Below are positions 1 to 64,000 of a stretch of 64,000 bases of DNA, in pieces (the first letter of the stretch is position 1; every line of letters starts with the position of its first letter). Below the pieces are notes generated by a model, which saw only the letters and a program-made list of their open reading frames with translations, did no database searches and had not been told where the DNA came from. The DNA is taken from the NCBI RefSeq assembly GCF_031851795.1, contig NZ_CP134696.1, positions 4,050,501-4,114,500 of the forward strand, in the 5' to 3' direction. This DNA comes from Pontibacter sp. G13 (GTDB taxonomy: Bacteria; Bacteroidota; Bacteroidia; J057). Made by a program: the position numbers and the translations under genes.

Positions 1-325
1 GGTGCTTGGCAGTGTTCAGGGCAATCTCCTGATCCAATCGAGCATCAGAAGCACGATAGAAGGTGACAGTTCCCTTGTCCACCAAGGCGGAGTTGGGAAA
101 GGTCAGTTGCAACTGCCGATCTCTGGGGCTAAAAGCCATTTCCATCGGCGTATCTAAAGATTGAGCGGCTTGTTTCTGAGCAAGGCGCTCTGAATACAGG
201 CCCTCTTCCGCGTAGTAGGAATCAGAGACCATGTGGAAATCCTGTCTCAGCGATCCTACCACGAGGGACAGGATCAGGACGACAAATCCACAGTAGAATA
301 TGGCGATTTTCCAGCCCCAGTTCAT
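1..325 (-). CDS. ccoH: FixH/CcoH-like cbb3 oxidase assembly protein, C-terminus beyond window edge
   Basis: Partial: 108 codons are visible and the frame stays open to base 1. The protein starts MNWGWKIAIFYCGFVV, a single N-terminal membrane anchor of about 20 residues. A periplasmic-type segment rich in charged residues follows, with a DFHMVSDSYYAEEGLYSERL region resembling the D-Y-Y pattern of FixH-family proteins. FixH/CcoH helps assembly or stability of cbb3 oxidase. The start lies 5 bases downstream of the ccoG stop, so the two are very likely co-transcribed and translationally coupled. The family call rests on the N-terminal pattern plus operon position; the missing C-terminus cannot be judged. 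Confidence 0.8.
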   Translation of the reverse strand, partial: MNWGWKIAIFYCGFVVLILSLVVGSLRQDFHMVSDSYYAEEGLYSERLAQKQAAQSLDTPMEMAFSPRDRQLQLTFPNSALVDKGTVTFYRASDARLDQEIALNTAKH

Positions 326-330
326 ATTGG

Positions 331-1764
331 TTATTTTTTGATGGGTCCAAAGAAATTGACCTTGGTGCGGTCGAGTAATTCATCCCCAGACCAGATCTCC
401 ACCCGGACGAGATTTTTCTTGCCGTGAAGTTCGGATTCGGGAATTTCGATGAAGAGTACGCCTTTGGCAATCTCTTGCGCCTTGACAGTGATGGATTCAC
501 CGACGAGCTTGATGCGCGCTGATTCAGGTTCCACGATTCGGATTTCCAGCGGGTACTCGTTTCGGGTTTTATTGATCAGTTGGATGTTGTAGAGATTGGA
601 GATATATCCATCATCCTGACGCTGATACAACATGCCCGGAGTTCTGAGCAGAACCGTTTCCACATTGGCTCTGGTGGCAATGGAGTAGCTGACAAAGCTG
701 AATAAAAACGCAAATACGATGGTATAGGCAATCACGCGCTTGTTGAAGAGATTGCGGATACCTGTTGAGATTCCCGCTTCGGAGTCATATCGGATCAACC
801 CTCTTGGACGCTCCACCTTGTCCATGATTTCATCGCAGGCATCGATGCAAGCCGTACAATTGACACATTCCATCTGTGTCCCATTCCGAATATCGATCCC
901 TGTCGGGCAGACTGCTACACAAGCATGACAATCGATACAATCTCCATGCGGCTTGCCTTCCTCTGCCAGTTTTTGCTGCTGTTTGAATTTGCCCCTTTCT
1001 TCCCCTCGGACATGATCATAGGCCACGACGATGGACTCTTGGGTGAGCAAAACGCCTTGCAAGCGACCATAGGGACAGACAACGATACAAGCCTGTTCCC
1101 GGAACCACGCAAACACGAAGAAGAAGATGACGGAGAATACCATCACGAAGGTGAATTTGCCCCAGTTGTCGTAGGGGGACTCGGTCACGATCTTGGAAAG
1201 CTCGTCTACGCCCACGACATAGGCCATGACGAGGTTGGCGATGAAAAAGGAGAGGACATAGAAGATGGTCCATTTCAGCGCCCGTTTTCTGATTTTGTCT
1301 CCGTTCCAAGGTGCTTTGGCGAGTTTGCGCTGTGCGACACTATCTCCTTCAATCCAGTACTCGATTTTGCGGAAAACCATTTCCATAAAGAGTGTCTGTG
1401 GGCAAGCCCAGCCACACCAGACACGCCCAAACACCACCGTAAACAGCACCACAAAAATGAAGAAGGTAATCAGTGCGAGTACAAACAGGTAGAAATCCTG
1501 TGGCCAGAAAGTAAGACTAAAGATGATAAACTTCCGCTCGATCAGATTGAACAGGAGCAAAGGCTCTCCATCCCATTTGAGGAAGGGTCCAATGAATAGG
1601 AGGGAGAGAAGCAGGATGCTCACCCAGGTTCGGGCATTGTAATATTTACCCTTGGGTTTCTTGGGGAATACCCATCGGCGGTTACCGGATTCATCGACGG
1701 TACCGATATGATCTCGAAATTCGTCGGGATCGAATGGGGCTTTGGGAGTAGCTGATCGCGCCAT
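331..1764 (-). CDS. ccoG: CcoG/RdxA/FixG polyferredoxin, cbb3 oxidase assembly
   Basis: 477 aa membrane polyferredoxin. CcoG family members act in cbb3 oxidase maturation, probably by reducing copper for the CcoN active site. Several hydrophobic segments lie in the first 220 residues, with the conserved VWCGWACPQTLF motif near residue 120. Two 4Fe-4S motifs sit near residues 275-315 (CIDCHACVAVCP and CVNCTACIDAC). After one further membrane segment comes an immunoglobulin-like C-terminal domain typical of FixG. The length is normal for the family. It follows ccoP after a 59-bp gap that contains a terminator-like hairpin, so its expression may be lower than that of the structural subunits. Confidence 0.96.
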   Translation of the reverse strand: MARSATPKAPFDPDEFRDHIGTVDESGNRRWVFPKKPKGKYYNARTWVSILLLSLLFIGPFLKWDGEPLLLFNLIERKFIIFSLTFWPQDFYLFVLALITFFIFVVLFTVVFGRVWCGWACPQTLFMEMVFRKIEYWIEGDSVAQRKLAKAPWNGDKIRKRALKWTIFYVLSFFIANLVMAYVVGVDELSKIVTESPYDNWGKFTFVMVFSVIFFFVFAWFREQACIVVCPYGRLQGVLLTQESIVVAYDHVRGEERGKFKQQQKLAEEGKPHGDCIDCHACVAVCPTGIDIRNGTQMECVNCTACIDACDEIMDKVERPRGLIRYDSEAGISTGIRNLFNKRVIAYTIVFAFLFSFVSYSIATRANVETVLLRTPGMLYQRQDDGYISNLYNIQLINKTRNEYPLEIRIVEPESARIKLVGESITVKAQEIAKGVLFIEIPESELHGKKNLVRVEIWSGDELLDRTKVNFFGPIKK

Positions 1765-1783
1765 ATAGAAGGAGCTAAACCGG

Positions 1784-1810
1784 AAAAGGAGGCTCCATGT
1801 TGGAGCCTCC
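1784..1810 (-). terminator. Hairpin with short U tract between ccoP and ccoG
   Basis: A perfect 10-bp stem (GGAGGCTCCA, 1788-1797, with its complement 1801-1810) has a 3-base loop and is followed on the minus strand by four T. It lies 13 bases past the ccoP stop, inside the operon, so it looks like a partial terminator separating oxidase subunits from the ccoG-ccoH assembly genes. Confidence 0.65.
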
Positions 1811-1823
1811 CGTACCTATTACG

Positions 1824-2732
1824 CTATAGACTTGCTTGTACTTCTCCGGAAACCGCAGTGGAATCCGATTCTGGTTGTTCTTCGGGAACGTAGAGATCGC
1901 CCTGTGGGTCCTTGGCATTGGGTGGGTTCGTGCCTTTGAGAGAAAGCACATAACTCGCCACCTGTTGCATTTCTCCGGGAGAGAAAGTGGCTTCCCAAGC
2001 GGTCATCCCTTTTTCCAAGACACCATATTTGATGGTGGTGAATACGTTCTTGATATCCCCGCCGTGAATCCAGTATTCATCCGTCAAGTTGGGACCAATA
2101 CCGCCTTCACCCATTTGGCCATGGCATGCTACACAGTTGGCGGCAAACAAGGATTTTCCTTTGCTCAAATCACCCGCATCGGTGAGCGCAACCACATTGG
2201 ATTCATCCACGAGATCGGTCAAGCTCGCGAGGTAAGCTTGTTTGGCTTCCTCTGCTACGGCCATCTCCGTTTCGTATTCCTTTTGGGAGGACCAACTTCC
2301 GGCAAAGTGGAAGCCATAGAAGTAGAAAATGCCGATCACGATGGTGACGTAGAAGCCATATTTCCACCAAGGCGGCAGGTTGTTGTCCAACTCGCGAATC
2401 CCATCGTATTCGTGGTCCATTTCGATCGCGGATTCCTTGGCAACAGGTACCGCATCGGTGAGTTTGTATTCCAATCTTTTCCAGAAGGAAATCTCAGGAG
2501 CTTTGGCTGCTTCACCTTCAGGGGCTTGTTGTTTGAGCCAATCCTTCCGGATCAAGGTGAATACCACAATTGAGAGCTGTAGGATGACCACTGCCAGAGC
2601 GATCATCGTGAACAGCATGATATATAGGAAATCGGACTGGGAAACCCCCTCCATATCGGCAGCCGCCACTGGTGTTGCCACCAGCATGCCAAGCATACCT
2701 AAGAGAAGTGGAATCCGATATGAATATTTCAT
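1824..2732 (-). CDS. ccoP: cbb3-type cytochrome c oxidase subunit III (CcoP), mono-haem form
   Basis: 302 aa. A signal-like N-terminus (residues 1-25) is followed by a membrane segment around residues 32-62. The CcoP N-terminal signature PPWWKYGFYVTIVIG lies near residues 120-135 and is followed by a second hydrophobic helix. One class I cytochrome c domain has the haem motif CVACH at residues 200-204. The subunit passes electrons from periplasmic donors to CcoO. Many proteobacterial CcoP proteins have two haem c sites; only one CxxCH is present here. The C-terminus is acidic. The gene follows ccoQ with a 3-bp gap. Confidence 0.95.
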   Translation of the reverse strand: MKYSYRIPLLLGMLGMLVATPVAAADMEGVSQSDFLYIMLFTMIALAVVILQLSIVVFTLIRKDWLKQQAPEGEAAKAPEISFWKRLEYKLTDAVPVAKESAIEMDHEYDGIRELDNNLPPWWKYGFYVTIVIGIFYFYGFHFAGSWSSQKEYETEMAVAEEAKQAYLASLTDLVDESNVVALTDAGDLSKGKSLFAANCVACHGQMGEGGIGPNLTDEYWIHGGDIKNVFTTIKYGVLEKGMTAWEATFSPGEMQQVASYVLSLKGTNPPNAKDPQGDLYVPEEQPESDSTAVSGEVQASL

Positions 2733-2735
2733 GAT

Positions 2736-2942
2736 TCAGGTCTTTGACTGTGAAAGCGGAGTGCGAGGAGTGGAAATGTGATTGTCATCCAAAGGAATCG
2801 AAGACATCTGATGGATATCGTTCTTCTTGAGGCGGAAGTAGGCATACCACACAATCAAGGCGAAGAATCCCACGAAGATCAGGATGGCGATGACCGGAAA
2901 TAGACTCGCACCATCGATCGATCTGAGCACATCTTTATACAT
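2736..2942 (-). CDS. ccoQ: CcoQ/FixQ-like small cbb3 oxidase subunit
   Basis: 68 aa protein with one membrane helix (about residues 14-35) followed by a short basic stretch (FRLKKND) and a polar tail. Size, topology and position between ccoNO and ccoP match CcoQ, the small subunit that stabilises the cbb3 complex. Sequence conservation in this family is weak, so the call rests mainly on context. It starts with ATG, 45 bases after the ccoNO stop and just past an intergenic hairpin. Confidence 0.82.
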   Translation of the reverse strand: MYKDVLRSIDGASLFPVIAILIFVGFFALIVWYAYFRLKKNDIHQMSSIPLDDNHISTPRTPLSQSKT

Positions 2943-2957
2943 ATCTTGTTCGTTTGG

Positions 2958-2980
2958 GGCCCGGACACGAGGTCCGGGCC
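2958..2980 (-). promoter_or_regulatory. Intra-operon GC-rich hairpin between ccoNO and ccoQ
   Basis: Perfect 9-bp inverted repeat (GGCCCGGAC at 2958-2966, GTCCGGGCC at 2972-2980) with a 5-base loop, 7 bases past the ccoNO stop. No T run follows on the minus strand, so it is more likely an mRNA stabiliser or processing barrier than a terminator. Confidence 0.55.
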
Positions 2981-2987
2981 TGACGGT

Positions 2988-5162
2988 TTATTTTGTTTCT
3001 GCTTGCTTGATGTCTGTTCCCAGGCGTTGGAGATAGGCAATCATTGCTACAATCTCATCGTCTTGGGCTACGTCGATATCGTCTTGCTCCTTGAGGCGCT
3101 CGGCGATTTCAGTTCCTTGTTGCCAGAGGTCCTGATTGGCTTGGGCGTCGTACCCTTCCTCGTATGGGACCCCGAGCAATTGCATCGCACGGATTTTGGC
3201 GCCAGTCATAGAGGTATCGATTTTCGCGGTGGCCAACCAATCGTAGGCAGGCATGATAGAACCTGCAGATACTGCACGTGGCTCAATCATGTGGTTGTAG
3301 TGCCAAGAATCGGAGTATTTCCCGCCCAAACGGTGAAGGTCAGGACCTGTACGCTTGGAGCCCCACTGGAATGGGTGGTCGTAAATGAACTCCCCAGACT
3401 TGGAGTACTCTCCATATCGCTCGGTTTCGGAGCGGAAAGGACGGACCATCTGAGAGTGGCAGGTGTAGCACCCTTCTCTCACGTAGATGTCGCGGCCGTG
3501 GAGTTCCAATGGCGTGTAAGGCTTGACGGACTCGATTTTGGGGACATTGGAAGACACCATGAAGGTTGGGACCATTTCCACCAGACCACCGATCAAAATC
3601 AGGATCAAACTGTAAACGAGCATTTGCACGGGACGACGCTCGATCCAACGGTGCCAGTATTCTCCGGTGTGATTGGCGTGCTTCTCACGGGCAGGCGCTT
3701 GAGCTTCTTCATTTTTCATGAAGGTGCCGGAAGCAGTCGTTTTGATGAAGTTCCAGAGCATCATCACTACTCCGACGAGATAGAGGGTACCACCAATGGC
3801 GCGGAGCCAATACATCGGGATGATCTGCGTAACTGTTTCAAGGAAGTTAGGATACGCCAAGCGGCCATCTGGCAAGAATTCTTTCCACATCAAGCTTTGG
3901 GTAAAGCCTGCGAAGTACATCGGCAATGCATAGATGATGATCCCGAGCGTACCGATCCAGAAGTGTGCGTTGGCAAGACTGGTAGAGTGGAGTTTGGTGT
4001 TCCACATTCTTGGAAGCAACCAGTAGAGGATACCGAATGTCAAGAATCCATTCCATCCCAAGGTACCTACGTGTACGTGACCAATGGTCCAATCCGTGTA
4101 GTGTGAGATTGCGTTGACGTTTTTGAAGGAAAGCATTGGCCCTTCGAATGTGGCCATACCGTAGGCGGTAATTGCCACCACCATGAATTTCAAGACGGGA
4201 TCAGTTCTCACTTTATCCCATGCTCCACGCAAAGTCAGCAACCCATTGAGCATCCCCCCCCATGATGGGAAAATCAACATGACCGAGAAGACGGTACCGA
4301 GTGATTGTGCCCAGTCAGGCAAAGAGGTGTACAACAAGTGGTGAGGACCTGCCCAGATATAAATGAATATGAGGGCCCAGAAGTGAATGATCGAAAGTCG
4401 GTACGAGTAGACAGGACGGTTGGCTGCTTTGGGGATGAAGTAGTACATCAATCCCAGATAAGGCGTAGTCAGGAAGAATGCTACCGCATTGTGTCCATAC
4501 CACCATTGTACCAATGCATCCTGTACCCCTGCATACAAGGAGTAACTTTTGAAGAAGCTGATCGGCAATTCCATGCTGTTCACGACGTGGAGGACTGTGA
4601 CGGTCACCCAAGTGGCGATGTAGAACCAGATGGCTACGTAGAGGTGTTGCTCACGTCGCTTGAGGATGGTTCCAAACATGTTGATCCCGAAAATGATCCA
4701 GACAACTGCGATGGCGATATCAATGGGCCATTCGAGTTCTGCATACTCTTTTCCGGTCGTGATCCCGAGTGGGAGCGTTGCCACAGCGGCAAGGATGACC
4801 AATTGCCAGAGCCAAAAATGCAGATTGCTCAGTGCATCACTGAACATCCGAGTTTTGCAGAGACGTTGGAGGGAGTAATACACCCCCATGTAAATCCCGT
4901 TTCCGACAAAGGCGAAGATGGCTCCGTTGGTGTGCAGCGGACGAAGGCGTCCAAACGACAGGAAGTTTATTCCGTCCCATAGGGCTAGGTCAGGCAGCAC
5001 CAACTGAAAAGCAATGATTAGCCCAACCAGCATACCAATCAACCCCCAGATGGAGGTGGCGATGGCAAACTTCCGGACAATCTCGTTGTCGTAGCTGAAA
5101 TGCTCGAGATTAACGCCGGGAGATGACGAGGTTTGGACTGAAGGCTTGACGTCTTTCAGCAT
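2988..5162 (-). CDS. ccoNO: Fused cbb3 cytochrome oxidase subunits I and II (CcoN-CcoO)
   Basis: 724 aa fusion. Residues 1 to about 480 are the haem-copper oxidase catalytic subunit CcoN, with about 12 membrane helices and typical segments such as LRPLHTNGAIFAF and HFWLWQLVILAAVA. After a linker of about 30 residues and another membrane helix, the rest is CcoO, a membrane-anchored mono-haem cytochrome c with the motif GCYTCHSQMVRPF (haem Cys 565 and 568, His 569). The complex reduces oxygen at high affinity and pumps protons. The fusion is common in Bacteroidota, whereas ccoN and ccoO are separate genes in proteobacteria. It lies 11 bases downstream of ccoS. Confidence 0.97.
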   Translation of the reverse strand: MLKDVKPSVQTSSSPGVNLEHFSYDNEIVRKFAIATSIWGLIGMLVGLIIAFQLVLPDLALWDGINFLSFGRLRPLHTNGAIFAFVGNGIYMGVYYSLQRLCKTRMFSDALSNLHFWLWQLVILAAVATLPLGITTGKEYAELEWPIDIAIAVVWIIFGINMFGTILKRREQHLYVAIWFYIATWVTVTVLHVVNSMELPISFFKSYSLYAGVQDALVQWWYGHNAVAFFLTTPYLGLMYYFIPKAANRPVYSYRLSIIHFWALIFIYIWAGPHHLLYTSLPDWAQSLGTVFSVMLIFPSWGGMLNGLLTLRGAWDKVRTDPVLKFMVVAITAYGMATFEGPMLSFKNVNAISHYTDWTIGHVHVGTLGWNGFLTFGILYWLLPRMWNTKLHSTSLANAHFWIGTLGIIIYALPMYFAGFTQSLMWKEFLPDGRLAYPNFLETVTQIIPMYWLRAIGGTLYLVGVVMMLWNFIKTTASGTFMKNEEAQAPAREKHANHTGEYWHRWIERRPVQMLVYSLILILIGGLVEMVPTFMVSSNVPKIESVKPYTPLELHGRDIYVREGCYTCHSQMVRPFRSETERYGEYSKSGEFIYDHPFQWGSKRTGPDLHRLGGKYSDSWHYNHMIEPRAVSAGSIMPAYDWLATAKIDTSMTGAKIRAMQLLGVPYEEGYDAQANQDLWQQGTEIAERLKEQDDIDVAQDDEIVAMIAYLQRLGTDIKQAETK

Positions 5163-5173
5163 GATGAGTAGAA

Positions 5174-5383
5174 TTATTCAGATGGAGATGGGTCCGGATC
5201 GTTACAGTTGGGATCCGACAGTGGTTGTTGCGTGTTTGAAGTAGGCGTGTCATCCCACAGCATCCGGACGGACGGCGTATAGCTGTCATGGTACTGACCA
5301 TCTCGAAATGCCCAGAAAAAGGCAATTAGGAAACCCAGCGCGACCACCAAGCTTAAGGCAATCAATACGAAGAGTGCTTGCAT
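5174..5383 (-). CDS. ccoS: CcoS cbb3 oxidase maturation protein
   Basis: 69 aa. One N-terminal membrane helix (residues 3-26) is followed by the CcoS-like FFWAFRDGQYHD segment and a polar tail rich in Pro, Asp and Ser. CcoS is needed to insert cofactors into cbb3 oxidase. It is the first gene of the operon and starts about 15 bases downstream of the predicted transcription start. The copper ATPase gene ccoI, which often lies just upstream of ccoS in other bacteria, is absent here. Confidence 0.9.
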   Translation of the reverse strand: MQALFVLIALSLVVALGFLIAFFWAFRDGQYHDSYTPSVRMLWDDTPTSNTQQPLSDPNCNDPDPSPSE

Positions 5384-5404
5384 GACACAGATTCATTTAG
5401 GTTC

Positions 5405-5412
5405 CAAAAATA
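5405..5412 (-). promoter_or_regulatory. TAnnTTTG-type -7 element of the cco operon
   Basis: The minus strand reads TATTTTTG, matching the Bacteroidota -7 consensus TAnnTTTG. It is 21 bases upstream of the ccoS ATG. No clear -33 TTG is found; instead an FNR/CRP-like dyad lies about where a class II activator would bind. Confidence 0.55.
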
Positions 5413-5434
5413 GCCGACGGGGTTCCGGCCGTTT

Positions 5435-5448
5435 ATGATCTGTATCAG
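5435..5448. promoter_or_regulatory. FNR/CRP-like dyad upstream of the cbb3 operon
   Basis: ATGATCTGTATCAG has a perfect TGAT-N4-ATCA core, the FNR/CRP-superfamily half-site arrangement (FNR consensus TTGAT-N4-ATCAA). Its centre is roughly 42-44 bases upstream of the start predicted from the -7 element, the geometry of a class II activator. cbb3 operons are classic targets of FNR-type regulators. Confidence 0.55.
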
Positions 5449-5789
5449 AATGAGGGGTGACTTTTGTCAACGTTATCCACGATAAGGATTAGGCGTAGGG
5501 GTGCCAAAAACGTCACTGCTGATGTGGGAATGGATTTTCCGGATGTATAAACCTTTGATATTCAGTAGGTCCAGATATTTCGAAAAGGGAGGGAATAATC
5601 TGCTGCGTCACCAAAAACTATGCCATGAAGACGCTTGAGTGGGCCGTTTCTGTGCATAATTTACCCACACCAAAATTGGCCAAGGGCAGGTTTCGATCTA
5701 ACTTGAAGGATGCAATGATCGTGCTACCTAGCCTTTCGTATACGTGCTGAATTCAATTTCAACACCTTGTCAATCAGTACAATTTATTT

Positions 5790-8363
5790 ATGATTACCGC
5801 TCAGTCTCAAAAAGCCGAAAAGGAACCCGTATCCCAAACCTTCAGCTACGAAGAGGTACTCAAAGCCGCTATCGAGTATTTCGGTGGCGACGAACTCGCT
5901 GCCAATGTGTGGATAAATAAGTATGCGCTTAAGGATTCACATGGCAACATCTACGACAAGACTCCCGACGACATGCACCTTCGCATGGCAGGAGAATTGG
6001 CGAGAATCGAACAGAAATATCCCAATCCCTATTCCGAGCAGGAAATCTTCGAGGCACTCAAAGATTTCAAATACATCGTCCCACAGGGGGGACCTATGAC
6101 CGGAATCGGGAACAAGTATCAGATCGTTTCTCTGTCCAACTGCTTTGTGATCGGCCATGATCATTTGGCCGATTCCTACGGAGGAGTCATGAAACTGGAC
6201 GAGGAGCAAGTGCAGTTGATGAAGCGTCGTGGAGGTGTTGGTCATGACCTCTCGCACATCCGTCCCAAAGGTAGTCCCGTCATGAATAGTGCATTGACCT
6301 CTACAGGAGTCGTGCCTTTCATGGAGCGTTATTCCAACTCGACCCGTGAAGTCGCTCAGGATGGCCGCCGTGGTGCATTGATGCTGTCTATCTCGATCAA
6401 GCACCCTGATGCAGAGCGATTTGTCGATGCAAAGATGGACGGAACCAAGGTCACCGGTGCCAATGTGTCCGTCAAGATCGACCATGCTTTCATGGAGGCT
6501 GTGAAGAACAACACGCCCTATGTGCAGCAGTATCCGATTCAATCTGACAATCCTGAATACACCAAGGAGATCGATGCTCGTGCCTTGTGGGACAAGATCA
6601 TCCACAATGCTTGGGCTTCCGCTGAACCGGGAGTACTCTTCTGGGATACTGTCATCCAAGAATCTATTCCGGATAGCTATGCAGACTTGGGATTCCGCAC
6701 CGTTTCCACCAACCCTTGTGGAGAAATTCCGCTGTGTCCCTATGATAGCTGCCGATTGCTAGCAATCAATCTGTTCAGTTTTGTAGACAAGCCGTTTACC
6801 AGCGAAGCGTCATTCGACTTCGACAAGTTCCGCAAATTCGTCACTATGGCGCAGCGGATCATGGATGATATCGTGGATCTGGAAATGGAGAAGATCGAGA
6901 AGATTCTCGCCAAGATCAATGCCGATCCGGAGACGGAAGAAGTGAAGCGCACCGAGCGCCTACTTTGGGAAAAGATCCAACGCAAATGTGCCGATGGCCG
7001 CCGTACCGGAGTCGGTATCACTGCCGAAGGAGATATGTTGGCTGCTTTGGGACTGCGTTACGGTTCTGAGGAAGGCGTCGAATTCTCTGTCAATGTGCAC
7101 AAGACATTGGCACTTGCAGCGTATCGCGCATCTGTCGATATGGCCAAGGACCGCGGAGCATTCCCGATCTACGATACTGAGCGTGAGGCTAAAAACCCAT
7201 TCATCAACCGCCTCAAGGATGCTGATCCTAAGCTGTATGAGGATATGGCCAAGTACGGTCGCCGCAACATCGCTTTGTTGACCATCGCGCCTACAGGTAC
7301 GACTTCCCTGATGACTCAGACTTCTTCAGGAATTGAGCCTGTATTCATGGTATCCTACAAGCGTCGTCGCAAGGTCAATCCAAACGACAAGCAGGTACGG
7401 GTAGACTTCGTGGACGAGGTAGGCGATTCTTGGGAAGAGTTCCACGTCTTCCACCACAAATTCGTGGACTGGTTGAAGATTCAGGGACATGACCTCGATC
7501 AGGTCTCCAAAATGTCCGAGGAAGATCTGAATAATCTGATCAGCGCTTCTCCATATCACGGGGCGACTTCCAACGATGTGGACTGGGTGATGAAGGTCAA
7601 GATGCAGGGAGCTATCCAGAAATGGGTCGATCACTCCATCTCTGTGACCGTGAATGTCCCTAATGACATTTCCGAAGAGATGGTCTCCAAAATCTACCAA
7701 ACTGGTTGGGAAAGCGGATGTAAAGGAATCACCATCTATCGCGACGGTAGCCGTTCAGGGGTGTTGATTTCAGACAACGACAAAAGTTCCCAAAAAGACG
7801 AGGAGACGTTCAAAGAGCACAGCGCTCCCAAGCGACCTACCAAACTGGAATCTCAGGTGATCCGCTTCCAAAACAACCACGAGAAATGGGTGGCTGTCGT
7901 CGGATTGCTGGAAGATCGTCCTTATGAAATCTTCACTGGGAAAGCCGAAGACTCCTTCTCTATCCTCTCGCAGGTAGACAAGGGATGGGTGATCAAAGGA
8001 AGTGATGAAACGGGCAAGACTCGCTATGACTTCCAATATCTCGACAAAGATGGGTACCGCATCACGATCGAAGGGCTGTCCAGAACATTTGACAAGGAGT
8101 TCTGGAATTACGCTAAATTGATCTCTGGGGTATTGCGTCACGGAATGCCGCTGCCACATGTGGTACACATGGTGTCCAATCTCCACTTGGATGCAGACTA
8201 CCTGAATACTTGGAAAAATGGTGTGGCTCGTGCCTTGAAGCGATTTATCCCGGATGGGACTGTTGCGGTGGAAAACGCCTGCCCTTCCTGTAATCAGGAT
8301 GCATTGGTCTATCAGGAAGGCTGCCTGACCTGTAGCTCCTGTGGATACACCAAGTGCGGCTGA
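5790..8363 (+). CDS. nrdJ: Adenosylcobalamin-dependent (class II) ribonucleoside reductase
   Basis: 857 aa. It reduces ribonucleotides to deoxyribonucleotides using an adenosylcobalamin-derived radical, so it needs no oxygen. The active-site loop NPCGEIPLCPYDSC places the thiyl-radical Cys at residue 310 and one redox Cys at 321; the partner redox Cys is 118 in LSNCFV. This spacing (11 residues between Cys 310 and 321) matches characterised class II enzymes. Around residues 720-830 lies an extra C-terminal domain, and the protein ends in a Cys-rich tail (CPSCN, then CLTCSSCGYTKCG), probably a Zn-ribbon or redox shuttle. The gene is monocistronic and ends in a strong terminator. Confidence 0.97.
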   Translation: MITAQSQKAEKEPVSQTFSYEEVLKAAIEYFGGDELAANVWINKYALKDSHGNIYDKTPDDMHLRMAGELARIEQKYPNPYSEQEIFEALKDFKYIVPQGGPMTGIGNKYQIVSLSNCFVIGHDHLADSYGGVMKLDEEQVQLMKRRGGVGHDLSHIRPKGSPVMNSALTSTGVVPFMERYSNSTREVAQDGRRGALMLSISIKHPDAERFVDAKMDGTKVTGANVSVKIDHAFMEAVKNNTPYVQQYPIQSDNPEYTKEIDARALWDKIIHNAWASAEPGVLFWDTVIQESIPDSYADLGFRTVSTNPCGEIPLCPYDSCRLLAINLFSFVDKPFTSEASFDFDKFRKFVTMAQRIMDDIVDLEMEKIEKILAKINADPETEEVKRTERLLWEKIQRKCADGRRTGVGITAEGDMLAALGLRYGSEEGVEFSVNVHKTLALAAYRASVDMAKDRGAFPIYDTEREAKNPFINRLKDADPKLYEDMAKYGRRNIALLTIAPTGTTSLMTQTSSGIEPVFMVSYKRRRKVNPNDKQVRVDFVDEVGDSWEEFHVFHHKFVDWLKIQGHDLDQVSKMSEEDLNNLISASPYHGATSNDVDWVMKVKMQGAIQKWVDHSISVTVNVPNDISEEMVSKIYQTGWESGCKGITIYRDGSRSGVLISDNDKSSQKDEETFKEHSAPKRPTKLESQVIRFQNNHEKWVAVVGLLEDRPYEIFTGKAEDSFSILSQVDKGWVIKGSDETGKTRYDFQYLDKDGYRITIEGLSRTFDKEFWNYAKLISGVLRHGMPLPHVVHMVSNLHLDADYLNTWKNGVARALKRFIPDGTVAVENACPSCNQDALVYQEGCLTCSSCGYTKCG

Positions 8364-8397
8364 TCAACCATTTAGTTAAAGATTTCCTTTTTGAGAC

Positions 8398-8430
8398 AAA
8401 AGCCCGAGGCACAGCGCCTTGGGCTTTTTT
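8398..8430. terminator. Bidirectional intrinsic terminator between nrdJ and aldo/keto reductase
   Basis: 10-bp stem (8401-8410 with 8416-8425, one G-T pair) and 5-base loop, preceded by A4 and followed by T5. It lies between two convergent genes and can serve both. Confidence 0.9.
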
Positions 8431-8434
8431 GTGG

Positions 8435-9427
8435 TTAATTCCAGGGGAGTTGCTTTCTGGTCTGCCAATAGCGTTCAGGGGTCTCGAGAATCTCTGTCAA
8501 TACTGCTTCAGCCTGATCATCCCACTGAATGGAAAGGCTCTGGGCATTCTGGGCAAGATGCTCGGCGCGGACTGCTCCGCTGAGTACGATATCCACCCAA
8601 GGTCTCGCCAAGATCCCAGCCAGTGCCCAGGCATCCACGGAGGTTTGGTGCCGCAGTACTTCAGTATCAATGGCGGACCAGAATGCTTCAGGGTTCGGAC
8701 GATTCTTGTCAGTCAATCTGCCATTGGCGACGCCTTCTTTGATGATGACGACCCAACCCGCTTGGTGGGCGGCTTCGAGGAAATGGCCCACGGAGGTCTC
8801 CAATACATTCCAAGTGGCCTGCACACTCTGGAACAAGGGCGTACCATCCACTTCGACCTGGAGTGCCTGTTCGAGTGTTTGGTCCTGATTCGATCCAGAC
8901 AGGGACAGTCCTACCGCTACGCCTTGGGATTTCAGGTCGGCCAATGCGCTCAGAACTTCTGGACGATCGAGGACTCCACTGTCCAAGGTCGCAGAATGGA
9001 TGTGGTACATGTCCAGATGATCGCCCAATAGGGATTGCGACTCTTGAATCTGGCGCTGGAAGACGGGAAGGGTGTGGTCCTTGATTTCATGATGTTCGGC
9101 ATCGATCTTCCAGTCGGCTGTGTAGGTGTAGCCCCATTTGGAGCCAATGACCAGCTCTGATGCTCGATCTGGATATTTAGCAAGCCAAGAAGCGGTGAAC
9201 GCCTCAGCTTGACCATAGGATCTCGCCAAGTCAATGTATCTGATTCCCAACTCCCAGGCTTGATCCAGCAATTTATGTGCTTGGGATTCCATGTCGTCGA
9301 GGCCGTAGGCGAAGTTGAGATCAGCGCCATGTTCCAAGGTGATGTAGCCGGGACGCCCAGCGGCAGCGAGGCCGATTCCGAGCTTGGAAGTGGTTTTTTG
9401 GAGAGCAGGAAGAAAGATGGATTGCAT
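8435..9427 (-). CDS. Aldo/keto reductase
   Basis: 330 aa from the ATG at 9427. It is an NAD(P)H-dependent oxidoreductase with a TIM-barrel fold. The catalytic tetrad is visible: Asp 66 and Tyr 71 in YIDLARSYG, Lys 97 in GSKWGY, and His 144 in YHIHS. The open frame continues 116 codons upstream to 9775, but that extension translates repeat copy A and the msrP terminator, so it is not part of the protein. The N-terminus at 9427 begins 14 residues before the first barrel strand (SKLGIGLAAAG), as expected. The physiological substrate cannot be read from the sequence. It is monocistronic, with the nrdJ terminator shared at its 3' end. Confidence 0.9.
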   Translation of the reverse strand: MQSIFLPALQKTTSKLGIGLAAAGRPGYITLEHGADLNFAYGLDDMESQAHKLLDQAWELGIRYIDLARSYGQAEAFTASWLAKYPDRASELVIGSKWGYTYTADWKIDAEHHEIKDHTLPVFQRQIQESQSLLGDHLDMYHIHSATLDSGVLDRPEVLSALADLKSQGVAVGLSLSGSNQDQTLEQALQVEVDGTPLFQSVQATWNVLETSVGHFLEAAHQAGWVVIIKEGVANGRLTDKNRPNPEAFWSAIDTEVLRHQTSVDAWALAGILARPWVDIVLSGAVRAEHLAQNAQSLSIQWDDQAEAVLTEILETPERYWQTRKQLPWN

Positions 9428-9548
9428 GTCGTCTCTAGGGTCTGGGAGGTTGATTGGATCAAATCTCGGGGGATTTTTTGTGAATCCAAGCGCATCTCTC
9501 CAAGATTTTTGGCTTGTGGGGCAAATGAATGGGCAGCAATCATGAAGG

Positions 9549-9712
9549 GTGCGGATGGCCTGCGGAGGCGTGAAGTGGCTGTAAGGCCGACCGTAGGGAG
9601 GGTCCCGAAGCTCGCGAAGGGACCGAGCGCCAGCGGAGCCTGAAAGACACTGGCCCGGCGACCAATTTGCCAAGGAAGGAGATTCAAGCCCAGCACGCCG
9701 GGACACGCCCAA
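9549..9712 (+). repeat. Dispersed intergenic repeat, copy A (164 bp, shortened)
   Basis: Forward copy of the repeat family found four times in this window. It starts GTGCGGATGGCC, carries the central block GACCGAGCGCCAGCGGAGCC (9621-9640) and ends with CACGCCGGGACACGCCC (9694-9710). It is about 45 bp shorter than the other copies, with the missing sequence before the central block. It lies between the msrP terminator hairpin and the aldo/keto reductase promoter region. Confidence 0.85.
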
Positions 9713-9727
9713 CCCTACCAAACATGA

Positions 9728-9760
9728 AAGGGAGCAACCCCAGATGAGGACTGCTCCCTT
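9728..9760 (-). terminator. Hairpin downstream of msrP
   Basis: Perfect 9-bp stem (AAGGGAGCA, 9728-9736, with 9752-9760), 18 bases past the msrP stop on the minus strand. The T tract after it is weak. It is adjacent to the 3' end of repeat copy A. Confidence 0.6.
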
Positions 9761-9778
9761 GATAGGATATCGCATTGC

Positions 9779-10795
9779 CTACTTGTACAGGCTCGCCACA
9801 AATTCGCCGTAACCATTGAACGGCAGGGTAGGGCGGGGCTCACCATCCGGAATCATGCGCTCTTGGGCTTGAGACCAGCGTGGATGTGGTTTGGCGGGAT
9901 TGACGTTGGAAACGAACGGATATTCACTCGGCGCGATGGTGTTCCAGAAGGTCTGCGGCTGTTTGGACACAAACTCCATTTTGACGATCGACTTGATGTT
10001 TTTGTATCCATACTTCCACGGGACCACCAAGCGGACAGGCGCACCATTTTGTTTGGGCAGGGGTTTGCCGTAGATGCCCGTAGCCAGAAGTGCGACCTCA
10101 TTCATGGCTTCGTCCATACGGAGTCCCTCGTAGTAAGGCCACGGATACCAGTCCTGATTGGCGACTCCGGGCATCTGCTTGGCACTCGCAAACGAGGTGA
10201 ACTTGATGTATTTGGCCTTGTCAGTCGGCTGGAGATATTGGATGAATTTGGCGAGTGAAAATCCTGTCCAAGGCACGGCCATGGACCAGCGCTCCACGCA
10301 TCTGAAGCGATAGGTGCGCTCCTCCGTACCCATTTCCTTGATGATATCCCCAAGGTGCATCTTGCCTTTTTTTTCCACATGGCCGGCGATTTCGATCTGC
10401 CAATCGCTGGTGTCAAACTTGCCCACATACTTGTAGGCATTGTAGATGTTGCGGTCTTTGGGGCTGATGAATTCGTAGAAATTGTTGTAGTGGGTGGCGG
10501 TGTACTCCTCCGTCAAGGGGCGATCCAATGTATAGCGCTCGTTTCGCTTGGCTGGATAGAAGTTTTCTTCTCCTTCGAAATGGAAATCCGGGGCCTGTTG
10601 ATCGGGAGCGGCCATCTGCGAGGATTGGCCATCTTTGGGATTCATACAGGCGGAGAGAGTGGTCGGAAGCAGGAGAGAGCCCGCTCCGATGAGCCCCAAT
10701 TGCTTGAGGATCTGGCGGCGATCTTGATAAATCTTTTCTTCGGTAGCCTTCGGGGAAATGCGTTCCCAAGGTTTGGGGATATGAATGTTGGCCAT
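9779..10795 (-). CDS. msrP: MsrP/YedY-like molybdopterin-dependent oxidoreductase
   Basis: 338 aa. The N-terminus has a Tat-type signal: twin arginine at 26-27 in DRRQILKQLG, then a hydrophobic stretch ending in LSAC at 47-50. The export region could also be a lipobox. The molybdenum-ligating Cys is 166 in YRFRCVERWSMAVPW, the SUOX-fold signature. In proteobacteria MsrP repairs oxidised methionine residues in periplasmic proteins with the haem membrane protein MsrQ. No msrQ neighbour is present, so the electron donor here is unknown. Length and motif order match MsrP. It may form an operon with the upstream gene at 10970-12136, although a hairpin lies between them. Confidence 0.9.
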   Translation of the reverse strand: MANIHIPKPWERISPKATEEKIYQDRRQILKQLGLIGAGSLLLPTTLSACMNPKDGQSSQMAAPDQQAPDFHFEGEENFYPAKRNERYTLDRPLTEEYTATHYNNFYEFISPKDRNIYNAYKYVGKFDTSDWQIEIAGHVEKKGKMHLGDIIKEMGTEERTYRFRCVERWSMAVPWTGFSLAKFIQYLQPTDKAKYIKFTSFASAKQMPGVANQDWYPWPYYEGLRMDEAMNEVALLATGIYGKPLPKQNGAPVRLVVPWKYGYKNIKSIVKMEFVSKQPQTFWNTIAPSEYPFVSNVNPAKPHPRWSQAQERMIPDGEPRPTLPFNGYGEFVASLYK

Positions 10796-10905
10796 GAACT
10801 TGGAGGTTAGGGTCTATGGTAGGGACTGCCCAGTGAGCGCTTGCTGACGATCTCCTGAATTTCGAGAAATCAGCAGCAAGGGTCAATAGGCAACTCCACC
10901 CTATG

Positions 10906-10942
10906 AAAATGCCTGAAATTCTGCGAATTGATTGTCAGGCAT
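10906..10942 (-). terminator. Terminator after the secreted propeller-like gene
   Basis: Perfect 8-bp stem (ATGCCTGA 10909-10916 with TCAGGCAT 10935-10942) followed by a short T run on the minus strand. It lies 28 bases past the stop at 10970. Confidence 0.6.
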
Positions 10943-10969
10943 CCAACATTCTTCCCTAAAAAGGGGGCA

Positions 10970-12136
10970 TTATTTGGCTTCTGCTGCGAATACCCGGGTA
11001 TTGGACTCCACCGAACCGGTTCCAAGGAGCAAGGTATCTTGAAGCGTCGTCATACTGCGAATGCTGATTTCGCCTTCGATTCCTTCAAACCCTTCAGTCG
11101 TTTCTGCAGACCAAGCGGTACCATCTCCGGAAGAGTAGAGGTCAAATGTACCCGTGCTGTAAATCGGTGAACGATCGAGTGTTCCGAGATAGATTCTGCC
11201 TCCAAACACCTGCAATGACAATCCGAATGTATTCCCTTCGTCTGAGATGCCTTCTTTGGCTACTTGAGTGAATGCAGTTCCATCCAATGATCGAAAGACC
11301 GAACAGCCTTTGCGGATATTAAAGGTACTGAGGTACAATCCTCCTGAGAATTCCTCCATGTCCAAAATGCCCATCTCCCCATCGAATGAATTTCCCTTGC
11401 TCAAGACAGGCGTGAACGCGCTTCCATCTATCGAGGTGTACAGGTAAAAGCCTTCCAAGTAATTGGTGGTCCCCACATAGAGCTTGCTCCCGTATTCGAT
11501 CATGGCCGAGATACTCACATTGCGCAAATTGTCCACTCCAGCGCTCGCAACTTGTGACCAACTGGTGCCATTGGCGCTTTTCCAGATTTCAGCGCCATCA
11601 GTCCGATTCTCGGTGGCCACGTACAATTCTCCGCCAAATTCGATCATCGCGACGCCAGCGAGATTGTGGGTATTGCCAAAGCCACCTGACGATACCGTGG
11701 TCCAAGTCGTTCCATCTGTCGATTTCCAGATCTCGCATCCATCTGTAGGATTTTGGGTAGCGGCATACAAGGCCCCTTGAAATTCCAGCAAAACCCGCAC
11801 GCCCTCATTGGTAGCAGAGGTCAATCCGCTTTCGGCTACCCTGAGCCAGTTGGGATTTCCGGGGCGATACTTGAGGATTTGACCTCCCTTGGAATCTGCG
11901 GAGATCCCATTGAACCATGCTGAGAGGCCACTTTCCGAATCCGTCCAATTGCCTATCCCTGCATAAATCTCCCCATTGAACTCGGTCATGGTCCACACAA
12001 ACTGGTTGGTGGGAAAGGCAAATCCATCTCTGGATACTTGCTGGATATTGTCCAATGTGGTGGTAGAGGTGATCGTCTGCGAAAAAGCAGGGAAAGCAAG
12101 AAGCAGGATCGATAGGATCGGCAGAATTCTGTGCAT
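10970..12136 (-). CDS. Secreted beta-propeller-like repeat protein
   Basis: 388 aa from ATG 12136. That start is chosen because it directly precedes a clean signal peptide, MHRILPILSILLLAFPAFSQ. The 17 codons upstream add nothing. The mature protein consists of about seven repeats of roughly 45-55 residues. Each has a pattern like F-G-G-x-L-Y-V-G/A-T followed by a Trp-rich W-K-S-x-D-G-T-x-W segment, as in BNR/sialidase-type or kelch-like propellers. The protein is presumably periplasmic or exported; I see no type IX sorting domain at its end. No enzymatic motif was recognised, so the function is unknown. Confidence 0.8.
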   Translation of the reverse strand: MHRILPILSILLLAFPAFSQTITSTTTLDNIQQVSRDGFAFPTNQFVWTMTEFNGEIYAGIGNWTDSESGLSAWFNGISADSKGGQILKYRPGNPNWLRVAESGLTSATNEGVRVLLEFQGALYAATQNPTDGCEIWKSTDGTTWTTVSSGGFGNTHNLAGVAMIEFGGELYVATENRTDGAEIWKSANGTSWSQVASAGVDNLRNVSISAMIEYGSKLYVGTTNYLEGFYLYTSIDGSAFTPVLSKGNSFDGEMGILDMEEFSGGLYLSTFNIRKGCSVFRSLDGTAFTQVAKEGISDEGNTFGLSLQVFGGRIYLGTLDRSPIYSTGTFDLYSSGDGTAWSAETTEGFEGIEGEISIRSMTTLQDTLLLGTGSVESNTRVFAAEAK

Positions 12137-12253
12137 GCTGGTCTCTTGAGGGTTCTGAAACAGCTGAAGAAACCTATTTGCCAATAGAATGTGAAGGTTG
12201 AAAGTATCGGAACGCTACCTGTGTAATGAAAGCGCAAAAAAGATGTCTAATCC

Positions 12254-13672
12254 TCAATTGTGGTCGAATGCGGGAACTTTCCTCACTTCCTTGGGATTGT
12301 TTTTGACGTATTGGTGGATGATCCGCTGGTCATCTGGCGCTTCGACTTTGGGCGAAATGCAGTCGATCATTTCCTCCCAGTGGCCCATGTTTTCAGCTTC
12401 CATGTATCCATATCCACGGTATTTGCCGAGATTGATCCAGACCAGCGAGCGCTCTGCTTCATTTCGTCCTGCGCCGATGATGAGGTAGCTTTCCTTCTTG
12501 TGGGAGCCTCTGCTCAGGAGGTTGAGTACATCCATGGCCCGCTCGTTGTAATCTTCTGCAGATTCGGATTCTGAACAGGCGCCTTTACAGATGTGAAGCT
12601 GACGATGGAAGCAAGGGCCACTCCCGCGCTCAGCCCCGTATTTTTTGGGACAGAGTTCATGCTTCCTGCCCATTCGATCGAGTACCCCTTCCGCCTGACT
12701 ACGGGTGGAAAACCCTGCCAATGGAGCCTGCAATTCATCGTATTTATCCACTGAAAAATTCAGATAGCCTTTCTTGTCGGTGTGTTGATAGACGGCGAAT
12801 TTGAACTGGGTGCGTCTCTGGGCACGGTTGTAGGCAGGTTGGTGGCGTTTGATTTCCTCATTTTCCAGCAAGAGCGCCACGAGTTCGCTACCCGTTTCCT
12901 CAAACCCAATCTTGTGAATCTGGCTGAACATGTTGAGGGTTCGCTTGAGTTTGTGTGCTCCTTGAAAGTGAGAAATGACCCGCTTGCGAATGTTGGTACT
13001 TTTGCCGACATACAGCATTTCCCCATCTGGCCCATAGAAATAGTACACACCTACTGTCCTTGGAAGGGCGTCGATATCTTCTCTAGTGATGCCGGGCGGG
13101 ATCTTAATATTGGCGATTTCTACATCCACCAACTTGAAATTCCCCGCTTCATGGGTGGTATTCAGCAGTAGTTTCAGCAGCTTGGTTGTGGCTTCTGCAT
13201 CTCCCATGGCCCTATGAGGTGCGCTATTGGTGATTTCTAGATGCTTACAGAGGTTCTTGAGGCTATAGGATTTCAGTCCCGGTAACACCTTTCTGGCGAA
13301 TTGCACGGTGCAGAGTTGCTTGCGGGTATAAGGATAGCCCAAGCTCCGAAATTCTCGTTGGATGAATCCATAGTCAAATCTCGCATTGTGCGCCACAAAA
13401 ACCGCCCCTTCGGTGATCTCCACGATCTGCTTGGCCACCTCATAAAATGGCGGTGCAGAAGCGACCATACCATTGTCGATGCCCGTGATGCCCGTGATAA
13501 AATCAGGGATAGGCATGCCCGGATTGACGAGTGAGGTGAATTCATCGATGACCTCCATGTTTTCCACCAACACAATTGCCACCTCGATGATGCGATCCCG
13601 CTTGGGGTTTCCACCAGTCGTTTCTAGGTCGATGACAGCATATCGTTGGGGCTTAGCCTGCATGAATGGCAA
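12254..13672 (-). CDS. DEDDh 3'-5' exonuclease fused to a GIY-YIG nuclease domain
   Basis: 472 aa. The N-terminal domain (about residues 10-180) is DnaQ-like with all DEDDh motifs visible: IDLETTGG (Asp, Glu), HNARFD (Asp) and HRAMGDAEAT (His, Asp). A GIY-YIG domain follows at about residues 205-290 (GVYYFYGPDGEMLYVGKST, then R-K-R), like the UvrC/Cho N-terminus. The C-terminal region, including CPKKYGAERGSGPCF, is seen in other members of this fusion family. The architecture suggests a DNA repair nuclease that incises and trims, but its pathway is not established by sequence alone. Start: the first Met is used; Met 4 is possible. Confidence 0.92.
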   Translation of the reverse strand: MPFMQAKPQRYAVIDLETTGGNPKRDRIIEVAIVLVENMEVIDEFTSLVNPGMPIPDFITGITGIDNGMVASAPPFYEVAKQIVEITEGAVFVAHNARFDYGFIQREFRSLGYPYTRKQLCTVQFARKVLPGLKSYSLKNLCKHLEITNSAPHRAMGDAEATTKLLKLLLNTTHEAGNFKLVDVEIANIKIPPGITREDIDALPRTVGVYYFYGPDGEMLYVGKSTNIRKRVISHFQGAHKLKRTLNMFSQIHKIGFEETGSELVALLLENEEIKRHQPAYNRAQRRTQFKFAVYQHTDKKGYLNFSVDKYDELQAPLAGFSTRSQAEGVLDRMGRKHELCPKKYGAERGSGPCFHRQLHICKGACSESESAEDYNERAMDVLNLLSRGSHKKESYLIIGAGRNEAERSLVWINLGKYRGYGYMEAENMGHWEEMIDCISPKVEAPDDQRIIHQYVKNNPKEVRKVPAFDHN

Positions 13673-13792
13673 TGGATTTAGGGGAGAAGTAGTCAGAATG
13701 GAATGACAATGATATTAGCAATATACCGATCGCCCAAAAAATAATCAGGGCAATAGCTAAAAAAAATGGGGAGCAAGGTCTTGGCTTGGGGG

Positions 13793-14003
13793 GAGGGCGT
13801 ATCCGGGCGTGCTTGAGAAGAGGCGCGTTCTTGGCCAATGGATCGCCCGGTCGCTCCCTTCCGGTCTACGCTGGCGCTTCGGTCGGTGAGGAATGAATCG
13901 CCCAGCATGAGGTCTACGCTAGTCGTATCCTACGGTGAGTATTGAATGGGAGCTCCCACCGACTGCACCTGCAGGCAGCTTACGCCGCACGAGCCAGCCG
14001 CAC
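13793..14003 (-). repeat. Dispersed intergenic repeat, copy B (211 bp)
   Basis: Reverse-orientation copy. On the minus strand it starts GTGCGGCTGGCTCGTGCGGC at 14003 and has the central block CCGACCGAAGCGCCAGCG (13869-13886). It ends GCACGCCCGGATACGCCC (13795-13812). It contains a short internal duplication (GTCTACGCT at 13864-13872 and 13912-13920). Its start abuts the T tract of the ndk terminator directly. It is the most diverged of the four copies. Confidence 0.8.
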
Positions 14004-14036
14004 AAAAAAATAGGGCCTCTCCGAAGAGAAAGCCCT
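14004..14036 (-). terminator. Intrinsic terminator of ndk
   Basis: Minus-strand stem AGGGC-TTT-CTC / GAG-AGGCCCT with a TTCG-type loop followed by seven T. It lies 30 bases past the ndk stop and is immediately followed by repeat copy B. Confidence 0.85.
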
Positions 14037-14066
14037 TATTTGTCTGTACGAAGTGAGCAGGTCTCA

Positions 14067-14486
14067 CTAGAACATTTCCAACTCGGAGAAGAAGTATCCC
14101 GCCTCGCGCAATGCATTTTCGTCGGAGTCAGATCCGTGGATAGCATTGGCTTCGATGGACTTGGCGTACAAGTTGCGGATGGTTCCTTCAGCAGCATCGG
14201 CAGGATTGGTTGCGCCGATCAAAGTACGGAAGTCTGCTACCGCATTGTCTTTTTCCAATACCATCGGTACACAAGGTCCGCTGGTCATGAAAGATACCAA
14301 GTCGTTGAAGAATGGACGCTCTTTGTGAACTTCGTAGAATCCACCGGCCTCACGGTCATTCATGTGGATCATCTTCATGGCTTTCACTTTGTAGCCGGCG
14401 GAGATGATGTGATCAATGATTTTTCCAGTATGCCCGTTAGCAACTGCGTCAGGCTTGATGATGGTCAGGGTGATGTTACCACTCAT
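14067..14486 (-). CDS. ndk: Nucleoside diphosphate kinase
   Basis: 139 aa, normal family length. It transfers the gamma phosphate between nucleoside tri- and diphosphates through a phosphohistidine. The catalytic His is 117 in NAIHGSDS, and the N-terminal TIIKPDAV motif binds substrate. The gene is monocistronic, with two promoter-like elements upstream and a terminator downstream. It is divergent from nrnA, another nucleotide-metabolism gene. Confidence 0.98.
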
Positions 14487-14527
14487 TAGTATGCTGATTA
14501 TGATGGGTTTGTGCGAGAAACGCGGCG

Positions 14528-14558
14528 CAAACTTAGGTCACGGCCACAGATTAAGCAA
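14528..14558 (-). promoter_or_regulatory. Proximal ndk promoter (P1)
   Basis: On the minus strand TTG (14558-14556) is followed by 20 bases and TAAGTTTG (14535-14528), fitting the Bacteroidota TTG-N17-23-TAnnTTTG pattern. The predicted leader before the ndk ATG is about 36 bases. Confidence 0.6.
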
Positions 14559-14590
14559 TTTTATGATGTTAATTTCAATTTGTATTTTCG

Positions 14591-14620
14591 CAAACTTACA
14601 GGGCTGTGCTGGTAATCAAA
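14591..14620 (-). promoter_or_regulatory. Distal ndk promoter (P2)
   Basis: On the minus strand TTTG (14620-14617), 18 bases, then TAAGTTTG (14598-14591): a full match to the Bacteroidota promoter consensus and the same -7 octamer as P1, 63 bases further upstream. Confidence 0.6.
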
Positions 14621-14690
14621 GAATTGTAAAATCCTGAATACAACCCTCACGGGCAATTTTTGGGCCAGCCATGACATTCCACCACATATA

Positions 14691-14698
14691 TACATTTG
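14691..14698 (+). promoter_or_regulatory. -7-like element upstream of nrnA
   Basis: TACATTTG matches TAnnTTTG but has no TTG at the right distance. If used, transcription would begin almost at the nrnA ATG (14709), giving a nearly leaderless mRNA. Confidence 0.35.
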
Positions 14699-14708
14699 CG
14701 ATAGGTTA

Positions 14709-15716
14709 ATGAAGGACACGGTAGCATTAAAGGAGCTTTTGGCCACGCCAAAACGCATTGCGATCACGACGCACCAAAAGCCTGATGGAGACGCCATGGG
14801 ATCATCCTTGGCCATGTTCCACTTTCTCAAGAAGTTGGGACACACTGTCAAGGTAGTGGCCCCTACGGATTATCCCGATTTCCTCAAATGGTTGCCCGGA
14901 AATTCCGAAGTTGTCGTTGGGCCAGATGATATCGACATGGCCAAATGGACATTCGAAGGAGCAGACATCATCTTCTGTCTAGATTTCAATGCACTCAAGC
15001 GTCTCCAAGATTTCGAGCACGCAGTCATGGATTCTATGGCCACCAAGGTGATGATCGATCACCACATGGAGCCGGAAGATTTTGCTGATTTGGTATTCTG
15101 GGACGACAAGGCCTCTTCCGCTGCGGAAATGGTCTACCGCGTCATCGAAGATCTCGGCGAATTAGACAAATTGGATCTGGCCATGGCCGAGTGTATCTAC
15201 ACAGGGGTGATGACCGATACGGGTTCATTCCGCTTCACCAACACTTCCCCTGCCGTTCACCGGATGGTGGCGCACCTGATGGAATTGGGCGTGGACGTCA
15301 ACAAGGCCTATGATGAGGTATTCTGCAACTCCAGCCCTGAGCGATTCCGATTCATTGGATACTGCCTCAACAACTGCCTCCATGTCCTACCCGAATTGAA
15401 TACTGCCTATATCAAGGTGGACCGCGAAGTATTCCGAAAGTTCAATATTCGATCCGGCGATACCGAAGGACTCGTCAATTATGCCCTGAACATGAAGGGA
15501 ATCTATTTGGGCGTGTTGTTTACCGTGCAAGATGACCTCGTCAAGATGAGTTTCCGCAGCCGCGGCCATGTATCCGCCAGCGAATTTGCCGGCAATTTTG
15601 ATGGTGGTGGTCACTTCTATGCTGCCGGAGGGCGGAGCAAAGACACCTTGGAGAACACAGAAAAGAGATTTTTGGAACTTCTTGAGGCAAAAAAGACCGA
15701 ACTGGTTGCCTCTTGA
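14709..15716 (+). CDS. nrnA: Bifunctional oligoribonuclease / PAP phosphatase, DHH-DHHA1 family (NrnA)
   Basis: 335 aa. NrnA degrades short RNA oligonucleotides and removes the 3' phosphate from pAp. DHH-family motifs in order are THQKPDGDAMGSS (metal-binding, near residue 22), CLDFN (about 92) and the family-naming DHH in VMIDHHMEPEDF (about 118). The DHHA1 end has FAGNFDGGGHFYAAGG (about residues 296-312) for nucleotide binding. Length and motif order are standard. Confidence 0.95.
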   Translation: MKDTVALKELLATPKRIAITTHQKPDGDAMGSSLAMFHFLKKLGHTVKVVAPTDYPDFLKWLPGNSEVVVGPDDIDMAKWTFEGADIIFCLDFNALKRLQDFEHAVMDSMATKVMIDHHMEPEDFADLVFWDDKASSAAEMVYRVIEDLGELDKLDLAMAECIYTGVMTDTGSFRFTNTSPAVHRMVAHLMELGVDVNKAYDEVFCNSSPERFRFIGYCLNNCLHVLPELNTAYIKVDREVFRKFNIRSGDTEGLVNYALNMKGIYLGVLFTVQDDLVKMSFRSRGHVSASEFAGNFDGGGHFYAAGGRSKDTLENTEKRFLELLEAKKTELVAS

Positions 15717-15877
15717 TGATTATCTTCGTTATGGGGTTGGAGTATAGATTCAACCCCTACATGGAATCTGTCTGATTGTCGAGGATTTGGTGAATGGGAT
15801 GATACAAGAGCCCCAATCAGATGCATGCCGTGAAAGGTACGACTCGCTAAGATTGTCGATCCTAACCCCTATCCGGA

Positions 15878-16633
15878 ATGATGTTTCGCCTGACCATTAC
15901 CTCAATTATCCTCCTGAGTCTTTGGGCGCAGCTTGGAATTGCACAAAATCAATCCAAGGAAGATCCCACAATTGCTGGAGGCATAGAGATCCATGCAGCT
16001 TTTTCTCCACATGGTTATGGATTTGGAGGGAGCTACCTCACAGGTCCCAATGAGCGCCAGACGATCTGGGGCTTGGATGTCTTTCAAGTGAAAGATCCCC
16101 GTGAAGTACGATTGTCTCCCAAAAAAGAAACCAATATTGGTGGCTACACTTTTGGGAAAACGCACAAAATGTGGGTGATTAATCCATCCGTTGGACGTGT
16201 TTGGGATTTGGCTACTAGAAGCCATCTCAACCTGCTCAATCTCCGGTTGGGCGTCAAAGGAGGTCCCGCGATTGGATTGCTCAATCCTTATTATGTCCAA
16301 GTATTGGATAGCCGCACGGGAGAGGAGACCATCGAAGCCTTTGACCCAGAGCGACACAATGCCTCTAATATTCGGGGGCAGGCTAGGACTTTTCAGGGTG
16401 CTTTTGATCCGACATTCAGAGTGGGCTTGAGCGTGAAAGGCTTTGCTTGGGTGGATTTTTCCAGCTCCGATCTATTCATCAATGGCATGATGTTGGGGAT
16501 TCAAGCGGATGTATTCCCTCAGCAGGTTCCGCTTCTTGCCGAAACCTCCCAAATCGATAACCGTAGGGCTTTTGTTACAGCAGTGTTGGGATTCATGATC
16601 GGGAGCCGTTGGAGCTCGAGAGACGACTTCTAG
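15878..16633 (+). CDS. Secreted or outer-membrane protein of unknown function
   Basis: 251 aa with a signal peptide (residues 1-22, ending IAQ-NQ). The mature part alternates aromatic and glycine-rich strands (FGGSYLTG, GGPAIGLLNPYYVQ, LGIQADVFP), suggesting a small beta-barrel or barrel-like outer-membrane protein. The last segment, AVLGFMIGSRW, could be a final strand. I do not recognise the family. Two Met codons are adjacent at the start (15878 and 15881). It lies between nrnA and lipA with 161- and 87-bp gaps and is probably transcribed alone. Confidence 0.75.
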   Translation: MMFRLTITSIILLSLWAQLGIAQNQSKEDPTIAGGIEIHAAFSPHGYGFGGSYLTGPNERQTIWGLDVFQVKDPREVRLSPKKETNIGGYTFGKTHKMWVINPSVGRVWDLATRSHLNLLNLRLGVKGGPAIGLLNPYYVQVLDSRTGEETIEAFDPERHNASNIRGQARTFQGAFDPTFRVGLSVKGFAWVDFSSSDLFINGMMLGIQADVFPQQVPLLAETSQIDNRRAFVTAVLGFMIGSRWSSRDDF

Positions 16634-16664
16634 TCCAGATCATGATTCCTAGTTGAGCAATCAC

Positions 16665-16705
16665 TATCTTTGTAGGACTTCCCGCCAAAGCATGAAGGCT
16701 TTGGC
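16665..16705 (+). promoter_or_regulatory. -7 element and leader hairpin upstream of lipA
   Basis: TATCTTTG (16665-16672) matches the TAnnTTTG element, without a clear -33 box. The predicted mRNA would carry a perfect 8-bp hairpin (GCCAAAGC 16684-16691 with GCTTTGGC 16698-16705), 16 bases before the lipA ATG, close enough to affect ribosome access. Confidence 0.45.
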
Positions 16706-16720
16706 CTAAAGCACGATGAT

Positions 16721-17605
16721 ATGTCTATAGTCGCAACATCTGCACTTACCGCCAAGAACTTGCCTGGAGATGGACCTCGCCCCAAGTGGCTGAGAGTTAA
16801 GTTGCCGTATGGCAAGAGCTATGCGGATGTTCGGTCTCTGGTAGATCAGAATAAACTACATACCGTGTGCGAAAGTGCTCGGTGCCCGAATATGGGAGAA
16901 TGTTGGGGAGCCGGTACGGCTACCTTCATGATCTTGGGCAATACCTGTACCCGCTCTTGTTCTTTTTGTGCAGTCGCCACTGGCCGTCCTGACGAATTGG
17001 ACATCATGGAGCCTTATCGCGTAGCCACCGCCGTCAAGAAGATGAACGTCAAACATGCCGTCATCACCTCTGTCAACCGCGATGAACAAAAGGATTCAGG
17101 GATGAATATCTGGGCCGAAACGGTACGCCAGATTCGCAGGCTTTGTCCGGAGACTACCATGGAGACCTTGATCCCAGACGTAAAAGGTCGTTGGGAAATG
17201 TTGGACCTCTTTACAGAGCTTAAGCCTGAGATTGTCTCTCACAACATGGAGACCGTGAAGCGTCTTTATCGCCGCGTTCGTCCACAAGCGAGATACAACC
17301 GAAGCCTAGAGCAGATCCAACGCACCAAGGCTGCTGGTTGCCGTACCAAGTCAGGATTTATGGTCGGTCTGGGTGAAACCGTCGAGGAAGTGTATGAATT
17401 GATGGAAGACTTGGTCAAGCACGATTGCGATGTGTTGACCATCGGCCAATACCTCCAGCCTACCAAGATGCACTTGCCCGTGCATGAGTTTATCCACCCT
17501 GAGCTATTTGAGCATTATCAAAAGGTCGGAATGGAAATGGGCTTCAATTACGTGGAATCTGGTCCTTTGGTACGCTCTAGCTATCATAGCGAGCGTCACC
17601 TATAG
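16721..17605 (+). CDS. lipA: Lipoyl synthase
   Basis: 294 aa radical-SAM enzyme that inserts two sulfurs into octanoyl chains on lipoate-dependent enzymes. The auxiliary 4Fe-4S cluster cysteines are 50, 55 and 61 ([12 protein letters not shown]). The radical-SAM CxxxCxxC is at 76, 80 and 83 (CTRSCSFC). The C-terminal RSSYHSE motif supplies the Ser ligand of the auxiliary cluster. All required residues are present. No lipB is adjacent. It is monocistronic, with a terminator 50 bases downstream. Confidence 0.98.
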
Positions 17606-17653
17606 GGTTGACATACAGGTCACTGGCGTCATGTCAGGGCCATGCTTGGAACT

Positions 17654-17678
17654 AAAGGCGGGAATATCCCGCCTTTTT
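17654..17678 (+). terminator. Intrinsic terminator of lipA
   Basis: 6-bp GC stem (GGCGGG 17657-17662, CCCGCC 17668-17673) with flanking A3 and T5 and a 5-base loop. Confidence 0.85.
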
Positions 17679-17845
17679 GTGTAATCGGACTTCGCTTTTG
17701 AACATGGTAGATTGTTTGATGTCGGCGTACTTTCGATCATTGAAATTCCCAAGTTTCGCTAAACCGGCCGCACGGCCAGGACCCGACATGTTGTAATGTA
17801 AGGGTGAAAGTGGTTATTTTACCTGACCGCAAACAAGTAGTTCGT

Positions 17846-20785
17846 ATGAAAAAAAATCTTTACGCTTTCTTTTTTCTCATTTCGTTTGTGTGGGCGCTCA
17901 ACCCGGTATTAGCGCAATACGAATGGAAAAATTTGGGTCCTGACAACTTCGGCGGATTGGTTCGGAGCTTGGCATTTGACCCGAGCGGCAATCTGCTCGC
18001 CGGCATTCAGGGTGGTGGTCTCTGGACCAGCTCTGACGAGGGACTTTCTTGGCAACGTGTAGAATCCTTCGACAGCTATTCTAGATTCAACCCGAATATC
18101 ACCTCTATCGCGGTCGATGGCAATGACATCTACGTTGCGACTGGTGCTACCCGATTCTACAAGCCTTTCGCGCAGACTGGCCTCAACCGCCCTGCCACTT
18201 ATGATTACCGCGAAGATGCAGGTACCTCCAAAGGTAACCTCGATGGTCTTCCAGGTGCAGGGGTTTTCGTTTCTCGTGATGGCGGCCAAACTTGGTCCAA
18301 CGAAAACGCAACTGCTCAAGGAGGTACTTTGAATTACTCCGGCCCTTTTACGGATATCCAAAAGGTGTTCGTGGCTAGTGGCAAAGTATTCATCGCTACC
18401 GCAGAAGGACTCTACGTAGCTAATGACAAAAATCTTGGATCAGTAGAATTGGTAAACGGCCCTGATTTCCTCCGCGAAAATGTCGTCTTTGACATTGAGG
18501 AAGCTGCCAACAATACCATCTTCGTTTCTGCTCACCAAGACGGAAATATCGAGACGGACTCTCTCTTTATTTCCACTGACGGAGGAAATACCTTCGAAAC
18601 TGTATTGGACGACGCCATCTTTGGTGGTGGTGGCCAAGCACTCGGTTTCAACCGTACCGAGATCGCAGTTTCTCCTTCCGACAACAACATCGTGTATGTT
18701 GCAGGTACGCAGGCAAGTGGCGAAATCAACGGGATCTATCGCCTAGACATGAGCACCAATGAGTGGACTGTAGTCGGACCTAAAGGTTCTGCTGAATTCC
18801 CTCCGCTTAGCAATGGCGGACGCGATGCGTTTGTCATGAGCGTCTTCCCAGACAACCCAAGCGAAATGATCGTTGCGGGAAGGAGCTGGTGGACATTGGA
18901 TGAAGAGATCGGATGGACCAGCAATGTCACTACTGCTAACCCTACTAGTGAACGTTATTTGCCAGCCAACATTTACTGCGTACTCTTCGATCCAAATGAC
19001 TCCCAGAAATTCTTCGTAGGGACTAGCTCACGTGTGATGCGTTCTACGGATCGTGGTAACTCCTTCCAGTCACGCCATAAGGGCTTGGAAAGCACAGTTA
19101 CATACAGTGTTTCAGCAGTTGGATCTACTGTAAATGATCGCCAAGAAGCTGACAACTCTATCGTCACTACCCAGACTGATGCTGTAATCACCGGTACTTT
19201 GACCAATGGAGTGCTCTTCAATAAATTCTACAATGCGAATACCCCGGCCCGCCAAGGCTTTGGTCAGGTTTACACTGTAAACAAAGGTCGTATCGCAATG
19301 TCTAGCCTTCGCCCAGGTGGCGTGATCGCCCAAGGGACTGACGGTGGTCTGATGCGTTCTTTGGACTTCGGTGCCACTTTCGAAAGATTCTACGGTGCTG
19401 CGATTTCTCCTCAGGTTACCAACTTGTTTGTTGCTACAGGAGACTCTACCAACCTGTTCATCGACCGTTCTTCTGCGAGCGTTGAAGGTGGTGGATTGTT
19501 CAACAACCCAACTCCTGCTCAGTCAGTATGGGCTTTGGACGAATATCTTCCTGCTGAGTTGATGGACCGCGAGGATTTGACGGCCGATTCTTTGGACAAA
19601 TACGCGCCTAGCTACATCTTCTTCTGTTCTCAGGAATATGTGTGGTTGGTGAACGGTGCTTTCGAATCCAACTTGGGTAAATGGAACCGCCTGACGGCTT
19701 CTTTGGTAGATGGATTCGATGAGTACTTCACTGCCATGGCTGTTTCCGGAGACGAAAATCACAACGTATTCGTAGCGACCAACAAAGGAAAAATCTGGAG
19801 ATTGGAAGGTGCGCATGACTTGACCACTTTCGACGCGATCGAAAGCATCACGCGTATCGACAACACGCCTCAAAGTAACTTGCTGGCATTGGCTGGGCGT
19901 ACGATCACCGATATGGCGATCGATCCATTGAACCCAAGCCGTCTAGTATTGACTTACGGTGGATACGGTGGCAACCCAGGTTCCAACACCTTGGTGATGA
20001 TCACTGACAGCGCCAATAATGAAGCGCCTACTTTCGGTTCTATCATTCTTCGCAACAACCCTGACAACTTCCAGCGAGAAGTGACACACACTGCAGAATT
20101 TGGTATCCGCTTGGTGGAGTCCAATGGGGTAGTTACCGAAGAAAGCGAGTTGTTCATCGGTACGGAAGCGCACGCTTATGTCCTTCGCGGCCTTGATCCT
20201 GAGTATGTAAACTTGGGAGGCTTTGAAGCTCCTTTCTATACGCAGGAATCTGATCTTAGCGAGTCCAATCACTGGGAAGAGCTTGTGCTGGAAGAAGGAA
20301 CTTCTGCTGCTGCTGGCGTTCCCGTGTACGACATCTTCGTGAGAAACTTGGTTTCTACCGTGAACACAGGTGTTGATGAGTTGGATGGAAACGATCAAAT
20401 CCTTTTCGATCGTGATCAGACCGTTTACATTGCGACTCATGGTCGTGGAATCTGGTCTACCGCTGCATTGAACGAGACCTTCCGTAAGGGCAGCGACAAC
20501 GAGGAAATCGTAGAAGAAGAGCAACTGATCAATCTTTATCCTAACCCATCTGAAGGGATCTTCTCCGTATCAGTGGTATTGGATGAGGTAGCTGATGTAG
20601 ATCTCATGATGTATGGAGTGGACGGCAGAATGGTTTGGTCTCAGCGCCAGACACTCAAAGCTGGCGACCACAAACTCAGCGTAGATGCAGGAAACTTGTC
20701 TACTGGAGTTTACTTGATGAATGTCATCATCAAAGGTGATGAAATCAACCAAATCAAGACGCTCAAGGCTGTTATTACTCGATAA
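17846..20785 (+). CDS. Large type IX-secreted protein with BNR/sortilin-like propeller repeats
   Basis: 979 aa from ATG 17846, chosen because MKKNLYAFFFLISFVWALNP is a good signal peptide; the 14 codons upstream are not needed. The body has many WTSSDEGLSW-, SRDGGQTWS-, ISTDGGNTF- and STDRGNSF-type Asp-box motifs, as in sortilin/Vps10 and exo-xyloglucanase-type beta-propellers. Residues from about 900 form a type A type IX sorting domain (INLYPNPSEGIFSV, then VYLMNVII and a basic end). The protein is therefore probably exported across the outer membrane and anchored or released. No catalytic motif was recognised. It is monocistronic. Confidence 0.9.
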   Translation: MKKNLYAFFFLISFVWALNPVLAQYEWKNLGPDNFGGLVRSLAFDPSGNLLAGIQGGGLWTSSDEGLSWQRVESFDSYSRFNPNITSIAVDGNDIYVATGATRFYKPFAQTGLNRPATYDYREDAGTSKGNLDGLPGAGVFVSRDGGQTWSNENATAQGGTLNYSGPFTDIQKVFVASGKVFIATAEGLYVANDKNLGSVELVNGPDFLRENVVFDIEEAANNTIFVSAHQDGNIETDSLFISTDGGNTFETVLDDAIFGGGGQALGFNRTEIAVSPSDNNIVYVAGTQASGEINGIYRLDMSTNEWTVVGPKGSAEFPPLSNGGRDAFVMSVFPDNPSEMIVAGRSWWTLDEEIGWTSNVTTANPTSERYLPANIYCVLFDPNDSQKFFVGTSSRVMRSTDRGNSFQSRHKGLESTVTYSVSAVGSTVNDRQEADNSIVTTQTDAVITGTLTNGVLFNKFYNANTPARQGFGQVYTVNKGRIAMSSLRPGGVIAQGTDGGLMRSLDFGATFERFYGAAISPQVTNLFVATGDSTNLFIDRSSASVEGGGLFNNPTPAQSVWALDEYLPAELMDREDLTADSLDKYAPSYIFFCSQEYVWLVNGAFESNLGKWNRLTASLVDGFDEYFTAMAVSGDENHNVFVATNKGKIWRLEGAHDLTTFDAIESITRIDNTPQSNLLALAGRTITDMAIDPLNPSRLVLTYGGYGGNPGSNTLVMITDSANNEAPTFGSIILRNNPDNFQREVTHTAEFGIRLVESNGVVTEESELFIGTEAHAYVLRGLDPEYVNLGGFEAPFYTQESDLSESNHWEELVLEEGTSAAAGVPVYDIFVRNLVSTVNTGVDELDGNDQILFDRDQTVYIATHGRGIWSTAALNETFRKGSDNEEIVEEEQLINLYPNPSEGIFSVSVVLDEVADVDLMMYGVDGRMVWSQRQTLKAGDHKLSVDAGNLSTGVYLMNVIIKGDEINQIKTLKAVITR

Positions 20786-20810
20786 GCCATACGAACTATC
20801 ATAAATCTAA

Positions 20811-20844
20811 GGGGGTCGCACTTGCTGCGACCCCCTTTTCTTTT
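20811..20844 (+). terminator. Strong intrinsic terminator of the T9SS protein gene
   Basis: Perfect 10-bp GC-rich stem (20811-20820 with 20826-20835), 5-base loop, then TTTTCTTTT. Confidence 0.92.
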
Positions 20845-20919
20845 GTCAGATGGCTGGATTTTTCAATTGGTTGTGTATATTCATTATTAAGCCCGCTTGA
20901 ATTTTGTGCTTAACTTATC

Positions 20920-21432
20920 ATGATGGACATCAAAACGCTGGTACTTTGCCGGCATGCTAAGTCTGATTGGCCTACGGGGGTTTCCGATATCAAACGACCA
21001 CTCAAGGATCGTGGAATCCAAGACGCCACTCAATTGGCCAACTTGCTCGCTTCTCAAGGATTTCGACCAGATATGATCATGAGCTCCCCAGCCGTTAGAG
21101 CCCATGAAACCGCTAAGATTTTCTCAAATACACTGAAGGTGACAAATGAAATTACCCTTGAGCCCAGGATTTACCACGATGGGCTGGAGGGACTATACAA
21201 AACAATCCATCATTTGCCAGCCGAGGCTCATACTGTCATGATGTTTGGGCATAACCCCACGATGGAAGATATGGTGACTGAGCTCCTTGGCTCAGATGCG
21301 CCTTTTGAGCTGCCTACCTGCGCCTTGGTATGCCTAGAGACATATGTCACTCAATGGAGTCGTTTAGATACTTCTAACTTGAAGCTCAGGTGGTTACTGG
21401 TTCCGAGATTCAAGCGAAAGCCTAGGGTTTAG
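20920..21432 (+). CDS. SixA-like histidine phosphatase family protein
   Basis: 170 aa, phosphoglycerate-mutase-like fold. The catalytic RH motif is in LVLCRHAKSDW (Arg 11, His 12). The second conserved His is in MMFGHNPTMEDM near residue 109. These features and the short length match SixA, a phosphohistidine phosphatase, but small members of this superfamily have other substrates. The C-terminal tail is basic (RFKRKPRV). Its stop overlaps the stop of the convergent lpxK gene. Confidence 0.85.
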   Translation: MMDIKTLVLCRHAKSDWPTGVSDIKRPLKDRGIQDATQLANLLASQGFRPDMIMSSPAVRAHETAKIFSNTLKVTNEITLEPRIYHDGLEGLYKTIHHLPAEAHTVMMFGHNPTMEDMVTELLGSDAPFELPTCALVCLETYVTQWSRLDTSNLKLRWLLVPRFKRKPRV

Positions 21433-22445
21433 GAGAATAGCTGGGAGACCAATTCCCAAATTGTCTGTTTGCCTGTGAGGAATTCCAATTTCATAGGTGC
21501 GTACCAAATGGAATGTTCTGAGAACTTCTCAAACCAAGGCTGAGATTTCAGGCGTTGATAGTCTTTCTCTGTAGTGATCCAATTGATCTCGGACTGAGAA
21601 AGTAAGGCCTTGATATCCGATTCAGTGTAAGGATGATGATCTGCAAATCCCTGTTTGATCTCAACAGATAAATCAAAAGCGGAAATCTGCTGAAAGAATG
21701 CCTCATTGTTCCCTAGTCCAGCAAAAAGGCCTACTGGCTGGGTTTTTAGATCGGATATCTGGATGGGAGAGGCTCCGGAGACTGGAAAAAGCTGCGAAAG
21801 CGAAGGGCGAGTAAATGCCATAGGCTTCTCAAATCCAGAAAGCTGATTCTGAATATTGAGAACATCTGAAGGGTTTTGAACCTTGTTGACTACTATGGCA
21901 TCTGCTCGCAGAATCCCTGCAATTCGCTCCCTCAGATAACCCGCAGGAATCACCCGATCATGGATGGGTAGACGATTCGCGTCGATCATAATCAAATCCA
22001 AATCTCTAGCGACCTTCCGATGCTGGAATGCATCATCCAAAATGACTAGGTCGATTTGACCATGTTCCTCTAGTCGTTTGAGCCCTTCAGTTCTGGATTC
22101 GCATACTGCCACTGTAATTTGGGAAAACTTTGTAGCGACCTGAAGTGCTTCATCTCCCACCTCCTGAACAGAGCTGTTCCCATTTACCCAAAAAAAGCCA
22201 CGCGTATTTCTACCATATCCCCTGCTCAGATAGGCAGGTCGTTTACCCGCTTGAATGAGCATGTCGATCAGCCATTCTGCGAATGGGGTTTTGCCCGTTC
22301 CGCCTGCGGAGATATTGCCTACGGAAATGACCGGGATTGCCGCCCGATACGGGGGAGGGGATTGGCGGTCATATCGGGCATTTCGGATTTCCATGATGGC
22401 CCCATACAACCAACCAAGGGGAGAAAGCCATTTGTTGGGTTGCAT
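21429..22445 (-). CDS. lpxK: Tetraacyldisaccharide 4'-kinase (lipid A synthesis)
   Basis: 338 aa from ATG 22445. It phosphorylates the 4' position of the lipid A disaccharide at the inner membrane. The N-terminal segment LSPLGWLYGAIMEIRN is the typical membrane-associated LpxK start. The P-loop is SVGNISAGGTGKTPF, and the downstream LVILDDAFQHRKVARDLDL motif is characteristic. The open frame runs 43 codons further up to 22574, but that would leave only 29 bases to the divergent htpG start, and the extension has no family resemblance. The 3' end overlaps the SixA-like gene by 4 bases. Confidence 0.95.
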   Translation of the reverse strand: MQPNKWLSPLGWLYGAIMEIRNARYDRQSPPPYRAAIPVISVGNISAGGTGKTPFAEWLIDMLIQAGKRPAYLSRGYGRNTRGFFWVNGNSSVQEVGDEALQVATKFSQITVAVCESRTEGLKRLEEHGQIDLVILDDAFQHRKVARDLDLIMIDANRLPIHDRVIPAGYLRERIAGILRADAIVVNKVQNPSDVLNIQNQLSGFEKPMAFTRPSLSQLFPVSGASPIQISDLKTQPVGLFAGLGNNEAFFQQISAFDLSVEIKQGFADHHPYTESDIKALLSQSEINWITTEKDYQRLKSQPWFEKFSEHSIWYAPMKLEFLTGKQTIWELVSQLFS

Positions 22446-22603
22446 GTTGCAAATAACTGGATTGGAAGGAATCCTTGCAAGGTTGTCCGTCTTTTGGACA
22501 GATTGGTCGTGACCCGTGACAAAATGACATTTTGAGTTTGAGATGTCTGGTGGAGGTATTGATTTTGTTGGCACATCACGTATCGAAATAGCAATCGAAG
22601 ACT

Positions 22604-24424
22604 ATGGAAAAAGGAACGATTTCAGTCAGTACCGAAAATATTTTTCCCATTATCAAGAAGTATCTCTACTCTGATCACGAGATCTTCTTGCGGGAATTGG
22701 TGTCCAACGCTGTGGATGCCTCTCAAAAAATGAAACACCTCTCCTCTCTGGGAGAGTTTACCGGAGAATTGGGCGACCTCAAGGTGACCGTTTCCATCGA
22801 CAAGGAAAACAAGACCTTGACCATCTCTGATATGGGTATCGGGATGACAGCCGATGAGATGAAGAAATATCTCAATCAGGTTGCCTTCTCTGGTGCAGAA
22901 GAATTCATCAAGAAATTCAAGGAAGCTGGCGAAGCTGCCGATATCATCGGTAAGTTCGGTCTCGGCTTCTATTCCGCTTTTATGGTGTCTGATTTGGTCG
23001 AAGTAGTATCCAAATCCTACCAAGAGGGCGCTGAGGCTGTGAAGTGGACCTGTGATGGAACGACTACCTATACCATTGATTCCGCGGAGCGCGAATCTAG
23101 AGGTACCGACATTATCCTTCACATCAATGAGGAAAGCCAGGAGTTTCTGGAGTCAGCCAGAATTCGTACCATCCTCGAGAAGTACGCCAAGTTTCTCCCA
23201 ATCCCTGTGGAGTTTGAAGGGGAATCTCTGACCAATCCCAATCCAGCTTGGAAGAAATCTCCTTCTGAACTGACCGATGAGGATTACATCTCTTTCTTCA
23301 AGGAGCTTTATCCTTACGATGAAGACCCACTCTTCTGGATTCACTTGAACGTGGATTATCCATTTACCCTGACCGGTATCCTGTATTTCCCAAAAATCAG
23401 ACAGGATATCGATCCGCGTAAGAGCAAAATTCAATTGTATGCACGTCAGGTTTTCATCACTGATGAGGTCGGCGAGATTGTGCCTGACTATCTGATGTTG
23501 CTGCAAGGGGTGATCGATTCTCCGGATATTCCTTTGAACGTTTCCCGAAGCTATCTCCAGTCTGATGGCAACGTCAAAAAGATCAGCAACTACATCACCA
23601 AGAAGGTGGCTGACAAGCTCTTGGAAATCTATCGAGATGACCGTGGGACTTTCGAGGAAAAATGGAATGACATCTCTGTATTCGTCAAATACGGGATGTT
23701 GACAGATGAGAAATTCTACGACAAGGCGATCGAATTCAGCTTGTTGCAGAATATGGATGGGAACTTCTTCAACTTGGAAGAGTACCGTGCAAAAATTCAG
23801 GAAAACCAGACGGACAAGCAGGAGCAAACGGTTTTCCTATATACCACCGATGAAAACTCCCAAGACTTCTACATCCGTTCTGCGCAAGCCAAAGGGTATG
23901 ATGTCTTGAAAATGGAAGGCATCGTAGATAGCCACTACATCGGATTGCTAGAGCGCAAGAATGACAAGGATCGTTGGATTCGGGTGGATTCCGACACGGT
24001 AGACAAGTTGATCGTCAAGGAAGACGCTGAAACATCTGAAGATGGTCTCGTTTTGACTGAGGATCAGGAATCCAAAATCAAGGAATCCTTTGTGCGGGTA
24101 GCGGACGACACCAATAAGATGATCCAGCTGGAACGCTTAGGGGCTGATCAGCTTCCTGTGATGATCACTCGTCCAGAATTCATGCGCCGGATGCGCGATA
24201 TGGCAGCAACTCAACAAGCGAGCGGTATGGATGCATTCCCCGACTCCTTGAACGTCATTGTCAATTCTCAGCACCCGCTGGTAGTGAGCATGGTCGATAG
24301 CGATCAGCCTGACGAAATGGCTAAGCAGTTGATGGATCTTGCTCTGCTGTCCCAGAATATGTTGACTGGAAAGGCATTGACCGACTTTATCCACCGAAGC
24401 GTGGATATGTTGGAGAAGAAGTAG
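22604..24424 (+). CDS. htpG: Molecular chaperone HtpG (Hsp90)
   Basis: 606 aa ATP-dependent chaperone. GHKL ATPase motifs in the N-terminal domain are ELVSNAVDAS (near residue 33), ISDMGIGMT (about 75) and GKFGLGFYSAFMV (about 118). The middle domain carries the catalytic Arg segment (LNVSRSYLQSD, about 310). The C-terminal dimerisation domain is complete. Length is slightly below the roughly 620-630 residues of E. coli HtpG. It is divergent from lpxK. No CIRCE element was seen upstream. Confidence 0.97.
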   Translation: MEKGTISVSTENIFPIIKKYLYSDHEIFLRELVSNAVDASQKMKHLSSLGEFTGELGDLKVTVSIDKENKTLTISDMGIGMTADEMKKYLNQVAFSGAEEFIKKFKEAGEAADIIGKFGLGFYSAFMVSDLVEVVSKSYQEGAEAVKWTCDGTTTYTIDSAERESRGTDIILHINEESQEFLESARIRTILEKYAKFLPIPVEFEGESLTNPNPAWKKSPSELTDEDYISFFKELYPYDEDPLFWIHLNVDYPFTLTGILYFPKIRQDIDPRKSKIQLYARQVFITDEVGEIVPDYLMLLQGVIDSPDIPLNVSRSYLQSDGNVKKISNYITKKVADKLLEIYRDDRGTFEEKWNDISVFVKYGMLTDEKFYDKAIEFSLLQNMDGNFFNLEEYRAKIQENQTDKQEQTVFLYTTDENSQDFYIRSAQAKGYDVLKMEGIVDSHYIGLLERKNDKDRWIRVDSDTVDKLIVKEDAETSEDGLVLTEDQESKIKESFVRVADDTNKMIQLERLGADQLPVMITRPEFMRRMRDMAATQQASGMDAFPDSLNVIVNSQHPLVVSMVDSDQPDEMAKQLMDLALLSQNMLTGKALTDFIHRSVDMLEKK

Positions 24425-24446
24425 TGATATCACGTTATTAGCATAT

Positions 24447-24484
24447 AAGGAGGTTGCCCATGCATGGGGTGATCTCCTTTTTTT
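24447..24484 (+). terminator. Intrinsic terminator of htpG
   Basis: Stem AAGGAG(G)T / ATCTCCTT with an inner GCCCATGCATGGGG pairing, followed by eight T. Confidence 0.85.
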
Positions 24485-24731
24485 GTCGATAGAGATTGTG
24501 CCAAAATCACCAGAGGAGCCTTTCCTCGTTGACGTACAGCAACCCCCCGTTTTTTCTACCCAAAATCGGCGGATCAGGAGGTTGTCAGGGTTTGCGGGAA
24601 TCAATAACTTGCATTCAGCGGAAAACGCATAACGCTTTGCGTAGCTTCCTTCCTCAAATAATGAGATACCTTTCATTCCCGAAAATGAAGGAAATGATCA
24701 GGAACAACCACAGAATTGGACACAAAGAAAT
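24485..24731. other. Intergenic region before the flippase gene
   Basis: About 250 bp past the htpG terminator. It is spanned by an open GTG-started frame (24496-24741), but its product has no signal peptide, domain or sensible composition and overlaps the flippase start. I see no structured RNA or clear promoter consensus. Confidence 0.4.
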
Positions 24732-26228
24732 ATGGGCATAGTTAGGAGGCAGAGCATCATCAATCTGGGGGTAAATGGATTTGGAGCAGCCTTGGGGCTT
24801 TTCAATAAAATTTTCCTGATGGTCTGGTGGCTGGATTTTTCCCAGATCGGTTTGATTGAGCTGTTGATTTCATACATGGTTTTGGGAGCCCAGTTTTCTC
24901 AGATAGGCGCTCCAAGAATTGTGATTCGATTTTTGCCCTATTTCGATTTAGATGATGATCGACGGCGGGCTTTTTACAATTTCGTATTCCTCATCTTTGT
25001 GGTAGGCATTGGGTTGGCATTTCTGCTATTCAATCTGATCATGCCTTGGGTCGTGGAAAAGGGCATGAGTAAATCTCCGCTCTTTTCTGAGCACTATCTC
25101 TATATTTTCCCGCTTTTAGTGGCTTTTGCTGGCTACAATTGCCTTTCGGCCTTTTACAATGTCAAGCTCAATTCCGTTTTGCCTGTATTTCTCCATCAGG
25201 TGGTTTGGCGGTTGAGTATCACCGTTTTGTTGGTGCTTCACTATTTGGAGGTACTTACATTCGACCAGTTCCTGATTGGATTTGTCGCCTCGCATTTTAT
25301 CATGCCGGTTGTACTTCTCTGGAAACTCGAAGGCCGGGTAAAGGGAATTTGGGATGGCAAGTTCCCGGTCCTGAAAGGGCGTATCAGAAAGATCCTATTG
25401 AATTTTGGGAGCTATTCGGCTTTGAGCGGAATCAGTCACTTGTTGTTGACCAAGATGGATATCATTATGGTCGGCTGGCTTCTGGGAGAGTCGGAAGCTG
25501 CTCCATATGGAATTGGCTTCGCGTTGGCGATCTATGTCGGATTGATAGGAAAATCTTCTTTGGGAATTTCTTTGGGGCTGGTGTCTACCCACATGAAGAA
25601 CAAGGCATACGACAAAGTTGATCAGTTATACAAAAAGCATTCACTCAATAATCTTTTGGGAAGCTTTCTTCTCCTGATCCTATTGTGGGCAGGAATTGAG
25701 AGCCTCGTCGAATATGAACCCGATAAATATGGCCCCGCAAAATGGGTCGGGATTTGGTTGGGAGTAAGTGCCTTGATCAATACCTCTGTCTACTTGTGTA
25801 GACCGATTCTTTCCAATTCCACTCAATTCCGGTTAGATCTTATTCTGGGGTTTTTGATGATCTTTGTCGGAATCTTCTTCAACCTGTGGCTCATCCCAAT
25901 CTATGGAGTGACAGGAGCGGCTATTGCAACCTGTTGTGTATTCATCATCGTCAATATTGTGGGGATGATCATTCTTTGGGCAAAATTTAAGATCCAGCCT
26001 TTCACGGTGGCTACGTTAAAAACGGTGATCCTAGGACTCGCTGTATTGGGGCTTTCTCTGATAGTGCCTCGACTGGAGCAGCCATTTGTTGACCTGATTG
26101 TCAGGTCTTTCTGTGTACTGGTGGTTTATGGAGGTTTGGTTTATGCACTGGGAATCTCTCCAGATCTCAACCAACTCATAAAGTCTCAGTATCAAAAAGT
26201 TAGCAGAACATTACTTTCCAAAAAGTAA
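24732..26228 (+). CDS. Wzx-like polysaccharide/lipid-linked sugar flippase (MOP superfamily)
   Basis: 498 aa with about 12-14 membrane helices over the full length and a short basic C-terminus. Layout and segments such as the N-terminal RRQSIINLGVNGFGAALG and the GVTGAAIATCCVFIIVN near residue 400 fit the polysaccharide biosynthesis branch of the MATE/MOP flippases. These move lipid-linked oligosaccharides across the inner membrane. The following SIS-domain sugar isomerase (21-bp gap) suggests a surface-polysaccharide or LPS role. No glycosyltransferases are adjacent, so the substrate is unknown. Confidence 0.85.
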   Translation: MGIVRRQSIINLGVNGFGAALGLFNKIFLMVWWLDFSQIGLIELLISYMVLGAQFSQIGAPRIVIRFLPYFDLDDDRRRAFYNFVFLIFVVGIGLAFLLFNLIMPWVVEKGMSKSPLFSEHYLYIFPLLVAFAGYNCLSAFYNVKLNSVLPVFLHQVVWRLSITVLLVLHYLEVLTFDQFLIGFVASHFIMPVVLLWKLEGRVKGIWDGKFPVLKGRIRKILLNFGSYSALSGISHLLLTKMDIIMVGWLLGESEAAPYGIGFALAIYVGLIGKSSLGISLGLVSTHMKNKAYDKVDQLYKKHSLNNLLGSFLLLILLWAGIESLVEYEPDKYGPAKWVGIWLGVSALINTSVYLCRPILSNSTQFRLDLILGFLMIFVGIFFNLWLIPIYGVTGAAIATCCVFIIVNIVGMIILWAKFKIQPFTVATLKTVILGLAVLGLSLIVPRLEQPFVDLIVRSFCVLVVYGGLVYALGISPDLNQLIKSQYQKVSRTLLSKK

Positions 26229-26249
26229 AGATCCAAGTATATTCGCCGA

Positions 26250-26903
26250 ATGGAAAATCTGAAAGAGAGACTAGACGCGCCTATTGCCGATGGCCACGCG
26301 TTTTGGGATACATATCTGACTGCCTTCAAGGATGCTTTGGACCGTGTCGAGGTATCTGATGCTTCTGGCCAGATTTCCTATGGACAGTCCCTGGAGACCG
26401 TACAAGAGTGGTTGGAAACATTGAAAACCCACAACCGAAAAATTCTGATTATCGGAAATGGGGGGAGTGCTGGAGTCGCAAGCCATTTGGCGGTCGACTT
26501 CTGGAAAAACGGCAAAATCAAAGCATTGGCTTTCAATGACAGCTCCTTGCTGACTTGTGTGGCCAACGACTATAATTATGAGGAAGTTTTTGCAGTTCCG
26601 ATCGAGCAATTTGCCGACGAGGGAGATCTGCTGATTTGCATCAGTAGTTCTGGTGGATCTGCGAATATCATCAAAGGCGCCGAAGCTGCGAAAGCCAAAG
26701 GTTGCCAAGTGATCACTTGCTCAGGATTCAAGCCTACCAATAACCTGCGCAAGCTCGGAGATCTGAATTACTTCGTTCCTTCTGAAGCGTATGGAATTGT
26801 GGAATCCATTCACCAATTCTTGATTCACTCCTTCTTGGATGTGAGATTGACAGTGAAGGATGAAGTCAATATCTTCAGAAGCAACAAGCCATACAATTCC
26901 TGA
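26250..26903 (+). CDS. SIS-domain phosphosugar isomerase, GmhA-like
   Basis: 217 aa. The SIS fold has the phosphosugar-binding motifs IIGNGGSAGVASHLAVDF (about residue 70) and ICISSSGGSANIIKG (about 132). The C-terminal helix ends ...SIHQFLIHSFLDV, as in sedoheptulose-7-phosphate isomerases (GmhA) and the related DiaA. GmhA starts the ADP-heptose pathway for LPS inner core. It sits 21 bp behind the flippase in a likely two-gene operon, which favours an envelope-sugar role. Without other heptose genes here I leave the symbol blank. Confidence 0.85.
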   Translation: MENLKERLDAPIADGHAFWDTYLTAFKDALDRVEVSDASGQISYGQSLETVQEWLETLKTHNRKILIIGNGGSAGVASHLAVDFWKNGKIKALAFNDSSLLTCVANDYNYEEVFAVPIEQFADEGDLLICISSSGGSANIIKGAEAAKAKGCQVITCSGFKPTNNLRKLGDLNYFVPSEAYGIVESIHQFLIHSFLDVRLTVKDEVNIFRSNKPYNS

Positions 26904-26919
26904 TCGGATTCTAGGCTTC

Positions 26920-26959
26920 AAAAAAGGCTCGTTATCAGTACTGATAACGAGCCTTTTTT
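26920..26959. terminator. Perfect 40-bp palindrome, bidirectional terminator after the SIS gene
   Basis: Two 20-base arms, fully complementary with no spacer, run from A6 through GGCTCGTTATCAG to T6. A seventh T follows. It lies 17 bases past the SIS stop and can also stop transcription from the opposite strand. Confidence 0.92.
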
Positions 26960-26971
26960 TGTAGTTCCAAC

Positions 26972-26996
26972 AAAAAGGCCACTCCGCGGAGTGGCC
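26972..26996 (-). terminator. Intrinsic terminator of the lipoprotein gene at 27022-27591
   Basis: Perfect 20-bp palindrome GGCCACTCCGCGGAGTGGCC (26977-26996) followed on the minus strand by five T. It lies 25 bases past the gene's stop and 12 bases from the opposing 40-bp palindrome. Confidence 0.88.
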
Positions 26997-27021
26997 TGAT
27001 ATCTTAGACTCCCAGTGGGTT

Positions 27022-27591
27022 TTACCGGTAGTTGATGTCGTAATTGGTGTAAAGGCGCAGGGCCTCGGTGATTCGACGCATCAAGGAATTGTGGCTTTCG
27101 ATATTGCGGATCAATTGATTTTGAATCCGGCTAATTTCATCTGACAATTCAGCGTGGTCTTTTTTGAACTGATCCAGTTGCGGAACAGCTTGTGCCTCAT
27201 CGAGCTTGTCATGCATCAGTTCATTTTGCCAAAAGTTGAAATCATTCACTTGTTGAGTAAACGAAGCTTTGGCTTCTTCAAATCTGGTGGCAAGATCGTC
27301 GCGCTCTTCCATCATATTCATGTATTGACTTTTGAGGCCATACATGGAATTACGCTGGCTGGTAGCTGGATTGGTAATGTAAGGCTCCACATCACGCAGA
27401 TCCTCTGGATAACGCTTTTCCGTGATCTTCAGGTTTCGCTCAATAAAGGTGACCTGCTCGGAAAGGTTCATCCATTCTGGCTCAAAACGCTTGACTTTGT
27501 TGATCAGGGTCAAGTTGTCTGAGCCGCACCCCGCCAATAGCGTGGCACAAAAAAGCAACAGCAGCAAGTAAATCTGACGGTTCCGATTCAT
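27022..27591 (-). CDS. Lipoprotein with coiled-coil region, unknown function
   Basis: 189 aa from ATG 27591, which directly precedes the lipoprotein signal MNRNRQIYLLLLLFCATLLAGC (lipobox LAGC). The 16 upstream codons are discarded. The mature protein is highly charged and helical; long stretches of Glu, Lys, Gln and Leu (residues 60-180) suggest coiled coils. I do not recognise a family. The ALDH gene upstream on the same strand ends 50 bp away; co-transcription is possible. Confidence 0.78.
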   Translation of the reverse strand: MNRNRQIYLLLLLFCATLLAGCGSDNLTLINKVKRFEPEWMNLSEQVTFIERNLKITEKRYPEDLRDVEPYITNPATSQRNSMYGLKSQYMNMMEERDDLATRFEEAKASFTQQVNDFNFWQNELMHDKLDEAQAVPQLDQFKKDHAELSDEISRIQNQLIRNIESHNSLMRRITEALRLYTNYDINYR

Positions 27592-27641
27592 ATAATTTAT
27601 CGGTTTCAGGCAAAATACGCGATTTTTCGTCCAAGCCAAAG

Positions 27642-29084
27642 TTAGAGTTGGATAAATACGTTTTTGGGTTCCGTGAAGAATCTCAAAGCCTCGAATCCTC
27701 CCTCTCGACCAATCCCTGATTGCTTCACTCCTCCAAAGGGTGTGCGCAAATCTCGAACCATCCAGTTATTTACCCAAACGATTCCCGCTTCTATTTCGGC
27801 AGCCAATCGATGAGCGCGTTGCAAATTTTGGGTGAATAGGGTGCAAGAAAGGCCATACGGCGTGCTATTGGCATATTCCAGCGCTTGCTCATCCGTCTCA
27901 AAAGGCTGAATGGTGACGATGGGGCCAAAAATTTCTTCTTGATTGACTCGGCAATATGCGTCCAAACCGGTGATCACGGTCGGCTCAATGAAGTACCCCC
28001 CGGAACATCTTCCCTCCAAGGTCGCAGCTTTCCCCCCAATTTCAATCTTGCCGCCTTCGGACTTCGCGACTTCAACATAGGAGAGATCCTTCTCAAATTG
28101 GGCCTTGGATACAATCGCGCCTACTTTGCTGTCGGCCAATTCCGGATCACCCACCTTGAGGTTTTTTACCTCTGCAACGAAATCTCTGACAAACTGGTCA
28201 TAGATCTCTCGCTGAACGAAGATCCTTGATCCACACAGGCAGATTTGCCCTTGATTCGTGAAGGCAGCTCTGACAGAAGTTTTCACTGCATGGTCATAAT
28301 CTGCGTCGGCGAACACCAGATTGGCATTTTTTCCGCCCATTTCGAGGCTGACCTTTTTGAACATGGGGGCAGCTACTTCCGCAATTCGCTGCCCAACTCG
28401 AGTACTTCCAGTGAATGAAATCATCGGAATATCTGGGTGCTGTACGATGGGCTCTCCAACATTTGGTCCAGTACCGTGGACAATGTTGAGAACGCCCGCA
28501 GGAAGACCGATTTCTACACAGATTTCAGAAAGTAGAAATGCTGTCATGGGAGTAACCTCGGAAGGCTTCGCTACACAGGTATTTCCGGCTGCTAGTGCAG
28601 GGGCGATTTTCCAAGTGAACAGATACAACGGAAGGTTCCAAGGGGAAATCAGACCTGCGACCCCAATTGGACGGCGCAAGGTATAGTTGAAGCCTTGCTG
28701 TCCCATGTCAAAAGATTCATTGTGAAATTGCGTGATGGCATGGGAGAAGTACCTAAAGTTGTCGGCAGCTCTTGGAATGTCCACCTTTTTGGCGAGCCAG
28801 ACCGGTTTTCCATTGTCGCGGGATTCAGCCAATGCAAGCTCGTCCAGTCGCTCGGTAATTCGATTGGCGATCTTCTCCAAATACTGAGAACGCTCCTGAA
28901 TCGACAGGGATGACCACAGCGGAAATGCCGCCTTGGCTGCTTCGTAAGCTGCCGCAACGTCCTCGGGTTGACTGTCTGGAACTTGGCTGTAGACTTTTCC
29001 TGTGGCTGGATTTACATTGTCGAGATATTGACCTTGTTGGGGAGAGACCAACTGGCCCGCGATATAATTTTGGATCTGGGTCAT
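27642..29084 (-). CDS. Aldehyde dehydrogenase, 2-aminomuconate/2-hydroxymuconate semialdehyde type
   Basis: 480 aa from ATG 29084. Oxidises an aldehyde to the acid with NAD+. Visible motifs are the catalytic Glu in SLEMGGKNANLVF, the cofactor glycine SFTGSTRVGQRIAE, the nucleophile region GQICLCGSRIFV, and the C-terminal end PFGGVKQSGIGREGG. The ICLCGSRI and NNWMVRDLRTPFGG patterns resemble ALDH8 and hydroxymuconic-semialdehyde dehydrogenases. With kynureninase at 48624 and an FAH-family hydrolase at 41311 this would fit kynurenine/aminomuconate catabolism, but the genes are far apart. The frame is open 80 codons upstream into the neighbouring lipoprotein gene; that part is not family-like. 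Confidence 0.9.
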   Translation of the reverse strand: MTQIQNYIAGQLVSPQQGQYLDNVNPATGKVYSQVPDSQPEDVAAAYEAAKAAFPLWSSLSIQERSQYLEKIANRITERLDELALAESRDNGKPVWLAKKVDIPRAADNFRYFSHAITQFHNESFDMGQQGFNYTLRRPIGVAGLISPWNLPLYLFTWKIAPALAAGNTCVAKPSEVTPMTAFLLSEICVEIGLPAGVLNIVHGTGPNVGEPIVQHPDIPMISFTGSTRVGQRIAEVAAPMFKKVSLEMGGKNANLVFADADYDHAVKTSVRAAFTNQGQICLCGSRIFVQREIYDQFVRDFVAEVKNLKVGDPELADSKVGAIVSKAQFEKDLSYVEVAKSEGGKIEIGGKAATLEGRCSGGYFIEPTVITGLDAYCRVNQEEIFGPIVTIQPFETDEQALEYANSTPYGLSCTLFTQNLQRAHRLAAEIEAGIVWVNNWMVRDLRTPFGGVKQSGIGREGGFEALRFFTEPKNVFIQL

Positions 29085-29156
29085 CGTGTTTTGAATCGGG
29101 GTGGGTAGCGCTCGGTATCGCCGATTGCAAGTTCGAAATTTACACAAAAACCTGCA

Positions 29157-29190
29157 TAAAAAATGGGGACCTCCGTCTAGAAGCCCCCAT
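29157..29190 (-). terminator. Terminator of the lipoprotein gene at 29221-29976
   Basis: Stem ATGGGG (29163-29168) with CCCCAT (29185-29190) plus inner pairing, followed on the minus strand by a T6 tract. It separates this gene from the downstream aldehyde dehydrogenase. Confidence 0.75.
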
Positions 29191-29220
29191 GAAAATGAGT
29201 CCGATATACGATCAACCATG

Positions 29221-29976
29221 TCAAGGAAGGAAAAACTTGACGCTGATTTGATTGTAGTAAATGTTGGTAGAGCCTTCGTAGCCACTATCGGTTCCGATGA
29301 TGAGCCAAGCGGTTCCTGTATCATCTGTTTGAAAGGAGAACCTTTGGTCTAGATTCGTCCGGTCGATGAGCGTGTACACATAATCATCTCCCGGAATGCC
29401 GATGTCGCCCAAGATTTGCATGTCCACTCCGTCAATAGACTGATTGCCTTTGTCGATATTCATGACCATGGCCGGGTAGCCAAGATTACCTTGAATTGCT
29501 TTTGGCTCAGTCGTCACCACACCAGCTTTCAAATAGACACTACTTCCGGGACTTCCCCCAATACCGGGTGCATTGGCAGGGTATTGACTTGCGATCTGAA
29601 GCTCGAATTCCACCTCATATTCCGTATTCGGCTCAAGCTCGAATACCTGTCTTTTGAAGAACATGAATAAGTCGTCGCTTCGATTGGAGCCAGAAATCCG
29701 CATGCCTCGGTCCTCGATCCCCATTTCATCCGGCAAGAAATCATGACCAAAACTCAATTCATAAGCGACTTCTTCCCCCTGCGGATAATCTGAAAATCCT
29801 CCTGTCCACCCCTCATTGGAAGCTTCAAAATCATAGGAGAGTGAGACTTCAGGTCCGGTAGGGGTGGGTTCTGGTTCGTCATCTCCGAAAAGATTGCAAC
29901 CAGATACACTCAGGAGTAGGCATACCGTCAAGCAAAGCGGAAGGTGATCGGTTGAGATAGAATGTGGAAAACGCAT
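29221..29976 (-). CDS. Lipoprotein, possible carbohydrate-binding-like beta-sandwich
   Basis: 251 aa. Lipoprotein signal with lipobox LSVSGC near residue 27, followed by an acidic, Pro-rich linker (DDEPEPTPTGPE). The mature domain begins SLSYDFEASNEGWTGGFSDY, a start often seen in jelly-roll or carbohydrate-binding beta-sandwich domains, and has alternating strands to the end (IYYNQISVKFFLP). The exact family is not recognised. A hairpin (30005-30020) lies upstream, between this gene and the ABC transporter terminator, so it probably has its own promoter. Confidence 0.75.
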   Translation of the reverse strand: MRFPHSISTDHLPLCLTVCLLLSVSGCNLFGDDEPEPTPTGPEVSLSYDFEASNEGWTGGFSDYPQGEEVAYELSFGHDFLPDEMGIEDRGMRISGSNRSDDLFMFFKRQVFELEPNTEYEVEFELQIASQYPANAPGIGGSPGSSVYLKAGVVTTEPKAIQGNLGYPAMVMNIDKGNQSIDGVDMQILGDIGIPGDDYVYTLIDRTNLDQRFSFQTDDTGTAWLIIGTDSGYEGSTNIYYNQISVKFFLP

Positions 29977-30038
29977 AGGGTTATTTGGTCAAAGCGGATG
30001 AAACGGCCAAGTGCTTGGCCAAAGACCATCGGCCATAT

Positions 30039-30090
30039 AGAAAGATGCATCCATCTTCGTTTGTTTGAACTTCTATGGATGCATCTTTCT
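30039..30090 (-). terminator. Long hairpin terminator of the ABC transporter gene
   Basis: Perfect 16-bp arms (30039-30054 and 30075-30090) around a 20-base loop, with the arm ending in TTTCT on the minus strand. It starts 18 bases past the stop at 30109. Confidence 0.75.
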
Positions 30091-30108
30091 TGCAGTGTCG
30101 TGAGAATA

Positions 30109-31884
30109 TTAGATTCGAGACTGATAGGTAAACAGCTCGTAGTATCGGCCTTTTTGCGCGATCAATTCATCGTGAGTTCCCCGCTCGGCAATATTTCCCT
30201 GCTCGATGACCAAGATCTGGTCTGCCTGACGAATTGTGCTGAGACGGTGTGCGATGACAAAGGTGGTCCGGCCAGCCATCAGTTTTTCCAGACTTCGCTG
30301 AATATAGGTCTCACTTTCTGTATCCAAATTGGAAGTTGCCTCATCCAAGATCAAGATCCGAGGGTCTGCCAAAATTGCACGAGCAATGGCAATTCGCTGA
30401 CGTTGCCCGCCCGAGAGTTTGACTCCTCGCTCACCGATCAAGGTATTCAGCCCTTCTTCGAATCGGTCGGTAAATTCAGAAACATAGGCAGAATCCACAG
30501 CTGCCTTGAGTTCCTCTTCGGAAGCTTGCGGTCGAGCATACAAAATGTTCTCCCGAATCGTCCCTTCGAAGAGGAAATCGTCTTGAAGAACCACGCCCAA
30601 ATTAGACCTGAATGAGTCCAGCGTAACTTCCGAGATATTGTGGCCATCGACAGTGATTGCTCCTTCATCTGGATTCAGAAATGAAGCCGCCAAGCCTGCA
30701 ATGGTCGTTTTCCCAGAACCAGAGCTTCCCACCAAAGCGGTTACAGACCCTACTGGGGCATCAAATGAAATTCCGTGGAGAACTTCCTTGCCTGTTTCGT
30801 AGGAGAATTTGACATCGCGGAATTCAATATTCCCTTGAATGTCACCAAGTTCCAGCGTCCGGTTCAAATCGTCCATTTCGCGTGGCTTCTCCAACAACTC
30901 TCGCGTACGATCCAATCCCGCAAATGCCTCGGTGATTTGGCTTCCAATATTGCTCATTTGGACAATTGGGAAAATCAAGAAGGCCAAGTAGAATACAAAG
31001 GAGAGGAGTTTACCCGCCGTCATGGGATCTTCTGTGCCCTGACCTTCAATGATCAGATAAGTACCCATCCCCAAAATGGCCAAGGAAGCGAGACCTGTCA
31101 GCAGGGCTCCTGCACTGGTGACGAATGCAGTGGCTGTAAGCGAACTCTTGATATTCCGGAACAGCTTCAAAACTCCGTCCCTGAAAATGCGAATTTCTTC
31201 CTCCTCTGCATGAAATCCTTTGATGACGCGAACACCGCCCATCGATTCGGTCAGTCGTCCGGTGACATCAGCTTGAATGACTGAGCGTTCACGAAAGATT
31301 GGTCTGATTCGCCCAAATGCTACAAATGAAATCACCCCAAACAAGATCAGCGGAACTACCGATACCAAGGTCAAGGTGGGACTTAGGTAAATCATGATGA
31401 TGATCGAGGCAATAGCCGTCATTAATCCGCCAATCAACTGGGTGAAACCCGTGCCCACGAGGTTTCGCACACCTTCCACATCTGTCATGATCCGAGAGAC
31501 CATGGTTCCACTTTTGGTATTGTCAAATTCGCGGATTGGCAGCCGAATGATGTGTTGTTGGACTCTTGATCTCAAGTCGGCAATCATGTGCTGAGCGGCG
31601 ACACTGAGGATTCGGGTCAATGAAAACGAGGTGATCGATTGCACCAAAATGGCGATACCGACCCCAATGACTAGCTTCAAGAGCAGATCGAGATCCTGGT
31701 TGGGCAAGATCTCGTCAAAAATGATCTTGTTGGAGTAGGGGAGTACAAGTCCTGCTGCACGGCTAATGGCTACCATGACTAGCCCCCCTAAAAGCATGCC
31801 TCTTCTAGGCCAGATGATCTCCCTGAAAGCGAACTGAAAGCTCGATTGAGAGGATTTTTTGGGTGTATTCGAAGTATCCGACAT
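30109..31884 (-). CDS. ABC exporter, fused permease-ATPase (MsbA/lipid or drug type)
   Basis: 591 aa half-transporter. Six membrane helices lie in residues 25-330. The nucleotide-binding domain has Walker A GSSGSGKTT (about residue 395), signature LSGGQRQRIAIARA (about 496), Walker B ILILDEATSN (about 517) and an H-loop His in VIAHRLSTI. Such homodimeric exporters flip lipids (MsbA) or extrude hydrophobic compounds; sequence alone does not tell which. It is monocistronic with a strong terminator and is divergent from the thioredoxin-fold gene. Confidence 0.93.
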   Translation of the reverse strand: MSDTSNTPKKSSQSSFQFAFREIIWPRRGMLLGGLVMVAISRAAGLVLPYSNKIIFDEILPNQDLDLLLKLVIGVGIAILVQSITSFSLTRILSVAAQHMIADLRSRVQQHIIRLPIREFDNTKSGTMVSRIMTDVEGVRNLVGTGFTQLIGGLMTAIASIIIMIYLSPTLTLVSVVPLILFGVISFVAFGRIRPIFRERSVIQADVTGRLTESMGGVRVIKGFHAEEEEIRIFRDGVLKLFRNIKSSLTATAFVTSAGALLTGLASLAILGMGTYLIIEGQGTEDPMTAGKLLSFVFYLAFLIFPIVQMSNIGSQITEAFAGLDRTRELLEKPREMDDLNRTLELGDIQGNIEFRDVKFSYETGKEVLHGISFDAPVGSVTALVGSSGSGKTTIAGLAASFLNPDEGAITVDGHNISEVTLDSFRSNLGVVLQDDFLFEGTIRENILYARPQASEEELKAAVDSAYVSEFTDRFEEGLNTLIGERGVKLSGGQRQRIAIARAILADPRILILDEATSNLDTESETYIQRSLEKLMAGRTTFVIAHRLSTIRQADQILVIEQGNIAERGTHDELIAQKGRYYELFTYQSRI

Positions 31885-32016
31885 GATTGGATGTCTCTAG
31901 GTGTAAAGGTGGGATCGTTGGGAATTTGCAGAAAAATCCGCACATGCTTTCCCATAGCAACTAAACACATCTGTGAATTTCTTCGTGACAAGTTTGTGCG
32001 AGTTTTCTTCGAAAAG

Positions 32017-32044
32017 TTGTCCTCATCCAGGGGCCATAATTTTG
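32017..32044 (+). promoter_or_regulatory. Bacteroidota-type promoter upstream of the thioredoxin-fold gene
   Basis: TTG (32017-32019), 17 bases, then TAATTTTG (32037-32044): both elements of the consensus. Predicted start near 32050, leaving a leader of about 100 bases before the ATG at 32150. Confidence 0.6.
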
Positions 32045-32149
32045 TATCTTGGGATATTCGCACCTCTCCGATCTACAATCCTCTGTGAGATTGGATTACG
32101 CCCTACCGTGATTTCGGGGGGTGGCTTTTGCTAACCTATCATTCTACCC

Positions 32150-33343
32150 ATGATCGCTCGTATTTTTCTACTGAATCTGATGTTCATTTTGGCACTGGGG
32201 ACCTCTCATAATCTCCAAGCCGCCGGGATTGAATTCTTCCATGGAACTTGGCAAGAAGCCCTGGACAAAGCCAAAGCTGAAAGGAAATTGATCTTCATGG
32301 ATGCCTTCACTACTTGGTGCGGCCCATGCAAGGCTATGGCGCGAAATACATTCACCGATGCCAAGGTCGGGGATATGTTCAACAAGGAGTTCATCAATGT
32401 CAAGATGGATATGGAGCGTGGGGAAGGACCGGACATTGCCCGCCAATATCAGGTATCTGCCTATCCGACGTTTCTGTTCATCAACCATCGTGGAGAAATT
32501 GTCCACAAAGGCTTGGGATACATGCCGCCAGCAAAGTTCATGGATGAGGCTCGGAAAGCACTCGATCCCAAGAAGAATCAGACGTTACTCGAACTAGAAT
32601 TCGAAGAAGGCTCAGAAGATCCATACGTTTTGTACAATTATGCCGTGAACCTGCACGCACAAAACAAGGATTATCGCGAGGCTGCGGATACGTATTTTGC
32701 GACCCAATCTGAAAAGGCGCTCCTATCTGAGCGGAATTGGAAAGCCATGGTGGATATGGTGGATGACCCTCAATCTCGCGAGTTTCAGTACTTGCTGGAC
32801 AAGCGGAAGAAATTCTGCAAGGCTCATGGAGAGTTGGAGGTGAATGCCAAGATCGTTTCTGTGTTGGAACAATCTGTACTTTTGGCTGCCAAATCTGGGC
32901 AAAAATCCCTGTATCAAGATGCACTGAAAATCACCAAGACTTATATTGATGATGGCAATTTTACGGACCATTACCTCAAGATGACCTATGCTGAGGCGAC
33001 TGGAGATTGGGGGGATTATGCCTACAAAACGGTCCTTTTCTTCGAAGAACATCAGGTGACCAATCCCAAAATGTTGAACCATGCCGCCAAGAATTTTGTG
33101 ATCCATGTGGACGATCAGGAACAATTGGAAAAGGCGGTCCAATGGGCCAGACAATCGATTGCCTTGAAGAACGAACCTTGGAATAATGAAACCTATGCTC
33201 GACTTCTGCTGAAGCTGGAAGATCATCAGGGGGCGATGCGTACTGCGAATAAGGCGAGAAGTCTTGCCGAAATGAAAGGCGAATCCACCATCCGGTTAGA
33301 TCTGCTGATTGATCAAATCCGTGATGCGATGAATGACTGGTAA
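32150..33343 (+). CDS. Periplasmic thioredoxin-fold protein with helical repeat C-terminus
   Basis: 397 aa. Signal peptide (residues 1-24, ...LQAAG). Residues 30-150 form a thioredoxin domain with the active site TWCGPCKAM (Cys about 61 and 64) and cis-Pro segment SAYPTFLF. The remaining 240 residues are alpha-helical with TPR-like character (YNYAVNLHAQNKDYREAADTY). The likely role is thiol-disulfide exchange or cytochrome maturation in the periplasm; the partner is unknown. The following SDR gene starts 10 bp after its stop, so the two are probably co-transcribed. Confidence 0.9.
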   Translation: MIARIFLLNLMFILALGTSHNLQAAGIEFFHGTWQEALDKAKAERKLIFMDAFTTWCGPCKAMARNTFTDAKVGDMFNKEFINVKMDMERGEGPDIARQYQVSAYPTFLFINHRGEIVHKGLGYMPPAKFMDEARKALDPKKNQTLLELEFEEGSEDPYVLYNYAVNLHAQNKDYREAADTYFATQSEKALLSERNWKAMVDMVDDPQSREFQYLLDKRKKFCKAHGELEVNAKIVSVLEQSVLLAAKSGQKSLYQDALKITKTYIDDGNFTDHYLKMTYAEATGDWGDYAYKTVLFFEEHQVTNPKMLNHAAKNFVIHVDDQEQLEKAVQWARQSIALKNEPWNNETYARLLLKLEDHQGAMRTANKARSLAEMKGESTIRLDLLIDQIRDAMNDW

Positions 33344-33353
33344 ATGAATCCGA

Positions 33354-34040
33354 ATGAAACCGATCTCACTCGTTACAGGTGCCAATAGAGGAATTGGCCT
33401 AGAAATATCTCACCAACTGGCCCGAAAAGGTCATCAGGTCATCATGGCAGGCCGCAATATGGACAAAGTCCGAATTGCCGCTGAACAAGTCATGTATGAC
33501 GCTTTTCCTTTGGAACTGGACGTGGCAGATATGGTATCCATTCAGTTAGCTGCAGAAACCGTGGAGCAGCACTTCGGCCGAATCGATGTGCTGCTCCATA
33601 ATGCCGGAATTGCCGGATCGAGTGCTGGGGCAATGGATGGTTCTTTTGTCGAAAAGGAGCGAGTCATCCAGACCAATTTCTTGGGGCCTTGGCAAACGAG
33701 CCAAGCATTTTTACCCATGCTTCGATCCTCTTCTGATGGAAGGATCATTCATGTTTCTTCCGGAATGGGGGCCACTGAAAGCCTCACTGCTGGCGGGTCA
33801 GCTGCCTATCGACTCTCCAAATCTTCCCTCAATGCCCTCACTATTTTGATGGCCGCAGAGCTTGCGCCATTTGGGATTTCTGTCAATTCGGTTTGCCCCG
33901 GATGGGTTCGTACGGACATGGGAGGTGCTTCTGCACCCGGAAGTGTGGAAGAAGGAGCGGATACACCCGTTTGGGCAGCAACGGAGCCCAACTTCCCAAC
34001 CGGGAAGTTTTTCCGAGCAAGAAAGGAAATTCCTTGGTAA
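33354..34040 (+). CDS. Short-chain dehydrogenase/reductase
   Basis: 228 aa classical SDR. NAD(P)-binding TGANRGIGLE (residue 8 on), NAG in LLHNAGIAG (about 86), and catalytic Ser, Tyr and Lys in HVSSGMG and YRLSKSSLNAL, with the PGWVRTDMGG motif. Substrate unknown. It is transcribed with the upstream thioredoxin-fold gene, and its stop is directly adjacent (zero-base gap) to the stop of the convergent gene at 34041. Confidence 0.92.
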   Translation: MKPISLVTGANRGIGLEISHQLARKGHQVIMAGRNMDKVRIAAEQVMYDAFPLELDVADMVSIQLAAETVEQHFGRIDVLLHNAGIAGSSAGAMDGSFVEKERVIQTNFLGPWQTSQAFLPMLRSSSDGRIIHVSSGMGATESLTAGGSAAYRLSKSSLNALTILMAAELAPFGISVNSVCPGWVRTDMGGASAPGSVEEGADTPVWAATEPNFPTGKFFRARKEIPW

Positions 34041-35102
34041 TCAGTAGACTCCCAAACCCGGGCGCCCGGCGAGGGACATCATGCCATCTTTGAGGACAAA
34101 CCCTCCTTTGGCGAGATCACTCGCCAAATCCAAGCTCCCGTCGAGATCCAAATATCGCGTATGTGAATAAGACAATGCGGTATGGAGAGCCGCGGCAATA
34201 GATACCACACTTTCGTCATTACATCCCCACATCAATTCGGTATCTGATAATCTCGCTACCTCTGCGATTCGGCGGGCTTGATGGATTCCTCCGCATTTCA
34301 TGAGTTTGATATTGAAAATCCCGCATGCCTTGGGCATTTGGGCGAGTTGCCATGCGTCGTCAGCCGTGACAAGAGATTCGTCAGCGGCAATCAGATTTCT
34401 GGTTTCTCTGGGGAATTTGCGCATTTCGGCGACCTCGTCTGCTGGGATCGGCTGCTCCACCAGTTCGATGGCCCATTCTTCGGTTTCCTTGAAGAAAACA
34501 GATACTTGTTCAGGAGTATACCCTTGGTTGGCGTCTACCCGGATTCCGATTGATTCCCCGAATGTTTCTCTGAGTTTGGCGAGGCGTTCCAGATCTTCTT
34601 GCAAGGATTGGCCGAGTTTCACCTTGAGGATTTTGAACCCACGACCGATGTATTCATCCGCCTCCTCCAAGGTCTCGGCAACGTCTTTGATGCCAATGGT
34701 GATCGAGGTAGGGAGTGCAGCATGTTGTTGGCCCCAAATGGAGACGAGTGGTAGTCCCAATACTTGCCCCCAAGCATCATGCAAGGCAATGTCCAAAGCG
34801 GCTTTAGCTCCTGGTTGGGCAGGTAACCATGTATGGAGAGATTCGCAGATGGCTGGACAAGTGCGGATATCGTGGCCTTTCAGGCGATCCAGCAATTCTC
34901 CGGAGAGGGCTTCCATGGTGTCGTCCATAGATTCTCCCACCACCTGTTTACTGGGATTGGCGGAGCCTTTACCGATGATTCCCTGATCGGTATGTACTTC
35001 CACCCAGCACATGTCTACAGATGAAACGGTTTTGTAGGCAATGGTGTAGGGGCGAGTCAAGGCTAGCTGTCGGCGGGAGACAATGATGTCGGTGATCTTC
35101 AT
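34041..35102 (-). CDS. dgcA: Enolase-superfamily epimerase: N-acetyl-D-glutamate racemase (DgcA) or L-Ala-D/L-Glu epimerase
   Basis: 353 aa. Mandelate racemase/muconate cycloisomerase fold. Catalytic Lys in KILKVKLGQ, metal ligands Asp in RVDANQG, Glu in VEQPIP and Asp in AADESL, and second Lys in FNIKLMKCGG are all present. Family members epimerise Ala-Glu dipeptides. However, the immediate upstream partner is a DUF1611 protein, and the DgcN-DgcA pair described from marine bacteria converts D-glutamate via N-acetyl-D-glutamate to the L form. The pairing makes that reading likely, but dipeptide epimerase activity cannot be excluded. Confidence 0.85.
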   Translation of the reverse strand: MKITDIIVSRRQLALTRPYTIAYKTVSSVDMCWVEVHTDQGIIGKGSANPSKQVVGESMDDTMEALSGELLDRLKGHDIRTCPAICESLHTWLPAQPGAKAALDIALHDAWGQVLGLPLVSIWGQQHAALPTSITIGIKDVAETLEEADEYIGRGFKILKVKLGQSLQEDLERLAKLRETFGESIGIRVDANQGYTPEQVSVFFKETEEWAIELVEQPIPADEVAEMRKFPRETRNLIAADESLVTADDAWQLAQMPKACGIFNIKLMKCGGIHQARRIAEVARLSDTELMWGCNDESVVSIAAALHTALSYSHTRYLDLDGSLDLASDLAKGGFVLKDGMMSLAGRPGLGVY

Positions 35103-35111
35103 GCGAGGGGA

Positions 35112-36194
35112 TTATGCGTTTCGCTGATAGGTTTTGAATTCCGAAATCATGCGTTTGAGTGGCTGAAGAAGTGGATGGACTCCCTCCTCGATGGGCAGGC
35201 AGGCCGGAATGCCCAGTTCATTCTGGTATCGCATTCGAGCTTGACGGGCTTCCATCAAAGGAACGTGTTGGGTGTTCAGGGCCAATCCGATGGTAGGGAC
35301 ACCATACATGCCGATGAGGTTGACTTGATGTGAGACTGGGGGAATGGTGCGACCGGTCTCCTCCCAACCTTTGTAGTACATTCGGCCTTCAGGGTGAACG
35401 AGAATCACAGCGTCTGCCATGCCTGACACCAAAAACTCAGAACCACATGGCCCACTAGGATTGAGCAATGCCGCTTGCCCTTCCATAAGGATGATCTCGG
35501 GCTTGGCTTCCTCGTGGCAGGTGACAATAGCTTTTTCCAATTCTCCAGAGACAAAATCATTCACGGTCGAGTCAAAGATGAACCCATATTTGCCGCCTTG
35601 CATCCAGCCGGTCTGACCTGTGTAGACCATTTCTGATTTAATTCCGAACTGATTCAGCGTTTCCATCAGTAGCCGCGCAGTAGTCCGTTTCCCCACCGCA
35701 CAATCAGAGCCCAAAACCGCGATTTTAGGCACAGTGACCTGATGAATACTTCCATCCCAAAAGTGGAGTTCACCCCTCGGTTTGGGTTTTCGGATGTCAA
35801 TCAAGTCTACGCCGTTGTCCATCGCCAACTCGAGCATCTCCGGCTGCTCTGATAAGAAATCGTGGAGACCATTGACAACAGATAGACCGGATTGAATGGC
35901 TTTTTTCAGAATCGGGTACCATTCCTCTGGAATTTTTCCTCCTGCCGAGGCGATTCCAATGATGAAATAATCCGCCTTTTGACCACTTTTCAGAAAGGAA
36001 TCCAGATCCGAATAAATGGGGATGTTTCTACTTCGGCCATCCAGCACGGCGCCTGCATCTGATCCTGCCAGATCTTGCCCGTCCAAAAGTCCGACAATTT
36101 CATATCGTTCCGTACCACGGACCAATCCATGGGCGGTTTTGGCAAAAGGGGAATTGAATCGCCCGCCGGTGAAGACCACGGCTTTCCCATCCAT
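35112..36194 (-). CDS. dgcN: DUF1611 protein, probable D-glutamate N-acetyltransferase (DgcN)
   Basis: 360 aa. N-terminal Rossmann-like part (residues 1-145) and C-terminal P-loop part with AVLGSDCAVGKRTTARLL (about residues 160-178), typical of DUF1611. A downstream LMEGQAALLNPSGPCGSEF segment is also family-like. DgcN acetylates D-glutamate, and its product is the substrate of DgcA, encoded 9 bp downstream. The family also has older labels (NAD-dependent epimerase/dehydratase) based on weak similarity. It is the second gene of a usp-dgcN-dgcA operon. Confidence 0.85.
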   Translation of the reverse strand: MDGKAVVFTGGRFNSPFAKTAHGLVRGTERYEIVGLLDGQDLAGSDAGAVLDGRSRNIPIYSDLDSFLKSGQKADYFIIGIASAGGKIPEEWYPILKKAIQSGLSVVNGLHDFLSEQPEMLELAMDNGVDLIDIRKPKPRGELHFWDGSIHQVTVPKIAVLGSDCAVGKRTTARLLMETLNQFGIKSEMVYTGQTGWMQGGKYGFIFDSTVNDFVSGELEKAIVTCHEEAKPEIILMEGQAALLNPSGPCGSEFLVSGMADAVILVHPEGRMYYKGWEETGRTIPPVSHQVNLIGMYGVPTIGLALNTQHVPLMEARQARMRYQNELGIPACLPIEEGVHPLLQPLKRMISEFKTYQRNA

Positions 36195-36207
36195 AGTATT
36201 TGATTGA

Positions 36208-37065
36208 TTAAAGCAACAAAACAGGGGTTTCCCTGAATTCTACAGCGAGTGAATATCCGATACTGTGCATGGCCAATTGGGTATCATCCTTGGAGTTGAC
36301 AACGAGCAAATCCGATAGGTGATCGGCCATCAGCTTCCTATAAGCTGTAATCAAATGTCCGAAGGTAATGTATGTATCCACGGACAACTCTGGGCGTTTG
36401 GTTACGAGGGTTTCTCGCACTGAATCCGCATAGTGTTCGGGATCGGCTAGTAGTTGCCTGTGAAGGGTTTCTCGAGCTGCTTCGGTATCGATATCCGGGA
36501 TTTTGGCAATGGCCGCCTGATAATACTCGAATGTGTCCTCATCCTCAATATGTACCAGGATCAATGGGGCATCTTTCCGTGCGAATGCCAAAGCATAATT
36601 TACCTGCCTATGATCCTCATAGTCATGCTCCGTAGCGACAAGTACTGCCCCTGCGGAAGCGTTGAGCTTTGGCATGCTGAACATGAGTGGATTTGGCATG
36701 ACCAGAATCGGGATTTGAGTATCCTGAGACAGTAGATCGATGTACGAACCTAAGCTCTTTTGTGCGGTTCGATCCTGCATCCAAAGCAACCGGTAGGAAA
36801 TGATCAGGTCAGGAGCTAGTTGCTGAATTCTGGACTTTAACTGTGGCCAAGGAGCAAAATCCGATTGCGTCCAGCAAGTCATTTGATAGTTGCTCGGGTG
36901 TAGAGAAGGGAGCAAATACGCTTGAAGATCATTGAGAAACTGGGCCGATTGCTCGGGATTTAGGTCGACAATGACCAGTATGTGTTTCGGTTTGATTTCC
37001 TCGTACTCGTAGGGGGTTCGCAACGCTCTACGAAATACCGATTCGAAAGCACCTAGATCTGACAT
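36208..37065 (-). CDS. Universal-stress-protein-like two-domain protein
   Basis: 285 aa. Two Usp-like halves: residues 25-130 (HILVIVDLNPEQ start, LVMPN end) and residues 140-285 (AVLVATEHDYEDHRQVNYAL start, LLVVNSKDDTQLAMHSIGYS-like end). The canonical ATP-binding G-x2-G-x9-G-S/T is not clearly present, so ligand binding is uncertain. First gene of the operon with dgcN and dgcA (13-bp gap), which suggests a link to amino-acid use or stress. Confidence 0.75.
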   Translation of the reverse strand: MSDLGAFESVFRRALRTPYEYEEIKPKHILVIVDLNPEQSAQFLNDLQAYLLPSLHPSNYQMTCWTQSDFAPWPQLKSRIQQLAPDLIISYRLLWMQDRTAQKSLGSYIDLLSQDTQIPILVMPNPLMFSMPKLNASAGAVLVATEHDYEDHRQVNYALAFARKDAPLILVHIEDEDTFEYYQAAIAKIPDIDTEAARETLHRQLLADPEHYADSVRETLVTKRPELSVDTYITFGHLITAYRKLMADHLSDLLVVNSKDDTQLAMHSIGYSLAVEFRETPVLLL

Positions 37066-37108
37066 AAGCCCGGAGATTGGTCTATGTGGACAATATGAGT
37101 GATTAGAC

Positions 37109-37116
37109 CAAATCTA
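37109..37116 (-). promoter_or_regulatory. -7-like element upstream of the usp-dgcN-dgcA operon
   Basis: The minus strand reads TAGATTTG, matching TAnnTTTG, 43 bases upstream of the ATG at 37065. No matching -33 box is seen. Confidence 0.4.
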
Positions 37117-37197
37117 CCAAAATTCCACCATACCTAAAGGAAAGGCTGTAGAAACTAAGTCCTCGTGTGGATTGAGATTCCTTAAAAAAAGAATGTC

Positions 37198-37704
37198 TCA
37201 AGACTTTGGGTCATCTGCTTTTTGCCGACGATCATCGATAATGTCCAAGAGCTGATCTGCTGCTTGTTTACTCCGCACCTTGGAAATAGTATGCTCGATA
37301 ATGCCTGCACCATCAATGATGAAGGTGGACCGATAAACCCCGGTATGCAGTTTCCCAAATGCCATCCTTTGGCCATAAGCGCCCAATGCCTTGATCAGTT
37401 TCATCTCCGGATCGGCCACCAGATTGAAATTCAACAGGAGCTTGGAAGCGGTTTTGGCTTGAGATTCTTGGGTATCTGGGCTGAGGCCTACCACATCGTA
37501 GCCATTGACAAAAATGTCGGGATAGTAATTGCGCAGTTCGCAAATTTCGGTTTTACAGAGATGGGTTTTATTCTCCCTGTAAACGAATAGGATGAACGGT
37601 CTACCACGCATGGTTTCGATGGAAAAAGGTCTTCCCTCGTCGTCCATGAGTTCGATGTCCGGAATCGGCTGACCCGGTTGCAAGAGTGAATCGTCAGGAT
37701 TCAT
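37198..37704 (-). CDS. Bcp/AhpC-TSA family peroxiredoxin
   Basis: 168 aa thioredoxin-fold peroxidase. The active-site segment YRENKTHLCKTEIC aligns with the Bcp pattern P-x3-T-x2-C-x4-C: peroxidatic Cys 50, resolving Cys 55, conserved Thr 47. The usual Pro of the motif is replaced by Arg 43, which is unusual. The late segment HTGVYRSTFIIDGAG contains the expected conserved Arg. It reduces hydroperoxides using thioredoxin. An imperfect inverted repeat (TTGAGA/TCTCAA arms) surrounds its stop. Confidence 0.85.
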   Translation of the reverse strand: MNPDDSLLQPGQPIPDIELMDDEGRPFSIETMRGRPFILFVYRENKTHLCKTEICELRNYYPDIFVNGYDVVGLSPDTQESQAKTASKLLLNFNLVADPEMKLIKALGAYGQRMAFGKLHTGVYRSTFIIDGAGIIEHTISKVRSKQAADQLLDIIDDRRQKADDPKS

Positions 37705-37784
37705 AAGGATGAATTTACAGTAGTTTGAATAGTTTGGTTAAATAAACTTAATTATCTGCTGTAATTCTTCCAAATGTACCCAGA

Positions 37785-38474
37785 CTAATTCGGTTTGAAT
37801 ATTCTGTAATCAACCCTGTAATGGGCATAGGGAAGATCTTGGGGCTCGATTAGTCGTTCGTACTTCAATCCTAACTGCCGGCAAATTCTTCGAATTTCCC
37901 CTTCACTCCAGAATTTCCCCATGTCGTTTTTACCAAGGGCCCTTTTGATGCGGTGCTTCCAGACCTGCGACCTTTTGGGGTAATAGGCACGAATGAGCGT
38001 AGAGTCGGGTACATCCCCGATGAACATGCAGCCTCCGGGTTTCAGCAACCTTGCCATGGATTCAATGCTAGCAAATCCGAGTGCATAGCGATCCAAATAT
38101 TGGAAAGAGAAATACAGGGAAATCTTATCGAAAGAATTGGATTCCCAGCTGTTTAGCGTAGCCGCATTTCCCACTGCATAGCTGATATTGGGACCTGAAG
38201 CTGAAGCATTGGCCAAGTCAATTTGGACATTCGACAAGTCTACCCCCACTACATGATCGCAGCGTTTTGCCAGCCGGGAGGTCAATGCCCCATTGCCACA
38301 GCATACATCCATCAGGCGATCAGATGGCTGCAAATCCAATCCCTCTGAAATATGCTCGACGATTCGATCGAGCATTCCGGATTGGTTGCTTCCATGACCT
38401 CCGATCCGAGCGACCTGACTGTTGGGGTCTTGACTGCTTTCGGCGACTTGGTTCCAAAAAGACTTCCAATCCAT
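37785..38474 (-). CDS. Class I SAM-dependent methyltransferase
   Basis: 229 aa. SAM-binding motif I LMDVCCGNGALTSRLA (about residue 54), acidic loop VVGVDLSN, and post-motifs FDKISLYFSFQYLDR and LLKPGGCMFIGDVPDS. Substrate unknown; the fold is of the small-molecule UbiE/COQ5-like type. Only 9 bp separate it from the upstream TatD gene, so they likely form an operon. Confidence 0.88.
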   Translation of the reverse strand: MDWKSFWNQVAESSQDPNSQVARIGGHGSNQSGMLDRIVEHISEGLDLQPSDRLMDVCCGNGALTSRLAKRCDHVVGVDLSNVQIDLANASASGPNISYAVGNAATLNSWESNSFDKISLYFSFQYLDRYALGFASIESMARLLKPGGCMFIGDVPDSTLIRAYYPKRSQVWKHRIKRALGKNDMGKFWSEGEIRRICRQLGLKYERLIEPQDLPYAHYRVDYRIFKPN

Positions 38475-38483
38475 AGATTCACA

Positions 38484-39290
38484 CTATTCGGTGGGAGTAG
38501 TCACCTTCAGTTTTGGGAAAAGTGACCGAGCAGAAAGGTTGGTCACCTCCGCAACCGTGGCTTGAGAAACACCGTGGAGTTCTGCAATTTTCTCCGCAAC
38601 ATATTTGGTGTAGCTACTTTCGTTTCGGCGGGGCTTGTCCTTGCGATGGGGGACAGGAGGCAAATAGGGACTATCGGTCTCCAAAATGAGAAAATCCAAA
38701 GGAGTTGATTGCACCATGGCTTGAACGTCCTTCCGATAGGTGACAATCCCCCCGATTCCCATTTTGAACGTACCAAACGCCTGAATGCGCTGAGATTGCT
38801 CAATATTTCCATCGAAGCAATGGACAACGCCAGTCAGTTTGTCGGGCCCAAAGGATTCGATTGCGTCCAATACTTCATCGATTGCATCCCGTGCATGCAG
38901 GATGATAGGAAGCTGATATTGGGCGGCCCATTCCATCTGGATGTTCAGTGCCGCTTGTTGGCGTTCTAAGGTGGTTTTGTCCCAATAAAGGTCCAGGCCC
39001 GTTTCGCCAATGGCGCAATATCTATCAGGGAAGTCTTGGAGGTATTGGTGAAGCACAGCCAACTGATCCTCGAAGTGAGGCTCTACATGGCACGGGTGAA
39101 GTCCCATGGCTGGAAAAAAGAATTCCGGATCACGCTCCATCAGCGCATGCATGCCGGGGATGCTTGTATCGTCGATATTGGGAAGGACGATGGCATGAAG
39201 AACCTCCTTGGCTCGCTGAATGACCGCATCAAGATCCTGGTCGAACTTGTTGCTGTAGAGGTGGGAATGTGTATCGATGATTTTGTGCAT
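38484..39290 (-). CDS. TatD-family metal-dependent deoxyribonuclease
   Basis: 268 aa TIM-barrel hydrolase. Metal ligands are in DTHSHLYS (start), GETGLDLYWD, ILHARDA, VVHCFDGN and LETDSPYLPP; all standard TatD motifs are present in order. TatD enzymes are 3'-5' exonucleases active in DNA repair or RNA quality control. The C-terminus is slightly extended. It is followed by the methyltransferase gene 9 bp downstream. Confidence 0.94.
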   Translation of the reverse strand: MHKIIDTHSHLYSNKFDQDLDAVIQRAKEVLHAIVLPNIDDTSIPGMHALMERDPEFFFPAMGLHPCHVEPHFEDQLAVLHQYLQDFPDRYCAIGETGLDLYWDKTTLERQQAALNIQMEWAAQYQLPIILHARDAIDEVLDAIESFGPDKLTGVVHCFDGNIEQSQRIQAFGTFKMGIGGIVTYRKDVQAMVQSTPLDFLILETDSPYLPPVPHRKDKPRRNESSYTKYVAEKIAELHGVSQATVAEVTNLSARSLFPKLKVTTPTE

Positions 39291-39368
39291 GTGCCTCGAT
39301 TATTGGCCCAAAGATAGCCATCTTCCCCATTATCCCTCATGGCGGATATGCACGTTTTTCGGGATTCC

Positions 39369-41321
39369 CTAGAAAGAAATGGAGAATACAGCCCTGCGCT
39401 CATTTCCGACCTGATCCTTCGCGGAGATCGTCAATTCATGGATACCGGGACTCGGGCGTTCCTCACCCCATTGATAGGTGATTCTGTCGGTCTTGTAGTC
39501 ATAGACAAATGGCACCCACTGTCCATCCAATTCTCCCCGAATGGAGAGGTGGTCCAGACCTGAGAATTCATCCTCGACTCGGCAAGAAATGCGTTGGGTG
39601 CGACTAGAGATCCTGGTTCCCTGCTTGAAATTGTGCGGACGGATGGTGGGAGCTGTTTCGTCCTTCATGAGGCAATATTCTCCAAAGGATCTGATGCTGG
39701 CATACATATTCCCGTATCCACCAGCGGTATTGCCGGCATATTCCCACTTGCCGCGCGATTTGACCGCTACCACCAATTTGTCCAATTCAGTGGGTCGATT
39801 GGGCTGTAGACTCACCACATACTCCTTGAATACCGGAATTTGGGAATTGCCCACTCGGTATCGGTCGCTGAACATGTCAGGACTTCCAGGTAGGCGTTGA
39901 ATCGTCAAATGAACCTGATCGAAAACCGAATGATGCGGGAAGTATAGCTGCATTTCCCCGAAAGGAATCATGCTGCTTTGATCCGATCGAATCAACGTTT
40001 GTAGTGGAATGTCCAATTGGTGAAGGCTGTCCGCAGTGGCTACGGATTGGGGGTAGGTATATGGGTCGAGGGTTTCGAGGAAAATCCATTGACCATCCTG
40101 CGAATATGCGGGGTGCCAAGTATCCATTTCCCCATTTTTCCGGGCAACTTTCAATCCTTGTTGTTGGATCGATTGAGTGGCAGGCGTGAAGACCACCAAG
40201 GTATTTCTGCGGATGGTATAGCCGATGGATGCGCCAGAAGCATTGGGAAGCGGAGACATTTCTGGATCGCTCAAATCCTGTTGAATTTGACCCGTCACCG
40301 TCGTCAAGTTTCCATGTTCGTCCTCCAACTCAAGCTTGAGGTGGTGCACCAGCTCATCATCCAGTTCGATGAGTCCTTCCTTGGTATCTGGTCCGTAGGC
40401 AGGAAATCGATTGCCGGGCTCGATGTAGGCGCGTTGGAACCGATCTCGATGAGCGGATTGCCACTGGTAATCCATGTGGACATTGATGTACCGAGTCTCA
40501 TCGAATGCAAAGGTGTCCAAATGCATCTCGTGAATAACAGCACCATCTAGCGATAACCGCGCATGATTGATCCCGCACTTATTGGAAGCTGCATTGAGTA
40601 GATCATAAGCGAGGTATTCCACTCCGATTGCCCCTTTGATCAGGATGGGCTGAGTGATTCGGTAATCACCATTTCCGCCTGAAATAGGAGCGATGAATTT
40701 GTCGAAGGAGCCATTGACCCGGCTTTGGGCATCAAAGGGTTCAAAAGCCAATGACTTGAGAAGTGGAGGTTTGGTGTCCGCGATTTTATCCTTGTACCAA
40801 GACAATGGATTGAGGATTTGCTCCTTGGCATCGCGGATTTCGAAGTGGAGGTGGGGGCCTACTGAGGAGCCAGAATTTCCACTGAAACCGATGACATCTC
40901 CTTCTTTGACCGGAAATTGGTTTTTGGGAGGATAAATCTCTTGAGGGGTTTGCTCGGTCTGGTACTGCTGTTCCTCGATGAAAGCTGCGAGATGCGCAGG
41001 AAAAGATTCCAAATGCGCATACACAGAGTAATTTCCGTCTGTGTGCTTGAGATACACGGCATTGCCAAACCCAAAAGGACTTACCTTGAGGCGGTATACG
41101 TATCCATCGGTAATGGCATGGATGGGTATGCCCGTTTCTCCATACGTCTTGATATCAATCCCTGAATGGAAATGATTGCGTCGGAGTTCTCCATAAGTCC
41201 CCGAAAGGGCAAAATGGCGGTCAAAGGGAAAGCGATAGGGTTCGGATACCCCTACCATTCCACAAATCAACAACAAACAGAGCGAAGCCAGGAGGAAGGT
41301 AGCGGTACGGTTACCGAACAT
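39369..41321 (-). CDS. M23 family metallopeptidase (LytM-like), exported
   Basis: 650 aa from ATG 41321 (an ATG three codons earlier at 41330 is also possible). A signal peptide covers about residues 1-24. The M23 domain lies right after it: HFHSGIDIKT supplies His and Asp zinc ligands, and GPHLHFEIRD the HxH pair. These enzymes cut peptidoglycan cross-links. The following 450 residues are beta-rich, Ig-like modules with a final GIHELTISAKDQVGNERRAVF segment, an architecture common in Bacteroidota. It overlaps the 3' end of the FAH-family gene by 11 bases, so translation is probably coupled. Confidence 0.93.
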   Translation of the reverse strand: MFGNRTATFLLASLCLLLICGMVGVSEPYRFPFDRHFALSGTYGELRRNHFHSGIDIKTYGETGIPIHAITDGYVYRLKVSPFGFGNAVYLKHTDGNYSVYAHLESFPAHLAAFIEEQQYQTEQTPQEIYPPKNQFPVKEGDVIGFSGNSGSSVGPHLHFEIRDAKEQILNPLSWYKDKIADTKPPLLKSLAFEPFDAQSRVNGSFDKFIAPISGGNGDYRITQPILIKGAIGVEYLAYDLLNAASNKCGINHARLSLDGAVIHEMHLDTFAFDETRYINVHMDYQWQSAHRDRFQRAYIEPGNRFPAYGPDTKEGLIELDDELVHHLKLELEDEHGNLTTVTGQIQQDLSDPEMSPLPNASGASIGYTIRRNTLVVFTPATQSIQQQGLKVARKNGEMDTWHPAYSQDGQWIFLETLDPYTYPQSVATADSLHQLDIPLQTLIRSDQSSMIPFGEMQLYFPHHSVFDQVHLTIQRLPGSPDMFSDRYRVGNSQIPVFKEYVVSLQPNRPTELDKLVVAVKSRGKWEYAGNTAGGYGNMYASIRSFGEYCLMKDETAPTIRPHNFKQGTRISSRTQRISCRVEDEFSGLDHLSIRGELDGQWVPFVYDYKTDRITYQWGEERPSPGIHELTISAKDQVGNERRAVFSISF

Positions 41322-41922
41322 GAAAATCAAGCAATTTATCGCCTTCTAGGTACCCTTCAATGTGATCATCGATATGGAGCGGGCCAACCCCTTTGGGCGT
41401 TCCCGTGAAGATCAGGTCGCCTTTCTTGACAGTGATAAACTGCGTGACGTACGAAATGATCTCATTGACAGAAAAGATCATATCGGAGGTATGTCCTTCC
41501 TGACGAGTCTCACCATTGATGTCGCAGCGAAAACGGACGTTTTGGAGGTCCGGGAACTGCTCTGGCGGCAAGAATTTGGATACGGGCGCCGAGTTGTTGA
41601 ACATCTTGGCCAATGTCCAAGGGTGTCCCTTTTCTTTGGCTTCAGATTGAACATCACGCGCAGTCAAATCAAGGCCAATCCCGATTCCATCCACATAGGT
41701 ATGGACAAAATCGGGTTGGATGAATTTGCCTTCACGGCTAATCCGGATCACGAGCTCGCATTCGAAATGGAGATCTTGGGTGAATTCCGGGTAGTATATA
41801 TCCTTGTTGTTTCGAACCAAGGAAGTGTCGGGCTTCAGAAAAATCAGGGGCTTAGTCGGTACAGGGTTGTTCAACTCAGCCGCATGTGCCCGATAGTTCC
41901 TTCCGATACAAATAATCTTCAT
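41311..41922 (-). CDS. Fumarylacetoacetate hydrolase family protein
   Basis: 203 aa, short FAH-fold protein. Metal-binding Glu residues are in LHFECELVIRI, and the family segments GIGLDLTARDVQ and IFTGTPKGVGPL are clear. Members of this size include acylpyruvate hydrolases, oxaloacetate decarboxylases and 2-hydroxyhepta-2,4-diene-1,7-dioate isomerases; which reaction applies here is open. Its ATG overlaps the stop of the upstream lipoprotein by one base (TAATG) and its end overlaps the M23 gene, giving a tightly coupled three-gene cluster. Confidence 0.92.
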   Translation of the reverse strand: MKIICIGRNYRAHAAELNNPVPTKPLIFLKPDTSLVRNNKDIYYPEFTQDLHFECELVIRISREGKFIQPDFVHTYVDGIGIGLDLTARDVQSEAKEKGHPWTLAKMFNNSAPVSKFLPPEQFPDLQNVRFRCDINGETRQEGHTSDMIFSVNEIISYVTQFITVKKGDLIFTGTPKGVGPLHIDDHIEGYLEGDKLLDFHVR

Positions 41923-42347
41923 TAATCACAGGTGCCTTTGACCAAGGTCTTGCCATCAAACAAGTCCTTGATGGTGATTTGGTCTTCCTCTCCACCGATA
42001 AATCCTTCTTCTTTATTCCAGATCACCATGTCCATTTCACAGTCGTTGAAGAAACTGTTGTTTGGGCGGTCGTCCTTAGCAAATTGAATGACCCATTGGC
42101 TGTTTTCATAAACCAATTGGTAGGTGCCATTGCAAGACTCAGGGATAAGAGAATTGCTGAGCACCGCACGGATCATTTTCCGGTTGCGGTACGTGCTGTC
42201 AGTCAGTTCCAACCGATAGGTAAAACCGTCGCAGTAGCTTCCGACAATCCGTTCGCGGACCATATCTTCGGTAGGCGGAGTTGGGCCGCAAGCCGTAATG
42301 GCCAACGCCAAAGCAAAAAAAGATGAAATTGTGAAAAAGGTTCTCAT
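41922..42347 (-). CDS. Small lipoprotein of unknown function
   Basis: 141 aa. Lipoprotein signal with lipobox LAITAC (Cys 20). The mature domain has a repeated beta-strand character with four Cys (YCDGF, ESCNG, DCEMD, GTCD) that could form two disulfides. Family not recognised. Its TAA stop overlaps the start of the FAH-family gene by one base. Confidence 0.78.
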   Translation of the reverse strand: MRTFFTISSFFALALAITACGPTPPTEDMVRERIVGSYCDGFTYRLELTDSTYRNRKMIRAVLSNSLIPESCNGTYQLVYENSQWVIQFAKDDRPNNSFFNDCEMDMVIWNKEEGFIGGEEDQITIKDLFDGKTLVKGTCD

Positions 42348-42485
42348 ACAGATCCTGATTGGAAAAAATGGATTGTGGGAATCCAGATCTTATAGGGTGG
42401 CATGTTGAGCCACGTAAAAATAAGAAATAACCCAAAACGAGCAACGGTCTAGTGCCCTCCAATCATCAAATCAGGGATAGTTGCT

Positions 42486-43268
42486 TCAAATTTGGGGAAA
42501 TTCCATCTCGGATTGAGCATGTATCTGACTTTTGGCGGCCCCCAAGTCCCGAATGAATGAGCCTGATGGGTCTGATTCCAAAGCAGTACCTACCACGATC
42601 ACATCGGCTCCTGCATGCCAGATTCTCATGGCATCTTCCTGAGTCCGAATTCCACCGCCGATGATCAAGGGGATATCAATCCGGCTGGAAACGGCATGAA
42701 TCATCTCGGTCGAGATACTGGAGTCAGCTCCACTTCCTCCGTCCATATAGATTTGATGGAGGCCCAAGAGCTCTCCGGCGATTGCGGTACACAACGCGAT
42801 CTCGGGCTTGTTGTGGGGAATGGGTTGGGTATTGGAAATGTAGTTGGCGGTCGTGGGCTTGCCCGTGTCGATGAGCATGTAGCCGGTTGGCAACACCTCA
42901 ATACCTGAGCCTTTGAGCAACGGAGCGGCTTCTACATGCCTCCCGATTAGCAGATCTGGATTACGGCCTGAAATCAAGGACAGGAAAAGAATCCCATCCG
43001 CCGAGGGGGTAATCTGGGTAGGACTTCCCGGAAAAAGGATGATCGGCAACTTGGTCCGTGACTTCATTGCCGGTACAAGCGTATGGATCGATGCATCCAC
43101 CGTCAGACTCCCACCAACGAGGAGGAAATCCACACCATGGGCTTCAGCCAATTCGATGACCCGAAAGGCTTCCAACTCCGAGGTCTTGTCTGGATCCAAC
43201 AACAGGGCAATGGCTTTGCGACCTGAAGATTTGAGCGAAGCGAATGTCTGTCTAAGGAGTTGATTCAT
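42486..43268 (-). CDS. Geranylgeranylglyceryl phosphate synthase-like TIM-barrel protein
   Basis: 260 aa from ATG 43268 (MNQLLRQTFASLKSSG); the 21 codons further upstream are not family-like. Signature segments are LLLDPDKTSELEAF, FLLVGGSLTVD, ILFPGSPTQITPSADGILFLS, and the phosphate-binding end IIGGGIRTQEDAM followed by ADVIVVGTALE. Bacteroidota carry such bacterial GGGPS/PcrB homologues, which couple an isoprenoid diphosphate to glycerol-1-phosphate; their role in non-archaeal lipids is poorly known. Monocistronic. Confidence 0.9.
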   Translation of the reverse strand: MNQLLRQTFASLKSSGRKAIALLLDPDKTSELEAFRVIELAEAHGVDFLLVGGSLTVDASIHTLVPAMKSRTKLPIILFPGSPTQITPSADGILFLSLISGRNPDLLIGRHVEAAPLLKGSGIEVLPTGYMLIDTGKPTTANYISNTQPIPHNKPEIALCTAIAGELLGLHQIYMDGGSGADSSISTEMIHAVSSRIDIPLIIGGGIRTQEDAMRIWHAGADVIVVGTALESDPSGSFIRDLGAAKSQIHAQSEMEFPQI

Positions 43269-43370
43269 GCTTAGGGATGGTTCCGGCCTTTGGCGAAAGG
43301 AACTGGGAGGGGTTTGCTGCGAAAATAACAAAATTGTACTAACTTATTTTCCACAAATAGGCACTAGGTA

Positions 43371-44948
43371 ATGGGACAACCAACCCCTTTGTTCTCCCTC
43401 ATTTGCCTGCTCTTGTCCAGTTTCTCCTTGTTAGGTCAACAACCTTCCTCCCATCGAATTGAACTCCTCGATTCGTCTATATCTGCTATTGACCCATTCT
43501 CAGGTGGTCTATCGAATCCTCTCTATGCCTCAAATAGGGCGGATAATGATCCATTGAGACGCACCATGGCCGAATGGGAGCCCGTAGCGTATCTGGTTCT
43601 CGCATGGACGCAATATCCCAATATCCTACGCGATGTCGTACAAGCGGCAAAACCCGAGTGTAAGATCATCATTGTATGCCGTGATTCGAATTGGGTAAAA
43701 TCCGACCTTTCCCAGCATAACATTTCTTCGCGTGGGATATATTATCTTCAAACTAATTTTAATTCCGCTTGGATCAGGGATTATGGTCCCCTTTCGACCT
43801 ATATCGGGCCAGACCAGCGACTTGCATTGGTCGAATGGAAATATAATCGCCCCAGACCTTTTGATGATGCAGTCCCTTGGGCCATCGGCAAATTTTTGGA
43901 CCTTCCTGTCGAATCCCTTCAAGATGCTTCGTTTCCTGTGATTCATACCGGAGGCAACTTCATGACCGATGGTTGGGGAACGGCCTTTTCGTCTGATTTA
44001 TTGATTTCTGAGAATCTGCTGTCCAATCCTGAAATCGATCCGGAAGCGGCAGAAAGAGGGATTGACGCCTCCCTGAAGGAGTTCATGGGGATTCACCGAA
44101 ACATCAAATTCCCAAGTCTTCAGTACGATCGGATTCACCATCTCGACATGCACATGAAGCTGTTGGATGAGGAGACGATCCTCGTGGGGCAATTCCCGAG
44201 CGGCGTGGCTGACGAGCCGCAGATAGAAGCCAATCTCGAATGGCTCGCTCGAAATCACCACTCTGTATTTGGCCAGCCGTATCAAGTGGTCCGAATCCCC
44301 ATGCCGGATGAGCAAGATATTTATCCGGATCGTCCCGGGATCCCCTATCGGACTTACACCAATGCCCTGATCCTTAATCGCAGTGTGCTGGTGCCTACTT
44401 ATCAAAATGAGATGGATTCACTTGCGCTGGAGATATGGCAGGATCTCATGCCGGGCTATCGAATCGTGGGGATCGACTGTAGCCAAGCCATCCTAGCAGG
44501 TGGAGCACTTCATTGCCTGACGCAAACCATTGGCGCTGAAAATCCTTTGGCGTTCCTTCATCGGCCCAAACGAGGAACTACCCTCGATTCTATCGGCTAT
44601 TCGATTCGAGCATTGATCCGGCATCCAGCAGGTATTGAATCAGCATCGGTATGGGTGGCTTATGGAGATAGCGAGACCTATTCCAAATTGGAGATGAAAA
44701 GAGACCGAAATGCGGAAGGCTACTGGCATGGGGTGATCCCCGATATTCCGGGAATCCACGATGTGCGATACTTTCTAGAGATCAAACCGGTGGGAATTCC
44801 GGCGCAGACTCGTCCATTGCCTGGGCCAAGTGGGGCCTGGAGATTCCATATTTCTCGGCTGAATGCTTCCGATCGGGAAGGCGCAAATGACCAAATAGAG
44901 CTGATGGGAGAGCGATTTTCCCTGATCCTACCTGCGATTCCACGATAG
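43371..44948 (+). CDS. Exported agmatine deiminase-family (peptidyl-arginine deiminase fold) protein
   Basis: 525 aa. Signal peptide (residues 1-22, LLGQQ). The deiminase fold has TNFNSAWIRDYGP, the HTGGNFMTDGWGTAFSS active-site segment, HLDMHMKLLD and the catalytic Cys in GGALHCLTQTIG near residue 385. This matches agmatine deiminase and bacterial PAD proteins, which remove imino groups from guanidines. Unusual features are the export signal and a C-terminal beta-sandwich-like extension of about 110 residues (from RGTTLDSIGYSI on). Substrate could be agmatine, free arginine or peptidyl arginine. Confidence 0.9.
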   Translation: MGQPTPLFSLICLLLSSFSLLGQQPSSHRIELLDSSISAIDPFSGGLSNPLYASNRADNDPLRRTMAEWEPVAYLVLAWTQYPNILRDVVQAAKPECKIIIVCRDSNWVKSDLSQHNISSRGIYYLQTNFNSAWIRDYGPLSTYIGPDQRLALVEWKYNRPRPFDDAVPWAIGKFLDLPVESLQDASFPVIHTGGNFMTDGWGTAFSSDLLISENLLSNPEIDPEAAERGIDASLKEFMGIHRNIKFPSLQYDRIHHLDMHMKLLDEETILVGQFPSGVADEPQIEANLEWLARNHHSVFGQPYQVVRIPMPDEQDIYPDRPGIPYRTYTNALILNRSVLVPTYQNEMDSLALEIWQDLMPGYRIVGIDCSQAILAGGALHCLTQTIGAENPLAFLHRPKRGTTLDSIGYSIRALIRHPAGIESASVWVAYGDSETYSKLEMKRDRNAEGYWHGVIPDIPGIHDVRYFLEIKPVGIPAQTRPLPGPSGAWRFHISRLNASDREGANDQIELMGERFSLILPAIPR

Positions 44949-44958
44949 GGAAGCCCCC

Positions 44959-44995
44959 AAAAAAGAATTCCCACGCCATCAAGTGCGTGAGAATT
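44959..44995 (-). terminator. Terminator of the small type B sorting-domain gene
   Basis: Stem AATTC-CACGC / GCGTG-GAATT with one mismatch pair, followed on the minus strand by a T6 tract. It lies between the convergent genes ending at 44948 and 45045. Confidence 0.75.
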
Positions 44996-45044
44996 GAAAA
45001 AAGCAGGCTTTCAAGTGTAAGTAAGTTCAATCCTTCGAAAGGTA

Positions 45045-45422
45045 TTATCGGACCAGGAGCAATTCGCCATTTTGGGTGTGAGAAGTTCCGCGACGGTTGA
45101 CGATCAATTCCCACTGGTAATACCCTTCTGGGAGCGGTACACCTTCGAATGAACCATCCCATTTGGCTCCGAGATCGCTACTGCTATACACGATCTGATG
45201 CGCTTCATTGATGATGCGGATGGTGAATTCTTCAGGCTCACATTCGAATTGAATCTCGAAGAGGTCATTAATCCCATCTCCATTCGGCGAAATGGCCGCT
45301 GGAACGTAGGATACGCATGTCTCCGGTGAAGGAGTGGCTGGCGCCTCCGTCAATCCCAAAAAGACGATTGACAGACAAGCGGAGCAGATGAGGAATAGCA
45401 GATTTCCGTATATCTTCTTCAT
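45045..45422 (-). CDS. Very small protein made almost entirely of a type B T9SS C-terminal domain
   Basis: 125 aa from ATG 45422, giving the signal peptide MKKIYGNLLFLICSACLSIV. The rest begins YVPAAISPNGDGINDLFEI and ends GYYQWELIVNRRGTSHTQNG, the full pattern of the gliding-motility-associated (type B, CHU-C-like) sorting domain. Such domains normally sit at the end of proteins of 500-3000 residues; here no cargo domain exists. It could be a truncated remnant, a minimal secreted surface protein or a decoy for the secretion machinery. It has its own terminator. Confidence 0.85.
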   Translation of the reverse strand: MKKIYGNLLFLICSACLSIVFLGLTEAPATPSPETCVSYVPAAISPNGDGINDLFEIQFECEPEEFTIRIINEAHQIVYSSSDLGAKWDGSFEGVPLPEGYYQWELIVNRRGTSHTQNGELLLVR

Positions 45423-45660
45423 GACCTTGGCGATACTTCTCAATGATGTTCAATTATACTACATCCTGTCAAGATGGGGAATGAAGTTGTGGTGAACGGA
45501 TAAAATACACTGGATGACCAGTAAATTTACAGGGGGAATGGTTGGAGCATTGAAAGGTAAGTTGCTAGCATTTAATACGTTAAGATAAATGATTCAATTC
45601 CCCGTTTGTTGGGTTTCGCAATCCGTACAAAATACTATACAATCTGGCCCGCAAAAGGAA

Positions 45661-45692
45661 AGCCCTGATTCGTCCAACGAATCAGGGCTTTT
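45661..45692. terminator. Terminator of the divergent-type SDR gene
   Basis: Perfect 12-bp stem (45661-45672 with 45678-45689), 5-base loop, T4 on the plus side and a T-rich stretch on the minus side; 21 bases past the SDR stop. Confidence 0.85.
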
Positions 45693-45713
45693 GTATAGCA
45701 AAACGACAAAATC

Positions 45714-46505
45714 TTACAGGCTCTTCGTACGCCCTCCGTCAACTGGAACATTGATGCCGTTGATGTATCCCGCTGCGGGAGCTGCCAAAAACGCGATGGC
45801 ATTGGCGACTTCTTCTGGCTGAGCAAACCGGTGGGCAGGGGTCGTCAATTTCATGGCATCTGCCACTTCCTGCTCGGTCTTGCCTGTCTTCTCAGCACGA
45901 TTGCGGATGATGGAAAACAAGCGCTCTGTCTCCGTAAAGCCCGGCAATACATTGTTAACGGTGATCCCGAATTGTCCAATTTCATTGGCGAGGGTCTTGG
46001 ACCAATTTGCCACTGCGCCACGCGTGGTATTGGACACGCCCAAACCATTGATCGGTTGCTTGACGGAAGTAGAGATCACATTGATGATTCGGCCAAAGGA
46101 GGCTTCTTTCATGCCTGGGATCATTGCTTGTGCCAATACATGATTGCACGCGAGATGCATCTGATACGCTGCCATGAAGGCTTCAAGCGTTGCATCCGCG
46201 ATTGGGCCTCCGGGAGGGCCTCCTGTATTGTTGATGAGGATGTGGAAAATTTTCTGGGTCTGGGACAAATAGTCCTGAACGGTTTGGCCTACCTGAACAG
46301 GCTGGGAAAAATCGGCCACAAGGTAGTCGTGTTGCTGACCATGATCAGTGGCGAGCGTACCCAAAACCGTCTTCAGGGCAGCTTCATTTCTGGCGAGTAG
46401 TGTGACGGTAGCTCCCATTTGAGCCAATTCAATGGCAGTAGCCCTGCCGATCCCTTGGGTGCTTCCGCAAACCAAGGCGTTTTTATGCTGGAGATCGAGA
46501 TTCAT
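45714..46505 (-). CDS. SDR-family oxidoreductase lacking the classical Tyr/Lys
   Basis: 263 aa from ATG 46505. Rossmann motif CGSTQGIGRATA, NNTGGPPGGP in place of NNAG, ISTS region, and PGFTETERLF. At the position of the catalytic YxxxK the sequence reads SNTTR (in NGLGVSNTTRGAVANW), so Tyr and Lys are replaced by Ser and Arg. This pattern recurs in a recognised subgroup annotated as 3-oxoacyl-ACP reductase-like, whose chemistry is unclear. The C-terminal GYINGINVPVDGGRTKSL is normal. It may be a reductase with another mechanism, or a non-catalytic member. Confidence 0.88.
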   Translation of the reverse strand: MNLDLQHKNALVCGSTQGIGRATAIELAQMGATVTLLARNEAALKTVLGTLATDHGQQHDYLVADFSQPVQVGQTVQDYLSQTQKIFHILINNTGGPPGGPIADATLEAFMAAYQMHLACNHVLAQAMIPGMKEASFGRIINVISTSVKQPINGLGVSNTTRGAVANWSKTLANEIGQFGITVNNVLPGFTETERLFSIIRNRAEKTGKTEQEVADAMKLTTPAHRFAQPEEVANAIAFLAAPAAGYINGINVPVDGGRTKSL

Positions 46506-46565
46506 AGAATCAATGGTTTGCGGCAAAATACATCAGGATTCCGGAAAAACGCATATTTTTACTGC

Positions 46566-47108
46566 ATGCAATGGGACCTGTCACACGCAATTTTCGCGGC
46601 ATTCGCGATCCTGACACTCGGATTCGGGGTGATGTTGGGATTTACCCGCAACCTGATGTACGCGGCATTCATGCTGTTTGCGGTACTTTTTGGGGTGGCG
46701 GCGCTGTTCGTGTTTGCAGGAGCGGAATTTCTTGCGACATCCCAACTCATCGTTTATGTAGGCGGAATTCTCATCCTCGTGGTGTTTGGGGTGATGTTGA
46801 CCCAACGTTCCCTGTCCAATTCCGCTAAGACCCAATTGCACTATCTGGTGCCGGGAACCTTGATCGCACTCCTCTTGATGGGCGGACTGTTTTGGTTGAT
46901 GGATGCAATTCCTTTGGATCAAATGGCCGACCAACAGGCCCCTGCAACAGAGGCCCAAGCTGCTTCCCTCACCAATCCCGAAATCATCGGCAAGGCTCTT
47001 TTGACCGATTATCTGGTTCCCTTTGAGATTATGTCTGTCCTACTTTTGATTGCTTTGATCGGTGCAGCATATCTGGCCCGCCCGGAATCTCCGACGGAAG
47101 ATCAGTAG
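46566..47108 (+). CDS. nuoJ: NADH-quinone oxidoreductase subunit J (isolated gene)
   Basis: 180 aa from ATG 46566. Five membrane helices; helix 3 contains the conserved FLATSQLIVYVGGILILVVF segment of complex I subunit J, a quinone-chamber/proton-channel subunit. The frame extends 49 codons upstream into the SDR gene, without family resemblance. Normally nuoJ lies between nuoI and nuoK; here neither is adjacent. The rest of complex I must be elsewhere, or this is a second, detached copy. Repeat copy C begins 51 bases past its stop. Confidence 0.93.
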   Translation: MQWDLSHAIFAAFAILTLGFGVMLGFTRNLMYAAFMLFAVLFGVAALFVFAGAEFLATSQLIVYVGGILILVVFGVMLTQRSLSNSAKTQLHYLVPGTLIALLLMGGLFWLMDAIPLDQMADQQAPATEAQAASLTNPEIIGKALLTDYLVPFEIMSVLLLIALIGAAYLARPESPTEDQ

Positions 47109-47159
47109 CCTTTGGAAAATCATCCGGGACCATACCTCTGCGAAAGGAAAACCGCTCTG

Positions 47160-47370
47160 GTGCGGCTGGCCCGTGTGGTGTGAGGCACCTGGAGGATTCA
47201 GTCGATGAAGGGAGAGCGTAAATAATGCGGATAAGGTTTGCGAAGAAAAGGTCGAATAATCTGTAGGTAGTTGAGCATCGACCGAGCGACCAGCGAGTCC
47301 GGAAGACGCCGACTCGGCGACTCAGCGCTCAGGAGGAAACCTATTGTCCGGCACGCCGAGGCACACCCAA
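47160..47370 (+). repeat. Dispersed intergenic repeat, copy C (211 bp)
   Basis: Forward copy: starts GTGCGGCTGGCCCGTGTGG, central block at 47279-47320, ends GCACGCCGAGGCACACCCAA. A 31-bp stretch (47279-47309) is identical to the reverse complement of 52319-52349 in copy D. The central part can form a CGAGTC/GACTCG stem. It lies between two convergent genes. Confidence 0.88.
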
Positions 47371-47405
47371 AAATTCATCGCTTCCCAGATTCAACTAGGC
47401 CTGTC

Positions 47406-47852
47406 TCACTCCGGCTTGCCAAAAATGCGCTGATAAATGGGCGCTCTGCCGGCAAATTGCGCGTACATCACCGGATAGATCAGCCTGTCCAAAATCCCTG
47501 AGCCTGTCGAATAGGTGATATCGTCGATAATGACCGAATGATCGCCAGCGTCCGCCACGGCATGTCGATGCTTCCACGTTTTGAGGGGGGATGGAATGAC
47601 GCGGCCCTCGTCAGTGAACCACGCTTCTTTGCCGTTGTCTTCTTCCTCGGTGATCGAGACCTCCCACAACTGCTTGACGACTCCGAAAAGTTTGACGCGA
47701 ATGTGAACCTCATCTCCTTTGTGGGAGCCATCAAAGCGCAAGATTTCAATGTCCGCTCCGGGGGGCGTCAATTGTTTCAGCAAAGCGAGATCGAACTGAG
47801 CGAGCACGGATTGGTAGTTTCCGGAAACCGGCGTTTTGAGTAACAAGTTCAT
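47406..47852 (-). CDS. SRPBCC (START/Bet v1-like) ligand-binding fold protein
   Basis: 148 aa from ATG 47852. The strand-helix pattern with GDEVHIRVKLFGVVKQLWEV, an acidic TEEEDNGKEAWFTDEGR loop and a C-terminal long helix ending YAQFAGRAPIYQRIF matches SRPBCC proteins, which bind hydrophobic ligands in a helix-grip cavity. Ligand and process are unknown. It is divergent from the next gene; longer upstream codons overlap that gene's coding sequence and are rejected. Confidence 0.78.
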   Translation of the reverse strand: MNLLLKTPVSGNYQSVLAQFDLALLKQLTPPGADIEILRFDGSHKGDEVHIRVKLFGVVKQLWEVSITEEEDNGKEAWFTDEGRVIPSPLKTWKHRHAVADAGDHSVIIDDITYSTGSGILDRLIYPVMYAQFAGRAPIYQRIFGKPE

Positions 47853-47939
47853 ATCGCTAGTTTGGCAAGGTATTTCGGGGAAGGCAAGGAAATTCATGCG
47901 AAAAAGGAACTTGTCCCCCACGATCAGGAATTTTCGGTT

Positions 47940-48500
47940 ATGTACGCGAATTGGCTCAAGGAAAAATTTCCCGTTGACGAACAGAATGGGTTCTACAAAC
48001 AACCTCACATGCCTGCCCGGGTATTGGGGAAAGTCTTGCTGCGGTTTACCCAGATTTCATCTCCCAGTGATGTGATCGCCATGCACCACTTTTCGGGGAC
48101 CTTTTCCTCGGGAGTCTGGTTGTTTACGGGTACGGGAGTTTACTATGATGAGGGAGATTTCTTGTATGAAGACATCAAGGAAATTCAGGTGAATGGGAAG
48201 AAGATGACTGTATTTGTGAATCAGCAGACCCAATTCATTCCTCATCAACTGACCGCCAAGAATGATCAATCAGCCGAAACGCTCCGGAGATTGCTCGAAA
48301 AGATCAGCCAATACGATCCCATTGCGGATCAATTGGTCGAGCATGCCTACGAGGGGTTTCAGGGAGCGGAATTGGACTGGCTCAAGTTGAGAGATGAAGT
48401 CATGAAGACCATCGATATGCTGTATGAGCGCTACAACGATGGCAAACTTTCCATGATGGAATACGAGTCCAAAAAGATGGAGCTGCTCGGTCGGTTGTAG
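47940..48500 (+). CDS. Uncharacterised protein with SHOCT-like C-terminus
   Basis: 186 aa if the ATG at 47940 is used. The frame is open back to a TTG at 47862, only 9 bases from the divergent gene's start, which would leave no promoter space; the protein-like composition of that segment keeps it possible. The middle region is beta-rich (SGVWLFTGTGVYYDEGDFLYEDIKEIQ), reminiscent of PH-like domains. The end, LYERYNDGKLSMMEYESKK, resembles SHOCT motifs found in small-oligomerisation proteins. Function unknown. Confidence 0.72.
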   Translation: MYANWLKEKFPVDEQNGFYKQPHMPARVLGKVLLRFTQISSPSDVIAMHHFSGTFSSGVWLFTGTGVYYDEGDFLYEDIKEIQVNGKKMTVFVNQQTQFIPHQLTAKNDQSAETLRRLLEKISQYDPIADQLVEHAYEGFQGAELDWLKLRDEVMKTIDMLYERYNDGKLSMMEYESKKMELLGRL

Positions 48501-48623
48501 GGAATCCTGTCCAGCGAGAGAATTCCATGTTTTGAATCATGGAAGGAGATGCTGGCCAGAATGCGTCTAGTTCCATCTGAATTATGCTATCTTGCAGACT
48601 TATTGACTAAGCTGCAAGCGCAC

Positions 48624-49892
48624 ATGACCCTGACATACGAATCATCCCTCGAATTTGCCCGGAGCATGGACCAGCAAGATCCCTTGCGTAGCTATCGGGA
48701 TCAGTTCCACCTGCCGGTTCAACCATCTGGTGAGCCTTATATCTACCTCTGCGGCAATTCATTAGGTTGCCAGCCTAAACGCCTTCGCGCCTTCGTGGAG
48801 CAAGAGCTCAAGGATTGGGAAAACCTAGGCGTAGAAGGACATTTCCACGCCAAAAATCCGTGGATGCCCTACCATGAATTCCTCACTGAACCGATGGCCA
48901 AGATTGTCGGTGCCAAGTCCGAGGAAGTGGTCGTCATGAATGCGCTGACGGTCAATCTCCACCTGATGATGGTGAGCTTCTATCGCCCCTCCCAAGCGCG
49001 ATTCAAGATTGTCATCGAAGGAGATGCTTTCCCTTCTGACATCTATGCGGTAGAATCCCAACTGAAATTCCACGGGTACGATCCCAAGGATGCGTTGATC
49101 AAATTGTGGCCACGCGAAGGAGAGCACACAATCCGTACAGAAGACATCGAGCACCTGTTGGCCGAGCAAGGTCAGGAGATCGCCCTCGTGATGTTGGGCG
49201 GTGTCAACTATTACACTGGACAAGCATTCCAATTCCAACGAATCGTAGAGGCCGGCCACGCGCAAGGCTGTAAGGTCGGATTTGACCTTGCCCATGCGGT
49301 TGGCAACCTAGAATTGAAGCTCCATGAGTGGGGCGCCGATTTTGCGTGTTGGTGTAGCTACAAATACCTCAACTCCGGCCCAGGAGGCGTAGCAGGGGTA
49401 TTCGTGCATGAGCGCCACCTGAATGATCCCGAGATTCCTCGATTTGCAGGTTGGTGGGGACACGACAAGGAGACCCGTTTCAAAATGGGACCAGATTTCC
49501 AGCCCATTCCTACGGCTGAATCTTGGCAGTTGAGCAACGCACCTGTACTGTCCATGGCTGCCCTCAGAGCCTCGCTAGAGATCTTCGAAGAAGTTGGGAT
49601 GGCTGCCCTCAGAGAGAAGGCGCTCAAGTTGACTGGCTATCTCGAATATCTCCTGACGGAAGGCGATGACCTCAAAGGAATTGAGATTATCACGCCCAAA
49701 GATCCCGATCACCGGGGATGCCAGCTCTCGTTGCTGACTGGAGCGGATGGCAAGCAGCGTTTTGACGCCTTGACGGAGGCAGGTGTGATCTGCGATTGGC
49801 GCGAGCCGAATGTGATCAGATTGGCTCCCGTGCCGCTGTACAACTCATTCGAAGATGTATGGCATTTTGCCAAAGTGTTGAGAAATCTCTAG
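48624..49892 (+). CDS. kynU: Kynureninase
   Basis: 422 aa from ATG 48624; an earlier ATG at 48549 adds 25 non-conserved residues. A PLP enzyme that cleaves kynurenine or 3-hydroxykynurenine to (3-hydroxy)anthranilate and alanine. Motifs: YLCGNSLGCQPK near the start, GFDLAHAVGNLEL, and the PLP Lys 247 in CWCSYKYLNSGPGG, then RFAGWWGHDKETRF. No tryptophan dioxygenase, arylformamidase or 3-hydroxyanthranilate oxygenase is nearby. A 6-bp hairpin (TCCATG / CATGGA, 48526-48545) lies upstream. Monocistronic with a strong terminator. Confidence 0.96.
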   Translation: MTLTYESSLEFARSMDQQDPLRSYRDQFHLPVQPSGEPYIYLCGNSLGCQPKRLRAFVEQELKDWENLGVEGHFHAKNPWMPYHEFLTEPMAKIVGAKSEEVVVMNALTVNLHLMMVSFYRPSQARFKIVIEGDAFPSDIYAVESQLKFHGYDPKDALIKLWPREGEHTIRTEDIEHLLAEQGQEIALVMLGGVNYYTGQAFQFQRIVEAGHAQGCKVGFDLAHAVGNLELKLHEWGADFACWCSYKYLNSGPGGVAGVFVHERHLNDPEIPRFAGWWGHDKETRFKMGPDFQPIPTAESWQLSNAPVLSMAALRASLEIFEEVGMAALREKALKLTGYLEYLLTEGDDLKGIEIITPKDPDHRGCQLSLLTGADGKQRFDALTEAGVICDWREPNVIRLAPVPLYNSFEDVWHFAKVLRNL

Positions 49893-49927
49893 GGATTACC
49901 ACCGATTTCCCAAAACATACTTCCCAG

Positions 49928-49961
49928 TGCCCCGATCTCGCCCAGAGATCGGGGCATTTTT
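49928..49961 (+). terminator. Strong intrinsic terminator of kynU
   Basis: Perfect 12-bp stem (TGCCCCGATCTC 49928-49939 with 49945-49956), 5-base loop, then T5. Confidence 0.92.
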
Positions 49962-50101
49962 ATGGGCTCGTCATTCGACAGGAATGTCAAGATGTTGAAA
50001 TAATTAACTCGTAAAATTTATGATTATGATATAGTTTCCTAGATAGCTAAAACCGGACGTGTATCCCTGCTAGACACCTCCGGCAACAATCTCGATTGGA
50101 T

Positions 50102-51202
50102 ATGACAACTCGCTATTGGCTAGAAATCTGGACGGAGGAAAAACACTATTCCAAAATCAGCAGAATCCTCGGTGAACGACCGAGTTCCAACCCGCGCTCT
50201 ATTGTTCAGGCTCGTGAGACGACCGAGGAAGATGAACCACGATGGGATTACCCGCATATCTTGATGGATGATTTGGAGCCATTGCTGCCCATGCTAGAGG
50301 ATTGCGGAGTTACGCCTGACAAGATTTCCCTATGGGTCCACGCCAATTACCAAGATCCCTCGCTGGAATTTACCCTAGATCCACTCGCGATGATGAGGCT
50401 CGGAGATATGGGCATTAAATTTTGTTTCACCTGTTGGCGCGGAAATGAGTTCGGACTACTCAATGAAGAGCATCCCCGTGGAGGTGATCGAGTCGTGGAT
50501 ATTGACGATGTGTGGATCGAGGCAGATCAGAGCGAAACAGGATTTGCCTATCCTGCCGGGAAAGCACGTGCTGTCGTGAGTTTTGACGACGGTACCTTCT
50601 GGGAAGGGACGTTCGTGTCCTATACCTATTTGGAGGCCATGATTCGAGGATCTCAACGATCGGGCGAGTTTCTCAAGGGCAGCTACTTCTGGATGGAAGG
50701 CATGATCTTGATTGAGGTTCTCGGCAAAAAACAGATCGAGAAGGCCATCATGGATCTGCTCAAGCGCCGTCAGTTCGAAAAAGCCTTCAAACCCATCAAA
50801 GGTACTTTCCAGAAAGAACTGGAGGAACAATGCCAGATGCTCGAGCTCGTCGTGCTGCATGGACCTGACATGACCGAATCCTTGACGGACTTATTTGAGT
50901 TGCCCAAACATCAGATACAGCAGGTGCCCAGTATGTGGAAGCATGTCCGGCAGTTGCCGATCCATGTACCGGTAGCGGAGGGAATTCAGCCCGTCCTGAA
51001 TCTGTTGGATCTCAAGCAGGCAAACTTGCAAGACTACGGCATCCTCAAGCAAGACATCTCCATCAATTGGATCAGCCAATACGCTGGCCATTGCAATCTG
51101 GAGTTTGGCTATGGTCTGCTACGAGAGTTGGGCAGGCGTGGCATTACCCTCAATCTCGACTGCCGAGAAGCCGAAGACTTCATCTCCAGAAGTGTGGAAT
51201 AA
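50102..51202 (+). CDS. Uncharacterised two-part protein with DUF4279-like N-terminus
   Basis: 366 aa from ATG 50102; a TTG two codons upstream is not needed. The N-terminal half (residues 1-110, RYWLEIWTEEKHYSKISRIL, then W-D-Y-P-H-I-L and LLPMLEDCGV) resembles the DUF4279 pattern of a Trp-containing alpha/beta fold seen in small, sometimes immunity-associated proteins. The centre (residues 130-200) has beta-strands with FAYPAGKARAVVSFDDGTFW. The C-terminal part is helical and again ends in an alpha/beta region (INWISQYAGHCNLEFGYGLL). No catalytic motif seen; function unknown. The DMT transporter follows 52 bp downstream on the same strand. Confidence 0.75.
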   Translation: MTTRYWLEIWTEEKHYSKISRILGERPSSNPRSIVQARETTEEDEPRWDYPHILMDDLEPLLPMLEDCGVTPDKISLWVHANYQDPSLEFTLDPLAMMRLGDMGIKFCFTCWRGNEFGLLNEEHPRGGDRVVDIDDVWIEADQSETGFAYPAGKARAVVSFDDGTFWEGTFVSYTYLEAMIRGSQRSGEFLKGSYFWMEGMILIEVLGKKQIEKAIMDLLKRRQFEKAFKPIKGTFQKELEEQCQMLELVVLHGPDMTESLTDLFELPKHQIQQVPSMWKHVRQLPIHVPVAEGIQPVLNLLDLKQANLQDYGILKQDISINWISQYAGHCNLEFGYGLLRELGRRGITLNLDCREAEDFISRSVE

Positions 51203-51254
51203 TTTTTTCCAATTTCCTTTTACTCCTCATATCCCCCAGATACCTTTGCCGGTT

Positions 51255-52175
51255 ATGGGGAACATGACTCTGTCTAACAATGCATTGGGGAAAGCTTATG
51301 CACAGTTGCATATCGCCATTCTCCTATTCGGTTTCACCGCGATCCTCGGAGACCTGATCACCCTATCGGGTATTCCGCTGGTATGGTATCGCATGGTGAT
51401 CACCTTGATCAGCCTGTGCTTTTTTCCGGGTCTGATCAAGCGAGCCTTGGCACTTCCACGGAAGACGGCTTTGAGGCTACTGGGCATTGGCGTTTTGATG
51501 GCCATCCACTGGGTGACGTTCTTTGAGGCCATCAAGCAGTCCAATGTGAGCATTACGCTGAGTTGCATCGCATCCACGGCATTTTTCACCTCGCTCATCG
51601 AGCCGCTCTTTTTTGGTCGCAAGATCAAGATTCATGAGATTGGACTGGGCCTTCTGGTGATCGTGGGATTCGGCTTTATCTTCTCATTTGTAGGAGATCA
51701 GCACTGGTTGGGGATTGGATTGGCCATTCTCTCCGCATTTGTTGTAGCATTCGCAGGGGTATTCAACAAGGCCGCGGTCGAGACACACGATGTCTATGTC
51801 GTAAGTTTCATGACCTTTCTTGCGGGCGTGATATTCCTGACCGCTGTGATGCCGATTTACCTGTATGCCTTTCCGGAACAGCCGATCATCCCGACCACCT
51901 CGGACATCGGATACCTGTTGTTTTTGGCATTGGGTTGTACGACGCTGGCCTATTCGCTCAATATGTTGGCACTCAGGCACCTTTCCGCCTATACCGTGGC
52001 GTTGTCGATCAATCTGGAGCCTATCTACGGGATGGTCATGGCGCTGATGTTCCTTGGCGAAGGAGCGGAACTGAATACGGGATTCTACATCGGTGCGGGC
52101 TTGATTCTGGCGGCGGTGTTCCTTCATCCAATCTTCGAGCGATTCCAGAAATCCAAAGCAGGATCTCTGGCTTAG
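51255..52175 (+). CDS. EamA/DMT-superfamily transporter
   Basis: 306 aa from ATG 51255; the frame is open 50 codons upstream but that part overlaps the previous gene. Ten membrane helices arranged as two EamA repeats of about 140 residues. Typical segments are LHIAILLFGFTAILGDLI and, near the end, SINLEPIYGMVMALMFLGE. Such carriers export metabolites or amino acids; the substrate cannot be told. Possibly co-transcribed with the upstream unknown gene. Confidence 0.9.
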   Translation: MGNMTLSNNALGKAYAQLHIAILLFGFTAILGDLITLSGIPLVWYRMVITLISLCFFPGLIKRALALPRKTALRLLGIGVLMAIHWVTFFEAIKQSNVSITLSCIASTAFFTSLIEPLFFGRKIKIHEIGLGLLVIVGFGFIFSFVGDQHWLGIGLAILSAFVVAFAGVFNKAAVETHDVYVVSFMTFLAGVIFLTAVMPIYLYAFPEQPIIPTTSDIGYLLFLALGCTTLAYSLNMLALRHLSAYTVALSINLEPIYGMVMALMFLGEGAELNTGFYIGAGLILAAVFLHPIFERFQKSKAGSLA

Positions 52176-52256
52176 GATACATGATCTTTTCTCATCCAAT
52201 ATCGTGGGTCCATCCAAACTGATCGTGATGGGCCCATATTTTTTTACCTGGCCTAT

Positions 52257-52469
52257 TTGGGCGTGTCCCGGCGTTCTGGGCCAAATATCCTGCCCTAGGC
52301 ATATCAGTCGCCGGGTCAGCGTCTTCCGGACTCGCTGGTCGCTCGGTCGGTGGAAGATGGAATGCAGCCACGTTGATCACCTCAGAAGTCGCGTTTTTCG
52401 CTTGGACTACGATGCTCCAATCACCGACTGAATCCTTCAGCCGCTTCACGCCACACCTGTCAGCCGCAC
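52257..52469 (-). repeat. Dispersed intergenic repeat, copy D (213 bp)
   Basis: Reverse copy: on the minus strand it starts GTGCGGCTGACAGGTGTGGC at 52469, has the 31-bp core shared exactly with copy C (52319-52349) and ends AACGCCGGGACACGCCCAA at 52257. It lies between convergent genes, 26 bases past the T tract of the terminator at 52496-52531. A frame open through it gives a spurious 119-codon ORF. Confidence 0.88.
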
Positions 52470-52495
52470 ATTTCATAGTGGAAGCACCTTCCCAC

Positions 52496-52531
52496 AAAAA
52501 CGAGGCTGCCACCAATACGGGACAGCCTCGT
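52496..52531 (-). terminator. Intrinsic terminator of the outer-membrane protein gene
   Basis: Perfect 9-bp stem (ACGAGGCTG 52500-52508 with CAGCCTCGT 52523-52531) followed by a T5 run on the minus strand, 23 bases past the stop at 52555. Confidence 0.85.
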
Positions 52532-52554
52532 CTGATATTCAAAAGGCGCAAATG

Positions 52555-53382
52555 TCAAAAATGGATGAGGTTGATCCCTGCCTCAAAGGTTTCGAAGGGA
52601 GGCACCCCTCCGGCAAATACCTCGCTCAGATTGTAGTTGAAGTAAAAATCAAACCACCTAAAATCGATCCGGGCCGTGAGTCCATATCTGAATCGATTGA
52701 GACCGAATTCGTCCCGTACTTTGACCGTGCCGAATTCATCACTTTTCTGCTTGGTCTTGGAGCGTATCAACACCCCAGCAAAACCTCCTACAGACATTCT
52801 TAGACCCTTTTTATCGTTAGGAGAGGTATTGAAATGCAGCAGCAACGGGATCTGGAGATAGGTGGCCGTCAGCTTGTTGGTGCGATAGTCGATCCCCGTC
52901 TTTTCATATCTCAACCCCTCAGAGTTTTGGATCAGTCGGATGTCTTCTTTGAAGTTGAAATTGCTCCAGTTGAAGGTAATGGCACTTTTTAGATTGATAT
53001 GCCCACGTCGGTCTAGGCGCACGGTCACGGGGATCATGTGGAGGGCGACGTGGGAAGTAAACCTGAAAGGCTTGATTTCCAGATCTGGAGAAGGCGGTTG
53101 ACCCAAAGCGGGGCCGTCTGCATAGTTGAAGAAGCCCAAATCAAATCCCAAGAAATCTACTTTGGACTTGGGGGGAAGATAGGTAGTAGATTCTTCCTCT
53201 GGATCGAGAAACTCGATGCGGCGGCCGTCTTGATCGGAGATGATCAGAAACCCCTTTTTCTTCCAGATCACCTCAACCGTATCAGTCGTGATCGTTTCGG
53301 TCTGGGCATGGGCTCCTAGGATGAATCCCAAGGTGCATATCGCAAGCAGGATCCAAATGCGATGTGAGGTATACTGGTTCAT
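52555..53382 (-). CDS. Outer-membrane beta-barrel protein
   Basis: 275 aa. Signal peptide (residues 1-26, ILGAHAQ). The mature region has many amphipathic strands with aromatic girdles (INLKSAITFNWSNFNF, ATYLQIPLLLHFNT, LRMSVGGFAGVLI, FRYGLTARIDFRWFDFYFNY) and ends in F (INLIHF), as expected for a barrel recognised by the BAM complex; this fits the PorT/OmpA-barrel-like group of Bacteroidota. It follows the anti-sigma-like gene (162-bp gap) on the same strand and may be controlled by the ECF factor at 54385. Confidence 0.85.
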   Translation of the reverse strand: MNQYTSHRIWILLAICTLGFILGAHAQTETITTDTVEVIWKKKGFLIISDQDGRRIEFLDPEEESTTYLPPKSKVDFLGFDLGFFNYADGPALGQPPSPDLEIKPFRFTSHVALHMIPVTVRLDRRGHINLKSAITFNWSNFNFKEDIRLIQNSEGLRYEKTGIDYRTNKLTATYLQIPLLLHFNTSPNDKKGLRMSVGGFAGVLIRSKTKQKSDEFGTVKVRDEFGLNRFRYGLTARIDFRWFDFYFNYNLSEVFAGGVPPFETFEAGINLIHF

Positions 53383-53544
53383 GTGGGTTTAGTAGACGGC
53401 CAAAATGATTGTCGAAATATGAGGCAGAGATCGGTATCGGATGACTGAAAGAAAAATCGAGCTAGGCGGGCCATTCGAGGCTACTCTGCCGCTGTATCTG
53501 GATAGGATAACCAGCAAGATTCCTCCCCAATGGTGTCCTTCTGC

Positions 53545-54315
53545 TTACTTCAATGCCACTCGCTTGTGGCGCTTCCGGGTGATCGTCAGGCCACCAAGCG
53601 ACACTTTCAAGGTTTTGCTAGTGCCTTGTGAATGCTGGGTTGTTTGAATATTCACAGGAGATTTATCCCATTCGTTCAGCTCTCGAGATACCACATCCAT
53701 GGCCGCTTCACTGAGCGTTTTGCGGGATTGCGGCTCGATTGCAGCAATTTCCTCGATAGGCGCCACGGTCTCCGCTTCTGCAACCGCAGGCGATTCTAGC
53801 GCTTCAGGAGAACTCGCAGACGTGGAAACCGGCACTACATTGGAAGTCCAACTGTCCACCTGATCAGAGAACGATGGAGTCGATTTCCCAAATGAGAGCG
53901 AGCGATCTGAAGACTGAGTGGAAGGGGGTAGATCGGCTGAAGCCATTTGATCCTGTGGAGGAGCGACGGTCTTCCGAGTGGTTTGTGGAATGGCTTTGGG
54001 TCTGGGAGATTCGGGAACTACCTCGGCTGCTTGTTGGGCATGCGTGGAGGCAGGTTGAGAGATCGAAGGTGCCATAGCCATTCTTCCATCGAATGTGCGA
54101 TCCAATTTCATCTCCGGCATGAACAGTAATGCCAATGCCAAGCAGGCCGCAGCAGTTGCGAGCGGAGCCCATACGATGGCTCTGCGGTACCAAACAGGTC
54201 GATCAGCGGCGATCTCCATTTGGATGGCATCCCAGACGGCAGCATCAGGCTCAGGTTGGTAGTCCTGAAACTGATCGTAGAGCATTCCTTGTAATTTATC
54301 TGGTTGATTTCCCAT
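53545..54315 (-). CDS. Membrane protein, probable anti-sigma factor
   Basis: 256 aa from ATG 54315 (a TTG-started version 8 codons longer is less likely). Cytoplasmic N-terminus of about 50 residues with DAAVWDAIQMEIAAD, one membrane helix (about residues 47-68), then a long low-complexity periplasmic part rich in Ser, Pro, Ala and Gln and a basic C-terminus (TITRKRHKRVALK). The layout and its place 69 bp behind an ECF sigma gene fit an anti-sigma regulator, although no zinc-binding anti-sigma motif is seen. Confidence 0.78.
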   Translation of the reverse strand: MGNQPDKLQGMLYDQFQDYQPEPDAAVWDAIQMEIAADRPVWYRRAIVWAPLATAAACLALALLFMPEMKLDRTFDGRMAMAPSISQPASTHAQQAAEVVPESPRPKAIPQTTRKTVAPPQDQMASADLPPSTQSSDRSLSFGKSTPSFSDQVDSWTSNVVPVSTSASSPEALESPAVAEAETVAPIEEIAAIEPQSRKTLSEAAMDVVSRELNEWDKSPVNIQTTQHSQGTSKTLKVSLGGLTITRKRHKRVALK

Positions 54316-54384
54316 GACCTCTTCTAGACAAATGTTCAAAAATTGGGCGACTGGCTAATCGTAGGGTTGGTCTTCGGTAGGGGT

Positions 54385-54942
54385 TCAGAAGTTGGCTGCT
54401 TGGCTATGTAAGTCCGACAGTTGCTGCTGTAAGAGTCGTTTGGCTCGCGATAGCTGCGATTTGGAGGTTCCGACGCTGATTCCCAGCATATCCGCGATGT
54501 CTTGATGAGTATATCCATCGATCACGTACAGGCTAAAAACCGTTCGATATCCTGCTGGAAGATCCCGTACCAGCGTCAATATCTCTTCGTGGCTCAAGTT
54601 GGAAATGGCATCGGCATCTAACTCGTGGGTATGTGCCTCCTGAATATCTACCATGAAGTATCTCGACTTTTTGCGGTAGTGTTCGATCGAGGTGTGGACC
54701 ATGATCCTCCTGATCCAACCTTCAAGAGAACCATCTCCGCGAAATTTGGAGATATGCCTGAATACCTTGATGAATCCTTCCTGCAAGATATCCTGAGCAT
54801 CGTCTCGGCTGTCCGTGTAGCGGAGGCAGACGCCGAACATCAGACGGTGGTACCGCTGATATAGCGCGCGTTGGAACACAGGCTTGCCTTTTTTGCAACC
54901 CTGTGCCAATTCCGCTTCGGTGTAGTTGATCTTCGGACGCAT
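54385..54942 (-). CDS. ECF-type RNA polymerase sigma factor
   Basis: 185 aa. Region 2 (RYHRLMFGVCLRYTDSRDDAQDILQEGFIKVFRHI, split as LYQRYHRLMFGVCLRY and DDAQDILQEGFIKVFRHI) and region 4 (LPAGYRTVFSLYVIDGYTH then DIADMLGISVGTSKSQLSRA) are complete. It is the first gene of a cluster with the anti-sigma-like gene and an outer-membrane protein, a typical cell-surface signalling arrangement. It is divergent from birA; the intergenic 175 bp probably holds both promoters. Confidence 0.94.
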   Translation of the reverse strand: MRPKINYTEAELAQGCKKGKPVFQRALYQRYHRLMFGVCLRYTDSRDDAQDILQEGFIKVFRHISKFRGDGSLEGWIRRIMVHTSIEHYRKKSRYFMVDIQEAHTHELDADAISNLSHEEILTLVRDLPAGYRTVFSLYVIDGYTHQDIADMLGISVGTSKSQLSRAKRLLQQQLSDLHSQAANF

Positions 54943-55117
54943 AATTCAGAGAAATAACCGGGCCTTTTCTTTGATCTATGTAGGGAAGTCGTGGAGGTGA
55001 AGGAATGGGTTGCTTGAGTTCCAAAATTTTTTGAAAAACCCTGAAAAATGCAAAAAGTATCCTCGAAGGACCCTGCAATCCGTTTCGGGTATTATTTTCG
55101 GGAAAAGTTTCATCCCC

Positions 55118-55879
55118 ATGGCCCTATTTACAGGAAAAAATCTGATTCAACTTCCAGTGATTCCTTCCACCAATACCTTCGCATTGGACCTGCTTTCGGC
55201 CCAACCGGTAGAAGGTACGGTAGTTTGGGCCTTGGATCAACCCCAAGGGAGAGGACAGAAAGGGAATACTTGGATTTCGCAATCCGGTACCAATCTAACC
55301 TTTAGTGTCATCTATTTTCCCAAATTTCTCAAGGTAGACAATCTATTTGCCTTGAGTAAATTGACAGCCTTGGCTGTACTGAAAACCCTCAAACGTTGCC
55401 TGCCCATGCAGGATGTCCAGATCAAGTGGCCCAACGACCTCCTGATTAATGGACAAAAAGTCGGTGGGATATTGATCGAAAATCAGCTGGAACGTGCGAT
55501 GGTCAAATCAGCTGTCATCGGCATCGGCCTGAATGTCAATCAAGCCGAATTCCCAGAAGAGCTCTCCAGCAAGGCGACCTCCATGGTGGCTTGGGCCGAC
55601 CAACCCTTCGATTTATTCAAAGTGTTGGAAATCCTCTGGGATGAACTCGAAGCTCAGTACCTCCAATTGAAAGCAGGGAAGGTCGATCATCTCAACCGTG
55701 AATATCTGGCACATCTGTTTGGGTATCAGGAAACGGTCTGGGTGAAAATCGGCGATCAGACCACACAAGCCATGATGGTCGGCGTAGACAAATCCGGCCG
55801 CGTGGCATTGGAGCAAGGGGGAAAACTCAATTATTACGATATCAAGGAAGCAAGCATTTTGCCAGAGCCTTGGTTGTAG
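55118..55879 (+). CDS. birA: Biotin-[acetyl-CoA-carboxylase] ligase
   Basis: 253 aa from ATG 55118; the frame extends 36 codons up without homology. Attaches biotin to carrier proteins. Motifs: STNTFALDLL, the biotin-binding WALDQPQGRGQKGNTWIS (the GRGxxG loop) and IKWPNDLLINGQKVGGILIE, then VIGIGLNVN. No N-terminal DNA-binding domain, so it is a monofunctional ligase, not a repressor. coaX follows 69 bp downstream. Confidence 0.95.
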   Translation: MALFTGKNLIQLPVIPSTNTFALDLLSAQPVEGTVVWALDQPQGRGQKGNTWISQSGTNLTFSVIYFPKFLKVDNLFALSKLTALAVLKTLKRCLPMQDVQIKWPNDLLINGQKVGGILIENQLERAMVKSAVIGIGLNVNQAEFPEELSSKATSMVAWADQPFDLFKVLEILWDELEAQYLQLKAGKVDHLNREYLAHLFGYQETVWVKIGDQTTQAMMVGVDKSGRVALEQGGKLNYYDIKEASILPEPWL

Positions 55880-55947
55880 GGGGTGATCCATCGTGCAACC
55901 ATCTTTTGGCCAGAGCCATCTTCCAACTAATTCCTTGAAAACTGCCC

Positions 55948-56715
55948 ATGCAAGCTAGCTCATCATATTTGTTGGCGATCGATATCGGCAATACCCGATC
56001 CAAGGCTGCCCTCTTTCATCAAGGGGCAATGGTTTCGGATGGGTCGATGGAGACCGAAACATTGGAGCAAGGAATTGGGGAGTATTTGAAACATATAGAT
56101 TCAGCAGTTGAACTCCAGATCGGATGGGTATCGGTTGCACAAACCATCGATCCCAATAGCTGGAATTGTTTGACGCGATTTTCAAAGGTTGAACTCCATG
56201 AAATCGACCATCGGTATCCGCTTCCAATTGGCAATGCTTATGCTACACCTGAAACTTTGGGGATGGACCGCATTGTCGCAGCTATCGGGGCCAAGCAGCA
56301 GGTGATTGATGACCCCGTACTGGTAATCGACGCAGGCACTGCCATCACCTACGATGCAGTGGATGCTGAGCGAGTGTATCAAGGGGGAGGGATAGCTCCG
56401 GGGGTTTCGATGCGGTTTCGTGCATTGAATGCGTTCACCGCTAGATTACCACTTGTACAGGCCCAACTGGATGTACCATTGGTTGGGGATAGTACGGAGA
56501 GCAGTATCAGGACCGGCGTAATTAATGGCACTCGGATGGAAATTTCGGGAACGATCGAAGCCTATCAAGGAGTCTATGGCCAGAATCTCAAGGTCTTCCT
56601 CACAGGTGGAGATTCTGCCCTCTTTGAAAATCACGTGAAAAACATCAACTTTGCAGACTCTAAGCTCATACTCAAGGGAATTTTCCACATACTAACACAC
56701 CCATCGCATTTATGA
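55948..56715 (+). CDS. coaX: Type III pantothenate kinase
   Basis: 255 aa. First step of CoA synthesis; ASKHA fold. Motifs: LLAIDIGNTRSKAALF (phosphate 1), TPETLGMDRIVAAIGA, and VLVIDAGTAITYDAV (adenosine/phosphate region), then GGGIAPGVSMRFRAL. All required residues are present. Downstream of birA on the same strand; its TGA overlaps the ATG of the next gene by 4 bases (ATGA), so translation is coupled. Confidence 0.96.
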   Translation: MQASSSYLLAIDIGNTRSKAALFHQGAMVSDGSMETETLEQGIGEYLKHIDSAVELQIGWVSVAQTIDPNSWNCLTRFSKVELHEIDHRYPLPIGNAYATPETLGMDRIVAAIGAKQQVIDDPVLVIDAGTAITYDAVDAERVYQGGGIAPGVSMRFRALNAFTARLPLVQAQLDVPLVGDSTESSIRTGVINGTRMEISGTIEAYQGVYGQNLKVFLTGGDSALFENHVKNINFADSKLILKGIFHILTHPSHL

Positions 56716-58016
56716 CCCGTGTGATTCTACTGGCGTGTAGCCTGCTGGTCCTTATTGCCCCACAGGTTGCTGCGCAGCAATTGACGTTGAGTCCTTTTTC
56801 AAGGTATGGAATCGGGGACATTTTCGGTGCGACCTCTGTTCGAAATGCCGGTATGGCCGGGATTGGAGCTGGTACTGACAACTTCTTCACCATCAATAGA
56901 CTCAACCCTGCGAGCTACGCAGATTTGGTATTCACTACTGCGGAAATATCCGTCTATGGGCAGTATACCAATTTCGAGACGAGCAATTCGTCTGCGAATT
57001 CCTTCACAGGGGGATTCCATGATGCGGCTTTTGCATTTCCCTCCAAGTACGTCACATTCGTATTGGGTTTTGCGCCCTACTCTGCGGTGGGATATGACCT
57101 CGAATTCTCTAGAACCCTAGAGTCCAATGAAAATTTGATCGAAGGAGTCCAATACAAAGCGGATGGTGGTCTCAACCAAGCATTCTTTGGTGCAGGCTTC
57201 CGATTGCTGGACTCCCGCTTGAAGATCGGTGCCAACTTCCAGTACATCTTTGGAAACACCGAGTACACATGGAGAAGCACCCTGATTGACACTGCGAATA
57301 CTTCTAGTGTGTTCCGTACCATCGGAATCAATCAGGATGTATTCGTCAATGGAATCAACCTCCAAGGAGGGATCACCTATACCGATACGCTCAGTAGTGC
57401 CAAGAACACCTTGTTCCGGATCGGCGCAGTGTACGAGCACAACTTCGGGCTGAGGGGAGATCGATTCACCACCTACAATAACGTCGCTGTACTCGATACA
57501 CTCCGAAATTTGGAAGAGGGAGACATTGTCTTGCCAGATAAATTGACTGCTGGATTTTCCATTTTCAAGCGTGGACATTGGACAGTGGGAGCTGATGTGA
57601 CCTATCAAGATTGGACCAACTTCGAATATTTTTCAGATTCCGCTTCTCTTAACCAATCCTTGGGACCTGAGTTGAGATTTGCCCTCGGTGGAGAGATTAT
57701 TCCCAATTACTCTGCAAGAGGATATCTCAAGCGAATCGCCTATCGATTTGGTGTTTACTATGAGCAATCTTACATCGAGCTGGCTGATCAGGCGGTGGAA
57801 GATTATGGATTCTCTGTTGGGTTTGGCCTGCCAGCTGGCCTGAAAGGAAACTCCCGTCTGAATCCCGGCCGTGGCGTATCTCGCATCAATCTGGCCTTCC
57901 AGCTTGGACGACGCGGTAATCTCGTACAAAACGATCTGTTGGAAGAGCTCTACGCTTCGATCCGTCTTGGATTCTCCTTGAACGAACGCTGGTTCGTGAA
58001 GCGCGTGGTGGACTAA
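56712..58016 (+). CDS. Outer-membrane protein, FadL-like barrel
   Basis: 434 aa. Signal peptide (residues 1-21, IAPQVAAQQ). The N-terminal PFSRYGIGDIFGATSVRNAG, then MAGIGAGT and a NRLNPASYADL segment, is typical of a Bacteroidota family of FadL/OMPP1-like barrels with an N-terminal hatch. Later amphipathic strands run to the C-terminus. Substrate unknown; members often lie next to coaX in Bacteroidota, which suggests a conserved cluster. It ends with a strong terminator. Confidence 0.85.
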   Translation: MTRVILLACSLLVLIAPQVAAQQLTLSPFSRYGIGDIFGATSVRNAGMAGIGAGTDNFFTINRLNPASYADLVFTTAEISVYGQYTNFETSNSSANSFTGGFHDAAFAFPSKYVTFVLGFAPYSAVGYDLEFSRTLESNENLIEGVQYKADGGLNQAFFGAGFRLLDSRLKIGANFQYIFGNTEYTWRSTLIDTANTSSVFRTIGINQDVFVNGINLQGGITYTDTLSSAKNTLFRIGAVYEHNFGLRGDRFTTYNNVAVLDTLRNLEEGDIVLPDKLTAGFSIFKRGHWTVGADVTYQDWTNFEYFSDSASLNQSLGPELRFALGGEIIPNYSARGYLKRIAYRFGVYYEQSYIELADQAVEDYGFSVGFGLPAGLKGNSRLNPGRGVSRINLAFQLGRRGNLVQNDLLEELYASIRLGFSLNERWFVKRVVD

Positions 58017-58037
58017 TTCTACTGAAAACATATTGAA

Positions 58038-58078
58038 CTGGATGAATAGGAAGCTTCCTATTCATCCAGTCTTTTTTT
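58038..58078 (+). terminator. 32-bp perfect palindrome terminator after the FadL-like gene
   Basis: Two 16-base arms (58038-58053, 58054-58069) with no spacer, then TC and T7. Confidence 0.92.
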
Positions 58079-58201
58079 GAGGCTGCCAATTGGGTGAGTT
58101 TGCGGCGCTTGAAGAAGATCTCGATGTAAAAGTGTGCCATTAATTACGTCGAGTTATTTAATTTTGCAGCCATTCAATGTGGCATTGCCTATCAGATACT
58201 T

Positions 58202-59092
58202 ATGAAATTATTGACTCCACGGGACTGGAAAGCCTACGAATTGATCGATTCGGGGGATGGCGAAAAACTGGAACGCTTTGGCAAATACGTACTCCGTAGA
58301 CCAGAGCCACAGGCGGTTTGGAGCAAATCGATGCCCGAATCGGATTGGGAATCTATGGCCCATGCCCAATTCGTTCAGGAAGGGAGCCATTCTGGCGGTT
58401 GGAAAAGATTCAAGCCTATGCAGGATCAGTGGTACATCGAGTATCGCTACAAGGGGATGAATCTGGCATTTCGGCTCGGACTGACGGGTTTCAAGCACGT
58501 GGGGATTTTTCCAGAGCAAGCAGTCAATTGGAATTTCATCTATGAATCTTGCCTCAAGCTAGAGCAACCCAAGGTACTCAACTTGTTTGCCTACACGGGA
58601 GGAGCCTCGCTTGCAGCAAGATCTGGGGGAGCGGACGTCATTCATTGCGACTCCATCAAGAATGTCTTGAACTGGGCCAATGCCAATATGCAAGCCAGTG
58701 ATTTGACGGATATCCGCTGGCTCTTGGAAGATGCTTTCAAATTTGTGAAGCGTGAGGCTCGGAGAGAACGCGTATATCACGGCATCATCCTAGACCCTCC
58801 AGCGTGGGGCCATGGACCCAAAGGCGAGAAGTGGAAGCTGGAAGACATGGTCAATGAACTGACGGAATACGTGTCCAAGATCCTGCATCCCAATCAGCAT
58901 TTCATGGTGTTCAATAGCTATTCGTTGGGCTTCTCTCCATTGGTACTGGAGAACTTGGTGAAATCACATTTCAGCCCGTCGATGACAGCAGACATGGAAT
59001 CTGGAGAGCTCTACATGGCCGAGCGATCTGGCCGAAAACTACCGATGGGTATTTTCTCCAGAATGTATCATGGACCAGAGGAAGCGAAATAG
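58202..59092 (+). CDS. SAM-dependent methyltransferase, RlmI-like
   Basis: 296 aa. Class I methyltransferase with VLNLFAYTGGASLAA (motif I, about residue 122), HCDSIKNVLNWA (acidic loop and next helix) and the substrate/catalytic motif IILDPPAWGHGPKG near residue 196, as in RlmI/RsmD-like rRNA methyltransferases. No PUA domain is visible. Probably modifies rRNA, but the position is unknown. Convergent with pyrH through a shared terminator. Confidence 0.9.
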   Translation: MKLLTPRDWKAYELIDSGDGEKLERFGKYVLRRPEPQAVWSKSMPESDWESMAHAQFVQEGSHSGGWKRFKPMQDQWYIEYRYKGMNLAFRLGLTGFKHVGIFPEQAVNWNFIYESCLKLEQPKVLNLFAYTGGASLAARSGGADVIHCDSIKNVLNWANANMQASDLTDIRWLLEDAFKFVKREARRERVYHGIILDPPAWGHGPKGEKWKLEDMVNELTEYVSKILHPNQHFMVFNSYSLGFSPLVLENLVKSHFSPSMTADMESGELYMAERSGRKLPMGIFSRMYHGPEEAK

Positions 59093-59119
59093 GCATTTCC
59101 CCAAAATGACCCATCATAC

Positions 59120-59157
59120 AAAAATGGGCGATCTCTCTGGTGAGGGATCGCCCATTT
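59120..59157. terminator. Bidirectional terminator between the methyltransferase and pyrH
   Basis: Perfect 12-bp stem (59122-59133 with 59146-59157), 12-base loop, A/T tracts on both sides. Confidence 0.88.
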
Positions 59158-59182
59158 GATTTTTCCTTGGGAAGCAGTTTGG

Positions 59183-59893
59183 CTAGCTGACCAAAGTACC
59201 GACCGCTTCTCCTTCTACAATTCGGCCAAGTGCTTCTGGATCATTGATATTGAATACGATGATTGGAAGCTTGTTTTCCTGGCAGAGGGTAAAGGCAGTC
59301 ATGTCCATGACGCGCAGCTGGGATTTGAGTACATCGTCGAACGAGATGGTGTCGTATTTGACTGCGTTTGCGTCCTTTTCTGGATCTGCAGTATACACGC
59401 CATCTACGCGAGTACCTTTCAGTACGACATCGGCTTCGATCTCAATTGCGCGCAAACTGGCAGCTGTATCGGTGGTAAAGAAAGGATTTCCAGTACCCGC
59501 ACCGAATACCACAATTCTGCCTTTTTCGAGGTGGCGGATCGCACGGCGACGGATATAGGGCTCACAAATCTTCTCCATAGGAATGGCAGATTGTAGGCGG
59601 ACTTCCGCTCCTTCCTGCTCCAGGGCGTCCTGAAGAGCCATCCCATTGATGACCGTAGCCAACATGCCCATGTAGTCAGAATGTGCACGGCCCATTCCTT
59701 GGCTTGCTCCCTGTATGCCGCGGAAGATGTTTCCTCCTCCTACGACGATAGCGATTTCGGTTCCAGCTTCTGCGAGTTTACAGATCTGCTTGGCGTAAGC
59801 AGCCAGCGTCCCATTGTCGATCCCGAAGCTGTTGTTGCCCATGAGGGCTTCTCCACTGAGTTTGAGCAAGATGCGTTTATACTTCGTTGGCAT
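59183..59893 (-). CDS. pyrH: UMP kinase
   Basis: 236 aa from ATG 59893; the 19 codons upstream are non-conserved. Phosphorylates UMP to UDP; amino-acid kinase fold. Motifs: [13 protein letters not shown] (start), [11 protein letters not shown], and [17 protein letters not shown], then [14 protein letters not shown]. Normal length. It lies downstream of tsf on the same strand, but a strong terminator separates them, so it probably has its own promoter in the 174 bases between 59894 and 60067. Confidence 0.97.
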
Positions 59894-60067
59894 ATCCCTG
59901 AAACGTTTTGTTTGTGACCTTATTGGAGGCAAGGTGAACCTCCGATGCAAAAAATACCCACCCGATGGGTGTCAAAATGGGAAAAATAAAGCGGGCAGCA
60001 CGTATGCGGGAAAAAGCAATCTCCCCTACTATAAGCAACAAATATTCCGAGCAGTTCACCATTAGGT

Positions 60068-60104
60068 AAAAAAAAAGAGAGTTTCGAAAAACTCTCTTTT
60101 TTTT
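60068..60104. terminator. Terminator of tsf (bidirectional form)
   Basis: Stem A8-GAGAGT / ACTCTC-T8 with a short loop. T run on both strands; 15 bases past the tsf stop. Confidence 0.9.
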
Positions 60105-60119
60105 CTGTTCCTACAGCGA

Positions 60120-60959
60120 TTAGTTAGCACCAAGCTGGAGGCGTTTGAAGGCAACAATAGTAGCCTCTTTGCCCAATTCGTCGGACACATATTTCTTGAC
60201 GCTACGAGAAGTATCCTTCACGAAGTCTTGGTTCAAGAGGGTGTTCTCCTTGAAGAATTTGTTGAGTTTACCCATGGCAATTTTCTCAACGATATTTTCA
60301 GGCTTGCCCTCTTCGATGGCTTGCTGCTTACCGATCTCGATCTCTTTGTCGACGATGGATTGGTCTACGCTGTCCTTGTCGATTCCGACTGGGTTCATCG
60401 CAGCGATTTGCATGGCAACATCCTTACCAACTGCAGTCGCGTCGCCTCCGTTTACACCGGAGAAAGCAACCGCAACACCGATGCGAGCACCTGGGTGAAT
60501 GTAGGTAACAACCTGCTCACCGGTGATCAACTCGAACTTGGATACGTCCAATTTCTCGCCGATTTTACCCATTGCATCAGTCAAAGTTTCAGCAACGGAA
60601 GTTCCGTCCAAAGACAATCCCTTGAGGGCGTCGATGGTCGCAGGCTTTTCTTGGCTAGCCAAAACAGCGATGCTTTGTCCCAATGCTTGGAAGTCCTCGT
60701 TACGAGCAACAAAGTCAGTTTCGCAGTTCAATTCGATGAGTGCAGCTTCAGTACCAGCTTCGTTAGCTTGGATGAATACAGCACCTTCTTTAGCTTCTCT
60801 ATCAGCACGCTTGGCAGAAACCTTCTGGCCTTTCAAGCGGAGGATTTCAACAGCTTTATCAAAATCGCCTTCAGCCTCAACCAATGCCTTTTTGCAGTCC
60901 ATCATGCCAGCACCAGTGGCTTGTCTCAACTTGTTGACGTCTTTTGCAGTGATTGCCAT
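60120..60959 (-). CDS. tsf: Translation elongation factor Ts
   Basis: 279 aa. Guanine-nucleotide exchange factor for EF-Tu. The N-terminal UBA-like domain has RQATGAGMMDCKKALVEA, and the core has ELNCETDFVARN and the VTYIHPGARIGVAVAF segment. Complete and of normal length. rpsB, usually just upstream of tsf, is absent; the next upstream gene is a phosphatase. It is bounded by a hairpin and a strong terminator, so it is probably transcribed alone. Confidence 0.97.
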   Translation of the reverse strand: MAITAKDVNKLRQATGAGMMDCKKALVEAEGDFDKAVEILRLKGQKVSAKRADREAKEGAVFIQANEAGTEAALIELNCETDFVARNEDFQALGQSIAVLASQEKPATIDALKGLSLDGTSVAETLTDAMGKIGEKLDVSKFELITGEQVVTYIHPGARIGVAVAFSGVNGGDATAVGKDVAMQIAAMNPVGIDKDSVDQSIVDKEIEIGKQQAIEEGKPENIVEKIAMGKLNKFFKENTLLNQDFVKDTSRSVKKYVSDELGKEATIVAFKRLQLGAN

Positions 60960-61110
60960 TGCTTTATTTACAGTTTAGGATGATATCCAAAAAAATTCAG
61001 GGCGAAATTAGAAACTTTGGTGGGAATTAGCAACACACGTTCAGCCGTTTACGAGAATCTGTATGCCAGTTTCCACGAATTTCTTTTCCATACCAGAATA
61101 TTTGGCCTCA

Positions 61111-61145
61111 GAAAGGTGAGATGTTTCCTTCCTTATGCACCTTTC
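61111..61145 (-). terminator. Hairpin downstream of the EEP-family gene
   Basis: Perfect 8-bp stem (GAAAGGTG 61111-61118, CACCTTTC 61138-61145), starting 2 bases past the stop at 61147. T tract is weak. Confidence 0.5.
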
Positions 61146-61146
61146 G

Positions 61147-62127
61147 TCAAATCTCTACCTGAAGTTTTATTCCAAGATGATCGGAGCTACTGCCGGGTAA
61201 TATTTCCATCTCGATGGGCCGAATTGCCCCGCGAATCATCGCATAGTCCAATCGCAAAAATGGCTGATCAATTCCTTGGGTGTGAGGAAAAGTGAATCCC
61301 CAGCCTGATCCTACCCTCGACCAGCAATCTGTCCATTCATGCTTGATCTCTCGGAATACGGGCTCTGTGGATATGGTATTCAGATCCCCTATCATCAAGC
61401 TCGCAGCAGCAGAACGGTCCGCTACCTGAGCCATGATTCTCCTGTAGGCCCATCTTCGTTGCAGATGATTTCCCCGCGCGAGCTTCATGAATCGATCCGG
61501 GTTTTCGACCACCACAGCAGGGGAGGGGAGATGGGCATTGATGAGTTGGCAGTGGGCGTTACCTGCCTCAATATTGACTACTTGCGCAAATGGCAAAAGA
61601 GTGTCCACTTGGATCAGTTCGTAGTCATGCAGTGGATATTTGGAGTAAATGGCTAGGCCGTGTGACCCAGCGTGAGCAAATGTTCGTCGGTAGGGAAATT
61701 GGGTTGCAATGCTGGAAAGGGCTTTCTCCCAAGCTGGAGTATATTCTTGAAATACAATCAGGTCGGCAGGATGCGCCTGTATTTCTTGAACGATTTGGGA
61801 TTTGTGCTGATTCTTGAAAAATAGGTTGTAATCCAAAATGGTAAGCTGCTTGCCTGCCTTCGGTTCAGGATGAATGTGAAAGCTCCTCAGCAGGCCGATC
61901 ACCAGCATGAATCCAACCAAAACGGCTGAGTAAAAAGCCGTCCAACGTACATGGGGGAATCTCCAGAATTTGGATCGAACTAGACTGATGATGAAGATGG
62001 GCCATACAAAGATCCCATAGGCATTGCCGAGTAAAAACCCATGCGAAAGGACGCCTACCGCTAACAGTAGAATCAGCCATATCTTACTCCTGATAGAGAG
62101 AGATTTGAAGGGAGAGAGGATATCCAT
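61147..62127 (-). CDS. Membrane-anchored endonuclease/exonuclease/phosphatase-family protein
   Basis: 326 aa. Three predicted membrane helices in residues 15-82, then an EEP domain from about residue 95. Visible motifs are ILDYNLFFKN, LIVFQEYTP (catalytic Glu), LINAHLPSP, LMIGDLNTIS (Asp, Asn) and SSDHLGI at the end (catalytic His). It could act on phospholipids, phosphoinositide-like substrates or nucleic acids. Its ATG overlaps an ATG on the opposite strand (62126), but the divergent UbiA gene more likely starts at 62225. Confidence 0.9.
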   Translation of the reverse strand: MDILSPFKSLSIRSKIWLILLLAVGVLSHGFLLGNAYGIFVWPIFIISLVRSKFWRFPHVRWTAFYSAVLVGFMLVIGLLRSFHIHPEPKAGKQLTILDYNLFFKNQHKSQIVQEIQAHPADLIVFQEYTPAWEKALSSIATQFPYRRTFAHAGSHGLAIYSKYPLHDYELIQVDTLLPFAQVVNIEAGNAHCQLINAHLPSPAVVVENPDRFMKLARGNHLQRRWAYRRIMAQVADRSAAASLMIGDLNTISTEPVFREIKHEWTDCWSRVGSGWGFTFPHTQGIDQPFLRLDYAMIRGAIRPIEMEILPGSSSDHLGIKLQVEI

Positions 62128-62224
62128 GGTAATAAATGATCAACAGCCGCCAATAAATCTGGAGGAAAATCCAGTATGTTTGCCGAAACGAAGCATTGCT
62201 AAAAGGTGTTTAGGTTTTTTCGAT

Positions 62225-63097
62225 ATGTGGAAAGATTTAATCCTACTCATTCGACCGCGCCAGTTGATCAAGCAGGGAGTGATCCTCCTTCCAGCATTCT
62301 TTGCCGGGAGATTATTTGAGCCGAATGCGTGGTGGCGCCTACTTATAGCATGGGTTTGCTTTGGGATGGTGGCTGGAGCAGTGTACATCCTCAATGACCT
62401 GTATGACCAAGAAGCAGACAGATTGCATCCCACCAAGCGTTTCCGTCCGATCGCATCCGGCCGGGTTTCTAGCTGGGTGGCATTGGTGAGCCTTGGACTC
62501 TTGATCCTCATCAGTATTCCATGCGCCTGGTTGTTGGACCACGAAGCGAGCTATTGGATGATGGCTTACCTGCTCATCAATGTCGGATACTCAAGATACC
62601 TCAAACATGTGCCTATCGTGGATCTGATGGTGATTGGATCTGGATTCTTGATCCGATTGGCGGTTGGGTCGGAAGTGTTGGAGCCCATCGTTCCTCTGTC
62701 AAAATGGATCTTGGTACTCGTGTTTCTCGGGGCATTATTTTTGGGGTTGGCCAAGCGTAGGGATGATGTGCTGCTTGGGCAACAGGGAGGGTACACAAGA
62801 TCTTCGGTCGAAGGATATACCCTTCCCCTTGTGGATACAGGGCTTGGGATTTTGGCAGCCGTCATATTGGTGGTTTACCTCGGCTACACGCTTTCGCCAG
62901 AAGTGGAGGCTCGGATGCAGAGCCAACAGGTCTGGACCACGAGTTTATTTGTCTTATTCGGCTTATTCAGATATCTCCACAGTGCTTTCGTCAGGCAATC
63001 CACAGGAAATCCGGTTCAGGTAATCACCTCTGACATTTGGCTGCAAATGGCCATTTTGGGCTGGATGGCCATGTACGGGTGGTTTTTGTACGGCTGA
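62225..63097 (+). CDS. UbiA-family prenyltransferase, decaprenyl-phosphate phosphoribosyltransferase-like
   Basis: 290 aa from ATG 62225, where the conserved start MWKDLILLIRPRQLIKQGVI lies; the open frame extends 67 codons further but into the EEP gene. Nine membrane helices. The first Asp-rich motif is ILNDLYDQEADRLHP with RFRPIASG after it, the DPPR-synthase pattern; the second Asp motif region is near RRDDVLLG. DPPR synthase transfers phosphoribose to polyprenyl phosphate for arabinose-type cell-envelope sugars; other UbiA substrates are possible. Convergent with the 3-hydroxyacyl-CoA dehydrogenase. Confidence 0.87.
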   Translation: MWKDLILLIRPRQLIKQGVILLPAFFAGRLFEPNAWWRLLIAWVCFGMVAGAVYILNDLYDQEADRLHPTKRFRPIASGRVSSWVALVSLGLLILISIPCAWLLDHEASYWMMAYLLINVGYSRYLKHVPIVDLMVIGSGFLIRLAVGSEVLEPIVPLSKWILVLVFLGALFLGLAKRRDDVLLGQQGGYTRSSVEGYTLPLVDTGLGILAAVILVVYLGYTLSPEVEARMQSQQVWTTSLFVLFGLFRYLHSAFVRQSTGNPVQVITSDIWLQMAILGWMAMYGWFLYG

Positions 63098-63131
63098 TCG
63101 CTGCGAATCCACTGGGTAGATTCGCAGCGAT
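63097..63131. terminator. Hairpin between convergent ubiA-like and hydroxyacyl-CoA dehydrogenase genes
   Basis: Perfect 13-bp stem (ATCGCTGCGAATC 63097-63109 with 63119-63131), 9-base loop; its first base is the last base of the prenyltransferase stop. No T run, but the symmetric position suggests it serves both genes. Confidence 0.65.
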
Positions 63132-63139
63132 AGATATCG

Positions 63140-64000
63140 TTATGACTGAGGATATTCGTAGAATCCTTTGCCTGTTTTTCGACCGAATTGGCCGGCATCC
63201 ACCTTTTTTTGCTGAATGCGGCTTGGACGAAATTTCTCATCAAAAAAGAAAGCTTCATACATGGATTTCGTCACCTCGTGATTGGTCTCTATGCCGATCA
63301 GATCCATCAGCTGGAAGGGCCCCATCCGGAATCCATGATTGCGCATGAGTCGATCGATCGTTTCATGATCAGCGACTTGCTCCTCCAATACTTTCAAGCT
63401 TTCTACATAGAACTGTCTCGCCACACGATTGACGATAAAGCCGGGCTCATCTTTCGCGCTAACGGCCTTTTTGCCCATTTCTACCGCCAGATCATAAATG
63501 AGTTGGGCCACCTTAGGATCTGTCATTTCCCCAGAAATCACTTCCACCAATTTCATGATAGGAGCAGGATTGAAAAAGTGCATCCCTACTACTTGAGCTG
63601 GGCGAGTGAGGCCCGCAGCAATCTTGGTGATAGGAATGGTGGAAGTATTGGAAGCGATAATGGTTTTCGGACCATTTTGGGCTTCGATGGGAGCCAGTAC
63701 TTTGTGCTTGAGGTCCAATCTCTCCGGTACTGCTTCGATGATAACGTCTGCGATGACTTTGGCAGGGTCGGAGATGTACTGGATGCGGGAGATCGCCTGT
63801 GCCTTCTCCTCCTCGGTCATTTTACCACGAGTGACTGATTTGGAGAAAAAAGATTCGGCGTATTGGCGGGAAGTGTCCAGCATCTCGGTATTGATGTCAA
63901 ACAACAGGGTGGAATATCCGCTTCGGGCAGCTACCAAGGCAATTCCACGGCCCATGACTCCAGCGCCTATGACGGCAATGTGTTGAATATCGGAAAGGTT
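63140..64000 (-). CDS. 3-hydroxyacyl-CoA (3-hydroxybutyryl-CoA) dehydrogenase, N-terminus beyond window edge
   Basis: 286 codons visible; the frame is open to base 64000 and begins NLSDIQHIAVIGAGVMGRG, so only a few residues are missing. NAD-binding GAGVMGRGIA, then IIEAVPERLDLK, SNTSTIPIT and HFFNPAPIMKLVEVI (catalytic His), and the C-terminal GFIVNRVARQFYVESL and GPFQLMDLIGIE, all as in 3-hydroxybutyryl-CoA dehydrogenases. Used in fatty-acid beta-oxidation or butanoate metabolism. A Met at residue 17 of this frame (63955) lies inside the Rossmann motif and cannot be the true start. Confidence 0.94.
   Translation of the reverse strand, partial: NLSDIQHIAVIGAGVMGRGIALVAARSGYSTLLFDINTEMLDTSRQYAESFFSKSVTRGKMTEEEKAQAISRIQYISDPAKVIADVIIEAVPERLDLKHKVLAPIEAQNGPKTIIASNTSTIPITKIAAGLTRPAQVVGMHFFNPAPIMKLVEVISGEMTDPKVAQLIYDLAVEMGKKAVSAKDEPGFIVNRVARQFYVESLKVLEEQVADHETIDRLMRNHGFRMGPFQLMDLIGIETNHEVTKSMYEAFFFDEKFRPSRIQQKKVDAGQFGRKTGKGFYEYPQS

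Follow-up and report, generated by a model that had tools for sequence, protein, structure and literature searches.

What does a type B sorting domain of the T9SS do when nothing is attached to it that could be sorted? The question is raised by a short gene in the window, by which we mean the whole 64,000-nucleotide stretch of DNA that was analysed. The original prediction placed at 45045-45422 a protein of 125 residues made up of a signal peptide and a complete sorting domain (CTD) with no cargo. The coordinates are correct, and the gene, for which no strand had been given, lies on the minus strand, with its ATG at 45422 and its stop codon at 45047-45045 (125 aa); a plus-strand translation across 45045-45422 is interrupted by stops. 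The protein starts with MKK and a hydrophobic stretch, continues with about ten linker residues, and then consists of a complete type B T9SS sorting domain. The signal-peptide-like N-terminus (approximately residues 1-27; 45342-45422, minus strand), which has no lipobox, was assigned by hydropathy and a lipobox scan. The mature CTD, delimited by profiles, alignment and AlphaFold2, covers residues 36-125 (45048-45317, minus strand), from an invariant Cys36 to an invariant Arg125. PF13585 (CHU_C) matches residues 40-119 with 51.6 bits (cut-off 27, E 1e-13), and TIGR04131 matches residues 40-125 with 42.2 bits (cut-off 35, E 6.8e-11), so that both curated cut-offs are exceeded and the TIGR04131 match runs to the end of the model and to the C-terminal residue 125 of the protein. 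The predicted architecture is thus borne out, and by its profile E-values and by its conservation as an equally short gene in relatives, the domain is more than a chance similarity.

The prediction had also given the gene its own terminator and no coding remnant beside it, and both points stand. About 50 nt past the stop, at 44995-44966 on the minus strand, a terminator scan found a hairpin with an 11-pair stem and a T-rich tail (CTTTTTT) that we annotate as an intrinsic terminator; the 1.1 kb scanned held 2 terminator-like sites vs 1.0 expected. On the other side, the gap to the stop of the next upstream gene is 291 bp and has no long frame in any of the six readings. TTTG-TANNTTTG is a promoter pattern; its full form has no match in the 291 bp upstream of the gene and a relaxed form has two, and sigma-70 promoter-like sites near the gene are at chance level (2 found vs 1.2 expected). 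The gene seems to be transcribed as a unit of its own. Its convergent neighbour (43371-44948, plus strand) encodes a 525-aa agmatine-deiminase-like protein (PF04371, PAD_porph), whose homologues adjoin the orthologue of window gene 42486 in genomes G003, G004 and G005. Beyond it lies a minus-strand block of four genes (39369-43331; 653, 203, 141 and 281 aa). Upstream are a short-chain dehydrogenase gene (PF13561; 45714-46526, minus strand) that we place outside the system, and a gene for a 200-aa protein with no Pfam match at E <= 0.001 (47406-48008, minus strand).

AlphaFold2, run on an alignment of seven family members, gave a confident beta model from about residue 40, with a mean pLDDT of at least 90 in each ten-residue block from residue 41 onward and an unstructured N-terminus. 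When this model was compared with the PDB using Foldseek, the only two hits at E <= 0.001 were C5a peptidase and CopC. The T9SS entries in the list were PorZ 5m11 at rank 4 (TM 0.48), 8glk_D at rank 6 (0.40) and the mirolase CTD 8qb1 at rank 41 (0.39), all of which we take to be type A CTDs. The modelled fold therefore fits an Ig-like domain without singling out a T9SS CTD. The PDB chain that matches best in sequence belongs to a grappling-hook protein from Aureispira (9flp, 4.6e-7); in 9flp and other entries of this protein the matching stretch is in the chain sequence, where it is present as a sequence match.

The first alternative to consider is that the gene is a truncated remnant of a large adhesin gene. 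Its small size is what speaks for this: the genome has 33 CHU_C matches, 31 of them above the cut-off, and the other 30 of those 31 lie in frames of 473-7274 aa, which leaves the window domain alone in a short one. The prediction had held that a decayed large gene was not obvious, and the comparison with homologues agrees. Among 60 relatives and across 13 host-family genomes, the best homologues are themselves short frames, in G001, G003, G004, G005, G006 and G007, so that equally short homologues occur in 6 of the 12 other genomes of the host family (f1). These six proteins are 122-127 aa long from the starts that we chose, and their whole open frames span 129-160 aa. With the same architecture in six equally short relatives, partly shared gene neighbourhoods, a terminator and a signal-like N-terminus of its own and no remnant in the 291 bp upstream, we rejected truncation, and regard it as highly improbable.

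The seven short proteins also separate from other CTDs by score. A profile built from the seven themselves gives a bimodal distribution across the 13 genomes, with 158.2-174.9 bits for the members vs at most 96.7 for any other CTD. In leave-one-out comparisons each member still scores 107-134 bits vs at most 93 for about 180 other CTD frames, or 96-117 vs at most 88 when only the mature domain is used, with a smaller margin for the G001 protein (95.7 vs 86.4). In a sample of 295 genomes of the class, in which up to 15 candidates per genome were scored and which included five host-family genomes, two of them with the gene, the matches listed from outside the host family reach at most 90.9 bits. 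Among 177 domains the seven form an exclusive clade, weakly supported at only 0.709 over about 90 columns. There are 22 columns invariant in all seven: Cys36, Pro41, SPNGDGIND, Cys61, Trp88, Gly90, Pro96, Pro98, Gly100, Tyr102, Trp104, Gly119, Arg125 and the initial Met, whose invariance is partly due to the choice of start codon. What the family keeps is therefore SPNGDGIND, W-[DN]-G, G-x-Y-x-W and the C-terminal strand. The linker before Cys36 is unconserved in sequence and kept in length; including the signal peptide, 40-45 residues precede SPNGDG in 7/7 members, and none of the seven has an N-terminal cargo region in this space. The G006 member has a lipobox-like site.

Equally short homologues had been suggested as a check together with conserved context, and the context is partly kept and partly rearranged. 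Beside the stand-alone gene of G007 are orthologues of the four-gene block at 39369-43331, in unchanged order, and a few genes off on the other side of that gene are genes in common with the stretch preceding the G004 gene. A seventh host-family relative, in G009, is a divergent stand-alone protein (157-aa frame, domain without cysteines, 69 bits against the family profile) whose divergence keeps it from scoring with the family; it is a positional relative. Its gene and that of G005 both adjoin an AAA-type gene (80% identical between the two), in a different relative orientation, and around it G009 also has homologues of 47406-48008 (51% identical, about 5 kb away) and of two genes near the G007 gene. 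Flanking genes are thus common to window and G007, G004 and G007, G005 and G009, G007 and G009, and window and G009; for G001, G003 and G006 no common neighbour was seen on the stretches examined. At nine further loci beside the four-gene block (L199-L207, some of only 3-8 kb) there is no CTD, so the adjacency of CTD and block is common only to the window and G007, at opposite ends of the block. These neighbourhoods support common descent. We conclude from the sequence comparisons that the window protein is probably best described as a conserved free-standing type B CTD protein, neither cargo nor fragment.

Two features of the family needed comparison with other type B domains. The pair of Cys36 and Cys61 was considered as a family hallmark and rejected, because it is also found in 39 of 179 other aligned CTDs, and in 7 of 30 in the window's own genome. 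Among those 179 both cysteines are present in 39, the first in 50 and the second in 40, and this co-occurrence of the two columns suggests a disulfide. As the two are nearly always together, the pair probably forms a disulfide that type B domains may have or lack.

The other feature is a loss. Ordinary type B domains read I-F-N-R-W-G at the positions of window residues 70-75, and the window protein has EAH for RWG; in the alignment its residues 71-76 (45195-45212, minus strand) are INEAHQ, where FNRWGQ is commonest in other type B domains. Compared with 173 other CTDs (distinct rows after repeat loci and identical sequences were dropped, mostly gathered by similarity to the window family, many in frames cut by locus ends, and including the minimal stand-alones of L146 and L037), R73 is found in 156/173 vs 0/7 members, an aromatic residue at 74 in 147/173 vs 0/7, and G75 in 170/173 vs 2/7. 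Both the R and the aromatic are missing in only two of the 173, and both of these are minimal stand-alones (G248 and G009). In the window's own genome, 30 aligned domains have the R in 24 cases, the aromatic in 27 and the G in all 30, and none of the 30 is without both R and aromatic. The loss is specific, as W-x-G at 88-90 and G-x-Y are kept. It also extends beyond the family: W74 is found in none of 18 minimal stand-alones of f1, f27, f31 and f52 (the seven f1 members, G009, G044 and nine proteins paired with carrier genes, described below), an aromatic residue in one of them, and a nineteenth, G307, reads KTG, so that the W is missing in 19/19.

Loss of RWG was rejected as a rule for all short CTD proteins, since a group of short proteins with a conserved YRV..TSMSN segment has the W in 5/5. 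These proteins (L219, L220 and L224 in f29, L210/L223 in f67 and L213/L226 in f20) carry the segment of about 35 residues and an intact RWG, and in L226 and L227 a protein of 1600-2100 aa is encoded next after the CTD protein of this type. Other short frames, which we did not class as minimal (L024, L082, L212, L273 and L275), likewise keep the R at 73, and all but L024 have the W.

The signature bears on whether the domain can still direct secretion. Mutation of each of five conserved motifs is reported to abolish secretion of the SprB CTD (PMC12618676). RWG would be one of these five, as we infer; the paper does not give the letters of the motifs. More than 200 residues are reported to be necessary for type B secretion (PMC10202324). 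The name sorting domain is thus justified as a family match, and a still-working secretion signal is doubtful, because the R-W-G signature is absent, the protein is far under 200 residues and there is no cargo to sort. By profile the window protein belongs to the type B CTD family without being a standard type B substrate, as we looked for cargo and for a nearby carrier gene, both usual for substrates (the carrier gene without being obligatory), and for the RWG signature and found none of the three.

Some stand-alone CTD proteins of other host families do have carrier genes beside them. We found three in f52 (G248, G165 and G065; clear members in 3/11 genomes) and six in f27 (G234, G326, G118, G325, G311 and G322; members in 6/36 genomes), all picked by clear E-value gaps among the 11 and 36 genomes and not by profile. 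In 9/9 a PorP/SprF gene lies 0-12 bp from the CTD-only gene, the two sharing a strand in f52 and standing tail to tail in f27. The partner in G248 matches TIGR03519 (2.3e-60) and PF11751 (4.8e-53), and the other eight partners were detected with a profile built from PorP frames. The lipobox pattern is present in 8/9 of the paired proteins, G065 (GGGC) failing it; in G248 and G165 the frame ahead of the lipobox offers TTG and GTG but no ATG, which leaves the start of each uncertain. None of the nine has the full Cys36-Cys61 pair. Loci L228, L229 and L230 (f52) and L248-L253 (f27), each with a CTD-only gene and a PorP/SprF gene, may represent a new two-gene module.

Adjacency to PorP is not a rule for CTD-only proteins, and we abandoned it as one after a late check of nine further short frames. 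Five of these (L274 and L276-L279) run into contig ends and have RWG, and three (L273, L275 and L280) are longer or without an evident signal peptide and also read RWG. The ninth, G307 (L272, f52), is a true minimal stand-alone with no lipobox and no PorP within the 4.5 kb examined. In all, 9 of 19 minimal stand-alones are paired with a carrier gene and 10 are not. The unpaired ones are the seven f1 members, G009, G044 (no PorP within 14 kb) and G307, for which no adjacent PorP/SprF gene was found on the stretches examined; in G001 and G003 a contig end shortens one flank. PorP genes are frequent neighbours of long type B genes, too, so being next to one is as typical of the domain class as of stand-alone proteins.

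In the window's own genome, the nearest of four PorP/SprF matches (E <= 1e-10) is about 121 kb from the gene. The same genome has 31 type B domains above the cut-off and only these four PorP/SprF-like matches, so the carriers must be shared or most of the domains are orphans. At E <= 1e-10, TIGR03519 has 3-7 matches in each of the 13 host-family genomes, whether or not the stand-alone gene is present. Downstream of the G004 stand-alone gene, a porP gene begins after about 3.5 kb and GldM-type genes after about 7 kb. We also noted that the gld loci of G002, G004, G006 and G007, and G000:C1:4220128-4224659 in the window's own genome, have two full-length GldM-type (TIGR03517) matches about 3 kb apart. 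The T9SS and gliding genes of the host point to the Bacteroidota. In 46 PorP frames, the C-terminal 60 residues were searched for a C-x-C motif, relevant to a disulfide to the gliding track via the PorP C-tail; none was found, which is uninformative.

What, then, is the protein for? The explanation that we favour, with a rough probability of 0.37, is that this sorting-domain protein without cargo serves as cap or substrate mimic for a carrier of the PorP/SprF type. The protein would be exported by Sec, and its mature domain would fold with a Cys36-Cys61 disulfide and bind such a carrier in the outer membrane, as a ligand that brings no cargo. Once bound, it would occupy or stabilise the carrier rather than deliver a payload. 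The link to the carrier comes from the nine stand-alone genes that abut PorP/SprF genes and have lost the same W, and from PG1035, a type B protein bound to PorP. Type B proteins are reported to be retained at the surface by PorP-like barrels, and in the same paper, which describes the PG1035-PorP complex, the authors speculate that PG1035 may cap PorP (PMC9143113). Against this reading, the window's whole family is among the ten unpaired stand-alones, G307 belongs to f52, so the link is not general even there, and the f27 gene pairs are convergent and form no operon. In addition, if the RWG strand is the carrier-binding surface, carrier binding could perhaps have been lost with it.

Those unpaired genes lead to a different account, in which the domain has been taken out of the T9SS altogether and serves as an Ig-like mini-protein, exported by Sec and in some lineages a lipoprotein, that has taken on a new role in the periplasm or at the surface; its signature would decay since the T9SS no longer reads it. 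We hold this to be a tentative possibility, only slightly weaker than the carrier ligand; the absence of carrier genes beside G307 and G044 raised it and lowered the carrier reading. It accounts for the missing W in 19/19 minimal stand-alones, for the ten of them without an adjoining carrier gene, for the lipobox-like site of the G006 member and for a window protein below the reported minimal length of a type B signal. It sits less well with the strong constraint on SPNGDGIND, W-[DN]-G, G-x-Y and the C-terminal strand, and with the nine relatives that abut PorP/SprF genes. The protein might also be T9SS cargo of the ordinary kind, only very small, whose CTD is itself exported and then released or retained at the surface, like the 112-aa Fjoh_0547 of Flavobacterium johnsoniae. 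The YRV..SMSN-type proteins, with their W in 5/5, indicate that short CTD proteins with an intact signature exist; the window family has no signature, its short and unconserved linker means that no cargo activity is visible, and the reported need for more than 200 residues also argues against it. We consider such a plain small cargo unlikely, and less likely than either a carrier ligand or a repurposed domain, between which the published background does not settle the choice.

Returning to the carrier ligand, the pattern could be wider: Bacteroidota may repeatedly have made the type B tag into a substrate mimic, as CTD-only partners, soluble or lipid-anchored, that gate, cap or store PorP/SprF carriers and have dropped the R-[WYF]-G contact on which ordinary substrates depend, with the window family as the soluble, carrier-unlinked version in one host family. 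We regard this generalisation as doubtful. If carriers are truly occupied by such proteins, the display of surface proteins and gliding would have a further, new level of regulation. The proteins are useful in other ways as well. Type B T9SS secretion is poorly understood, and as of November 2025 no structure of a type B CTD had been solved, according to PMC12618676, so a natural cargo-free type B domain of 90 residues is convenient for structure and binding work. The recurrent loss of the signature and the pairs of CTD-only and carrier genes amount to a natural experiment that sets export residues against carrier-binding residues. Among the matches listed in our literature search there was no conserved stand-alone type B CTD family; subscription papers and preprints were mostly outside its scope, so such a family may have been described there.

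Compared with the T9SS type B sorting domain of SprB-like cargo (TIGR04131/PF13585), the window protein passes the curated cut-offs and has the SPNGDGIND loop, the WDG loop and the C-terminal strand. In contrast, it has no cargo, measures 125 aa in total, has lost R-[WYF]-G and has no adjacent carrier gene. Two other small CTD-containing proteins are Fjoh_0547 (112 aa) and PorA of Porphyromonas gingivalis (246 aa), which are reported to reach the surface or the medium even in T9SS mutants; for Fjoh_0547 the evidence is its presence in the supernatant of sprA and porV mutants of F. johnsoniae (PMC7712824), and we liken it to the window protein by size and description. PorA, unlike the window protein, has extra sequence ahead of its CTD, and it affects PorXY-SigP signalling; according to the PorA paper, P. 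gingivalis has PGN_1317 as its sole type B cargo, and homologues of porA were detected in Porphyromonas only. PG1035 (PGN_1317) of P. gingivalis is also a type B CTD protein, reported as bound to PorP and as dispensable for the T9SS in the conditions examined, but at about 50 kDa it is far more than a CTD, and carrier binding by the window protein is a suggestion from comparison. The closest parallel in form is with the CTD-only and PorP/SprF pairs of f27 and f52, which share the minimal stand-alone type B domain without W74. These pairs differ in that their CTD-only proteins mostly have lipoprotein signals, adjoin a carrier gene and are without the full Cys36-Cys61 pair, and they are separate sequence families.
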